NCBI GenBank assembly: GCA_001784585.1
Contig: MFRN01000038.1
Location: 1-43,004 of the forward strand
Reading direction: 5' to 3'
Source of the DNA: Candidatus Melainabacteria bacterium RIFCSPLOWO2_02_FULL_35_15
GTDB taxonomy: Bacteria; Cyanobacteriota; Vampirovibrionia; 2-02-FULL-35-15
Length of the DNA stretch: 43,004 nucleotides
Under the pieces are notes generated by a model. It made no database searches and was not told the origin of the DNA. It saw nothing but the letters and a program-made list of their open reading frames with translations. The translations under genes were made by a program, and so were the position numbers. Below, in pieces: positions 1-43,004 of this stretch. How positions within the stretch are numbered: position 1 is the stretch's first letter; each line of letters opens with the position of its first letter.

Positions 1-228
1 ACAACCTAATTCTTGTACTAGCATGTCTTTTTCTACAGGTGAACCTTCTACATTAAGAGGTTTAAAATCTTCTTGACTTTGCACTAATATCCTAGCTGCT
101 TGTGGTGGTACAGGTTTACCCATAGATGTTGTTCTGAACATATCGTCAACTTCCATAGGAGTTAAATTTTGGTCTAAGTGTTTCCAGCTTTCAAACTTGT
201 TTCTTAATAGTGCCAAAGTAACTTGCAT
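1..228 (-). CDS. Hypothetical protein, truncated by window edge
   Basis: An open frame of at least 76 codons runs off the left edge of the window, so the C-terminus is missing. It starts with ATG (226-228) behind a clear AAGGAG ribosome site at about 234-241. The visible protein begins MQVTLALLRNKFESW and contains TPMEVDDMF and KPVPPQAARIL. It looks soluble, with no signal peptide or membrane segment. I recognise no family. The next gene on the same strand (360-590) ends 131 bases upstream, so the two may share a transcript. Confidence 0.6.
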   Translation of the reverse strand, partial: MQVTLALLRNKFESWKHLDQNLTPMEVDDMFRTTSMGKPVPPQAARILVQSQEDFKPLNVEGSPVEKDMLVQELGC

Positions 229-359
229 AATTTTTCTCCTTAATTAGTAAGAAATTGTAGCATACAAATTGAAACGGGGAATCTGGGACGACGTTCGAAC
301 TAAAATTATAAACCATAAAGGGCAGATTTATATTCCAGACCTTGCTATTGTTTTCACAA

Positions 360-590
360 TTATGCTGGTGTTTGCTCTTCAGTAAGTTGAACTAAAATCC
401 AGGGACTACTAGATTTTCCACTTGGACCCTTGGGGCTAATCAAACGCAAATCAGAAAAACCTTCTTCCGCTCTTATAATCTCTGTATCAGCTGATAACCT
501 TAAAGTCTTGCCTTCTGGTGGTGTTATTCTTAAAATTATTTCCCTATTCCCTGCTGCATATCTATTATTACTTAACAATTCAATCTTCAT
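360..590 (-). CDS. Small hypothetical protein (76 aa)
   Basis: The ATG at 588-590 follows a strong AAAGGAGGT ribosome site at about 601-609, which makes this small frame credible. The protein begins MKIELLSNNRYAAGN. It is mixed polar and charged, without Cys, membrane segments or known motifs; the central ITPPEGKTLRL suggests a beta-rich fold. A possible -10 (TAAAAT) lies about 50 bases upstream on the minus strand. Function unknown. It may form a unit with the truncated gene at 1-228. Confidence 0.6.
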   Translation of the reverse strand: MKIELLSNNRYAAGNREIILRITPPEGKTLRLSADTEIIRAEEGFSDLRLISPKGPSGKSSSPWILVQLTEEQTPA

Positions 591-654
591 AAATTAAAAT
601 TACCTCCTTTAATAAATGTCAACAAATTCATGTATTTAAAATATTTTAGCATCT

Positions 655-723
655 GTCTGATTTATTCGGCAAATCCTATTAGACGTTAAAACTTGACTAA
701 CGGAAGCCCAAGCGGTCTTGGAC
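655..723 (+). repeat. Two-hairpin leader element, copy D
   Basis: This is a diverged plus-strand copy of the element found in front of purB and yidC. It has a first hairpin (GATTT/AAATC around ATTCGGC), then TTGAC and a GGAAGC purine block. A second hairpin follows, CCAAG-CGGT-CTTGG (708-721), matching the TCAAG/CTTGA hairpin of the other copies with base pairing kept. TATAAA and an ATG (730-732) come next, as in the other copies. The downstream frame is broken (see 730-935). Confidence 0.5.
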
Positions 724-729
724 TATAAA

Positions 730-935
730 ATGAACGGGACATCATAGAAAACGGTTTAGCAATTGTCGGATTTGTGCACATTCCGGATTTAGCTCGTGTT
801 GCATAGTCTATCTATACAACATGGGATACTTTTCTGGCTTCTGAAGAGACTCTAGCTCTAAGTCAATATCTAAGGACGGCTAGTATGCGGGTAGCGCCCG
901 CCTGGGGCGAGGTAAGGAAAGTTAAAAATCCCTAA
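730..935 (+). pseudogene. Decayed ORF behind a leader-element copy
   Basis: The ATG at 730 is followed by TAG after five codons. The frame beginning at 732 reads as a protein-like stretch (NERDIIENG, VHIPDLARVA) to a TAG at 804-806, then about 42 more codons (TTWDTFLASEE, MRVAPAWGEV) to TAA at 933. One frameshift plus one stop would explain this. The family is not recognised. Against coding, 795-823 can fold as a near-perfect hairpin (CGTGTTG/CAACATG plus ATAG/CTAT). Two mutually exclusive hairpins sit at 887-901 and 895-909. A structured RNA is therefore the alternative. The GC content is visibly higher than in the neighbouring DNA. Confidence 0.3.
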
Positions 936-971
936 TCCTATATAATCTTATATAATCTTAGATAGATAGGG

Positions 972-977
972 TATAAA
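972..977 (+). promoter_or_regulatory. Predicted -10 box of fic
   Basis: TATAAA lies 8 bases before the ATG at 986, and there is no Shine-Dalgarno sequence between them, so a leaderless or near-leaderless mRNA is expected. A perfect 10-base tandem repeat (TATAATCTTA twice, 941-960) lies just upstream and offers further -10-like boxes. Confidence 0.4.
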
Positions 978-985
978 TATATATC

Positions 986-2050
986 ATGCCAAAATATAGA
1001 TTCAATAAAAGGCTAAGTAATATATCTCCTTCTATTTGGTCAAAAATAGCGAAGATTGATGAATTGAAAGGTCGATGGATTGGGGGACTTGATTTAAGTC
1101 CTCAAGTATTAGGAAGATTAAAAAAATCTGTTCTTATTACTTCTACAGGTGCATCCACAAGAATTGAAGGAGCAAAACTTTCTGACAGAGAAATAGAAAG
1201 ATATCTCAAGGGTTTAGCGATGGAAAAATTCTCTAATAGGGATAAACAGGAGGTAAAAGGTTATTATGAACTTCTACAAAATGTATTTGATTCGTGGTCT
1301 ACAGTTAGATTCAATGAAAGTACAATCAAGCATTTCCATAAAGAGTTACTTAAATATGTAGAAAAAGACAAGTCCCACAGAGGTGAATATAAGAAGACAG
1401 AAAACAAGGTTCAAATGATTGATGAAAATGGAAAAGCAATTGGTGTTTTATTTGAAACAACACCAGCTTACCTTACACCCAAAGAAATGCTTGAGCTTGT
1501 TGAATGGACTAAAGAAATATTAGATAAGAAAGCCCTTCATCCTTTACTTATAGTTGGTAATTTTATAGTTGAATTTTTGAATATTCATCCCTTTCAGGAT
1601 GGTAACGGTAGACTTTCTCGTATATTGACTAATCTTCTATTACTTAAAGAAGGATATTTATACATGTCATATGTTTCACATGAAAAATTAATAGAAGACA
1701 ATAAACCTAATTACTATATAGCATTAAGGAAAAGTCAAAAAACATTTAAATCAAATAAGGAAGACATTGGCAAATGGTTAGATTTCTTTCTTGATGTTGT
1801 CTTACAACAATCAAAATTAGCTATTGATTTGCTCTCCAAAGAAAACATTGAAACAATTTTATCTGAGAAGCAATTATCAGTCTGGCAATTTATTCAAACA
1901 GTTGAAGAGTGTACGCCAATAGAAATCTCTAAAAAACTTAAAATACCAAGACCAACTATAAATCAAATCATGAACAAATTGCTTGATTTGAAAAAAGTAG
2001 AAAGAATTGGAATGGGTAGGGCTGTAAGATACAGAGCAACAAAGATTTGA
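986..2050 (+). CDS. Fic-family protein AMPylase with C-terminal winged helix
   Basis: This 354-residue Fic protein probably transfers AMP from ATP to a target protein. The full catalytic motif HPFQDGNGRLSR is at residues 201-212. An N-terminal inhibitory helix motif (S57-xxx-E61-G62, STRIEG) places it in the self-inhibited class in which the Glu blocks ATP binding. The last ~60 residues (TPIEISKKLKIPRPTINQIM) resemble a winged helix-turn-helix, a common arrangement in standalone Fic proteins, so it may bind DNA and regulate itself. No antitoxin gene lies beside it. The start has no ribosome site; a TATAAA lies 8 bases upstream. It is AT-rich and sits next to decayed sequence, suggesting an accessory gene. 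Confidence 0.9.
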   Translation: MPKYRFNKRLSNISPSIWSKIAKIDELKGRWIGGLDLSPQVLGRLKKSVLITSTGASTRIEGAKLSDREIERYLKGLAMEKFSNRDKQEVKGYYELLQNVFDSWSTVRFNESTIKHFHKELLKYVEKDKSHRGEYKKTENKVQMIDENGKAIGVLFETTPAYLTPKEMLELVEWTKEILDKKALHPLLIVGNFIVEFLNIHPFQDGNGRLSRILTNLLLLKEGYLYMSYVSHEKLIEDNKPNYYIALRKSQKTFKSNKEDIGKWLDFFLDVVLQQSKLAIDLLSKENIETILSEKQLSVWQFIQTVEECTPIEISKKLKIPRPTINQIMNKLLDLKKVERIGMGRAVRYRATKI

Positions 2051-2097
2051 AAACAAAAAAGCATCCAAATTAATTCATCAATCAGGAATGAGAACTC

Positions 2098-2170
2098 GGG
2101 CCTTACAGGACTCGAACCCGTAACCCCCTGGTTCGAAGCCAGGTACTCTATCCGATTGAGCTAAAGGCCC
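2098..2170 (-). tRNA. tRNA-Arg (anticodon TCG)
   Basis: The 73-base reverse strand folds as a cloverleaf. The acceptor arms are GGGCCTT/AAGGCCC, the D-arm AGCTCAATCGGATAGAGT, the anticodon stem CCTGG/CCAGG with loop CTTCGAA (anticodon TCG), and the T-arm GGGTTCGAGTCC. CCA is not encoded. It reads CGA codons. Confidence 0.95.
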
Positions 2171-2190
2171 TTATAGTGTTCAGCTATTGA

Positions 2191-3201
2191 TTATATCGCG
2201 GCACGAAAGATATCAATCATTTTATTTTTCTGTTTCTGTTCTAAGAATGAAGCTTCAAACGAATTTTTTGCAATTATATGTATCTCTTCTTTGCTAAGAT
2301 CCAAAGCTAGTGCCATCTCTAAAAAATTCTCATTTATATATCCACCAAAATAAGCCGGATCATCTGAGTTAATAGTTATTATTAATCCTTCATTCAGTAG
2401 TTTTTTTAAATTATGTTCCTTCATAGACTTAAATACTCCAAGCTTTATATTTGAAAGAGGACAAATCGTTAATGGGATTTTTCTTTTAATCAATTCTTTT
2501 ACAAGTAATTTATCTTCAAGACATCTGACACCATGATCAACTCTTAAAACTTTTAATTTATCAATTGCCTCCCAAATATATTCAGGTGGTCCTTCTTCAC
2601 CGGCATGAGCTACAGGCAAATACCCAAGTGAAATTGCTCTTTTAAAAACCTCAGTAAACTTTGACGGAGGATTTCCTAGTTCTGCAGAATCAATTCCTAT
2701 CCCAATTATTTTATCTCTGCATGAAATCGATTCCTCAAGAGTTTTAAGAGCAGATTTTTCACTTAAGTGCCTGAGAAAGCACATGATAAGTTTTGACGAG
2801 AGATTAAATCTCTCTTCCCCTTTGTGAAGTGCTCTGGTTATCCCATTAACAATTGTCTCAAATTTTACACCACGGCTTGTATGTATTTGTGGATCAAAAA
2901 ATATTTCTGCATGAAGAATATTTTCTAAATGTCTTTTTTTCAGATATGACCATGTTAAATCATAAAAATCCTGTTCAGTTATTAGAACCTTTGTACCTTC
3001 ATAATAAACATCAAGAAAAGATTGGAGATTATGGAATTTATAGGCACTGCGCAATTCATCTACAGAAGGATATTTCAGCTTGATACCATTCCGCTCTGCC
3101 AGACGGAACATAAGTTCAGGCTCAAGCGTACCTTCAATATGCACATGTAATTCTGCTTTTGGGATTTTTTGGATAAAGATTTCCAGCTGGTTATTGTGCA
3201 T
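2191..3201 (-). CDS. Adenine deaminase (adenosine deaminase-like fold)
   Basis: A zinc-dependent amidohydrolase that removes the amino group of a purine, most likely adenine to hypoxanthine. The metal-binding HVHIEG motif is near the N-terminus, followed by HAGEEGPP, a DHG motif (VDHGVRCLED), CPLSN and a terminal SDDPAYFGGY. The GEEGPPEYIWEA and DDPAYFGGY versions are those I associate with the adenine deaminase branch rather than with true adenosine deaminase. I place the start at the ATG 3199-3201, two bases after the stop of the upstream deaminase, implying translational coupling. An in-frame GTG at 3235-3237 would add 12 residues but overlaps the upstream gene. No ribosome site is seen at either. 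Confidence 0.85.
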   Translation of the reverse strand: MHNNQLEIFIQKIPKAELHVHIEGTLEPELMFRLAERNGIKLKYPSVDELRSAYKFHNLQSFLDVYYEGTKVLITEQDFYDLTWSYLKKRHLENILHAEIFFDPQIHTSRGVKFETIVNGITRALHKGEERFNLSSKLIMCFLRHLSEKSALKTLEESISCRDKIIGIGIDSAELGNPPSKFTEVFKRAISLGYLPVAHAGEEGPPEYIWEAIDKLKVLRVDHGVRCLEDKLLVKELIKRKIPLTICPLSNIKLGVFKSMKEHNLKKLLNEGLIITINSDDPAYFGGYINENFLEMALALDLSKEEIHIIAKNSFEASFLEQKQKNKMIDIFRAAI

Positions 3202-3203
3202 TA

Positions 3204-3773
3204 TTAATATGCCATCATTTTTAACGATGCCAGCCACATTTTAAACAGCTCTAGATTTTCTTCCTTTAAGAAATTACCTGTAACATCTAGATAGCTCATC
3301 CCTAACAGTTTCATCTTTTCATTTGACACTGTAAGTTCATTAAATCCTGCTTTCTTTGCATCTTCAATACTTGTTCCAAATATTATTTTTGATATCATAG
3401 CCCAGTGACATGCACTAAAACACATAGGGCATGGTTCTGTCGTAGAGTAGATGGTGCAGCCAGAAAGATCAATTGTATTTAACTTTTTGCATGCTTGTCT
3501 TATAGCATTAATTTCGGCATGTGCTGTTATATCTGTCGTCTTCCATACTACATTATGTGCACAAACTACAATTTTTCCATCTTTTATAATACACGCACCA
3601 AATGGAGTTTGACCGTCTTTAACTCCTTCTTTGGTTTTTTTAATTGCAAGCTGCATAAAATATTTATCTTGCTCTGTAAGAGTTTTATTTCCCCGGACAG
3701 CAGCAGTTACAGTAAAGGAACTTAATAAAACAATGGCTATCAATACAAGAAAAATATTTCTTACTAACTTCAT
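3204..3773 (-). CDS. Exported cytidine/guanine deaminase-family protein
   Basis: A 189-residue zinc deaminase with the catalytic HAE at residues 85-87 and PCPMC at 114-118. The TPFGACIIKDG stretch and the C-terminal half resemble guanine deaminases of the GuaD type more than tRNA adenosine deaminase. Unusually, it has an N-terminal hydrophobic segment (residues 6-25, NIFLVLIAIVLLSSF) after MKLVR, ending TAA-VRG. That is a plausible signal peptide or membrane anchor, so the enzyme may act outside the cytoplasm. The start is supported by AAGGAGA about 9 bases upstream. The stop is two bases from the adenine deaminase start, so the pair probably works in purine-base salvage. Confidence 0.8.
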   Translation of the reverse strand: MKLVRNIFLVLIAIVLLSSFTVTAAVRGNKTLTEQDKYFMQLAIKKTKEGVKDGQTPFGACIIKDGKIVVCAHNVVWKTTDITAHAEINAIRQACKKLNTIDLSGCTIYSTTEPCPMCFSACHWAMISKIIFGTSIEDAKKAGFNELTVSNEKMKLLGMSYLDVTGNFLKEENLELFKMWLASLKMMAY

Positions 3774-3807
3774 AAACTGTTCTCCTTATTATTCTACTAT
3801 TTGCAAC

Positions 3808-3881
3808 GGGCCCTACAGGATTTGAACCTGTGGCGCCATGGTTCGTAGCCATGTCCTCTATCCAGACTGAGGTAAGGGCCC
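3808..3881 (-). tRNA. tRNA-Arg (anticodon ACG)
   Basis: The reverse strand folds as a 74-base cloverleaf. The acceptor is GGGCCCT/AGGGCCC, the anticodon stem CATGG/CCATG with loop CTACGAA (anticodon ACG, normally read with inosine at the first position), and the T-arm CAGGTTCAAATCCTG. CCA is not encoded. It lies 34 bases upstream of the exported deaminase gene. Confidence 0.95.
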
Positions 3882-3966
3882 TTTTTGGTATATAGCGCTC
3901 CGTGATTTCAATAAATCGCTCTGCTGCTGTGATCTTGTGAGACTGTCGCATAAGTAAATTATTACC

Positions 3967-4368
3967 TCAGCACTTTATTTTAGAAATTGCTGTAGCTACT
4001 GCGGATGCAAGAAATTTTTCATTAAAATCAAGGCTTTCATTTACTTCCTTAGACAGCAAAAAATCAGACAGGGAGTCTTTCTGTTCAAGGCCTAAAGATG
4101 CTTTATGGTTTTCTATGGATTCTTTTAGCTTTTCATTTACAGCATTTGCTCTGTCTTTAATTACATCAAGTTTGAACTCAATTTCTTTTGAAGAGGGATC
4201 TTTTTCATCAAGTTTCTTAATCTCGCTTTTTGAAATGCTTCTTAAATATTTCAGATCTCCCTCAAGTAATGATGTTGTATTAAGAATAAATTCATAGAGC
4301 TCTGTCAGCGCTTTTTTAAGCAGACTAATCTTTTCTTCCGAAAGCTTCACAATCAGTAATGATAACAA
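3967..4368 (-). CDS. Hypothetical helical protein
   Basis: A protein of about 133 residues, Lys/Glu-rich and largely helical, with heptad-like stretches (KLDEKDPSSKEIEFKLDVIKD, AVNEKLKESIENHK). It has no Cys motif and no membrane segment. The start is uncertain: TTG at 4366-4368 or GTG at 4348-4350, neither with a good ribosome site. It follows the 70-residue frame at 4383-4595 by 14 bases, so translation may be coupled. It resembles other unknown helical proteins here (6339-6935, 12019-12531) only in composition. Confidence 0.55.
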   Translation of the reverse strand: MLSLLIVKLSEEKISLLKKALTELYEFILNTTSLLEGDLKYLRSISKSEIKKLDEKDPSSKEIEFKLDVIKDRANAVNEKLKESIENHKASLGLEQKDSLSDFLLSKEVNESLDFNEKFLASAVATAISKIKC

Positions 4369-4382
4369 GAAATTTAACTTTA

Positions 4383-4595
4383 TTAGGCATACGTATCTAA
4401 TCCATCATGTTGACCTGGATGTGAATTATCTGTTTGATGAGCAGCTGCAATATATTGCGCAACAGTTGAAGATCTCCCAAATAAAACCTGCTCAAGATCT
4501 GAATCTTTGCCCGGATTGTTTCGTGAATTTGGTGAATTTATTTGTGTACTTGACGAATCAAATCTTATTACTCTTACTACAGGAATATTACCCAA
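4383..4595 (-). CDS. Small hypothetical protein (70 aa)
   Basis: This frame starts with TTG (4593-4595) behind a weak GAGGG ribosome site. The protein is polar, rich in Ser, Asn, Gln and His, without membrane segments (VIRFDSSSTQINSPNSRNNP, AAAHQTDNSHPGQHDG). It appears to be the first gene of a two-gene unit with 3967-4368. No family recognised. An unusual start codon and low-complexity composition keep confidence modest. Confidence 0.4.
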   Translation of the reverse strand: MGNIPVVRVIRFDSSSTQINSPNSRNNPGKDSDLEQVLFGRSSTVAQYIAAAHQTDNSHPGQHDGLDTYA

Positions 4596-4716
4596 TTGAC
4601 CCTCGCTTTCTTAAGATTTTCTAAAAATTTTTGTCATCATAAATTACTAAGCCTGAAGTTTAACTAAAATTAGTTAAAAATCAGTTAAAAGACTAAAAAA
4701 TTTAATTTTTTAAGCC

Positions 4717-4725
4717 TGTTATAAT
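4717..4725 (+). promoter_or_regulatory. Extended -10 promoter of the 4732-4915 RNA
   Basis: TGTTATAAT is a perfect extended -10 element (TGnTATAAT). No good -35 hexamer is visible, as expected for this class. Transcription should begin near 4732, giving a transcript of about 184 bases that ends at the terminator at 4886-4913. Confidence 0.55.
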
Positions 4726-4797
4726 ACTGTTAAAGCTTTAAAAGCTGTAGACAATGGCGTCGGTTAAAGACAATGGTGTCTTTCGTTAGGAGGACAC

Positions 4798-4875
4798 ATG
4801 AGTCCGTATGCCATAGGGGCCTATTCTCCTAAGCCAATTATTCAGCCCTGGCTGAATTACTGGCTAAAGAAATAG
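4798..4875 (+). CDS. Possible 25-aa leader peptide
   Basis: The ATG at 4798 lies four bases after a perfect AGGAGG (4788-4793) and opens a 25-codon frame, MSPYAIGAYS...WLNYWLKK. The ribosome site lies in the left arm of a predicted 7-bp helix, so translation and RNA folding would exclude each other. The peptide is aromatic- and proline-rich, with two Trp near the end. Regulatory leader peptide is an inference; it could also be a chance frame within a structured RNA. Confidence 0.35.
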   Translation: MSPYAIGAYSPKPIIQPWLNYWLKK

Positions 4876-4885
4876 ACACATAAAA

Positions 4886-4913
4886 AAAGGGAAGCAGAAA
4901 TGCTTCCCTTTTT
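4886..4913 (+). terminator. Rho-independent terminator
   Basis: GGGAAGCA pairs with TGCTTCCC around a GAAA tetraloop (stem 4889-4896/4901-4908), flanked by AAAAA and TTTTT. It ends the 4732 transcript and is symmetric enough to work in both directions. Confidence 0.85.
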
Positions 4914-4929
4914 ATTTGAAAGATATTTA

Positions 4930-4935
4930 TATAAT
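4930..4935 (+). promoter_or_regulatory. Predicted -10 box of the glgA-like gene
   Basis: TATAAT ends 11 bases before the ATG at 4947, and no Shine-Dalgarno sequence lies between. If used, the mRNA would have a leader of only a few bases. The alternative is read-through of the terminator upstream. Confidence 0.4.
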
Positions 4936-4946
4936 TATATAGAAAA

Positions 4947-6353
4947 ATGAATATAATTCTAATTGCCACAGAGTGTTTTCCTTTTGCAAAAGCTACAAGT
5001 CTTGGAGATTTAGTAAGTACTCTTGCAAAGGGTATGGAAAAAGAAGGTTATAATGTAAAAATCTTTATTCCACGGTATGGCTGCATAGATCCTGCTCTTT
5101 TTCAGATTGAAAGAATACCGCTTGAATTAAAAGTTAATTTAAACGGAACAAATATACCGCTGTCTGTTTTTAAAGGTATTTTGCCAGGTCTGTTAGCAAG
5201 CATTTTTTTTATTGAAAGCCAGAGTCATTTTAGTAATTCAAAGGAAATTTATTTAAATCAATCGTACATTAATGAAACTCAAAACAGGAATTCTTTTTTC
5301 TGTCGCGCAGCTCTTAAAACTATTTCAAGACTAAAACTAAACGCTGATATTATTCATGTTTTTAACCCTGCCTGTACACAAATTATAAAGCTTTTACACT
5401 CCAGGGACATGGAGTATTCTCACCTGGAAAAAAGCAAATTAATTTTTACCCTGCAAAGCCTGGAAGAACTGTCAGATAATCAGAACAATATTACATTAAC
5501 AAAAGAGGCAATAAATCATTGTGACTTTATAACAACGGTTTCAGAAACCTTTGAGAATGAGCTTTTGGCGGATGTCTACAATACCGGAATCGGGGAATCC
5601 TTAAGCAGAAAAAGGTCGGTTTTTAAAGGTATTTTAAGCAGCCCTGATGATGAGATATATAACCCTGAGACAGATAGTGACATAGCACAAACTTATTCTA
5701 AGAATTATTTTTCGATCGGAAAAAGAAAGTGTAAGGAAGATTTATTTAATTTATTAGGTTTTGAAGGTGATATTCAATTTCCTTTATTTGGAATTGCATG
5801 CAGATTAACAAACAAGAAAGAGCCTGATATTATAACTGAATTGTTGCCTGAAATTGCTGAGATGAAATTAAACCTTGTTCTTTTAGGAAAAGGTGAAGAG
5901 GAAATTGAAGAAAAATTAGTCGGGTTATCCAAAAAATTTAAAAACATAAAGGTCTGCATCGGGTATGATCATGAAATTGCAAAAAAGATTTGTGCAGGGT
6001 CGGATTTCTTTATTTGCCCGGGAGAAGAACATCCGGATGGAAATTCTGTACTTATTGCAATGAAATATGGCAGTATACCAATTGCTTTTAAGTCAGGTGC
6101 TATAAAAGAAATAATTACTGATTTTGATTCTTCGGAAGAAATGAACGGACTTATTTTTGAAAAATATACTAAAGAAGCTCTTTTTGAATCAATAATCAGA
6201 GCAACAAAGTATTATAAAAACAAGGAAAAGTGGACTAAACTTGTAAAGCTGGCAATGAGTTTTGATACAACAAAATTAAATCTCACAAAAAATTACATAA
6301 ATTGTTATGAAGCGAGGGCAGCAGGCAATAACAACAATTCAGCTGCCACTTAA
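4947..6353 (+). CDS. Divergent GT5 glycogen/starch synthase-like protein
   Basis: A 468-residue GT-B glycosyltransferase. The N-terminus (IIATECFPFAKATSLGDL) lines up with the GT5 N-terminus, where glycogen synthases have KxGGLxD. K15 and D21 are kept but the GG is replaced by T17-S18. In the C-terminal domain, CRLTNKK matches the phosphate-binding RLTxQK, but the catalytic SRFEPCG is replaced by GEEHPDG, so the Glu that is catalytic in E. coli GlgA appears to be His. MKYGSIPIAFKSGAIKEI matches the usual YGTIPIVRxTGGL. It may be inactive, regulatory, or use another donor. It overlaps 6339-6935 tail to tail by 15 bases. Confidence 0.75.
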   Translation: MNIILIATECFPFAKATSLGDLVSTLAKGMEKEGYNVKIFIPRYGCIDPALFQIERIPLELKVNLNGTNIPLSVFKGILPGLLASIFFIESQSHFSNSKEIYLNQSYINETQNRNSFFCRAALKTISRLKLNADIIHVFNPACTQIIKLLHSRDMEYSHLEKSKLIFTLQSLEELSDNQNNITLTKEAINHCDFITTVSETFENELLADVYNTGIGESLSRKRSVFKGILSSPDDEIYNPETDSDIAQTYSKNYFSIGKRKCKEDLFNLLGFEGDIQFPLFGIACRLTNKKEPDIITELLPEIAEMKLNLVLLGKGEEEIEEKLVGLSKKFKNIKVCIGYDHEIAKKICAGSDFFICPGEEHPDGNSVLIAMKYGSIPIAFKSGAIKEIITDFDSSEEMNGLIFEKYTKEALFESIIRATKYYKNKEKWTKLVKLAMSFDTTKLNLTKNYINCYEARAAGNNNNSAAT

Positions 6354-6935
6354 GACATGAATAGCAGAATCTAAAACATTCTTAAGTGCATTTTTAAATG
6401 TCTGATTTTGTTTTATCAAAGTAATTACTTCTTTATTTTCTTTTGTTTTGCCACTAAGAGCTTTAGCAAGTGTAACCCTTATATCAAGCAGGTTTCCAAG
6501 CTTTGTAAACTCGTTTCTACTGTTTGCTTTAAAACTAATGCAGAGTTCATGATCAACTGCCTGCAGATCATCTTCAGTAACTTTTTCTGAAGCATTTTCT
6601 TCTGTAAACTCTACCTTCATGCCTGGAATTAAAAATGCCCTCATGACCATACCCTTGTCAATTTTTTCATCGAAAAATACAAGGTCATGATTTTCAACCA
6701 ATTCCAGTCCTTTTTCCTTAGACTTAATTAACAGTTCAACTTCATTAATCTGTTCTTCAGCTTCTGCATAAGAAAGTATAAAATTTCTTATCTCTTCAGT
6801 TATCCGATCAGATTCACTTTTTGCATTTAAAACATTTTCATTATTAAAACAAATATCTGTAAAGATTTCTATAAGTCTCTGCTCAATTTTTTTCTTTGCT
6901 TCTGAAGATAAATTTGGTGATTTAGCATCTGGCAT
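6339..6935 (-). CDS. Hypothetical protein (198 aa)
   Basis: A soluble, acidic protein that starts MPDAKSPNLSSEAKKKIEQRL. An N-terminal helical half (EEIRNFILSYAEAEEQINEVELLI) precedes a beta-rich centre (LVENHDLVFFDEKIDKGMVM, AFLIPGMKVEF) and a helical tail. No catalytic motif or membrane segment is visible. The start has no ribosome site; a TATCTT box lies 8 bases upstream, consistent with a leaderless mRNA. It converges on the glgA-like gene with a 15-base overlap. Confidence 0.6.
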   Translation of the reverse strand: MPDAKSPNLSSEAKKKIEQRLIEIFTDICFNNENVLNAKSESDRITEEIRNFILSYAEAEEQINEVELLIKSKEKGLELVENHDLVFFDEKIDKGMVMRAFLIPGMKVEFTEENASEKVTEDDLQAVDHELCISFKANSRNEFTKLGNLLDIRVTLAKALSGKTKENKEVITLIKQNQTFKNALKNVLDSAIHVLSGS

Positions 6936-7002
6936 AATAATTAAAGATAAGACGGTAATTATTTTGTCTGAGTTTCATGTTATTGCTTTTCTTTTCTTAT
7001 AA

Positions 7003-7326
7003 TTAATGTACTAATTCATCATCAAAATCCAGTTTTTTCAATGATGCAATATAAACATCGCTTAACTGCCTGGATGTCAGCTTACCAAATTGTTCCCAAA
7101 TGTATTCAACTTTATGGCGATCCGGGGTTAAGCTCGGAAAGGCTTCAATGCATTGTTCGACGGTAGGAAAGTACCTGTAGCAGGATATTGCCTGAATCAG
7201 ATCAAAAGCTTCAAGAACTGCCGGGTCATAGTTTGCCTTTTTTAAGGAATTAGTAGCTGAATCAAAGAATTTTGCCATTAATTCTATAGTATCTTTGGAG
7301 GCTACTTGATTTAAGAATGGATTCAT
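7003..7326 (-). CDS. Hypothetical protein (107 aa)
   Basis: A small, predicted all-helical soluble protein (MNPFLNQVASKDTIELMAKF... YRYFPTVEQCIEAFPSLTPDRHKVEYIW). No motif identifies a family. It lies downstream of the phosphodiesterase-like gene on the same strand with a 108-base gap, so co-transcription is possible but unproven. A possible ribosome site is not evident at the ATG 7324-7326. Confidence 0.55.
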   Translation of the reverse strand: MNPFLNQVASKDTIELMAKFFDSATNSLKKANYDPAVLEAFDLIQAISCYRYFPTVEQCIEAFPSLTPDRHKVEYIWEQFGKLTSRQLSDVYIASLKKLDFDDELVH

Positions 7327-7434
7327 TTAATTAATAACCTTTGACGTTAATCTGTGGGGAAGTTTCCTTAACCTGTTACCATACCTTATACTTCAACTAT
7401 ATTATTTTAACCATTCCTTTGTCAATGCTTAATC

Positions 7435-8958
7435 TTAATTTAAAATAAAATTTTTATAAAGGTTTTTACCATCTATGTAACCAGGTGGCTTTAGGTTAAA
7501 AAGATTCATAATAGTAGGTGCCATGTCAACAATCCTGGGTAAGGATAGGTCAATGTTACCAGCTTGTGATCCATTAACTGCAATAATTCCATCACTTATA
7601 TGATTCCCAAATGAAAGCGGATGTGCTTCATGAAAAAGAGCTCTTTCACCAGTACCGGAAAAAAGATAAAACCCGGGATTAGGGATAATAATCAGATCAG
7701 GTATTTTATTTAAAGCTCTTCCATTAAATACTTCTTCTTTTTTGTACACAGCCCTTATAAACAGCTCGCCTGAAATGGGATCTTTTACATTAATCAGCTT
7801 CTTAATGATTTCATTCTTTAAACTTTCTGCTTCCTGAGGGGGTACAATCCCTTCTGCTTCACGCCCAATAAGATTTAACTGAGCTGTCCCATACACTGTA
7901 CCAATACCACTAAAGACCTTTGTTTCCTGGTAGTTTATAGGATCATAAGCAGCTCTTGGGACAATAATCCTTTGATCTAACCCTTCTTCGCTTTTTTGTT
8001 TAATTCTTGTTTTTAACCTGGCCAGGGCATCTACCTTATTTACCATTTTTATAGCTGTGCTTTTTACACCTGTTCTTATTTGTGTACCAAGATCCTGCTT
8101 CAATTTTAAATATCCGTTTTCCATAAGCCAGACATTCATGGCTAAACGCCTTTTTACCGGACCAAATCCATGATCACTTACAAGGAAAAATGTCCCTTTT
8201 GAGTTTACCTTATCAATTAGCCCTCCAAGATATTTATCCAGTACTCTGTAAAACTCCCATATTTTTTTCAGAGTCGGATCTGTAGAATTAAAATCAAATG
8301 TTGCTATCTCCTTCCAGAAGCTATGCTGGATTATATCTGTAGTTTGAAAATGAACCATAAAAAAGTCTGTGGGATCAGTCTCTAAAAGCCATAAAGCAGC
8401 ATCTCCAACCTTTTGTGTAATTTCAATTAAACAATTTAAAAAATCAATGTCCTTAGTTCCCTGTCTGTCAAATGTTCTAAGGCAGATAGGATAATCGCCA
8501 AGCTTTTTAATTAATTTATCTCCAAGCTCAGGGGGGTAAGTAAAAACTTTTTTATTGCTTGGTCGTTCCCATCCTGAAATAACAAATCCGTTTACTTCAG
8601 GTGGCGGATAGTTAATCGGCACATCAATAATACCTACTCTAATTCCACTATCAGAGAGAATTTTCCACAAGGTCTTGGTCTGAATTGATTTGCTTGTAGT
8701 AAGTGCAGGTTTATATGTTCCTTCCTGATGTTCATAAAAATCAAAAACTCCGGACTTCCCCGGATTACAACCAGTCATAAATGCAGTCCATGCAGGGGGT
8801 GTTACCGGAGGGATTGTAGATTCTAAATTTGCATGTGCTCCACACTCAATAAGGCTTTTAAGGTTTGGCATTATGCCACTATTTGCAAGCGGTAAAAGGT
8901 TTGTCCACACACCACCATCAAAGGAGACCACTAATACTTTAGGGAATTGAGTTGGCAT
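7435..8958 (-). CDS. Alkaline phosphatase-superfamily phosphodiesterase/phosphomutase
   Basis: A 507-residue protein of the type I phosphodiesterase/nucleotide pyrophosphatase fold. SFDGG near the N-terminus gives the first metal-binding Asp. IPPVTPPAWTAFMTG carries the Thr/Ser nucleophile region. VHFQTTDIIQH and FFLVSDHGFG supply the remaining metal ligands, and HEAHPLSFGNH near the C-terminus supplies a further His. No signal peptide is seen, so it probably acts in the cytoplasm. The substrate cannot be read from sequence. It follows purB by 21 bases and is probably in its operon. No ribosome site precedes the ATG. Confidence 0.85.
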   Translation of the reverse strand: MPTQFPKVLVVSFDGGVWTNLLPLANSGIMPNLKSLIECGAHANLESTIPPVTPPAWTAFMTGCNPGKSGVFDFYEHQEGTYKPALTTSKSIQTKTLWKILSDSGIRVGIIDVPINYPPPEVNGFVISGWERPSNKKVFTYPPELGDKLIKKLGDYPICLRTFDRQGTKDIDFLNCLIEITQKVGDAALWLLETDPTDFFMVHFQTTDIIQHSFWKEIATFDFNSTDPTLKKIWEFYRVLDKYLGGLIDKVNSKGTFFLVSDHGFGPVKRRLAMNVWLMENGYLKLKQDLGTQIRTGVKSTAIKMVNKVDALARLKTRIKQKSEEGLDQRIIVPRAAYDPINYQETKVFSGIGTVYGTAQLNLIGREAEGIVPPQEAESLKNEIIKKLINVKDPISGELFIRAVYKKEEVFNGRALNKIPDLIIIPNPGFYLFSGTGERALFHEAHPLSFGNHISDGIIAVNGSQAGNIDLSLPRIVDMAPTIMNLFNLKPPGYIDGKNLYKNFILN

Positions 8959-8979
8959 AAAGATTAATATATGATTTAT

Positions 8980-10302
8980 CTACCTCTTACAGCCTACTAA
9001 GTCTTTCTGCTCCAAAACTCTATTAAACACTGTGTCGACATGTTTCAGGTGTTTCTTTGGATCAAAACATTCTTCAATTATATTTGGTGATAAATACTTC
9101 AAAACTTCTTTATCACTTAAAATATTCCTTTTAAAATCCCCATCTTTTTTATTCCATGCATTATGTGCATTTTTCTGGATAAGTTTATATGCAGCTTCTC
9201 TCTCTAAGCCAGCTTCAACAAGCTTTAATAAAACAGTTTGTGAGAAAATGACCCCGCCAAACTTAAACATATTTTCTTTCATATTTTCAGGATAAACATT
9301 TAAATCAGAAATTATTTGATTAACCCTGTCCAGCATAAAATCAATCAATGTAGTAGCATCCGGCAGAATAATCCTTTCTACTGAACTATGGCTGATATCC
9401 CTTTCATGCCACAGAGGGATATTTTCCATTGCACTTAGAGAATATGCCCTGACCAGTCTTGCCAGCCCGCACAGATTTTCCGATCTCCACGGATTTCTTT
9501 TATGTGGCATTGCCGAGCTGCCTTTCTGATTTTCATAAAAAGGTTCTTCTGCTTCTAAAACCTCTGTCCTTTGCAAGTGTCTGATTTCAGTAGCAATTCT
9601 TTCAATCATTGTAGCTATAAGTGCCAGTTCATTTAAATAAAGCGCATGTCTGTCACGACTTATAACCTGAGTAGAAAGTGGTGCTGGTTTTAAACCAAGT
9701 TTTCCTGTAGCAATTTCTTCAACCCTGGGATTTATGTTTGAATATGTCCCCACGGCACCAGAAAACATTCCTACATTTATTTCATCCATGGCAAATTGAA
9801 ATCTTTTTTTTGCCCTGTTTAACCCTTCCCAGAACCCAAGCAACTTTAATCCAAATGTAGTCGGCTCAGCATGAACTCCATGTGTCCTTCCTATACAAAT
9901 TGTATTTTTATGCTCAATTGCCTTTTTTTGTAATGTAGATAAAAACTTATTTAACCCGTCTGATATTTTTTTCCCGGCTTGTTTTAAAAGTATCGCAAAA
10001 GAAGTATCCACCAAATCAGAGCTTGTCATTCCCAGATGTAGAAATCTTCCATCTGGTCCAATTGATTCAGTTAAGCAGGTTAAAAATGCAATTACATCAT
10101 GATGAACTTCTTTATCAATTTCCTCAATCCTCTTTATGTCAAATTTTGCTCTTTCTTTAATAATAGACAGAGATTCTCTGGATACTTGTCCAAGTTCACA
10201 GAGTGCTTCAGCTGCTGCAATTTCTACAGAAAGCCACACATTGTACTTATTTTCTTCAGACCAGATCTTTGCTAATTCTGGCCTTGTATATCTTTGAATC
10301 AT
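8980..10302 (-). CDS. purB: Adenylosuccinate lyase
   Basis: A 440-residue lyase that acts twice in purine synthesis, releasing fumarate from SAICAR and from adenylosuccinate. The family signature SSAMPHKRNP is at residues 262-271. TSSD (93-96) and GRTHGVHAEPTTFG (138-151) are the other active-site segments. The length is normal. The ATG at 10300-10302 lacks a ribosome site but sits 8 bases downstream of the hairpin of leader element copy A (10311-10389), suggesting that the element controls or supplies translation initiation. purD lies elsewhere in the window rather than in one pur operon. Confidence 0.95.
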   Translation of the reverse strand: MIQRYTRPELAKIWSEENKYNVWLSVEIAAAEALCELGQVSRESLSIIKERAKFDIKRIEEIDKEVHHDVIAFLTCLTESIGPDGRFLHLGMTSSDLVDTSFAILLKQAGKKISDGLNKFLSTLQKKAIEHKNTICIGRTHGVHAEPTTFGLKLLGFWEGLNRAKKRFQFAMDEINVGMFSGAVGTYSNINPRVEEIATGKLGLKPAPLSTQVISRDRHALYLNELALIATMIERIATEIRHLQRTEVLEAEEPFYENQKGSSAMPHKRNPWRSENLCGLARLVRAYSLSAMENIPLWHERDISHSSVERIILPDATTLIDFMLDRVNQIISDLNVYPENMKENMFKFGGVIFSQTVLLKLVEAGLEREAAYKLIQKNAHNAWNKKDGDFKRNILSDKEVLKYLSPNIIEECFDPKKHLKHVDTVFNRVLEQKDLVGCKR

Positions 10303-10310
10303 TCTTTATA

Positions 10311-10389
10311 GCTCAAGACAAGCTTGAGCTTCCTTCGGCTAATCCTTATTAGTTGGATCGGATTTGTCCGCCTTAGGCGGAACAAATCC
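10311..10389 (-). repeat. Two-hairpin leader element, copy A (upstream of purB)
   Basis: Read on the minus strand, it has a first hairpin (CCGCC/GGCGG flanked by ATTTGT/ACAAAT), GATCCAAC, a purine block CCGAAGGAAG and a second hairpin GCTCAAG-CTTGT-CTTGAGC (10311-10329). A short AT stretch leads to the purB ATG. From the purine block through hairpin 2 it is identical to copy B in front of yidC. Confidence 0.75.
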
Positions 10390-10482
10390 TTACATAATAA
10401 AATGTTTTGTTCATCCATGTACAAGGTTATATTCTACAATAATTAGTGTCATTGTGAGCAAAGCAGCAACATTAAGAAACAA

Positions 10483-12027
10483 ATGCAAACTATAAAAGAA
10501 TCCTTAATCAATATCATTAACCCATCAAACGGTGAAGTCCTTTCTGAAATAAAGCCTTCCAGTACTTCTGAAATAATAGAAAAAATCCAAAAGGCAAAAA
10601 CGGCATTTCCATTGTGGAGCAGTCTGTCTTTTGAAAAGAGAATAACTTACTTACAAAAAATATATGAGCTTATAATCCGGGATCGCCGGGACATAGCCAC
10701 CACCATCTCCAAAAACAACGGGAAACCACTCACCGAATCTTACCTGACAGAAATTGCATCTACCCTTCAGGTAATGGAATACCACATTAAAAACGGGGCT
10801 GAACTTTTAAGTGAAAAAAATATACATCTTGGTGTTTTATATCCTGCAAAAAAAAGTTTTATTTCTTATGTACCTTATGGCACAATTGGGATTATAGAAC
10901 CTTGGAATTATCCTTTCTATCTGCCATTTTCTGCAATTACAAAAACACTCTTAGGCGGGAATACATTTGTCTTTAAAAGTGCAAGTGCTGTATCAGTAGT
11001 CGGTAAATTAATAGAGAAGATTTGTTTAAAAGCAGAGCTGCCGGATGGTGTAGCAAATTTTATTTACGGGGATGGATCTGCTGCAGAAACATTGATTAAT
11101 AGTGAAATTGATAAAGTAGTTTTTACCGGATCTGCTGAGGTGGGGAAAAAAATTGCCGAGGTCTGCGGGAAAAAATTACTTCCTGTTTCACTTGAGCTTG
11201 GAGGAAAGGATCCTGCAATTGTATTTAAAAATTGTAATCTGGACTATGCCTGCGGAGGAATTTTATGGGGTGCACTGTCAAATAGCGGTCAGGCCTGCGC
11301 ATCAATTGAAAGAGTTTATGTTCAGTCAGAAATATATGCTGAGTTTTTAGAAAAAATTACAAACATGGCTAAGAACTTAAAAGTAGGAGACCCGTTCGAT
11401 GATGAAACAGACATTGGGCCCTTAATAAATGAGGAACAAGTTAAAAAAATTGAAGGCCATATCTTAGATGCTATAGACAAAGGTGCAATATTACATTGTG
11501 GCGGGAAAAGGCTTTCTACAAGTGGTTTTTATTTTGAACCAGCTATTCTAAGTAATGTAAATCACTCTATGAAAGTAATGAAGGAGGAAACTTTCGGGCC
11601 TGTAATTCCAGTAATGAAATTTGATTCTGTTGAAGAGGCTGTTTATCTGGCAAATGATACACATTATGGCCTGGCTGCAAGCATCTGGACCAGTGAAACA
11701 GGAAACATTAAAAAAATTGCCGGAAAGTTAAATAGCGGAACTGTATGGGTAAATGACTCTTTATTTCTCCAGGCACACCCAAAATGCCCATGGCAGGGAT
11801 ACAAAGATAGTGGTTATGGCAGCTGTTCAATTTATGATTTTGTCAGAGTTAAACACATAAGCCTGGACCAAGGATATATACCTTCATTGCACCCGAAAAG
11901 TTTTTGGTGGTACCCCTATAAGGGAAAGGCAAGATCATTTCATGCCTTAATAGAAGTAATTTTTAAAGATGGTATTAAAGAAAAAGCAAAAGCAACGTTT
12001 CAGACTATAATTGATTTTTTAAGATAG
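10483..12027 (+). CDS. NAD(P)-dependent aldehyde dehydrogenase
   Basis: A 514-residue member of the aldehyde dehydrogenase superfamily, oxidising an aldehyde to its acid. EPWNYP carries the oxyanion Asn (N142). K165 lies in a variant cofactor motif (FKSAS instead of KPAE). LELGGKDP gives the general base E238, and NSGQACASIERV the nucleophile C272. An extra C-terminal tail of about 40 residues (HPKSFWWYPYKGKARSF) follows the usual domain and is basic and aromatic, perhaps for membrane association as in other long-tailed members. The substrate is unknown. It overlaps the gene at 12019-12531 tail to tail by 9 bases. The 180 bases upstream hold leader element copy A and a decayed CATTGTGAG repeat half at about 10447-10460. 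Confidence 0.9.
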   Translation: MQTIKESLINIINPSNGEVLSEIKPSSTSEIIEKIQKAKTAFPLWSSLSFEKRITYLQKIYELIIRDRRDIATTISKNNGKPLTESYLTEIASTLQVMEYHIKNGAELLSEKNIHLGVLYPAKKSFISYVPYGTIGIIEPWNYPFYLPFSAITKTLLGGNTFVFKSASAVSVVGKLIEKICLKAELPDGVANFIYGDGSAAETLINSEIDKVVFTGSAEVGKKIAEVCGKKLLPVSLELGGKDPAIVFKNCNLDYACGGILWGALSNSGQACASIERVYVQSEIYAEFLEKITNMAKNLKVGDPFDDETDIGPLINEEQVKKIEGHILDAIDKGAILHCGGKRLSTSGFYFEPAILSNVNHSMKVMKEETFGPVIPVMKFDSVEEAVYLANDTHYGLAASIWTSETGNIKKIAGKLNSGTVWVNDSLFLQAHPKCPWQGYKDSGYGSCSIYDFVRVKHISLDQGYIPSLHPKSFWWYPYKGKARSFHALIEVIFKDGIKEKAKATFQTIIDFLR

Positions 12028-12531
12028 GAAGTTTCTGTCCACTCCTGCATCAGGGGATTCGCCATACATTGGGTCATTGCTTCGTTTATTGAGCTGCTCA
12101 ATCTTATTATTTAAATTCTTTATTTGACTGTCACAAAAAAATCCCAGTGCTACCCATTTTATAAGATCATCTCTGAGTTTCTTTTTTATTCCTGTACCAT
12201 CCTTACCATCTGTACCAAAATCTTCAAGTTTAAATTGATCTGGTGGATCAAGTGGTTTACCAAGAATCTTTTCAATCTTTTCTAACAGCTGGCTTTCTGT
12301 AAGTCCTGACTTTGGTATGCCGGGACTTCCTTGTTCTATTTGTGCAACTGCATCTCTATATCCCTCTACATTAGATTCCCCTTTTTTCATTAAATCTTCC
12401 CAGGTGGTAAAAAATGTTTTCAGCAGGGCATCATCAGCTTGTCTACCCTCTAGCGTACTTTTAGTAGGCTCCCACATATCGGTGATGCTATTCTGAAGGC
12501 TTTTTATTTCATTTGCTCCTGAACTTGACAT
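12019..12531 (-). CDS. Hypothetical protein (170 aa)
   Basis: A soluble protein starting MSSSGANEIKSLQNSITDMWE, behind a GGAGT ribosome site. It is helical at both ends with a Gly/Asp-rich centre (LDPPDQFKLEDFGTDGKDGTG). The tail DSQIKNLNNKIEQLNKRSN looks like a short coiled coil. It has the feel of a secreted or structural helper protein, but no family is recognised. It converges on the aldehyde dehydrogenase gene. Confidence 0.6.
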   Translation of the reverse strand: MSSSGANEIKSLQNSITDMWEPTKSTLEGRQADDALLKTFFTTWEDLMKKGESNVEGYRDAVAQIEQGSPGIPKSGLTESQLLEKIEKILGKPLDPPDQFKLEDFGTDGKDGTGIKKKLRDDLIKWVALGFFCDSQIKNLNNKIEQLNKRSNDPMYGESPDAGVDRNFLS

Positions 12532-12733
12532 ATTTTTACTCCAAATTTACTCAAATTAAATCAATCGTTGATTTATTAGCAATGTACAGAAGGATAGTTA
12601 TAGAAACGTTAAGCTTTTAAGCTAAAAGTATAAATTTTAGGTTTCATAGGGATAAAACGTCTCATAACAAAATCAAAAATCTTCCATACAAATACGTGTA
12701 TAACAAAAACTAACTGGGTATATTTAACACAAC

Positions 12734-12865
12734 ATGCTACCAAGACTAATTTTTATCCTGTTTACTATCTCATTTTTAGCCTATGCATGGTCATATACTG
12801 AGAAAGCTCAATCCTGTCAGTTTGTAAATAAGCATATTCCAGTTGCAAATCCTGCCTGCAGGTAG
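12734..12865 (+). CDS. Possible small secreted peptide (43 aa)
   Basis: This ORF begins MLPRLIFILFTISFLAYAWS, a textbook hydrophobic signal segment, followed by a short Cys-containing tail (SCQF, NPACR) and TAG. No ribosome site is visible. The same frame stays open for 29 more codons after the TAG (KAAGANFNIYHY), and the +1 frame downstream is also protein-like (LVGIPNPYDTSYN). The region could therefore be the remains of a longer secreted protein. The rest of 12532-13056 holds the SWIB promoter and an inverted repeat; nothing else is seen. Confidence 0.3.
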   Translation: MLPRLIFILFTISFLAYAWSYTEKAQSCQFVNKHIPVANPACR

Positions 12866-12962
12866 ATATATAAAGCTGCTGGTGCAAATTTCAATATATA
12901 TCACTATCTTAGCAATACAGAAATTACCTTTGGTGGGTATTCCAAATCCCTATGACACAAGC

Positions 12963-12968
12963 TATAAT
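12963..12968 (+). promoter_or_regulatory. Predicted -10 box of the SWIB gene
   Basis: A perfect TATAAT predicts initiation near 12975 and an untranslated leader of about 80 bases containing the inverted repeat at 12993-13029. No clear -35 is seen. Confidence 0.4.
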
Positions 12969-12992
12969 CTCATAGCGGAAATAACATAGTAG

Positions 12993-13029
12993 GGATTGAA
13001 CACTAAGTATTTGGAACACAGTTCAATCC
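12993..13029 (+). promoter_or_regulatory. Inverted repeat in the SWIB leader
   Basis: GGATTGAAC (12993-13001) and GTTCAATCC (13021-13029) are perfect 9-bp complements separated by 19 bases, lying between the predicted -10 and the ribosome site. It may be an operator or an mRNA hairpin that protects or regulates the message. Confidence 0.55.
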
Positions 13030-13056
13030 TAATTACAAAAGGAGAATTATAAAATC

Positions 13057-13338
13057 ATGGCAACCAAGAAAATGGCAAAGAAAACAAGAAAACCAAATGC
13101 AGCATTCATGAAGCCCCTCCAACCAGATGATGCATTAGCACAAGTAGTTGGAGAAAGACCACTTCCCAGAACTGAAATCACAAAGAGGCTCTGGGCATAT
13201 ATAAAGAAAGAAGGCCTTCAGGATAAAAAGAACAGAAGAAACATTAATGCCGATGATGCTTTAAGACCAATCTTCAATGGTAAAAAGCAAGTCAGTATGT
13301 TTGAAATGACCAAATTAGTTGCACAGCATGTAAGCTAA
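13057..13338 (+). CDS. SWIB/MDM2-domain protein
   Basis: A 93-residue basic protein made of a Lys-rich N-terminus (ATKKMAKKTRKPN) and one SWIB fold. The domain shows FMKPLQPDDALAQVVG, PRTEITKRLWAYIKKEGLQD and a C-terminal SMFEMTKLVAQH, the usual order for SWIB. In eukaryotes the fold serves chromatin remodelling, and in chlamydiae it occurs alone or fused to topoisomerase; its bacterial role is unclear. The basic tail suggests DNA association. A strong AAAGGAGA ribosome site, perfect -10 and strong terminator suggest high expression. It is monocistronic. Confidence 0.9.
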   Translation: MATKKMAKKTRKPNAAFMKPLQPDDALAQVVGERPLPRTEITKRLWAYIKKEGLQDKKNRRNINADDALRPIFNGKKQVSMFEMTKLVAQHVS

Positions 13339-13360
13339 AAATAGAAGAAGACAGAAAATC

Positions 13361-13398
13361 AAAAACAGAAGTCATAAGAAATTTGGCTTCTGTTTTTT
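13361..13398 (+). terminator. Rho-independent terminator of the SWIB gene
   Basis: AAAACAGAAG pairs with CTTCTGTTTT across a loop, followed by a T-rich run (TTTTTTGTCTTTTT). It lies 22 bases after the SWIB stop and before the convergent thioredoxin gene. Confidence 0.8.
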
Positions 13399-13404
13399 GT
13401 CTTT

Positions 13405-13818
13405 TTATAAACTACAAAGCTTTGAAGTATCAAGTAATAATTTATTCAGCGCTTCTTTATAAATTTCTTTTTCAGTTTCTCCTGCAAATACATTTTCTAT
13501 CTTGGTTCCACCGGGGCAAACTATTCCAACTGCAGGAAGTCCTTTCTTATTTTCATTAAAAAAGTTTTCTATTCCAAGGTCAATTGCTGTTTCCTGTGAT
13601 TCTTCCAGAGAAGCTTTTGAAGAAACATCCAGAGTAATAAATGTGACTCTGTCGTTATATTCATTTTTTAATTCTTCAATAACAGGTTTTAATTTCTGAC
13701 ATGAATGGCATTCTCTCATAGTAATAGTTACAAATAATGGATTAGAATCATCCGAGGCTTTAGCAGTTTGTAAGCTAAAAGATATAAGGGTTAAAAGTAT
13801 AAGAGATAATTTTTTCAT
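13405..13818 (-). CDS. Secreted thioredoxin-like protein
   Basis: A 137-residue precursor: signal peptide MKKLSLILLTLISFS...AKA, then a thioredoxin fold with active site CHSC (RECHSCQKLKPVIEEL) and the VTFITLDV strand. Two further Cys are in GIVCPGG and near the terminus (KLCSL). I start it at ATG 13816-13818, one base after the stop of the preceding gene. A longer in-frame extension to 13890 only repeats the neighbour's coding region and would bury the signal peptide. It is a paralog of 13820-14605. It probably handles disulfides outside the cytoplasm. Confidence 0.85.
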   Translation of the reverse strand: MKKLSLILLTLISFSLQTAKASDDSNPLFVTITMRECHSCQKLKPVIEELKNEYNDRVTFITLDVSSKASLEESQETAIDLGIENFFNENKKGLPAVGIVCPGGTKIENVFAGETEKEIYKEALNKLLLDTSKLCSL

Positions 13819-13819
13819 T

Positions 13820-14605
13820 TTAAAAATGGTATCCTTTCTCATTTCTTGTAGCATTTGGATCATATGGTTTAAAGTTTGTGCCTCCGCCATTTTTTACATC
13901 CTGAATATTGAGTGAAACTCCATTACTGCAGATGATATTGTTATTAGCAGAACATTTTGGTATAAGCAAATATTGGTAGTATGCATAGATAGGAATTGGC
14001 GATCCTGCAGTCCAGAAGCTAAGCTCATTTGGTCTTCCTGAGCTAATTACTTCGTTTGGCCTGTCTGAAAGATTAGGTGTATCAGGCCTGCCCCCGGCAA
14101 TTTCCGGTATCTCAGGTTCTTTTGGTCTATCCGGACCATTAGCAGGTCCCTGTGGTCTGCCATTTATACTACAAATTTTATTTGGATCTAAGATAAAAGT
14201 ATTTATGGCATCTGTATAAGTCTGCTTAGAAGAGGCTCCTATAATGACCTTTTCAGGGACAGCGGAATCAGGGCATAAAATCCCGACTTTTGGAAAAACA
14301 TTTCTATTTGAATCAAAATATGCTGCAAGTCCATATTGTGCTGCTACCAGCCTTGATGCATTCACGGCCTCATCATTGCTTGCATCCAGGTGTAAGAAAT
14401 TTACCTGATTACCATACTGTGCTTCTAACTCATTAACGACAGGATGCAGTATTTTACATGCATAACACCAGTCTGTAGAAACAATTACAAATAAAGGTTT
14501 ATCATTGGCCAGGTCTCTTGCTTTTATTGCAGGAGTATTAAATAAAAACAGTACAGACAAAAGAAAAAATATTACAAAAAATTTAACTGGGTTTTTAAAA
14601 TTCAT
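13820..14605 (-). CDS. Secreted thioredoxin-like protein with Arg-Pro-rich tail
   Basis: A 261-residue precursor with signal peptide (FFVIFFLLSVLFLFNTPA) and a thioredoxin domain with active site WCYAC. As in its neighbour there are Cys in GILCPDS and in NKICS. A low-complexity linker follows with a spaced repeat of (G/D)RPxxx (GRPQGP, PDRPKEP, GRPDTP, DRPNE, GRPNE), then a C-terminal segment with two further Cys (PKCSANNNIICSNG). Ribosome site GAGGGG is present. The tandem arrangement suggests duplication, with this copy gaining an extracytoplasmic tail. Confidence 0.85.
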   Translation of the reverse strand: MNFKNPVKFFVIFFLLSVLFLFNTPAIKARDLANDKPLFVIVSTDWCYACKILHPVVNELEAQYGNQVNFLHLDASNDEAVNASRLVAAQYGLAAYFDSNRNVFPKVGILCPDSAVPEKVIIGASSKQTYTDAINTFILDPNKICSINGRPQGPANGPDRPKEPEIPEIAGGRPDTPNLSDRPNEVISSGRPNELSFWTAGSPIPIYAYYQYLLIPKCSANNNIICSNGVSLNIQDVKNGGGTNFKPYDPNATRNEKGYHF

Positions 14606-14693
14606 AAATCTGACCCCTCAAAAGTGCTTTAAGAAACTTTTACTCTATAAAAGTTAAGTATATATTATGGTGGTTAAGGGACACCCCGCATAA

Positions 14694-15275
14694 TCAAAAT
14701 TTTCTGACCGACCCTGTCACTACCCCAACAATCTTAAACTCAGACTCGGGATATATGTCTTTGTATTTAGGATTGGCTGCCCTTAAGTAATTTTTATTTC
14801 CTTTTTTACGGAGATACTTTACAGTATAGCCGCCATCTATAATTGCTACTACAATTACCCCGTGTGTAGGCTGAATTTTTTTATCCACTACTATTAAATC
14901 CCCGTCATAGATACCGGCCTCTATCATGGAGTCCCCTGCAACACGAAGCATAAATGATCTCTCATCGTCTGCTCTTAGATAATCTTCAAAATCAAAAACT
15001 TCATAACTGTCTTCTGCAGTTGCTGGCATACCTGCAGGAACTCGGGAGTCATAAATTTTTAAACCAAAAAGTTTTTTATTCAGGTATAAAAAATTATCTA
15101 TTTTTTTTACTGTTCCGCTAAACATAAGGGCCTCCAGATAATGCTGCACTGAATTGTGATATTTAAACTTCAGGTCTTCTGCTATTTGTCTGAATGATGG
15201 CAAAGGACTTTTTTTATAATGCTTTTTTAGCATTTGAAGAAAGTTGCTCTGATTTTCGGTTAATTCAGCAGCCAT
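14694..15275 (-). CDS. lexA: LexA SOS repressor
   Basis: A 193-residue repressor. The N-terminal winged helix (SPLPSFRQIAEDLKFKYHNSVQHYLEAL) is divergent. The C-terminal S24 peptidase domain is intact: Ala81-Gly82 cleavage site (RVPAGMPA), nucleophile Ser116 in GDSM and general base Lys153 in TVKYLRKK. It should therefore self-cleave on RecA filaments. A perfect palindrome at 15288-15303, 12 bases before the ATG, is the likely autoregulatory operator. The gene is followed by an 88-base gap and then the thioredoxin pair on the same strand. Confidence 0.93.
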   Translation of the reverse strand: MAAELTENQSNFLQMLKKHYKKSPLPSFRQIAEDLKFKYHNSVQHYLEALMFSGTVKKIDNFLYLNKKLFGLKIYDSRVPAGMPATAEDSYEVFDFEDYLRADDERSFMLRVAGDSMIEAGIYDGDLIVVDKKIQPTHGVIVVAIIDGGYTVKYLRKKGNKNYLRAANPKYKDIYPESEFKIVGVVTGSVRKF

Positions 15276-15287
15276 GAACTACACGAC

Positions 15288-15303
15288 TTGTACAAACGTA
15301 CAA
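15288..15303 (-). promoter_or_regulatory. Probable LexA operator
   Basis: TTGTACGTTTGTACAA is a perfect 6+6 palindrome with a 4-base spacer, lying 12 bases upstream of the lexA ATG. Its GTAC-N4-GTAC core fits the cyanobacterial LexA box (GTACNNNDGTWC), although the flanking bases differ. Confidence 0.7.
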
Positions 15304-15323
15304 AAGTTCCCCGTGCAGATAAA

Positions 15324-16040
15324 TCAATCATAAACCCTGACTGTTGTAAAGATTTCCACTGGTCCGTACTTCTCTGTAATTTCATAATTATCTTTTTTTG
15401 TATCTTTACCGCTAACTGAAATATTGTAATTCCCCAGCATTCCACTGCCAGTTAAATGATATTGCAGGGATCGATCGGGACCGATTCCTGCTTCCCGATC
15501 CTCTCCAGCCAGCTCAAGGGTATATTTTAAATCCCCGATTTTTCCTTTTGTGGATTTTAAAAAGGTTTCATAGTCAACTGCCTGATTCCCGATTTTATCC
15601 TTAATGTGTACCTTTCCCTGTAATCCGAGAAGTCTTTCTAGTCCAAAAAGTCCGAAATTAAACTTTTGGTTTTGCTCTCCAAAGGCAATTTCTCCTTTTA
15701 ATTTTACCGGGATGAAATCAGATTTTGTGCTTATATTCCCTGTAAAAATAAATTTCTTCTTTTTGCGGTCTGTGCTTACACCAATAGTTACACTTTGTAT
15801 TATCTCTTCTTTGTCTGGGAACCTTGCTCTTCTATAAACAAATGCTTTATGAAATGACATTGGAATATTACTGTGGTTCAAACACCTCATTACTGCAGGC
15901 GGAGGGAAATAAAGCACAAGAGCTTTAAGGGGAGAATTAACAGCCAAGGCTTGGTCCTGTTTGTTTTTGGAATAGCATACATTATTTAAGTTAATAGCAA
16001 AGAGAAGTAATAAAGAAAACAATTTTAGTGTTTTTTGCAT
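15324..16040 (-). CDS. Hypothetical secreted protein
   Basis: A 238-residue protein with a clear signal peptide (LKLFSLLLLFAINLNNVCYS) and no later membrane segment. The mature part is beta-rich (KKKKFIFTGNISTKSDFIPVK, GKVHIKDKIGNQAVDY) and has repeated Gly-containing strands, as in a beta-sandwich or outer-surface protein. No catalytic motif is visible and the family is not recognised. Its stop lies 20 bases before the LexA palindrome, so lexA's promoter may sit inside this gene's 3' end or the two may be co-transcribed. Confidence 0.65.
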   Translation of the reverse strand: MQKTLKLFSLLLLFAINLNNVCYSKNKQDQALAVNSPLKALVLYFPPPAVMRCLNHSNIPMSFHKAFVYRRARFPDKEEIIQSVTIGVSTDRKKKKFIFTGNISTKSDFIPVKLKGEIAFGEQNQKFNFGLFGLERLLGLQGKVHIKDKIGNQAVDYETFLKSTKGKIGDLKYTLELAGEDREAGIGPDRSLQYHLTGSGMLGNYNISVSGKDTKKDNYEITEKYGPVEIFTTVRVYD

Positions 16041-16123
16041 AAATATGATTGTAACTTAAATTACCACTTGACGAAATTAAGATATTATAGGAGAATCATC
16101 TTATAAGAGGGAGAAAATTAAAG

Positions 16124-16411
16124 ATGTTTTCAGGAGCAAATGTAGTAATGCCAGCATTTCATAGACCTTTCCTTAATACAGGAAGAATCTCTCCTCGTTT
16201 TACTGAAACTATAACTCCCAGAGCAGAAGTCTCTCCGATAATTACACTGTCTCCAGGATTACCTGCACCTCATGAAGCTGCAATAATTTCAGCATCAGTT
16301 CCGGCAGCACTGGGTCCTCAAATTTTATTTATAAGAGGCTTTGGGGGAGATGACAGATCGCTCCGTCGTTTTGAAAATGAGCCTGAAACAGATTTTTCTC
16401 TGACAGTATAA
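16124..16411 (+). CDS. Small hypothetical protein (95 aa)
   Basis: The ATG at 16124 follows a GAGGGAG ribosome site. The sequence is Pro/Ala/Ile-rich (LSPGLPAPHEAAIISASVPAALGP) and ends with a charged tail (DDRSLRRFENEPETDF). No domain recognised. Its stop lies three bases before the TTG start of the GT-C transferase, so it probably leads that operon. Confidence 0.5.
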   Translation: MFSGANVVMPAFHRPFLNTGRISPRFTETITPRAEVSPIITLSPGLPAPHEAAIISASVPAALGPQILFIRGFGGDDRSLRRFENEPETDFSLTV

Positions 16412-16414
16412 AAT

Positions 16415-17953
16415 TTGATTTTTGATTCTAAAAACAAGGATTCTGTCTTAAAAATAACTTCTTACTTAATAATCAGTGTGGGGATTTTTCTTCGCCTTGC
16501 ACAATATTTTTCAAATAAATCATTATGGAGAGATGAGGCAATGCTTGCCTTAAACATAATGGAAAAAAGTTTTATAGATTTGTTAAAACCTCTGGATTAT
16601 AGCCAATACGCTCCACCGGGATTTTTAATCATTGAGAAGTTAATAATCAGTATTCTTGGTCAAAGTGAATTTTCATTCAGGTTGTTTCCTTTGATTTGCG
16701 GGATAGCTTCGTTATTTCTTTTTTATAAATTAATAAAGAAATGCCTTTCACCATTAGCTGTTCCAGTAGCACTTGTATTATTTTCAGTTCTTCTTTGTCT
16801 TAATTACTATTCATCCGAAGCTAAACAGTATTCATCTGACTTATTGTTTACACTTCTGTTCATTTTAGTAGCAATAGACTTGAAAGAAAAGTCGACCATT
16901 TTTTATTTTATTATTTATGCTTTAGCCGGGGCATTAGTAATATGGTTTTCTCACGTTTCTGTTTTTGTATTGCCTGGGGTTGGCTTAAGTATTTTTGTTC
17001 TTTCATTAATTAAAAAAGAAAGAATTAAATCAATTTTAATTTTAGCTGCATGTTTTTTATGGATAGTTAGTTTTCTTGTATTTTATTTTTTTTCAGTATC
17101 TCACATTGTCAAGATTCCAGGTTTAATAGACTACTGGTCTAACTATTACATACCTTTCCCATTACACTCAACAGCTGACTTTCTAAAGTATAAAAACATT
17201 ATAAAGGAATTTTTTCGTTTTACATCTCTTAATAGCATTGCTGGCATATGTTTTTTAACCGGATTAGTTTATTTTTTTCAAAAGAAAAAAGGAGTTTTTT
17301 TTATCCTGGCTATGCCAGCATTTATAACCCTTATAGCATCTGTATTTCATAAATATCCTATCTTTGAAAGATTTGTCTTGTTTCTGATTCCAGCTACTAT
17401 TTGTTTTATTGCAGAAGGTGCTGAATGGATTAGAGCTAAAACATGGAACAGGTTTCCACTTGCTGGGATTATTATAATTATACTTTTACTTTACAAGCCT
17501 GTTAATTTTACAAGAATTAATTTTACCCATCCCCTTACTCAGGAAGAAACTAAACCTGTATTTAAATATATAAAAGAACACTTAAAAAATGGTGATGTTA
17601 TATATGTTTCAGATCCTCTTCAGTTTAGTTTTAAATATTATGCTAAAAATTATAATTTCTGCAGTGATTATTCTATAAAACAGGATAGAGAAAAAGTAGA
17701 AGAAGCTAAATGTAGTGAATTTAATCACAGGCTTTTTTTAGGCGCTGCTGAAAATTTAAGTACTCGTGAACTTGAAAAGATCCCAAAGAATAAAAGGGTT
17801 TGGTTTATATTCTCAGAAAAGCTATCAGATAACAGAGCAGATAAGGCAGTTACACTGAATTATCTGGATAAAGTGGGGGTAAAAACTGGTTCTTTTCTTA
17901 GACAGGGTATAGTGGCATACCTTTATGATTTGGACATGAGATCTAATCATTAA
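16415..17953 (+). CDS. GT-C (PMT/ArnT-like) membrane glycosyltransferase
   Basis: A 512-residue polytopic membrane protein with many hydrophobic helices and an early SLWRDEA loop, the acidic metal/substrate motif of GT-C enzymes of the GT39/ArnT type. YSSEAKQYSSD in a later loop is also typical. Such enzymes move sugars from polyprenyl carriers to protein or glycan outside the membrane. A soluble C-terminal domain (TKPVFKYIKEH, QFSFKYYAKNYNF) follows. It is paralogous to 21696-23213 and to the fragment at 21175-21696. The TTG start (16415) has no ribosome site, so coupling to the preceding small gene is likely. It overlaps the next, convergent gene by 11 bases. Confidence 0.85.
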   Translation: MIFDSKNKDSVLKITSYLIISVGIFLRLAQYFSNKSLWRDEAMLALNIMEKSFIDLLKPLDYSQYAPPGFLIIEKLIISILGQSEFSFRLFPLICGIASLFLFYKLIKKCLSPLAVPVALVLFSVLLCLNYYSSEAKQYSSDLLFTLLFILVAIDLKEKSTIFYFIIYALAGALVIWFSHVSVFVLPGVGLSIFVLSLIKKERIKSILILAACFLWIVSFLVFYFFSVSHIVKIPGLIDYWSNYYIPFPLHSTADFLKYKNIIKEFFRFTSLNSIAGICFLTGLVYFFQKKKGVFFILAMPAFITLIASVFHKYPIFERFVLFLIPATICFIAEGAEWIRAKTWNRFPLAGIIIIILLLYKPVNFTRINFTHPLTQEETKPVFKYIKEHLKNGDVIYVSDPLQFSFKYYAKNYNFCSDYSIKQDREKVEEAKCSEFNHRLFLGAAENLSTRELEKIPKNKRVWFIFSEKLSDNRADKAVTLNYLDKVGVKTGSFLRQGIVAYLYDLDMRSNH

Positions 17954-18941
17954 TAAACTTTTTCCCTGGTTTAGTCTTAAAAACAAGTGGCAGAAGAAGA
18001 TTTAAAAAACCTTTTTCAAATATAAAAGGACGTAATACTAAGGCTGAGATAACTAAAATTGCAATTCCTAGCATATGAAAATCTCTTAAAAAAGCAGTCT
18101 TGTTCTTATTAAGAGATTTCATTAAATACTCTTTGGCCTTATCATAGCGCCGATCAATTATGCACAATCCAGCTAATGTAGAGGAACTTTTTGAGATGCA
18201 AAAATTATAAAGCTCTTTAGGTAAGGTGGGATTATCGTTAAATACTTTCTTTAAAATACATTCCCCATCCTCAAGAATCTTTTCATAATCTTTTGAGCGA
18301 TTATCAGGCCAGCGTCTATATCCTACTAAAGCTTTGGGAACTGTTGCTATAGGAAATTTTTTAGCAAAACGAATCCACATTTCTGCATCATCACCATATT
18401 TTACTTTTTCATCAAATAAATCCATGGTTTGCAGGCATTTGTGCCTAATCAAAGGAACACTGCAGTTAGATATAGGATTCTTTTCAATAACTTTTTCATA
18501 AACCATACCATTCACATTTACCCCCAGCCGCCAGCCAAGTAATAAACCATTTTCATCTATCGTTACTGAATAGCAGGATACTAGTCCAACTTCTGGCTTA
18601 GTTTTTAAACACTCAAGCTGAAATAAAAGTTTATCCGGATGCCATAAATCATCTGCTTCCAGAAAAGCTATATACTCCCCTTTTGCAACTTCAATTCCAT
18701 AATTTCGAGCATAAGGAAGACCAGGTTTAGATGGTTTGATAAAATTAATTCTTTTGTCCTTCTCTATAAACTTTTTTACTATCTGTGGTGTTTGATCCTT
18801 AGAACCACTATCTACAATTATAATTTCAAAGTCTTGAAAGCTTTGATTCAATGCTGACTTTATAGCATAAGAAATGTATCGTTCACAATTAAGGACAGGT
18901 ATAATTATCGATACTTCAGGTGGTTTCAATTTTTTAACCAA
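17943..18941 (-). CDS. GT2-family glycosyltransferase
   Basis: A 332-residue GT-A transferase. VSIIIPVLNCERYISYAI, IIIVDSGSKDQT and PYARNYGIEVAKGEYIAFLEADD give the nucleotide-sugar binding fold and the acidic EADD motif; YGDDAEMW follows. The C-terminus is hydrophobic (IAILVISALVLRPFIF), suggesting membrane association. It starts with TTG at 18939-18941; an extended -10 (TGATATAAT) ends 9 bases before it, which supports this start and a leaderless mRNA. It is likely to build a surface polysaccharide with its neighbours. Confidence 0.88.
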   Translation of the reverse strand: MVKKLKPPEVSIIIPVLNCERYISYAIKSALNQSFQDFEIIIVDSGSKDQTPQIVKKFIEKDKRINFIKPSKPGLPYARNYGIEVAKGEYIAFLEADDLWHPDKLLFQLECLKTKPEVGLVSCYSVTIDENGLLLGWRLGVNVNGMVYEKVIEKNPISNCSVPLIRHKCLQTMDLFDEKVKYGDDAEMWIRFAKKFPIATVPKALVGYRRWPDNRSKDYEKILEDGECILKKVFNDNPTLPKELYNFCISKSSSTLAGLCIIDRRYDKAKEYLMKSLNKNKTAFLRDFHMLGIAILVISALVLRPFIFEKGFLNLLLPLVFKTKPGKKFIND

Positions 18942-18950
18942 TCATATTAA

Positions 18951-18959
18951 ATTATATCA
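18951..18959 (-). promoter_or_regulatory. Extended -10 of the GT2 gene
   Basis: On the minus strand this reads TGATATAAT, a perfect extended -10, ending 9 bases before the TTG start. On the plus strand the same block reads TTATATC, a possible -10 for the divergent GT4 gene at 18969, so the two start points overlap. Confidence 0.5.
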
Positions 18960-18968
18960 ATCGTTAAA

Positions 18969-20153
18969 ATGAAAACAGAAAATATTTTACTTTATACACT
19001 TGGGCATAAAGATTATTACTTTGAAGGTAAAGGATATAAAATCCCTATTCCTTGCTGGGGAATGGAAAAAAGTATTGTATATAATTTAGACTATCTTAAA
19101 AAATATTTTAAGGTTAATCTTATTCTTTTTGGTTTAAATAAATTGCCGCTCTATAGCGCACAAGACATAAATATAATTTCCGGAGGAAAATCTTTTAATT
19201 CATACACTCTTTCTTACATCTTCTCTTTTAAGGATCTGATTACTAACTTTCCATTTGGCATAAAAAATATATCAGAAAAGGATACTGTTATTATGGTGCA
19301 TAATTTTTTCTTACTTGTTATCTTTTCTAAGTTATTTACCCCGAAAATAAAAGTGATTTTATTTATAGAAAATGAGGTATCAAGATTATTGTGGAGGCTT
19401 GATGGCAATATATTTTCAAAGATTATATATTTTCTAATCACTTTCCTGGGTTTAATACTTGCAGACAAAATAATTAAGGTTTCAGACAGAACTTGTTGGT
19501 TAGAAGATAAGTTAAACTTTATTAAAAAGAAATCATATTACCTGCCAAATGGGTTAGATATAAAGATATTCAAGCCCTATGATGGCAACAGGAACTCCTT
19601 AATAAACATAAATGGAGTAACAGATAAAGACAGTTTGCTTTTATACGTAGGAAGAATAACAGATACAAAATATAAAAATCCCAGACTTTTATTTAAATCA
19701 TTTGAAGCAGTCAGAAAAAAGAAAAGCAATATAAAACTAATAGTTATAGGCACAGGTAAAGAAGAAGGATATAGGCTACTTAAAAAGCATAATGTAAAAA
19801 ACAGCGAGAATATTTTTTTTATGGGTATTATTAAAAATGAGTCTATTATTCCTTACTACCAAAGATGTGACTTAACTCTTTTAACTTCAAGATCTGAAGG
19901 CAATCCTTATGTGATATTAGAATCCCTGGCATGTGGAACTCCATGCGTAACTACAGATGTCATTAATAAACACACGATTCAAAACGGAGTCAACGGGTAT
20001 GTTTCAAAAAGTCAGGAGGTAGAAGATTTTACTAATGTAATGCTTAAAGGGCTTGAATTATCATTGAAATTAAAGCCACAAAATAAAAGTTTATTAGATC
20101 CGATTTACAATATTAAAAACAGGGAGAAAAATTTGCTTAAACTTATACAATAA
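18969..20153 (+). CDS. GT4-family glycosyltransferase
   Basis: A 394-residue GT-B enzyme. The C-terminal domain shows LLYVGRITDTKYKNP, IKLIVIGTGKEE and YYQRCDLTLLTSRSEGNPYVILESLACGTPCVTTD, which includes the ExxxxxxxE-type sugar-nucleotide motif (SEGNPYVILE). The N-terminal half is divergent and includes a hydrophobic stretch (IFSKIIYFLITFLGLILADKI). No ribosome site; a TATATC box lies 10 bases upstream. It is divergent from the GT2 gene at 17943 and part of the glycosylation island. Confidence 0.88.
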   Translation: MKTENILLYTLGHKDYYFEGKGYKIPIPCWGMEKSIVYNLDYLKKYFKVNLILFGLNKLPLYSAQDINIISGGKSFNSYTLSYIFSFKDLITNFPFGIKNISEKDTVIMVHNFFLLVIFSKLFTPKIKVILFIENEVSRLLWRLDGNIFSKIIYFLITFLGLILADKIIKVSDRTCWLEDKLNFIKKKSYYLPNGLDIKIFKPYDGNRNSLININGVTDKDSLLLYVGRITDTKYKNPRLLFKSFEAVRKKKSNIKLIVIGTGKEEGYRLLKKHNVKNSENIFFMGIIKNESIIPYYQRCDLTLLTSRSEGNPYVILESLACGTPCVTTDVINKHTIQNGVNGYVSKSQEVEDFTNVMLKGLELSLKLKPQNKSLLDPIYNIKNREKNLLKLIQ

Positions 20154-20157
20154 CTGG

Positions 20158-21033
20158 TCAGGACTTGCGCATTTTATATTTTTTAAAATAATCAAAGATA
20201 TTAAAACAAAATAACAGGTTTAATTTGCAAGCAATATATGTTTTTCTAAAAAGATTCAACTGATGAAATAAAGGATTAAAGAGTAAATCCTTAAAAAGGT
20301 TAATCCATAAGCTTACAAACCCAAATTTTCTGTCAAATTCAGGCAAAGAAAAACTTAATGCCATTTTTTCCATTGTTTCACTCATTCCGCCAAGTCTTCT
20401 ATGAATACAGACATTTTCAAGCGTTTTAATTTTTCCCATATAAGCAACTCTGGAAAATAAAATATAATCACACCCCATAACATTTGGCATTTTAAAATTA
20501 CGAAGTTTGTTTAGTTCTATTAATCCAAAGTTTGGCGGATTTCCTGAGCCTAGCACCTGTAAATAAAACGACATCCATCTTCTAATATTACTGTTATCAG
20601 GCAAATTAATTTTTATACCTTCGTGCGAGAATTTGTCTCCCCAGTAAAACTTTGTCTTTCCTGTGACAAGTATATATTCCGGACTATTAATTAAACTCTG
20701 CAAGCATAAACTTATATAATCCTTATCAATCCAATCGTCATCACAAAGCCACATAAAATATTTTCCGTTTGCAGTTTTAAGAGCAAAATTAAAATTTGGA
20801 TTTACACCTATATTTTTATTGTGGTGATAGTATTTAACTCTACTATCTATATTTATAAACTCTTGTATTAAATGTTGCACTTCAGAATTTGAACAGTCAT
20901 CTAAAACAATTATTTCAATGTTTTCATATGTTTGATCAATAACTGATTTTAAAGCCTGGCACAATAAATCAGGTCTATTATAGGTAGTAATAGCAATTGT
21001 TACTAATGGGTCTAATATTTTTATTTCGCTCAT
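20158..21033 (-). CDS. GT2-family glycosyltransferase
   Basis: A 291-residue GT-A transferase with VTIAITTYNRPDLLCQALKS, IEIIVLDDCSNSE and a strong acidic motif (GKYFMWLCDDDWID). The CDDD replaces the commoner DxD. MSETMEK and a hydrophobic-basic C-terminus follow. It converges on the GT4 gene with a 4-base gap. The ATG start has only a weak AT-rich upstream sequence. It shares little with the other GT2 beyond the fold, so it probably adds a different sugar. Confidence 0.88.
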   Translation of the reverse strand: MSEIKILDPLVTIAITTYNRPDLLCQALKSVIDQTYENIEIIVLDDCSNSEVQHLIQEFINIDSRVKYYHHNKNIGVNPNFNFALKTANGKYFMWLCDDDWIDKDYISLCLQSLINSPEYILVTGKTKFYWGDKFSHEGIKINLPDNSNIRRWMSFYLQVLGSGNPPNFGLIELNKLRNFKMPNVMGCDYILFSRVAYMGKIKTLENVCIHRRLGGMSETMEKMALSFSLPEFDRKFGFVSLWINLFKDLLFNPLFHQLNLFRKTYIACKLNLLFCFNIFDYFKKYKMRKS

Positions 21034-21174
21034 AACAAGTTATTTTTTAGAACATTAAATTTGGAATTATATTTATGCATTCTTCTGAAGCATTATATTA
21101 TATTGCTAGCAATCGTAAGCAGGAAGTTTAATTTTGAAAATTAGAGCTATGAAGAGTTTAACTGAAAAAAATAA

Positions 21175-21696
21175 AATTATTTATTACATTGTGTTGGTAT
21201 AGTCTTTATCTGTATAATTCTTTATCCTGCTGTCTTTAAGATTTTTTACCAACTAAATGACTATCCGAGTTTTCAAGAAATTAAGCCTGTACTTAAATTT
21301 ATTAAAGAACATAAAAAGAAGGAGGATTTTATTTACATTACCCATTATGCGCAATATGCATTTAAATACTATGCAAAAAATTATGGATTCAATGATGATT
21401 TCATGCCTGAATCAAATTGGGGTAAGGCAAATCCAGAATTTCAGAGGCTTTACTTAAGTTCTCGCTATAATCCTATATTTATAGAAGGGGCCTGTATAGA
21501 TAATTCCCGGGAATGCTTTGCTAATGAGCTTAAAAATTTCCCTCCACATAGCAGGATCTGGGTTTTATTTTCTCACAGTTTTGATAATAAAAAGGAGATG
21601 ATTAAATATTTGGATACAATTGGAATAAAATTAGGTATGTATTCAAAAAATAATATTCGTGGTGGCTCAAGTACTTATCTCTATAAAATTAATTAA
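21175..21696 (+). pseudogene. Truncated GT-C transferase: C-terminal domain remnant
   Basis: The open frame lacks a start codon until deep inside (ATG at 21403) and encodes only the last membrane helix and the soluble C-terminal domain of the GT-C family. EIKPVLKFIKEH, QYAFKYYAKNYGFND and RIWVLFSH line up with the same positions in 16415-17953 and 21696-23213. The N-terminal catalytic half, with its acidic loop, is absent. A short out-of-frame ATG (21150) and stop lie just upstream. Its stop overlaps the start of the intact paralog (TAATG), so it looks like the residue of a tandem duplication. A functional standalone domain is less likely. Confidence 0.7.
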
Positions 21697-23213
21697 TGAG
21701 TAATAAACTCAAACTATTCTTCTGGTTATTTATTAGTATTGGGATTTTTCTTCGCTTAGCTCAATTCTTTTCAGATCGATCCTTATGGTTTGATGAAGTA
21801 CTAATCTCATTAAACATTATTAATAAACCCTTTATCGAGCTCTTAGGACCTCTGGATTACTACCAGGGGGCACCGGCTGGTTTTTTATTTGTTGAAAAGG
21901 TTCTGGTAAATATTTTTGGAGATAGCGAATATACACTAAGAGCTTTTTCTTTATTTTGCAGTATTTCTTCTTTCTTTATTTTTAACAAGCTGGCAAAGGC
22001 ATGTCTTAGCCCGGCCGGGGCATTGATAGCTACTGCACTTTTTGCAATTTCAGATCCTTCAATTTTTTATTCTTCAGAGGCTAAGCAGTATTCAGGAGAT
22101 GTAACTGTTACATTATTATTACTTTTAATGGCTCTTAAAATAGAAGAAACAAATAAAACAGGATTTTCTAAACTTGTTTTATGTGGTGTTGCTGGAGCAG
22201 TATCATTGTGGTTTTCATTCCCTGCAATTTTTATTTTAATTAGTACAGCAGTTGCATTATTTGTAATTTCTTTTATACAAAAAAACAAGGAGAAAAGTAA
22301 AGCTGTTTTATTTTGTTCTTTGTTCTGGATAACTGGTTTATTTATTCTGTATAAAATACACTTGTGCAAGCTGAATCCTGCAGGAATTAAACTCTTTCCT
22401 GATTATGCTTTTATGCCATTTCCATTAAATATCACCTGGTTTAATGCACTTAGTATGAGAGTTTTTAAATTTCTTGAGCTATCTGCATATGGAATTCCGC
22501 AGATCCTTTTTCTTATTGGTGCTATTTCATTCTTTAAAAGAAAAAGGGTATTGTTTCTCATACTCTTTGTTACTATCTTGCAAGTACTCTTCGCATCTGC
22601 TTTTCACCTTTATCCGCTAGGAAACAGATTATTGTTATTTATTACTCCCCTGATTATTCTTTTTATTGCAGAAGGAATTTCACTGATTATAAATAAAATC
22701 TGGCCTAATTATTCAATAATATTAATTGCACTTGTATGTTTATTATTCTGGAATCCGGTTTCCGTAGTAATTAATGATTTAATAAATCCGCGTACTTTGT
22801 TTGAAATAAAACCAGTATTAAAATACATAAAAGAACACTCCACAAAAAATGATATTTTATATGTTTATTCCAATGCTCAGTATGCATTGAAATTTTATGC
22901 AAAGGATTATGGCTTTAATGATAAATTTGAAGTAGATCCGTCCCAATTTTACTCCAGTCCAAAAATAAAGCGCCAAACTGAAAAAAAAGGATATATGACC
23001 ATTGCTAATGGAGGGAATAGCAAAGACTTTACTGATGGCATTAATAAATTAAAAGGTTATAAAAGAGTATGGATACTATTTTCAGAAATTATCAGAAAAG
23101 AACAAGAACCTCTGGTACTAAAATATCTAAATGAGATGGGGGTTATGTTATTAAACTTTCAAAGACCAGGTGTTAGAGTTTACCTCTATGATTTAAGCAG
23201 CAAAGGAAAATAA
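21696..23213 (+). CDS. GT-C (PMT/ArnT-like) membrane glycosyltransferase
   Basis: A 505-residue paralog of 16415-17953 with the same order of parts: IGIFLRLAQFFSDRSLW, the acidic FDEVL, YSSEAKQYSGD, many membrane helices, then the EIKPVLKYIKEH C-terminal domain. The start ATG overlaps the stop of the truncated copy by one base. xth follows five bases after the stop. The family most likely transfers a lipid-linked sugar on the outer face of the membrane; the two copies may use different donors or acceptors. Confidence 0.85.
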   Translation: MSNKLKLFFWLFISIGIFLRLAQFFSDRSLWFDEVLISLNIINKPFIELLGPLDYYQGAPAGFLFVEKVLVNIFGDSEYTLRAFSLFCSISSFFIFNKLAKACLSPAGALIATALFAISDPSIFYSSEAKQYSGDVTVTLLLLLMALKIEETNKTGFSKLVLCGVAGAVSLWFSFPAIFILISTAVALFVISFIQKNKEKSKAVLFCSLFWITGLFILYKIHLCKLNPAGIKLFPDYAFMPFPLNITWFNALSMRVFKFLELSAYGIPQILFLIGAISFFKRKRVLFLILFVTILQVLFASAFHLYPLGNRLLLFITPLIILFIAEGISLIINKIWPNYSIILIALVCLLFWNPVSVVINDLINPRTLFEIKPVLKYIKEHSTKNDILYVYSNAQYALKFYAKDYGFNDKFEVDPSQFYSSPKIKRQTEKKGYMTIANGGNSKDFTDGINKLKGYKRVWILFSEIIRKEQEPLVLKYLNEMGVMLLNFQRPGVRVYLYDLSSKGK

Positions 23214-23218
23214 TTTTT

Positions 23219-23992
23219 ATGTCAAGATTAAAAATGCTCTCCTGGAATGTAAACGGTATAAGAGCAGCTGAAAAAAAAGGATTTTTAAAATGGCTTCTTA
23301 AAGAAAGTCCGGATATTTTATGTGTTCAGGAGACAAAAGCTCATATAGAACAGTTAAGTAAAGAACTTATTAATCCAAATGGTTATAAAACCTTTTGGGT
23401 AAGCGGAGAAAAAAAAGGTTATAGTGGCGTAGCTATTTTTACAAAACCAGAACCTCAAAATATTAAAACTGGTTTTGGAATAAAGAAATATGATTCAGAA
23501 GGAAGAATTTTAATTTCCGATTACAAAGATTTTATTCTGTTTAATATTTATTTCCCAAACGGTCAAAGAGACGAGGAAAGACTAAAATACAAACTTGGGT
23601 TTTATGATGAGTTTTTAAAATGTGTCGATGGTTTAAAAGAAAAGGGAAGAAAAATAATTATTTGCGGAGATGTAAACACTGCTCACAAAGAAACCGATCT
23701 GGCCAGGCCAAAAGAAAATGAAACCACAAGTGGTTTTTTGCCAGTAGAAAGAAAATGGATGGATAAGTTCACAGAACACGGTTATATAGATACTTTCAGA
23801 TACTTCATTAAAGATTCAGGACACTATACATACTGGGATCCGATTTCAAGAGCCAGAGAAAGAAATGCAGGCTGGAGAATTGATTACTTTTTTATTACTC
23901 CAAATCTCTTAAAAGGTTTAAAAAAAGCATTTATCATGACTGAGGTAATGGGATCAGATCACTGTCCTCTGGGGATTGAAATTGAAGTATAA
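23219..23992 (+). CDS. xth: Exodeoxyribonuclease III / AP endonuclease
   Basis: A 257-residue Mg-dependent repair nuclease that cuts at abasic sites and trims 3' ends. Motifs in order: LSWNVNGIRAA, CVQETKA (metal Glu), FNIYFPNGQ, GDVNTAH (catalytic Asp-Asn), HYTYWDP, GWRIDYFFIT and GSDHCPLGIEI (catalytic Asp-His). The length is normal for the family. It lies five bases after the GT-C gene and is probably transcribed with it. No LexA-type box is visible nearby. Confidence 0.95.
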   Translation: MSRLKMLSWNVNGIRAAEKKGFLKWLLKESPDILCVQETKAHIEQLSKELINPNGYKTFWVSGEKKGYSGVAIFTKPEPQNIKTGFGIKKYDSEGRILISDYKDFILFNIYFPNGQRDEERLKYKLGFYDEFLKCVDGLKEKGRKIIICGDVNTAHKETDLARPKENETTSGFLPVERKWMDKFTEHGYIDTFRYFIKDSGHYTYWDPISRARERNAGWRIDYFFITPNLLKGLKKAFIMTEVMGSDHCPLGIEIEV

Positions 23993-24103
23993 AACAGAGA
24001 TACTTGGTGTGTAAGAAAGCTAAGACATTGTAATTAAAAAATTACACACTCAAAATAACAATCCTGATAGAATTTTTACAAATAAATTACCGTTTAAAAG
24101 GTT

Positions 24104-25177
24104 TTGAGCTTGTTAGTTTTAACAAGTGTGCTGATATTTTTAACTATGTTAACCACAAGCAAAATAACAAGTATAGAACAAAAGAGAGAAACCTATCCAC
24201 AGTTTAAGTCAAACCATGTCAGAAAAAGTTCTTCTCAATCTTATGGGAATGTAGTTCCTTTTAAGCATTATTTACCCATTCAGGATATTGATGGATACTC
24301 AAATGAAAACAAAGAGCTTGCTTATGGCTGGACAGAACTTATCCCTGTATTAAATGCACTATCAAAGGTTTTTTATATAGAAAAGAATGATCCTGTTTCC
24401 ATGTTTGTATGGGTAAAAGAACATGCAAAGTTTTATATTGAGAATCCTGTCCCGAAGAGTTCTTTAATTTACAATCATGTGAGAAGTACAGATCGTGAGA
24501 AACAGGTTGTCCTGCAAACCTGTGAAAAGATTCTTATTGATGCTTACTTGCAAGCAAAAGATTTTATAGCAAATGGAAAAGAAGTACAGCCTGGATTTGA
24601 GATAAGCGGTGATACAAGTTCCATAATGAAAGTTAAAGGTGCTTTTGGAATTGAAGTTAATTATTCTTATATTGACTCCCTTTTACAATCCATTGAAGCT
24701 CTGGATATTGAAACAGTAAAAAACTGGAAAAAGTTTTTTAAAGCTTCATTTGTTCATGAAATGGTTCATAAACTGCGGGAAGAAATTTATACTGAGCCGG
24801 ATACTGCACAGGAAATAGCTCCTCATGCAGCTGAAATTTTATCTACGGATGGAGATAATCCTATGGAAGATATATATATAGAGGAAATAGGAAAACAAGA
24901 AGGCAGCAGATATCAAAAAGATATAATGGCTGCCTTAAAAGTTTTAGAGCAAAAATTATTACAATTACCTGCCTGTAAGTATAAACCAAAAAACTTTGAG
25001 CTAACAGAAATAAATAAAGCATTAATGTCAATCTCTAAAAATATAAAAAAGCAAATGCTTAAAAAAATGGCGCGAGAAATAGTTTTTGCTTCAGGTCCGG
25101 ATTTGCTTAGAATAGCCGCAGGAGTAGATACAAGAGTAGCAGCGGTACAAGTAAAAATTCAAGATTATTCGCACTGA
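24104..25177 (+). CDS. Putative membrane-anchored zinc metallopeptidase
   Basis: A 357-residue protein with an N-terminal hydrophobic segment (SLLVLTSVLIFLTMLT) that would export or anchor it. Residues 218-222 are HEMVH, a perfect HExxH zinc motif within ASFVHEMVHKLREEIY, followed by E237, H241 and E244 as possible third ligands (TAQEIAPHAAEIL). This is the pattern of a gluzincin-type protease, but no known peptidase family is recognised in the rest. The C-terminus is helical. The TTG start at 24104 is tentative; an AAAAGG lies too close to it to be a normal ribosome site. It stands alone between xth and tRNA-Thr. Confidence 0.6.
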   Translation: MSLLVLTSVLIFLTMLTTSKITSIEQKRETYPQFKSNHVRKSSSQSYGNVVPFKHYLPIQDIDGYSNENKELAYGWTELIPVLNALSKVFYIEKNDPVSMFVWVKEHAKFYIENPVPKSSLIYNHVRSTDREKQVVLQTCEKILIDAYLQAKDFIANGKEVQPGFEISGDTSSIMKVKGAFGIEVNYSYIDSLLQSIEALDIETVKNWKKFFKASFVHEMVHKLREEIYTEPDTAQEIAPHAAEILSTDGDNPMEDIYIEEIGKQEGSRYQKDIMAALKVLEQKLLQLPACKYKPKNFELTEINKALMSISKNIKKQMLKKMAREIVFASGPDLLRIAAGVDTRVAAVQVKIQDYSH

Positions 25178-25250
25178 CAAATTGATCTAACACCAATCCA
25201 CTAATATAGTCTCTCATTTTTTTCACATCATTGGTGTAGATCCTATAATT

Positions 25251-25323
25251 AGCCGCCAGCGAGACTTGAACTCACGACCTAGTGTTTACGAAACACTTGC
25301 TCTACCAACTGAGCTATGGCGGC
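25251..25323 (-). tRNA. tRNA-Thr (anticodon CGT)
   Basis: The reverse strand folds as a 73-base cloverleaf. The acceptor is GCCGCCA/TGGCGGC with discriminator T, the D-arm AGCTCAGTTGGTAGAGC, the anticodon stem AGTGT/ACACT with loop TTCGTAA (anticodon CGT), and the T-arm GTGAGTTCAAGTCTCGC. CCA is not encoded. It reads ACG. Confidence 0.95.
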
Positions 25324-25344
25324 AGATGTATAAAACATTTTATC

Positions 25345-25980
25345 TTAACCATGAAAAGCAGTCTTTAAAAGTGGCATTACACCATTAACTATATACTGCA
25401 CTCCAATGCATAAAAGTATAAATCCCATAATTCTGGTAAATGATTTCATCATCGTGGTGCCCATTTTATGAGCGATTGCATGTGCAAGTATTAGAAACAC
25501 ATAACAAAGTAAAGTTACAACACAAATGACGATTAAAATAACCATGTAATGAAAAAGGGTTTTTGCATCTGTAGTCATTCCTATTATTACTGCAATAGCC
25601 CCCGGCCCGCTTAAAATAGGCATAGCCAGCGGCGAAAATGCAATATCATCTTTTTCTTCAGACTCCTGCTGTTCCTGAGGAAGCAGTCTGTCCTTTTTTT
25701 GCAGCATTTCAATTGCAGAACCAATAATCATTAAGCCACCTGCAATGCGAAGCCCTTCCAGGGATATACCAAAAAACTTTAGTATAAGCCCGCCTGCTAT
25801 AAAAAAAGCAATTAAAATCCAAAATACATACATGCTGGCTCTCTTTGCAGTTTCGGTTTTTTGTTTTAAAGTGTATTTTTGTGTAAGTGAAGCAAAAACC
25901 GGGACTGCAACAAGTGGATCCACTATTGAAAATAGTGAAACAAAAGATCCTACAAAAAATAAAAGCAGGTCGTTTGGCAT
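25345..25980 (-). CDS. MarC-family integral membrane protein
   Basis: A 211-residue protein with about six membrane segments. The N-terminal LFFVGSFVSLFSIVDPLVAVPVFASLT, with its conserved DP, and SPLAMPILSGPGAIAVIIG are family hallmarks. The transport or other role of MarC proteins is not established; the old multiple-antibiotic-resistance link is not supported. A charged cytoplasmic loop (QKKDRLLPQEQQESEEKDD) is visible. It follows the metallophosphoesterase gene by ten bases and is probably in its operon. Confidence 0.9.
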   Translation of the reverse strand: MPNDLLLFFVGSFVSLFSIVDPLVAVPVFASLTQKYTLKQKTETAKRASMYVFWILIAFFIAGGLILKFFGISLEGLRIAGGLMIIGSAIEMLQKKDRLLPQEQQESEEKDDIAFSPLAMPILSGPGAIAVIIGMTTDAKTLFHYMVILIVICVVTLLCYVFLILAHAIAHKMGTTMMKSFTRIMGFILLCIGVQYIVNGVMPLLKTAFHG

Positions 25981-25990
25981 AAAATCAATT

Positions 25991-26959
25991 TCAGTATACT
26001 CTTAATTTAATCATCTGTTCTCTATCTTCTTCTGCTCCCTGGGTTAGACTCCAGGATTTTGAACTGTTTTTGCTTTTATCTCTTAATTTCTGTCCGTTAA
26101 CAGGATGCCATTTAAAATTAAGAGAAAGATATTTAGGCTCTTCCTGAGTAATTGTTATTTCTCTGAATGCATTTGGCCACTGAACTACAGCAGGACAGCT
26201 GTTATGTATTCTGTTTTTTATTTTAATTAGCTTTGCAGCATGATAATGTCCGCTAAATACTCCTAATACATTTTTATAACTTTCTACGATCTCCAAAAGT
26301 TTTGTTCTGTCAGGCTCTACGATAAAATGATCTTTGCTTTTAAATGGCTCAATGACCGGAAAGTGCAGTGCAATAATTACATATTTATCTTCATTTTTCT
26401 CAAGTTCATCTTTTAGCCATTTGAGTTGCTCATCATCAATTTGTCCCAGAGGAGTAACTAATTTTTCTGTAGTACCATCCAGACATATAAATGTAAACTT
26501 TTCATTTGGTGAAAAAGAAAAATAAGTCATGTTCCCACTAAAACCTGTGGGGTTTTTAAGGTCTGCGAATTTGTTAATAAATCCTTTTTTACCTAAACCA
26601 CCGTTTACACTTACATCATGATTCCCAAGAAGCACATACCACGGGTATTGTGATGCCATTGTAATTTCAATATATCTGTCAATGAGTTTTTCATCAGGTA
26701 CATCAACCTGATCACCTGTAGAAAGAACAAAATCCAGATCTTTTATTTCATTAATTTCACTGACTGCATCTCCTAAAAGCTTTTCAGAACTTCCTAATAG
26801 CCTCTCAGCATCTTTTGCAATTGATTTTTGAAGATGTGTGTCGGAAATTTGTACAAAATGCAGAAGTGGCTTTGATTCGTTGGCATTGGTAAAAATCAAA
26901 AAACCAAATGATAAAGCTAAAATAACACTAACTAACCAAATATAAATTTTTCTTTTCAT
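25991..26959 (-). CDS. Exported calcineurin-like metallophosphoesterase
   Basis: A 322-residue protein with an N-terminal signal/anchor (IYIWLVSVILALSFGFLIF). The full dinuclear metal set follows: ISDTHL, STGDQVD, LLGNHDVS, ALHFP and GHYHAAK. The order and spacing resemble the cyclic-nucleotide phosphodiesterase-like group, but substrates vary (nucleotides, phospholipids), so none is assigned. It probably acts outside the cytoplasm. No ribosome site precedes the ATG. It is cotranscribed with the MarC gene. Confidence 0.88.
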   Translation of the reverse strand: MKRKIYIWLVSVILALSFGFLIFTNANESKPLLHFVQISDTHLQKSIAKDAERLLGSSEKLLGDAVSEINEIKDLDFVLSTGDQVDVPDEKLIDRYIEITMASQYPWYVLLGNHDVSVNGGLGKKGFINKFADLKNPTGFSGNMTYFSFSPNEKFTFICLDGTTEKLVTPLGQIDDEQLKWLKDELEKNEDKYVIIALHFPVIEPFKSKDHFIVEPDRTKLLEIVESYKNVLGVFSGHYHAAKLIKIKNRIHNSCPAVVQWPNAFREITITQEEPKYLSLNFKWHPVNGQKLRDKSKNSSKSWSLTQGAEEDREQMIKLRVY

Positions 26960-27027
26960 TTAAATTATTCCGCATTCTTTACTGCAGATACCACCTGCAG
27001 TAAATGAAACAACTATTGAAAATCTAC

Positions 27028-27057
27028 TTGACAATATACTATTATAAGTTCTATACA
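27028..27057 (+). promoter_or_regulatory. sigma70-type promoter upstream of purD
   Basis: TTGACA (27028-27033) and TATACA (27052-27057) are separated by 18 bases. Transcription would start near 27064, about 60 bases before purD. Confidence 0.55.
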
Positions 27058-27069
27058 CTTTATTGTATA
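27052..27069 (+). promoter_or_regulatory. Possible operator over the purD promoter
   Basis: TATACA and TGTATA form a perfect 6+6 inverted repeat around CTTTAT. It covers the -10 and the predicted start point, where a repressor would block transcription. The cognate regulator is unknown. Confidence 0.4.
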
Positions 27070-27110
27070 CAGTGAAGACATGACAGGATGTATCTCTAAT
27101 AAAATTACCG

Positions 27111-27116
27111 TATAAT
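27111..27116 (+). promoter_or_regulatory. Second -10 box, adjacent to the purD start
   Basis: A perfect TATAAT ends 8 bases before the purD ATG with no ribosome site between, predicting a leaderless purD mRNA in addition to the longer transcript. Confidence 0.45.
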
Positions 27117-27124
27117 TTCTAAGT

Positions 27125-28450
27125 ATGAATGTTTTAGTAATTGGTAGTGGCGGAAGAGAACATGCAATTTGCTGGAAATTACACCAGAGTTCACATGTTA
27201 AGCAAATTTTTTGTTCTCCTGGAAATGCCGGGATTGCTGAAATTGCTACCTGTGTCCCGGTGTCGCCAACAGATATTGAAAGACTTGCTGAGTTTGCAAT
27301 TGTCCAGAAAATTGATCTGACAATTGCAAGTATGGATGAACCGCTTGCCAGAGGAATTGTTGATTATTTCAGAAAAAAAGGTCTCAGGATATTTGGACCT
27401 ACAAAGGAAGCAGCAAAACTTGAATGGTCAAAATATTTTGCAAAAGAATTTATGCTCAGACACAATATTCCTACTGCACCATATGCCTGCTTTGAACAAA
27501 AAGAATTTGCTCTGGCTTATGCAAAGTCTCAAAAACATCCAATTGTGGTAAAAGCAGACGGGCTTGCGCTTGGAAAAGGTGTCACCGTAGCCCAATCATT
27601 TGAAGAAGCAAAGATTGCAATTCATGACTGCTTTGACGGGAAGTTTGGGCAAGCCGGAGAAAAAGTAGTAATCGAAGAGTTCATGAGGGGGCATGAAGTT
27701 TCTGTCTTTGCAATTTCAGATGGCAAAGACGCAGTAACACTGGTACCTGCCCAGGACTATAAAAGATTATATGACGGTGACTCAGGACCAAACACAGGAG
27801 GGATGGGTGCTTATGCTCCTGTTCCTTTTATGACAGGTGAATTAATCGGTCAGGTAAAAGAAGAAATTATAATGCCCACGATTAAAGGTATGGAAAAAGA
27901 AGGAAACCCATACCATGGGATTTTATATTGTGGACTTATGGTAACTGATGAAAGCAAAATAAAAGTCGTAGAGTTTAACTCAAGGCTTGGTGATCCGGAA
28001 GCACAGGTTGTACTCCCTCTTTTAGATGAAGATTTGTTTGAAATTTGCTGGGCTGTGACAGAAGGAGAGCTTGGAAAATATAAAGAAGGATTTCACCGGT
28101 TAGGTGGAGCTGCCCTTTGTGTAGTAATAGCTTCAGATGGTTATCCTGAAAACTATCGAAAGGGAATCCGGATTGATTTTTCCAAATTAAACGAGCCTGT
28201 AGAAATTGTAAGTGGAAAAAATCCACAGACACTTGAAGCTATTCTTCGTGCTAAAGGTATTATATTTCATGCTGGAACTGCCCGTGATGCTGATGGTAGG
28301 CTTGTTTCAAACGGTGGAAGAGTTTTAGGTGTAACAGCACTTGCTGACAGTCTTTTAGATGCACAGGTTTTAGCTTATAAACTTTGCGAAAGAATTGATT
28401 TTGAAGGTAAGTATTACCGCAAGGATATTGGTGATAAAGGAATGGTTTAA
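27125..28450 (+). CDS. purD: Phosphoribosylamine-glycine ligase
   Basis: A 441-residue ATP-grasp ligase that makes glycinamide ribonucleotide, the second step of purine synthesis. Motifs in order: VIGSGGREHAICWKL, FGPTKEAAKLEWSKYFAKEF, the ATP-grasp lysines in VVKADGLALGKGV, DYKRLYDGDSGPNTGGMGAYAPVP, and the metal site EFNSRLGDPE. Full length and intact. It is not fused to purM or purN and stands alone. Its start is chosen because a TATAAT lies 8 bases upstream; no Shine-Dalgarno sequence is present. With purB and the deaminases it makes purine metabolism well represented here. Confidence 0.96.
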   Translation: MNVLVIGSGGREHAICWKLHQSSHVKQIFCSPGNAGIAEIATCVPVSPTDIERLAEFAIVQKIDLTIASMDEPLARGIVDYFRKKGLRIFGPTKEAAKLEWSKYFAKEFMLRHNIPTAPYACFEQKEFALAYAKSQKHPIVVKADGLALGKGVTVAQSFEEAKIAIHDCFDGKFGQAGEKVVIEEFMRGHEVSVFAISDGKDAVTLVPAQDYKRLYDGDSGPNTGGMGAYAPVPFMTGELIGQVKEEIIMPTIKGMEKEGNPYHGILYCGLMVTDESKIKVVEFNSRLGDPEAQVVLPLLDEDLFEICWAVTEGELGKYKEGFHRLGGAALCVVIASDGYPENYRKGIRIDFSKLNEPVEIVSGKNPQTLEAILRAKGIIFHAGTARDADGRLVSNGGRVLGVTALADSLLDAQVLAYKLCERIDFEGKYYRKDIGDKGMV

Positions 28451-28457
28451 AAAACTG

Positions 28458-29144
28458 TTACATTGGCCTCTGTGGAGGAATATTCCTTCCTGCTCCTGCT
28501 GATACTTCCAGTCCTGGCAGACCTGAACCACCACTTCCTAGATCAGTATTTGCAGCACCTGAACCAAAAACAGGCGACTCACCACCAAATGCAGATCCTG
28601 TCCCCCCCGCTCCCGGTCCAATACCTGGAGGGCCAAATTCTGATATTGAGCTGCCAGATTCTGGCTGTGAACTTCCCTCTGTACTTGCAGGATTATTCCT
28701 ACTGTCAGACTCCAGCTTACTGGCTAGACGTTCAAGAAGACTAATTATCATTTCTAAAAGATTTTGTTTATTACTTCCTGTGCCTTCTCCTGCTGTTTCT
28801 GTAGATGGGCTTGTAGCAGTAGGTTGTGGAGAAGGAGGCTTTTGTAGTCCGGCAATTGCTTGTAAAAGCCCTATTAGAGCACGTAGTATTTTAGCTGCCC
28901 CTTTACCAGCTCCACCAAATACTCCACCTAACATACTTCCAACGCCAGATCCCATACTATCCATAGCTCTTCCAGCACCAGATCCAGCGCCATCCAGCAC
29001 ACTTCCAGATCTTTCTTGACCAAGTCCATCTAACGATTCAGATAAAACAGGATTAACACCATTAACACTGGCATTAACACTGGCATTAACACCACCAGCT
29101 AAATTAGGACCAAGAACAGGAGGGATTGCATTTAATAAAAACAT
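28458..29144 (-). CDS. Gly/Ser-rich low-complexity protein
   Basis: A 228-residue protein with an AAGGAG ribosome site before its ATG. The N-terminus has a tandem repeat (NASVN twice, from 12-base DNA repeats), then Gly/Ser-rich blocks (GSGAGRAMDSMGSGVGSML). A central hydrophobic helix follows (AAKILRALIGLLQAIAGL), then a leucine-rich helix (LLEMIISLLERLASKL) and a Gly/Pro/Ser tail (GPPGIGPGAGGTGSAFGG). There is no signal peptide. It resembles surface, scaffold or secreted effector-like proteins only in composition; no family recognised. It is followed tail to tail by purD, 7 bases away. Confidence 0.6.
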   Translation of the reverse strand: MFLLNAIPPVLGPNLAGGVNASVNASVNGVNPVLSESLDGLGQERSGSVLDGAGSGAGRAMDSMGSGVGSMLGGVFGGAGKGAAKILRALIGLLQAIAGLQKPPSPQPTATSPSTETAGEGTGSNKQNLLEMIISLLERLASKLESDSRNNPASTEGSSQPESGSSISEFGPPGIGPGAGGTGSAFGGESPVFGSGAANTDLGSGGSGLPGLEVSAGAGRNIPPQRPM

Positions 29145-29212
29145 AATTTTTTTTCTCCTTGTTAGATAAATAAAATTCTACATGAGTCAAACACAAAAGA
29201 ATTAACCTATAG

Positions 29213-29578
29213 TTAAATTTTCCCTAGATTAGAAGAAATATTTTTGCGTGGGGTTTGTGGTGTTGTTTTTTTAGCATTCTCAGCTGTGGCTTTTTGTTGG
29301 CGGATTTTTTCTTCAGCTTTTTTTCCTTCAGCTTCTCTTTCTTTAGCTTCTTGTCGGCGGGCTTCTTCTTCAGCTTCTTTTTCTTTTTGTAAAGCCTGTT
29401 CGTATTGCTCCTGAAGGTCTTTTATTTGAGAGGCGTTATTAGTACCATTTGTTCTACTTTGTCCCAGTTCTAATACCTGGATCTGATTGTAAATTCCATC
29501 TGAGCTTTTGCCACTTATTAAGTCACTGCCTGAAGGTGTAGGCCCACTTTGGGTTATTGAAACTTTTTCTGCTTGCAT
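29213..29578 (-). CDS. Coiled-coil hypothetical protein
   Basis: A 121-residue protein with an AGGAG ribosome site. A Ser/Gly-rich N-terminal third precedes a highly charged Glu/Lys/Ala coiled coil (YEQALQKEKEAEEEARRQEA) of about 55 residues and a basic tail (KKTTPQTPRKN). It lies 68 bases upstream of the Gly/Ser-rich gene on the same strand and is probably co-transcribed. Function unknown. Confidence 0.6.
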   Translation of the reverse strand: MQAEKVSITQSGPTPSGSDLISGKSSDGIYNQIQVLELGQSRTNGTNNASQIKDLQEQYEQALQKEKEAEEEARRQEAKEREAEGKKAEEKIRQQKATAENAKKTTPQTPRKNISSNLGKI

Positions 29579-29664
29579 ATAATATCTCCTAATTTAGTAA
29601 CAAATAACCACGTATTGTTTAAGATGAGGTAATGGGTTCATAAGGTTATTAATCTTGCTTTCAA

Positions 29665-29885
29665 AAACAAAACCCCTACGTGAGCTCTAACGTAGGGGTT
29701 TTTATCCTTAACTTGATCTGACCTAGCTCCCTGTAAGGCTATTAAACTTTTCCTTTTAGGGAATTCGACCTTATTACCTTAACTACCGATTTTGCTTACC
29801 TGCGGTTAATTTCTCCGCTCTTCTTTGGGTCAATCTCTAATTATGTTGCCCACTTTTATTTGGTAACCATCCCGGTTACATATAA
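29665..29885 (-). ncRNA. Candidate structured RNA with its own terminator
   Basis: The minus strand of this stop-rich, protein-free stretch has a plausible promoter (TTGAAT-N17-TATCCT just upstream of 29885) and ends in a strong terminator. Visible helices are GTAACC-GGGAT-GGTTAC at the 5' end, TTGACC pairing with GGTCA near the 3' end, GCGG/CCGC in the middle, and TCCCT/AGGGA. TATCCTTA and TAAGGATA at the two ends can also close the whole domain if transcription starts earlier. It may be a standalone RNA of about 220 bases or an attenuator for the gene at 29213-29578. I could not match it to 6S, SRP, RNase P, tmRNA or a riboswitch class. The rest of 29579-30002 shows no gene. Confidence 0.5.
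29671..29700 (-). terminator. Strong bidirectional terminator
   Basis: AACCCCTACGT pairs perfectly with ACGTAGGGGTT around an 8-base loop. A T-run follows on each strand (TTTTGTTTTT on the minus strand). It ends the 29665-29885 RNA candidate. Confidence 0.85.
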
Positions 29886-30002
29886 GGATACACATTTAAA
29901 GAAAAAAATTCAAGCCCTTACAATAACTCATAAATTCATTAAAGACTGTCTGGTTAAATTCTGGTTTAAATTTAGTTAAGGGAAGTTTACAATTTTTAAG
30001 AT

Positions 30003-30443
30003 TTATCCTTTTCCGGGTTTTGCCCTTGAAAAATATGTTACCAGATTAACCTGAGAACCAATATTGTCTTTCCTTTTTACACTTACTGTTACCTCTTTTA
30101 AACCAGTGTCCTGAGAAATATCGGACGGATAGTTATCCGGAGGAAGAGAAGTTTTAGGATCAATATATTTTACTGTGACTCTGACCAGAAACGGCCCTTC
30201 GGTTTTAATAGAAGACATCCCCAGCCCACCACCAAGTGCATCCAGTTCAGGATCATAGTACCTAAGTGCTCTTAGTTTTTCTATTTCATTCTGAAGCAGA
30301 TTAACTGCCTGCCCCTGCATTTGTATTCGGGCATTCTTTTGAATAATATAAGGAAAAAGTGCAATGATTCCGGAAAGCGCAGTAGTAATAATTACTATGC
30401 TTACCATGAGTTCTACCATTGATTGTCCAAATTCAGAACGCAT
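30003..30443 (-). CDS. Type IV prepilin-like protein
   Basis: A 146-residue prepilin. A very short leader (MRSEFG) precedes a cleavage site G-QSMVELMVSI with Glu at +5, then the hydrophobic pilin helix (IVIITTALSGIIALFPYII). Prepilin peptidase would cut after Gly6. The C-terminal domain contains LLQNEIEKLRALRYYDPE, like minor pilins of the PilV/GspI kind. I start it at ATG 30441-30443: the longer frame to 30491 begins upstream of the predicted promoter, and an extended -10 (TGTTATCAT) lies 7 bases before this ATG. No other pilus gene is nearby. Confidence 0.8.
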   Translation of the reverse strand: MRSEFGQSMVELMVSIVIITTALSGIIALFPYIIQKNARIQMQGQAVNLLQNEIEKLRALRYYDPELDALGGGLGMSSIKTEGPFLVRVTVKYIDPKTSLPPDNYPSDISQDTGLKEVTVSVKRKDNIGSQVNLVTYFSRAKPGKG

Positions 30444-30450
30444 AGTTTTG

Positions 30451-30460
30451 ATGATAACAT
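30451..30460. promoter_or_regulatory. Overlapping divergent -10 boxes
   Basis: The plus strand reads TGATAACAT (30452-30460), 10 bases before the VOC ATG. The minus strand reads TGTTATCAT over nearly the same bases (TATCAT at 30456-30451), 7 bases before the prepilin ATG. Both are extended -10 elements, so two polymerases would compete for one site. Confidence 0.5.
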
Positions 30461-30470
30461 ATTCATTTAT

Positions 30471-30866
30471 ATGAATCCAAAAATTACACATGTAGCACTT
30501 CTTGTTTCAGATGTAGACAGAACTTGTGATTTTTATATTAAATACTGCAGCTTAAAAGTACTTTCCAGGAGAATGGATCCAAACACTGGTTATCGGGTAA
30601 TCTGGCTTGGAGAGGATCTAAAGTTTGTAATTGTAGCTTTTGAAGGTGAGAAAAAACCAATCCAGTCAATTACAAAACCACTAAGTCATCTTGGCTTTGC
30701 TCTTGAATCAAAAGATAAAGTAGACAAAATTTCAGAGATTGCAAAAGAAGAAGGAATATTAAACTATGGACCGGTTTATATAGATGCTGATGTGGGTTAC
30801 ATCTGTGAGATTTTAGATCCTGATAAAAATTCTGTAGAATTTAGTTTTGGGCAGAAATTGGGGTGA
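30471..30866 (+). CDS. VOC-superfamily (glyoxalase-like) protein
   Basis: A 131-residue protein with the paired beta-alpha-beta-beta-beta modules of the vicinal oxygen chelate fold. ITHVALLVSDVDRTCDFYIK opens with the first metal His, LSHLGFALES begins the second half, and ICEILDPDKNSVEF contains the terminal Glu ligand. Glyoxalase I or dioxygenase-like activity is possible; the substrate is not readable. The start at 30471 is preferred over 30423 because the predicted -10 (TGATAACAT) lies between them. It converges on yidC with a three-base gap. Confidence 0.82.
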   Translation: MNPKITHVALLVSDVDRTCDFYIKYCSLKVLSRRMDPNTGYRVIWLGEDLKFVIVAFEGEKKPIQSITKPLSHLGFALESKDKVDKISEIAKEEGILNYGPVYIDADVGYICEILDPDKNSVEFSFGQKLG

Positions 30867-30869
30867 GAA

Positions 30870-32030
30870 TCAAGCTTCACTTTGTACTTTTTCTTTTTTC
30901 CTGGGCTCTTCAATTTTTAAACTCTCAATGGAAACAGGTTTCCTCATTACCATCCACGTCTGAAGTGCCTGAATAATACCACTTACTACAAAATATAAAA
31001 GAACACCGGCAGGTACAGGAAATAATAATGTCATCGTTCCAACCATAACCGGCATAACTCTTTGCATCGTTTTTTGCATGTCAGCTTGTTTCGGATCAGA
31101 GGGAGGAAGAGTAGTATGTGAAGTAACTTTCCCGGATAACCAGATAGTCAGTGCAAATAATATAACTAAAATAACAACGTCTATATTGAACTTTCCTGTC
31201 AAAGGATCAACAGCACCCGTTTTCCCAAGGCCGTTTATAAATAAAAAACTGTCTTTTTCAGAAGAGCCCGGTAAAATTGCATTTAAGAAAATCGTTCCTG
31301 GTTTTTTGGTTTTAACGGTAACACTATTGTCTGAGTTTACTGTTAGATCAGCAAATGAGCTTAAGTCCTTCGGATTTCCTTCCGGAGTAAAGTAAGACTT
31401 ATCTGAGAATTGCCACCTGACATTATTTGTTACCCCGTTTATATTCCCTTCAAGTGTATAGATTTTATATGTGATTTCTTTTTCACTGGGGATTTTAACT
31501 TCTCCTGGATGTAAAACTAATCTGCCTTTCAGTCCTTCTTTACCAACAAAAATTGTAGGACTTGAGGAACCTTTAATTTGCTCGTTTAAAGTCTGGGTTT
31601 TATCTAAAATCTGCACAGGCACTGTAATTGCAACAGGTTTAAATGGAGAGCCGTTAAATGCCCAAAACAGTGCTATTAATATTGGAAGCTGAAAAAGCAT
31701 AGGAAAACAGCCGCCAAGAGGATTGACTTTATATGTCTGGTAAAACCCCATCATATCTTTCTGGAAACTTTCCTGAATTTCCTTTAATTTAGCAGGTTTG
31801 TCTTTATATCTTTCTTTTTGCTGATTAAATCTGTCCTGAAGTATTTTAATTTTGGGCTGAAGAGCCTGCATTTTCTGCATTGACTTGGTTTGATGTTTAG
31901 TAAGCGGATAAAGAGCTACTTTTACAACAATTGTTACAACTATAATTGCCCAGCCGTAGCTACCAAGTGAGTTTTTAAAAAACTCAAGCATTGGAAGAAT
32001 AAAATGATAGGTAAGTAAACTAAGATCCAT
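30870..32030 (-). CDS. yidC: YidC membrane protein insertase
   Basis: A 386-residue Oxa1/YidC protein that inserts proteins into the inner membrane. The first core helix and C1 loop (AIIVVTIVVKVALYPLTKHQ, MQKMQALQPKIKILQ) and FPMLFQLPILIALFWAFNGSPF are typical. Residues about 130-283 form an extracytoplasmic insertion ending FLFINGLGKTGAVDP, matching cyanobacterial-type YidC rather than the proteobacterial N-terminal P1 domain. The last core helices follow. The ATG at 32028-32030 lacks a ribosome site and lies 10 bases downstream of leader element copy B. It is the last gene of rpmH-rnpA-yidD-yidC. Confidence 0.95.
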   Translation of the reverse strand: MDLSLLTYHFILPMLEFFKNSLGSYGWAIIVVTIVVKVALYPLTKHQTKSMQKMQALQPKIKILQDRFNQQKERYKDKPAKLKEIQESFQKDMMGFYQTYKVNPLGGCFPMLFQLPILIALFWAFNGSPFKPVAITVPVQILDKTQTLNEQIKGSSSPTIFVGKEGLKGRLVLHPGEVKIPSEKEITYKIYTLEGNINGVTNNVRWQFSDKSYFTPEGNPKDLSSFADLTVNSDNSVTVKTKKPGTIFLNAILPGSSEKDSFLFINGLGKTGAVDPLTGKFNIDVVILVILFALTIWLSGKVTSHTTLPPSDPKQADMQKTMQRVMPVMVGTMTLLFPVPAGVLLYFVVSGIIQALQTWMVMRKPVSIESLKIEEPRKKEKVQSEA

Positions 32031-32040
32031 TTTTTATATA

Positions 32041-32116
32041 GCTCAAGACAAGCTTGAGCTTCCTTCGGTCAATTCCTTTCGTTTGATCAGCTTTGCCGAA
32101 TGAATCGGACAAAGCC
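32041..32116 (-). repeat. Two-hairpin leader element, copy B (yidD end / yidC leader)
   Basis: The minus strand has GCTTTG-CCGA paired with TCGG-CAAAGC, then GATCAAAC, GACCGAAGGAAG and the GCTCAAG-CTTGT-CTTGAGC hairpin (32041-32059). The element encodes the last residues of YidD, whose TGA is in the hairpin's 3' arm, and ends 10 bases before the yidC ATG. Confidence 0.75.
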
Positions 32117-32387
32117 TATAACTGGTGAATTCATTTGGTACATGATCTATTCCTCCTTCACATAGCGGATTACACCTCAATAATCTTTTTAACGAAAGCA
32201 CTATTCCATAAATCGGGCCATATTTTTCTAATGATTTCAAAAAATAATCCGAGCAACTCGGATAAAATCTACATTCAGAAAATTGAAAAATTGATCTCAC
32301 AACCCGTGTTTTTTGCCAGAGTGTAACAAAAAATAAAATTAATTGATAAAACATAAAATATACTTTTGCAAATAAATATTCAATCAC
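32043..32387 (-). CDS. yidD: Membrane protein insertion efficiency factor YidD
   Basis: A 114-residue protein with the family core FSECRFYPSCSDYFLKSLEKYG, KRLLRCNPLCEGG and DHVP. It helps YidC-dependent insertion at the inner face of the membrane. Its ATG overlaps the end of rnpA by four bases (ATGA), so translation is coupled. The last ~20 residues (LIKRKELTEGSSSLS) are encoded by leader element copy B and are not part of the conserved domain, so the element appears to have been inserted at the gene's 3' end. Confidence 0.93.
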   Translation of the reverse strand: MIEYLFAKVYFMFYQLILFFVTLWQKTRVVRSIFQFSECRFYPSCSDYFLKSLEKYGPIYGIVLSLKRLLRCNPLCEGGIDHVPNEFTSYRLCPIHSAKLIKRKELTEGSSSLS

Positions 32388-32770
32388 AGTTGCTTGTTTT
32401 CTAGTTTTTTTAACAGATTCTCCATTGAATCCTTGATCTGCTTAAATGTAGCATTTTTTATATTTGGACTAGCAATCCAGATTAATACTGATATTTTTTT
32501 AAGCTTACTGTTGCTAATAAGTCTTTCTCTGAAAAATCTGTATGCTGACCGCATTCTGCGTTTAATTAAATTTCTTTTATTAGCTTTGTTTTCTACCTTA
32601 ATTCCAACAATAAAAGCAGTTTTAGGTAATTGTATTTCCTGCTCTCTTTTCTTAAACAAATAATACAGTAGTAACAAATCTGAACTTAATCTCTGACCGT
32701 TCTTTTTTCCTATATTAAAGGTCGTATTAAACAGGTATCGTTCTTTTAGTCTTTCTGTTTTTGGAAGCAT
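32384..32770 (-). CDS. rnpA: Ribonuclease P protein component
   Basis: A 128-residue basic protein that binds RNase P RNA and helps it process tRNA 5' ends. The signature is NKANKRNLIKRRMRSAYRFF (RNR motif), and the N-terminus MLPKTERLKERYLFNTTF is typical. It starts 9 bases after the rpmH stop and overlaps yidD by four bases, the usual bacterial order. Confidence 0.95.
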   Translation of the reverse strand: MLPKTERLKERYLFNTTFNIGKKNGQRLSSDLLLLYYLFKKREQEIQLPKTAFIVGIKVENKANKRNLIKRRMRSAYRFFRERLISNSKLKKISVLIWIASPNIKNATFKQIKDSMENLLKKLENKQL

Positions 32771-32779
32771 GTAGCCTTA

Positions 32780-32917
32780 TCAAGAAGGAGCCAGTCTCTT
32801 TCTACCTTTTTTTCTTCTTCTTTTCAAAACATTTCTTCCAACTTTAGATTTTAACCTGGCTCTGAAGCCGCTTGTTTTAATTTTTTTTCTGTTAGAGCCG
32901 CCTAATGTCCGTTTCAT
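32780..32917 (-). CDS. rpmH: 50S ribosomal protein L34
   Basis: A 45-residue, extremely basic protein starting [18 protein letters not shown], then [17 protein letters not shown] and [10 protein letters not shown]. This is the full L34 pattern. A GAAGGAAG ribosome site lies 9 bases before the ATG at 32915-32917. It is the first gene of the rpmH-rnpA-yidD-yidC unit and faces away from dnaA. Confidence 0.97.
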
Positions 32918-33122
32918 GATTTATTTCTTCCTTCTTTAACTTAAATAACCTAAATATTTATAACACAAATTGGTTAATAATTTTTGTTTTACACAATATA
33001 TCTACTTTTAATTTTTTATTATTAACTGACATTTATCAATTTGTATCATGTTAAGCTCTTTAGTCCATTTAGAAAATTTGTTTTTTAAAGGAAAGTTTTT
33101 AATAAAACATAAGCAGTTATAA
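32918..33122. other. rpmH-dnaA intergenic region, candidate oriC
   Basis: A strongly AT-rich 205-base spacer between divergent rpmH and dnaA, a classic origin location. One exact match to the DnaA box consensus TTWTNCACA is seen (TTTTACACA, 32987-32995), with a near match TTATAACACA just to the left. No cluster of boxes is evident. The DnaA here has an altered box-binding signature, so its preferred site may differ from the E. coli one. It could simply hold two promoters. Confidence 0.35.
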
Positions 33123-34514
33123 ATGAATCAAGAAGTTGAAAATATCTGGGATCTTGTTCAAGGCCATCTTTCAAAAGAAATGAAAGGCCCGAGTTTTCAG
33201 ACTTGGATTAAGCCATCAAAGTTAATTGAACTTCGCGAAACCAAAGCAATAATTGCAGTTAAAAATGAGTTTAACAAAAACTTCTTAAATCAATGTTACT
33301 TAAATAAAATTACTTCTGCAATTGAAAAAGTAACCAGAAAAAAAACTGAAGTGGAGATTATAGTAAAACCTGATTTAAAGCTGGATGAATTTATTTCATC
33401 AATAGCTAACTTACAAGAATCAAACCAGCTCCTTACTTCTCATCCATCATCTCCTAAAGAAAGTTTCTTTGATCATACTTTTAAATACAAAACAAATTTA
33501 AACCCTTCATATACTTTTGAAAGTTTTGTAGTAGGCTCAGGCAATCAGTTTTGTCATGCTGCAGCACTTGCAGTATCTGAATCCCGAAGCGAACAATACA
33601 ATCCTCTTTTTATTTATGGCAGTGTAGGCCTTGGTAAAACACATCTTGCACATGCAATTGCAAACTATACACTGGAACAGGATAAAAGTAAAAACATAAA
33701 ATACCTTGGCTCTGAATCATTTACAAATGAACTTATTCACTCAATCAAGTCAAACAATATGGGCAGCTTTAGAGAAAAGTACAGAAAAGTAGATTTGCTT
33801 ATGATTGATGATATTCAGTTTCTGGCAGGAAAAGAAGCTACTCAGGAGGAATTTTTTCACACATTTAATACACTTAGAGAAAACGGAAAACAAATTATTT
33901 TAACCTCTGACAGGCCGCCAAGTTCTTTATCCTCTATTACTGACAGATTGAAAAACAGATTTGAAGGCGGATTAATAGCAGATATTCAGGCACCTGATCT
34001 GGAAACCAGAACTGCAATTTTAATGCTTAAGGCAGGCAATCTTAATATTGATCTTTCTGTTGAAGTAGCTGAATATATAGCTGCTGTCTTTTCAAATAAT
34101 ATAAGAGAACTGGAAGGGGCCTTAAAGAGAGTACATGCATATTTATCTTTTACACAGGAAAATATTAGTTTAAAGAATGTACAGAAAATTTTATCTTTGT
34201 CAAATCAAGATTCCTGCGGTAAACCATCTCCTGAAGCAGTAATTAAAACAATTGCATCATTTTATAATGTTTCTTATGAAGGTTTAATAAGCACAAAGAG
34301 ATCTTCTGATCTTACAAGGCCGCGACATGTGGCTATTTACATGCTTCATAGTTTTTATAATTTAAGTTTCCCAAGAATAGGCGAATTATTGTCTAACCGT
34401 ACACACAGCTCAGCTATTTATGCTTACCAGCAAATAAAGAAAAAACTTATAAAAGATCAGGCTTTCTCAGAACAGGTTAATTCTCTCAGGGGGCTGATTG
34501 AGAGAAGAAAATGA
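33123..34514 (+). CDS. dnaA: Chromosomal replication initiator DnaA
   Basis: A 463-residue initiator. Domain I is at about 1-85, followed by a short linker. The AAA+ core contains YTFESFVVGSGNQFCHAAA, Walker A GSVGLGKT (166-173), Walker B LLMIDDIQFL and a sensor region (TSDRPP). The DNA-binding domain IV (TRPRHVAIYMLHSFYNLSFPRIG) ends with a signature NRTHSSAIYA where most DnaA proteins have GRDHTTVLHA. The Asp and both Thr are thus replaced by Thr, Ser and Ser. It is divergent from rpmH; dnaN is not adjacent. Confidence 0.95.
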   Translation: MNQEVENIWDLVQGHLSKEMKGPSFQTWIKPSKLIELRETKAIIAVKNEFNKNFLNQCYLNKITSAIEKVTRKKTEVEIIVKPDLKLDEFISSIANLQESNQLLTSHPSSPKESFFDHTFKYKTNLNPSYTFESFVVGSGNQFCHAAALAVSESRSEQYNPLFIYGSVGLGKTHLAHAIANYTLEQDKSKNIKYLGSESFTNELIHSIKSNNMGSFREKYRKVDLLMIDDIQFLAGKEATQEEFFHTFNTLRENGKQIILTSDRPPSSLSSITDRLKNRFEGGLIADIQAPDLETRTAILMLKAGNLNIDLSVEVAEYIAAVFSNNIRELEGALKRVHAYLSFTQENISLKNVQKILSLSNQDSCGKPSPEAVIKTIASFYNVSYEGLISTKRSSDLTRPRHVAIYMLHSFYNLSFPRIGELLSNRTHSSAIYAYQQIKKKLIKDQAFSEQVNSLRGLIERRK

Positions 34515-34598
34515 AGTTCTAATTAATAATTACATATAAAAAGATTTATAATAGGTTATAAGCATTGAGTTAGGTATTTTAACAAAGGAGATAAAATC

Positions 34599-36098
34599 AT
34601 GACCACAAAACAACAAGAGCTACATCCGTCAGTAGTTAAGTTTTTAAGTACTGCACCGAAACAAATGTTAATCAATGGTAAGTTTGTTTCATCAAAGTCA
34701 GGAAAAACATTTGACACTGTTAATCCGGCTACAGGTGAAACAATTGTAAAAGTATATGAGGCTGATAAAGAAGATATAGATCTTGCAGTAAAAGCAGCCA
34801 GAGCTGCTTTTGAAGGACCATGGAAAAAAGTTTCACCGTATCAAAGACAACAGCTCTTATTAAAAGTAGCTGATCTGATAGAAAAAAATGCAGAGGAGTT
34901 TGCACAGCTTGAAACACTGGACAACGGAAAACCTATTAATGAATCAAAACATGTAGATGTTCCGGTTACAGTCGAACATTTCAGATACTATGCAGGCTGG
35001 GCTACAAAAATACATGGCGAAACACTTCCGGTATCATGCGGGAATTATCTTACTTATACACTACGTGAACCAGTAGGGGTAGTCGGCCAGATCATTCCAT
35101 GGAACTTCCCTCTGCTTATGGCAGCATGGAAAATTGCAGCTGCACTTGCATGTGGAAATTGTGTAGTCCTAAAACCAGCAGAGCAAACACCACTTACTGC
35201 TCTTAGACTTGGTGAAATCCTTATGGAAGCAGGATTTCCGGCAGGAGTTGTAAATATTTGCCCTGGCTTTGGACCTACAGCAGGTGCTGCATTATCAAGC
35301 CATTCTGATGTTGATAAAGTAGCATTTACCGGTGAATATACAACCGGCCGTGAAATTATAAAAGCATCAGCAGGAAACTTAAAGAGAGTTTCACTTGAAC
35401 TTGGCGGCAAATCACCAAATATTGTTTTTATGGATGGTGATATTGAAGGTGCTCTTAAAGGATGCATGGGAAGTGTATTCTTTAATCAGGGACAGGTCTG
35501 CTGTGCAGGAACCAGGCTCTTTGTAGAAAGTAAAATCTATGATGATTTTGTAAATAAACTCTCTGACAAAGTAAAAAAAATAAAGCTTGGACCAGGACTA
35601 AGTCCAGATACTCAGATGGGACCACTTGTCAGTGAAGATCAGCTAAAACGTGTAACCGGATACCTGGACATTGGTAAAAAAGAAGGCGCGAAAGCACTTT
35701 GTGGCGGAGACAGAGCTAAAGACGGAGATCTGCAAAAAGGATACTTTGTGCAGCCTACTGTTTTTGCTGATGTAAATAATAAAATGAGAATTGCACAGGA
35801 AGAAATTTTTGGTCCTGTTGTAAGTGCAATTCCATTTAAAGACGTCAATGACGCAGTGTTTCAGGGAAATGAAACCACATACGGCCTTGCAGCTGGTGTT
35901 TGGACAAATAATCTTAAAAAAGCACATTCGGTAGCCCGGGCGTTAAAAGCAGGCACTGTCTGGGTTAACTGCTATAACGTCTTTGATCCGTGTACACCAT
36001 TTGGTGGTTACAAACAAAGCGGATATGGACGTGAAGGTGGAATCCATGCACTTGAGTTATACACACAAGTGAAAAGTGTTTTTGTTAACTTGGATTAA
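34599..36098 (+). CDS. NAD-dependent aldehyde dehydrogenase
   Basis: A 499-residue enzyme close to the classical tetrameric ALDH1/2 type. Oxyanion N169 is in IPWNFP, K192 in LKPAEQTP, the NAD-binding site in FTGEYTTGREI, general base E268 in LELGGKSP, and the nucleophile Cys in FNQGQVCCAGTR (C301). Substrate unknown, probably a small aliphatic or other reactive aldehyde. A good AAAGGAGA ribosome site supports the ATG. It is only distantly related to the other ALDH at 10483-12027. A repeat cluster follows its stop. Confidence 0.95.
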   Translation: MTTKQQELHPSVVKFLSTAPKQMLINGKFVSSKSGKTFDTVNPATGETIVKVYEADKEDIDLAVKAARAAFEGPWKKVSPYQRQQLLLKVADLIEKNAEEFAQLETLDNGKPINESKHVDVPVTVEHFRYYAGWATKIHGETLPVSCGNYLTYTLREPVGVVGQIIPWNFPLLMAAWKIAAALACGNCVVLKPAEQTPLTALRLGEILMEAGFPAGVVNICPGFGPTAGAALSSHSDVDKVAFTGEYTTGREIIKASAGNLKRVSLELGGKSPNIVFMDGDIEGALKGCMGSVFFNQGQVCCAGTRLFVESKIYDDFVNKLSDKVKKIKLGPGLSPDTQMGPLVSEDQLKRVTGYLDIGKKEGAKALCGGDRAKDGDLQKGYFVQPTVFADVNNKMRIAQEEIFGPVVSAIPFKDVNDAVFQGNETTYGLAAGVWTNNLKKAHSVARALKAGTVWVNCYNVFDPCTPFGGYKQSGYGREGGIHALELYTQVKSVFVNLD

Positions 36099-36182
36099 GA
36101 GTGTAAAAATCTAGATTTGATCAGACAGACAGTGTCCGTGTTGCGAGTCCGCTTAAGGCGGATGAGCAACATCACATCAATT

Positions 36183-36219
36183 TTGTCATTGCGAAGGTCT
36201 GCAAGACCTGAAGCAATCT
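36183..36219 (+). repeat. REP-like element, unit 1
   Basis: The unit begins TTGTCATTGCGA and ends GAAGCAATCT, with an inner hairpin GGTCT-GCA-AGACC. The ends match unit 2 at 36298-36333 read on the other strand. The GTCATTGCGA...GAAGCAATCT pattern is known from dispersed repeats of many bacteria. Confidence 0.75.
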
Positions 36220-36297
36220 TACACCAAAGTAAATGTAAATAAGGCCGCTTTTATAAACCTGACTTTTTACATTGTAGATATAAATAGCTGTTGTGTT

Positions 36298-36333
36298 AGA
36301 TTGCTTCGGGTTAAAGCCCCCTCGCAATGACAA
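36298..36333 (-). repeat. REP-like element, unit 2 (inverted)
   Basis: Read on the minus strand this begins TTGTCATTGCGAG and ends GAAGCAATCT, the same ends as unit 1. The inner hairpin differs in sequence but still pairs (GGG/CCC). The two units face each other 78 bases apart, as in a paired mobile REP structure. Confidence 0.75.
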
Positions 36334-36414
36334 TATTGCTCTTTGGTTGTTCGTCGCTATCGCTCCTCACAACCACTTACAATGTCTATAAAGTTAAATC
36401 TAAACTTTTACAGA

Positions 36415-37389
36415 TTAAGTAAACTTCAACATTTGCGGCTTATTAGCAACATGCATTTTCTGCTCTGCTTCCTCTAATATTTTTACAACCTGATATCCAC
36501 TTGCTCCATCTGAGCGCGGGGCTTCGCCTGATGTTATGCAATGTATAAAATGTTCACATTCCAGTCTTAATGGCTCATCGCTGCTAAAGCCTGGGGTTTC
36601 TGTTTGTACTACTCCGTCATTGTTTATAAAATAAATTTCAAGTTTATTTTCTTGCCTGCTGTCGTTTAGTACTGCTGTTTTTTTGCTGCCGTTTACTGTA
36701 AGTAAAACCTGTTTTTGAGGATCAATCCAGCTGTTATGTATATGTGCCGGGATATCTCCAGGGAAATTTAAGTCAAGGTGTGCTACATCAATTATACTGT
36801 CACTGTTTGTAGACCAGCCACATGCATTTTCAATACCAGCAGGTTCGAGTCCTAAGATATAACTCATCATGGAAATGTCATGCGGAGCGAGATCCCAGAT
36901 AACATTATTATCCCGTCTTTGTTGCTGATTAAAATTTCTTCTGTCGCTGTTTAAAAATCTAACATCGCCAAGTTCACCTTTAAATATAAGTTCCCGTAAG
37001 CTGTTTACTGCAGGATGATAAACAAGCAAGTGCCCAACCATTAATGTAAGTCCCTTAACACCGGCAAGGTGAGTTAACTCTTGAGCCTGAAGGTAACCTC
37101 TGGCTAATGGTTTTTCAACATAGACATGTTTCCCGGCCAAAAGTGCAAGTCTTGCAAGTGCATAATGTGTGTGCGTAGGCGTAGCTATCACAATGCCGTT
37201 AATATCCGGATTTGAAATTAAGTCAGCATAGCTTGTAGTAACTTTTGCATCCTTATAAGTTTTTCTAACCCAGTCCAGTATTTTTGGATCGGCATCACAC
37301 ACCATGTTTAATGCACTAATATCAAACAAATTCCGTGCAAGATTTTTACCCCAGCTGCCACAACCTACCAGTGCTATATTTGGTTTCAT
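36415..37389 (-). CDS. Gfo/Idh/MocA-family oxidoreductase
   Basis: A 324-residue NAD(P)-dependent sugar or inositol oxidoreductase. The Rossmann motif is ALVGCGSWGKNLARNL, then GIVIATPTHTHYALA, VEKPLARG (catalytic Lys) and the active-site region WDLAPHDISMMSYILG (Asp-His). In many genomes such enzymes make nucleotide-sugar derivatives for polysaccharides, but the substrate here is open. I use ATG 37387-37389; an ATG at 37396-37398 or the TTG at 37405-37407 would overlap the leader hairpin (copy C, 37402-37420). No ribosome site is seen. Confidence 0.88.
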   Translation of the reverse strand: MKPNIALVGCGSWGKNLARNLFDISALNMVCDADPKILDWVRKTYKDAKVTTSYADLISNPDINGIVIATPTHTHYALARLALLAGKHVYVEKPLARGYLQAQELTHLAGVKGLTLMVGHLLVYHPAVNSLRELIFKGELGDVRFLNSDRRNFNQQQRRDNNVIWDLAPHDISMMSYILGLEPAGIENACGWSTNSDSIIDVAHLDLNFPGDIPAHIHNSWIDPQKQVLLTVNGSKKTAVLNDSRQENKLEIYFINNDGVVQTETPGFSSDEPLRLECEHFIHCITSGEAPRSDGASGYQVVKILEEAEQKMHVANKPQMLKFT

Positions 37390-37401
37390 TTTTGTCATAA
37401 A

Positions 37402-37420
37402 GCACAAAACAAGTTTGTGC
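37402..37420 (-). repeat. Leader element, copy C (second hairpin only)
   Basis: GCACAAA-CTTGT-TTTGTGC on the minus strand matches the second hairpin of copies A and B, with two compensated base-pair changes and the same CTTGT loop. It lies 12 bases before the Gfo/Idh start codon. The upstream first hairpin is not recognisable. Confidence 0.6.
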
Positions 37421-37444
37421 TTTTCTTCAGTCAGTAATTATTAA

Positions 37445-37723
37445 TTATTTTTTGTTTACCGCTTGTTTAAACTGTTTGCCAGCACTAAATGCAGGAACTT
37501 TTTTTGCTGGAATGTCAATTGCAGCACCAGATCTTGGGTCGCGGCCTTTTCTTGCCCTTCTGTCTCTTCTTTCAAAGGTCCCAAATCCAACCAAGGTTAC
37601 TTTTTCACCTTTTGCTACTGATCTGGTAATAGCATTGATTACTAAATCAATGCATTCTTCTGACTGCTTTTTGCTTGTACCTGTTTTGTTTGCTATGAGT
37701 TTTATTAATTCTGCTTTATTCAT
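37445..37723 (-). CDS. HU-family DNA-binding protein
   Basis: A 92-residue nucleoid protein starting MNKAELIKLIANKTG. KVTLVGFGTFERRDRRARKGRDPRSG contains the DNA-clasping arm with its Arg-Asp-Pro tip, and AAIDIPAKKVPAFSAGKQF completes the fold. The start at 37721-37723 is chosen because GGGAGGAA lies just upstream; a frame extension to 37744 would include that ribosome site. It is 24 bases upstream of leader copy C and probably precedes the Gfo/Idh gene in the same transcript. Confidence 0.95.
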   Translation of the reverse strand: MNKAELIKLIANKTGTSKKQSEECIDLVINAITRSVAKGEKVTLVGFGTFERRDRRARKGRDPRSGAAIDIPAKKVPAFSAGKQFKQAVNKK

Positions 37724-37909
37724 TATTTCCTCCCGCCTCGTCACATCTTCGTTCTTTAATTTTTTTAGGAACTACGATGATTCCTCGGCTACTTTTATGA
37801 CACATCCCTACTTTATCTGGATTTTCAGACCTTAACTATCCTAAAGAGCCCAAAAATACTGACTAATACTTTAACACTAAAGGTCAAAGGTACGCCACCA
37901 ATTAACCCG

Positions 37910-37918
37910 TGATAACAT
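37910..37918 (+). promoter_or_regulatory. Extended -10 of ruvB
   Basis: TGATAACAT is identical to the -10 in front of the VOC gene and ends 10 bases before the ruvB ATG. No ribosome site lies between. A leaderless mRNA is predicted. Confidence 0.5.
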
Positions 37919-37928
37919 AAAGATAATT

Positions 37929-38990
37929 ATGGCAATAGTTTCAACGTCTAAATCTAAGTCTACTAATAATGATAAATCAAAAAAGGCTATAATCTTACAA
38001 TCAGAATCTACACAATTAGATCAACAATTTGAACCAAGTTTAAGACCTAAAAGCATTAATGAATACATTGGTCAGCCAAGGTTAAAAGAGTTATTACGCG
38101 TTTGTATTGGTGCTGCAAAAAAAAGAGAAGATATAACCAGCATTGGACATTTTTTATTATATGGTTCTCCAGGTCTTGGAAAAACCAGCTGTGCAATTAT
38201 CCTTGCACGTGAGCTGGGTTCTGAAGCAAAAGTCTTTAGCGCCCCGGCACTTTCTCAGCCAAAAGATATTATAGGTGTTTTACTTTCTTTAAGCCCTGGT
38301 GATGTTTTGTTTATTGATGAGATTCACAGGTTAAACAAAGTGACAGAAGAACTTTTATATTCTGCAATGGAAGATTTTGTTCTGGATTTAACTGCAGGCA
38401 AGGCACATGCAGCACGTATTATGAGACTGCCTGTAAACAGATTTATTTTAGTCGGTGCTACCACCAGGCTCGGCACCCTCTCAAGTCCGCTCAGAGACCG
38501 CTTTACACATATATACAGGATGGAGTTTTACAATCATGAAGAGTTGATCCGAATCATAAACAATACAAGCAAAGTCTTAAAATTTGAAATTACAGATGAT
38601 GCTGCCTTTGAAATAGCAAAAAGGGCCAGGGGTACTCCAAGAATTGCAAACAGGCTAACAAGGCTTGTCAGGGATTACTCTCAGCATGAAAATATTTCCA
38701 AGACAAAAAAAGAAGATGCGCTTAGTGCACTTGAACTTTTTAAAGTAGATCCAAGCGGGCTTGAAGAAAGCGATAAGCTTCTTCTAAGAATTATTGTTGA
38801 AAAGTACAATGGCGGACCTGTAGGAGTTGAAACACTGGCTGCAACGCTTGGTGAAGAAAGGCAAACTATTGAAGACTGCTATGAACCATTTTTACTTCAG
38901 GCAGGATTTCTAACGCGAACAAGCAGGGGAAGAGTAGTTACTGAAGAGACATATAAATATCTGGGGATTAAGAAAAAGGACAGTTATTAA
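37929..38990 (+). CDS. ruvB: Holliday junction branch-migration helicase RuvB
   Basis: A 353-residue AAA+ motor. Walker A is GSPGLGKT (79-86), Walker B DEIHR (130-134), sensor 1 GATTR, arginine finger LRDRF, sensor 2 GTPRIANRL. The winged-helix tail begins NGGPVGVETLAA and ends FLTRTSRGRVV. A Ser/Lys-rich N-terminal extension of about 30 residues precedes the conserved LRPKSINEYIGQ. No LexA-type palindrome is visible upstream, so SOS control is not evident. It overlaps the convergent gene at 38987 by four bases. Confidence 0.95.
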   Translation: MAIVSTSKSKSTNNDKSKKAIILQSESTQLDQQFEPSLRPKSINEYIGQPRLKELLRVCIGAAKKREDITSIGHFLLYGSPGLGKTSCAIILARELGSEAKVFSAPALSQPKDIIGVLLSLSPGDVLFIDEIHRLNKVTEELLYSAMEDFVLDLTAGKAHAARIMRLPVNRFILVGATTRLGTLSSPLRDRFTHIYRMEFYNHEELIRIINNTSKVLKFEITDDAAFEIAKRARGTPRIANRLTRLVRDYSQHENISKTKKEDALSALELFKVDPSGLEESDKLLLRIIVEKYNGGPVGVETLAATLGEERQTIEDCYEPFLLQAGFLTRTSRGRVVTEETYKYLGIKKKDSY

Positions 38991-39619
38991 GCAGATTGTT
39001 TTTCATCAAAAATATTTATATTCCTACGATCTACATAAACCCCGGAACCAGGTTTTAATGCCACATCTACAGGGGGCGGTAATTTCCCTGTCAATTTACA
39101 AATTGCTGCAACAGTCAGAAGTTCTTCCCGGCATATTGGTTCAAGTGAAAACGGTACATCATCTATCCGTTTAAAAATCACGGTTTTTCTTTTTTCTAAT
39201 TCAGGTTTTAACTGCTTTATGGCTTGTTTTCGATCTGAGGAGGTACTATCTGCTGCCGCTTCAGCAGCTTTAGCTATTTCACTTACAATGGCTTTTCTGG
39301 TAGGCCCTTTGGCATTCTGATATATAGTCTGAGCAGGAAATATAAGTTCCTGATATGGGTTCTCTATTTTAATTTCTTCCCTTTCGCCCAGAGAATTAAC
39401 AACTGTTGTTTTTAATTCAGGATAAGCTACCAGATACCCATGATGAATTGCCACATTAACATTAACAATTTCATTCCTGCTTTGAACAGGAATGGTAATA
39501 AAATCTTTGTGATCCAAATATAAATCTTTTTCTTTTGAAAATCTCCTGTAAGCAGCATAAGCAAACGGCACGAGGTGTGCTTTGTTATTTCTATCCGGAT
39601 TTACTGGATTAACTGGCAT
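38987..39619 (-). CDS. Hypothetical protein (210 aa)
   Basis: A soluble protein beginning MPVNPVNPDRNNKAHLVPFAYAAYRRF. It contains an Ala/Lys-rich helix (SEIAKAAEAAADSTSSD) and a C-terminal half with VPFSLEPICREELLTVAAICKLTG. No family or catalytic motif recognised. An extended -10 (TGATATACA) ends 11 bases before this ATG, which favours it over the in-frame ATG at 39647-39649 lying upstream of the -10. It converges on ruvB. Confidence 0.6.
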   Translation of the reverse strand: MPVNPVNPDRNNKAHLVPFAYAAYRRFSKEKDLYLDHKDFITIPVQSRNEIVNVNVAIHHGYLVAYPELKTTVVNSLGEREEIKIENPYQELIFPAQTIYQNAKGPTRKAIVSEIAKAAEAAADSTSSDRKQAIKQLKPELEKRKTVIFKRIDDVPFSLEPICREELLTVAAICKLTGKLPPPVDVALKPGSGVYVDRRNINIFDEKQSA

Positions 39620-39630
39620 AGCGTAAACAT

Positions 39631-39639
39631 TGTATATCA
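39631..39639 (-). promoter_or_regulatory. Extended -10 of the 38987-39619 gene
   Basis: The minus strand reads TGATATACA, ending 11 bases before the chosen ATG. No ribosome site follows. It lies inside the longer in-frame extension, which argues against that longer start. Confidence 0.45.
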
Positions 39640-39769
39640 AATAATGCATATTTTAAAAGAGTTAGTTATAAAGAAAAAATAAAGATTTAACTCTTTCCCA
39701 ATAATTTCTGCTGGAACACTAAGCTCAATATTTTGACTTCTTACATAGATGTCCTCAGCTAAGTTAAGA

Positions 39770-39778
39770 TGCTATCAT
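39770..39778 (+). promoter_or_regulatory. Extended -10 of hom
   Basis: TGCTATCAT (TGnTAnnAT) ends 8 bases before the ATG at 39787. The in-frame ATG at 39769 overlaps this element, so the shorter start is preferred. Confidence 0.5.
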
Positions 39779-39786
39779 TTTTATGC

Positions 39787-41079
39787 ATGAATAAAAATCA
39801 AAACAAACTAAAAATCGGTCTCCTGGGAGCAGGTACAGTAGGTTCTGGTGTAGTTAAAGCACTTCAAAACAATGATTTTGTAGAGATCAAGAAAATTGGA
39901 GTTAAGGACCTAAATAAAAAAAGAGATTTTTTTACAAATTTAAACAGCAATAACCCTGCTTTAACCGGAAACCTTAGCGAAATAGTAAGTGACCCTGAAA
40001 TTGGAATAGTAGTGGAGGTTCTGGGCGGACTCAATCCCGCTAAGGAGCTTGTAACGCTTGCAATTAAAAATAAAAAACACATTGTCACTGCAAATAAAGA
40101 TTTAATAGCTACCTATGGCCCGGAGTTATTTGATCTGGCAAAAGAAAACAATGTCCAGATTCAGTTTGAGGCCAGTGTATGCGGTGGAATTCCGATTATA
40201 AACACTTTAAAGCAGACATTAAGTGCAAATAACTTTAAAAAAATAACTGGAATATTTAACGGCACTACAAACTATATTCTCACTGAGATGCTAAATAAAA
40301 ATCTAAGCTTTGAGGTATGCTTAAAAGAAGCACAGGAACTCGGTTATGCAGAGCCTGATCCTGCAAATGATATTTCAGGGAGAGACTCTGCATATAAAAT
40401 CGCAATTCTTGCCAGTATTGCTTTCCGTGAAAGAATAAAAATTGATACGGTCTATACAGAAGGTATTCAGAAAATTACCCTGGAAGATATTTTACTTGCT
40501 GAAGAACTAGGCTACAGATTAAAGCTAATCGGACTTGCAAAAAAAGAATCAGATGGCAAAATAGATATTCGCGTACATCCTGCTTTTATAAAAAAGACAA
40601 ATACTTTGTCAAGTGTATTTGGCGCTAACAATGGTGTTCTTGTAGAGGGAGACTTAGTTGGTGAGTTAACATTGATTGGGAAAGGCGCAGGCTCAATGCC
40701 TACAGCCAGCTCTGTAGCCGGAGATATAAATCTTCTTGTCGCACAGATTTCATCTTCTCAGAAGCCAAATCCTCAGTTTGTTTGCCAGCATACAGACTTT
40801 GCAAAAATAAGACCGGTTTCTGAAACGACAAATTGTTATTTTCTTAGAATTAGAACAGAAGACAAAGCCGGTGTTGTAGGTCAGATAGGAACAATGTTCG
40901 GAAAACATGATGTCAGCATAAACACTCTTACACAGCGTGGCACAAACCAGGACAATACTGCATCAATAACTCTGCTTACTCATTTAGTTAAAGAGGAAAG
41001 GTTACAAAGGGCACTTGCTGAAATTAAAAATACAAATGTCGTAAAGCAGGTAGAAAATGTGATTAGGGTTTTGGATTAA
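39787..41079 (+). CDS. hom: Homoserine dehydrogenase
   Basis: A 430-residue NAD(P)H enzyme that reduces aspartate semialdehyde to homoserine, leading to threonine and methionine. The Rossmann motif is IGLLGAGTVGSGVVK, then TANKDLIATYG, EASVCGGIPI, the catalytic region GIFNGTTNYILTEM and QELGYAEPDPANDISGRDSAYK. A C-terminal ACT domain (FLRIRTEDKAGVVGQIG, SINTLTQRG) suggests feedback control by an amino acid, usually threonine. The start is set by the -10 box 8 bases upstream. aspS follows after 39 bases on the same strand. Confidence 0.95.
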   Translation: MNKNQNKLKIGLLGAGTVGSGVVKALQNNDFVEIKKIGVKDLNKKRDFFTNLNSNNPALTGNLSEIVSDPEIGIVVEVLGGLNPAKELVTLAIKNKKHIVTANKDLIATYGPELFDLAKENNVQIQFEASVCGGIPIINTLKQTLSANNFKKITGIFNGTTNYILTEMLNKNLSFEVCLKEAQELGYAEPDPANDISGRDSAYKIAILASIAFRERIKIDTVYTEGIQKITLEDILLAEELGYRLKLIGLAKKESDGKIDIRVHPAFIKKTNTLSSVFGANNGVLVEGDLVGELTLIGKGAGSMPTASSVAGDINLLVAQISSSQKPNPQFVCQHTDFAKIRPVSETTNCYFLRIRTEDKAGVVGQIGTMFGKHDVSINTLTQRGTNQDNTASITLLTHLVKEERLQRALAEIKNTNVVKQVENVIRVLD

Positions 41080-41118
41080 AATAGCATTTGAAGCAGGACA
41101 GCTAAAATATCAAAGTCT

Positions 41119-42918
41119 ATGCCGATAGAAAAAACACGCACTCAGCACTTAAAACGTTCTCACTTCTGCAGTGATTTAAAAGAGTCTGACATTGGAAAGA
41201 TTATCACTGTGGCTGGTTGGGTAGATACTACACGGGATCTTGGTGGGATTATTTTTATTGAGCTGAGAGATCATACCGGGCGTTTTCAAATCGTAGCTGA
41301 TCCTGCAAAAAACAAAGATGTCCACAAAGTTTTTGAACATCTCCGGAATGAATTTGTAGTAATTGTAAAAGGCCCTGTGACAAGAAGGCCAGAAGGTACA
41401 CAAAATCCAAATTTACCCGCTGGCACAGTTGAAATGTACCCTGCTGAAATCGAGCTTTTAAACAGATCCAAACCGTTACCATTTACACTTGATCAGGCAG
41501 AAGATGTAGATGAAAATGTACGGCTGAAATATCGCTTTTTGGATCTGCGCCGCGAGAAAATGCAAAAGACATTTCTTATACGGCATAAAATTACCCAGGC
41601 AATAAGATCGAAATTAAACGATCTCGGGTTTTTTGAACTTGAAACTCCAATACTTACAAAAGCTACTCCGGAAGGAGCCCGTGATTATTTGGTCCCAAGC
41701 AGGGTACAGCCGGGGAAATTTTTTGCACTGCCGCAGTCACCTCAGTTATTCAAACAGCTTTTTATGATGAGCGGATTCCCTCGTTATTATCAAATAGCCA
41801 GATGCTTTAGAGATGAAGATCTCAGAGCAGACAGGCAACCTGAGTTTACACAGGTAGATATTGAAATGTCGTTTACAGATATGGAAGATGTAATTTATGC
41901 TATTGAAGAAGTTCTTGTCTGTGCATTTGAAGCTGGCGGAATTAAGATTTCAAAGCCATTTCAAAGAATGGATTATGACAAAGCAATGGCCCTGTACGGC
42001 TCTGATAAACCGGATTTGAGGTTTGGGCTTGAGTTTGTAGATTTGACTGATCTCATGGCAAAAAGTGAGTTTAAATCATTTGCTGATATTGCAAAAAATA
42101 ACGGAGAGGTTAAATGTCTCTGCGTATCAGGGATTTCAGAATATTCAAGGAAGGAAATGGATGATTTAAAAGCACTTACTATGTCAAAAGACTTCGGTGC
42201 AAAGGGTTTAGCATGGATTACTTTTAAATCGGACGGCTCTGTGAGTTCACCTATAGTAAAGTTCTTCAAAGAAGATGAAATCAATGAAATGAAAAAAAGG
42301 GCAGGTGTAAAAGCCGGTGATACACTGCTTTTTATAGCAGATAAGCCACATATTGTAGCTCAGGCGCTTGGAAAACTCAGATTACATATTGGTGAAAAGT
42401 TAAATTTAATAGATAAGGATAAACATGCGCTTATCTGGCTTGTGAACTTTCCACTTTTTGAATATGATCTAATTGAAAAAAGGTTAAGCTCGGCACATCA
42501 CCCGTTTACATCCCCAAAACCAGAAGACATTCATCTGCTTGATAGTAATCCGGAAAAAGCAAAAGCTGCTGCATATGACATTATTTATAACGGTACTGAA
42601 ATTGGCGGGGGCAGTATAAGAATTCATAATATGGAATTACAAAGTAAGGTTTTTAAGATTATTGGAATTGATGAAAACACAGCACAAGAAAAATTTGGAT
42701 TTTTGCTGGATGCACTGAGCATGGGTGCTCCTCCGCATGGCGGTCTAGCACTTGGCTTAGATCGGCTTGTTATGCTGCTTACAGGAAATAAATCTATCCG
42801 GGATGTTATAGCATTTCCTAAAACCCAGACTGCTGCATGCCCTCTTACTGACGCCCCGGGCAAGGCAAGTGATAAGCAGTTAAAAGAATTACATATTAGG
42901 GTGGCAGAGCCAAAATAG
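41119..42918 (+). CDS. aspS: Aspartyl-tRNA synthetase
   Basis: A 599-residue class II synthetase of the long bacterial type. The N-terminal OB domain binds the anticodon ([26 protein letters not shown]). Motif 2 is [20 protein letters not shown], a GAD insertion lies at about 300-420, and motif 3 is [21 protein letters not shown] is near the end. Whether it also charges tRNA-Asn depends on gatCAB, which cannot be judged here. A TAAAAT box ends 10 bases before the ATG and no ribosome site is present, so it may have its own leaderless start. The last 86 bases of the window after its stop show no gene. Confidence 0.96.
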
Positions 42919-43004
42919 ATATTAGTTCCTAAGTTTAAATCAATTTCCTCAAAAGACGATTAAAAAATGCTGATTTAATTACCCTAATATTTTTTCAAGT
43001 TTTC

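Follow-up and report, generated by a model that had tools for sequence, protein, structure and literature searches.

A family-specific mobile two-hairpin element at gene starts and its possible use as a split ribosome-binding site

In a stretch of 43,004 nucleotides (the window, i.e. the whole stretch of DNA that was analysed) from a Candidatus Caenarcanales/Melainabacteria genome, hereafter the own genome, copies of a two-hairpin element lie directly before start codons. We suggest, with a probability of roughly 0.6, that this element is a non-autonomous, family-specific mobile palindrome of ~97 nt, which inserted at gene edges with a duplication of 14–25 nt and which, at starts, probably serves as a split ribosome-binding site. 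This reading builds on directly observed features, i.e. the repetition of the element, the covariation of its stems, its spread through one family, empty orthologous sites, target duplications, adjacency to starts and an enrichment of Shine-Dalgarno-like sequences.

Architecture of the element and its copies in the window

A conservation profile of 110 copies (30 from the own genome and 80 from nine relatives) delimits a conserved unit that begins ~13 nt ahead of hairpin 1 and extends ~8 nt past hairpin 2, with a median length of 97 nt. From left to right, the element consists of the left end TTNNCA-A-TTAAAG, hairpin 1 (7 bp, a bulged T, 4 bp, loop TTYAT), a linker of ~29 nt ending in a purine block with the consensus ANGGAA, hairpin 2 (7–8 bp with the nearly invariant loop CTTGT), and the A-rich right end TATATAAAA.

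All four copies that the earlier note had claimed, before purB, yidC, a Gfo/Idh gene and a decayed ORF, were found in the window, where they were scored with covariance model R1 (built from 12 copies; threshold for a full copy >60 bits). Copy A is a full element on the minus strand at 10303–10402 (R1 match 10309–10395, minus, 83.7 bits; ends set by the conservation profile) and comprises hairpin 1 (10360–10389), the purine block AAGGAA (10331–10336), which is the proposed Shine-Dalgarno sequence, and hairpin 2 (10310–10330; stem AGCTCAAG/CTTGAGCT, loop CTTGT); the start codon of purB (10300–10302, minus) follows 8 nt past the 7-bp stem. In the predicted RNA fold of copy A both hairpins form, the purine block is unpaired, and block and ATG are free in the centroid. 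Copy B, also full and on the minus strand (32033–32129; R1 match 32039–32122, minus, 99.0 bits), has hairpin 1 at 32090–32116, which is present in the RNA fold, and at 32040–32060 a hairpin 2 with the sequence of that in copy A; the yidC start codon (32028–32030, minus) lies 10 nt past it. Copies A and B are identical at 24 of 24 bases around hairpin 2, where no match is expected by chance and shuffled windows give none. Pfam assigns the downstream genes to Lyase_1/ADSL_C (purB), 60KD_IMP (yidC) and, for copy C, GFO_IDH_MocA.

The description of the copies as two-hairpin elements holds in full for A and B, but not for C and D. Copy C (37393–37427, minus; 32.0 bits with model R2, 22.5 bits with R1) is a remnant with hairpin 2 (GCACAAA-CTTGT-TTTGTGC) and the purine block but without hairpin 1, and behind it, on the same strand, the GFO/IDH/MocA gene has an ATG at 37396–37398 and a second in-frame ATG at 37387–37389. 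Copy D (643–725, plus; R1 match 47.5 bits) is decayed. Its hairpin 2 retains a paired stem of 5 bp, as had been pointed out, but CTTGT in the loop is replaced by CGGT and the ORF that follows has only 5 codons; because of this decay, copy D is weak evidence for covariation. Downstream of it, at 986–2050, the window encodes a Fic/DOC-family protein (PF02661). Separately, positions 36161–36355 hold an inverted pair of TGTCATTGCGA-type repeats, a palindromic repeat unrelated to the two-hairpin element.

The covariation itself lies far above chance. Among 76 copies, which sample three genomes almost completely, 1257 of 1296 stem cells (97%) are Watson-Crick pairs, 16 (1.2%) are G.T and seven are A.C. 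Between copies the arms of hairpin 2 are hardly more alike than the linkers (64% vs 59%), yet the arms pair. Double-change cells number 87 and 89 over 59 and 54 distinct copies, compared to ~19 in shuffles, with 0 of 500 shuffles reaching the observed values, and the covariation is also upheld against slid partners. These data show that the hairpin structure of the element is maintained.

The earlier note had taken the covariation as an argument for function as RNA, and this step does not follow. The hairpins and the loop CTTGT are equally conserved beside tRNAs, at opposing genes and where no gene was found, and hairpin 2 is equally perfect in start-abutting copies (50/53) and in other copies (78/84); therefore, translation cannot be the general reason for hairpin conservation. 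The kept pairing fits DNA-level mobility or palindrome upkeep as well, and a strand test on mispairs (G.T vs A.C, 16 vs 7, p=0.047) is too weak to separate RNA from DNA. Thus, covariation by itself is compatible with a role of the hairpins in RNA as well as in single-stranded DNA.

Strong covariation and an invariant loop would also be expected of a conserved regulatory RNA, such as a riboswitch or a protein-binding leader governing a regulon. Against this, most orthologous genes are without the element, it also stands at antisense tRNAs, the target genes have no obvious common pathway, and no Rfam family fits the window copies (a search of the window with Rfam 15 returned only three tRNAs, with no family matching these copies above the gathering score). 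We consider this the least probable of the explanations weighed here. Two simpler roles were rejected. A terminator would not fit because A, not T, comes after hairpin 2; for a promoter (TATAAA beside the tRNA or ATG), there is no -35 sequence at a fitting distance, and the empty orthologs, e.g. of fabF, suggest by eye a natural promoter upstream of the insertion.

Distribution, position and mobility

The own genome contains 32 intact copies (R1 >60 bits), followed by a gap in the scores and a few decayed copies. The element was present in 11 of 11 genomes searched of the family to which the window belongs and absent from 49 of 49 genomes of other families in the same class; across 84,980 named species, the hairpin-1 pattern matched only Candidatus Melainabacteria and Caenarcanales MAGs, and the viral contigs searched held no match to the element. 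Of note, the copies from most relatives are the best-scoring ones, and some are orthologous and not independent.

Several copies have unusual structures. Three tandem copies, 116–118 nt apart, precede a tRNA-Gly gene in the own genome (L011–L013, C13:40669–40986). In relative G003, one copy (L305, C40:40709–40819) has another palindrome, CCCGCTTCGCCCGCGAAGCGAGGCGAG, inserted within hairpin 1, while upstream of rpsJ only hairpin 2 is present (L071) and its loop has changed from CTTGT to TTTTT with the stem and the AAGGAAG block kept.

Adjacency to starts, proposed from the window, extends to the whole genome, where 16 of the 32 intact copies lie at most 13 nt before a same-strand ATG. Across all 137 distinct copies, 53 end 0–13 nt before an ATG (mode 8–12 nt) and 21 lie 14–45 nt before one, where gene starts are mechanical ORF calls and a counted ATG must open an ORF of at least 60 codons. 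Ten copies adjoin the 5' end of a tRNA gene, 13 the 3' end of an antisense tRNA gene, and 40 occupy other sites, some of which, by eye, are short genes or opposing terminators. Some of the downstream genes look, as read from the sequence, like rpsJ, rplN, rplJ, fabF and narH. The distance from hairpin 2 to the ATG peaks at 8–12 nt whereas distances on the left side are spread over ~3–314 nt; the narrow spacing on the right can therefore not be put down to crowding alone. For 17 start-abutting copies, a stop codon is found upstream at no more than 45 nt from the element, which thus takes up most of the space between the cistrons.

That the element is mobile, as had been supposed, is borne out by empty orthologous sites, target duplications and its scattered spread through the family. 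Orthologs of 16 downstream genes were located in ten relatives with one chimeric query and their upstream regions were compared. For nearly all genes with own-genome copies there are empty orthologous sites with natural leaders. Among the genomes shown, yidC, rplJ and ald carry the element only in the own genome, whereas, with the own genome included, two orthologs are occupied for rplN, two for murJ, four for PDE and four of five for narH; at rpsJ, the own genome has an intact element and two relatives have hairpin-only or altered versions.

The left and right flanks of a given copy resemble each other more than permuted flanks do (z=5.2, 0 of 300 permutations, tandem array excluded), and six flank alignments score at least 14, compared to 0.2 expected. 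Accordingly, target duplications of 14–25 nt flank some copies, the best being 18/18 nt (L172), 24/25 nt (L306), 18/19 nt (L229) and 20/23 nt (L206). They begin with an A-run beside the A-rich right end, and those of L206, L231, L260, L036 and L207 extend over the start codon and first codons of the gene downstream. What might pass for a third hairpin in the PDE copies (GTAAGATTTCTTAC, to the left of hairpin 1) is more plausibly a target duplication of the gene start that has decayed. Terminal inverted repeats are absent, since the left end (TTNNCAA-TTAAAG) and the right end (TATATAAAA), as read from the profile, have no complementarity.

Together, these observations make it near certain that this is a lineage-specific mobile palindromic element. 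Our working model is that it would insert at A-rich gene edges, mostly translation starts, and that insertion would make a long (14–25 nt) target duplication. At a coding gene the duplicate would often hold the start and first codons, so that the gene is restored intact immediately downstream of the element; the start on the left side would then decay and the element would thereafter be the leader of that gene. Because an insertion at a start duplicates it, with the right copy staying the gene and the left one decaying, the copies likely became start-adjacent in this way, and the site and manner of insertion largely account for their placement before starts.

A SINE-like retroelement moving by target-primed reverse transcription would account for several of the same features: the A-rich 3' end, long and variable duplications that start with an A-run beside it, and the lack of terminal inverted repeats. 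The truncated copies could be read likewise, in that the own genome has 13 hairpin-2-only copies while hairpin-1-only matches belong mostly to another repeat. Several hairpin-2-only copies arose, however, by internal deletion of hairpin 1 and not by 5' truncation, and no reverse transcriptase (PF00078) was found in any of the 11 carrier genomes (0/11). We therefore regard this explanation as largely refuted, unless the reverse transcriptase falls outside PF00078, and as very unlikely overall.

The purine block and a putative split ribosome-binding site

The earlier note had proposed that folding brings a ribosome-site-like sequence next to the start. To score such sequences, we used the longest match to TAAGGAGGTGA within 10 nt before hairpin 2. 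A match of at least 5 nt was present in 26 of 53 start-abutting copies (49%) but in only 19 of 84 other copies (23%), a difference with p=0.002 by permutation within genomes for an association found after several tests. By class, the remaining matches comprise 5/21 copies farther from a start, 1/10 at sense tRNAs, 3/13 at antisense tRNAs and 10/40 others. Because hairpin 2 is equally perfect in both groups, the difference does not reflect general decay. Counter to the favoured reading, half of the start-abutting copies are without a 5-nt match.

With hairpin 2 folded out, the gap between GGA and ATG is 6–13 nt in 52 of the 53 near copies (median 9 nt). In these near copies, the stretch from hairpin 2 to the ATG has no Shine-Dalgarno match longer than 4 nt, and several copies farther from the ATG keep a natural AGGA or AGGAG in that interval. 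The predicted accessibility of the AUG is moderate (0.54 unpaired). We propose that the purine block of start-abutting copies probably serves as their Shine-Dalgarno sequence and that hairpin 2, by folding out the 19–21 nt between block and tail, would bring it to ~9 nt from the AUG. This presumes transcription through the element. For the genes with a nearby upstream stop codon, translation from an operon message would require ribosomes to initiate within the element.

Such an arrangement is established for phage T4 genes 38 and 25, in which a fold cuts 22 and 27 nt to 5 and 11 nt (PMC3014915). As in T4, a Shine-Dalgarno-like sequence lies upstream of a hairpin that ends a few nucleotides before the AUG, and the hairpin shortens the spacing, here from ~28–33 nt to a median of 9 nt. 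The T4 cases are single phage genes with experimental proof; here, by contrast, the sites are predicted and belong to a dispersed mobile element that would serve dozens of unrelated bacterial genes. The idea that folding supplies the ribosome site is thus indirectly supported, by the enrichment and by the folded spacing, and on these sequence comparisons we judge it plausible, at about even odds, that start-abutting copies of the element have been co-opted as split ribosome-binding sites.

Alternatively, the element could be a purely selfish REP- or MITE-like repeat, whose preference for A-rich edges and gene-rebuilding duplication would place it before starts with no role in translation, and whose hairpins would be the substrate of a single-stranded-DNA transposase. 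The copies at tRNA 5' ends (10), at antisense tRNA 3' ends (13) and at other sites (40 of 137) have the same A-rich right end and hairpins and loop as conserved as those at starts, and G.T pairs (1.2%, 16/1296, three genomes) are few for a structured RNA. On the other hand, the Shine-Dalgarno enrichment is specific to start-abutting copies, most of the hairpin-2-only remnants examined stand before an ATG, and essential-looking operon genes have the element as their immediate leader. On balance, we hold a purely selfish element to be a serious but doubtful explanation.

Candidate mobilising enzymes and relation to known elements

Our model implies that a trans-acting enzyme would mobilise the element. 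Five of the eleven carrier genomes had no Y1 transposase, and the retrieved flanks of the Y1 genes held no copy of the element. The sole Y1 transposase found in the own genome (146 aa) belongs to an apparently intact IS200-type element (L016, C20:1–3126), whose right end bears the hairpin CCCCCAAC-TTTTA-GTTGGGGG and whose ends are unrelated to the two-hairpin element. Relatives (G001, G002, G005, G008 and G009) have divergent RAYT-like Y1 genes (L243–L249), most of them with in-frame palindromes, often of the GTAG type, and several are preceded by a repeated ATGTAACC..GGTTACAT hairpin. Because the own-genome enzyme belongs to IS200-type ends and the RAYT-like genes carry other hairpins (GTAG...CTAC) with no copy of the element nearby, mobilisation by IS200 or RAYT enzymes was rejected.

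REPs, which are GTAG- or CGTC-tagged and linked to RAYT transposases, are found chiefly downstream of genes, and their distance to ORFs further downstream varies (PMC3733652). The two-hairpin element resembles them in being a short, mobile, mostly extragenic palindrome with many copies in a lineage-specific family. It differs in abutting starts, in its long target duplications and in occurring in genomes without a Y1 transposase; moreover, its palindromes have neither a GTAG nor a CGTC tag at their foot, with AAAG before hairpin 1 and GGAA before hairpin 2 instead.

Like MITEs, the element is a small non-autonomous insert with target duplications that can become a gene leader. The target duplications of MITEs are usually 2–10 nt, whereas those of the two-hairpin element are 14–25 nt, and terminal inverted repeats are lacking. 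A second repeat of the same genomes, the type II repeat, does look like a normal MITE. Near-identical copies of this 167-nt repeat, with a hairpin-1 module inside, are present in the own genome (C40:12441–12607, C30:50132–50296, C33:16139–16305 and ~8 more, including L321, L323–L325 and L356), with many matches also in G001 and G004; with its short inverted ends GTTNNTGCCTANC and ~8-nt target duplications, both read by eye, it has the appearance of a MITE that was active recently.

Prokaryotic precedents for long target duplications are IS1549/IS1634, in which they are long and variable (PMC2266710), and casposons, in which they are 14 nt (PMC10359463); both differ from the two-hairpin element in encoding their own enzyme and in having terminal inverted repeats. 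As a putative ribosome-binding site, the two-hairpin element works like the split T4 sites; it is neither a REP (no tag, no RAYT) nor a canonical MITE (no inverted ends). Long duplications without terminal inverted repeats, in a family in which five carriers have no Y1 transposase and none has a PF00078 reverse transcriptase, would point to an enzyme not yet linked to such repeats.

Tentatively, and at somewhat below even odds, we extend the favoured reading to a start-targeting mobile element that, by duplicating the gene start so that the ORF is rebuilt, installs itself as a split ribosome-binding site and rewires translation initiation of dozens of genes family-wide, ribosomal-protein genes included, being moved by an enzyme that makes 14–25-nt staggered insertions. 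A few phage genes are known to have split ribosome-binding sites; here, with hundreds of copies, the arrangement would become open to testing. If this reading is true, many genes, among them ribosomal-protein genes, receive their ribosome-binding region from a selfish repeat, and every insertion could be studied as a natural experiment in translation initiation, since sister genomes contain the empty orthologs.
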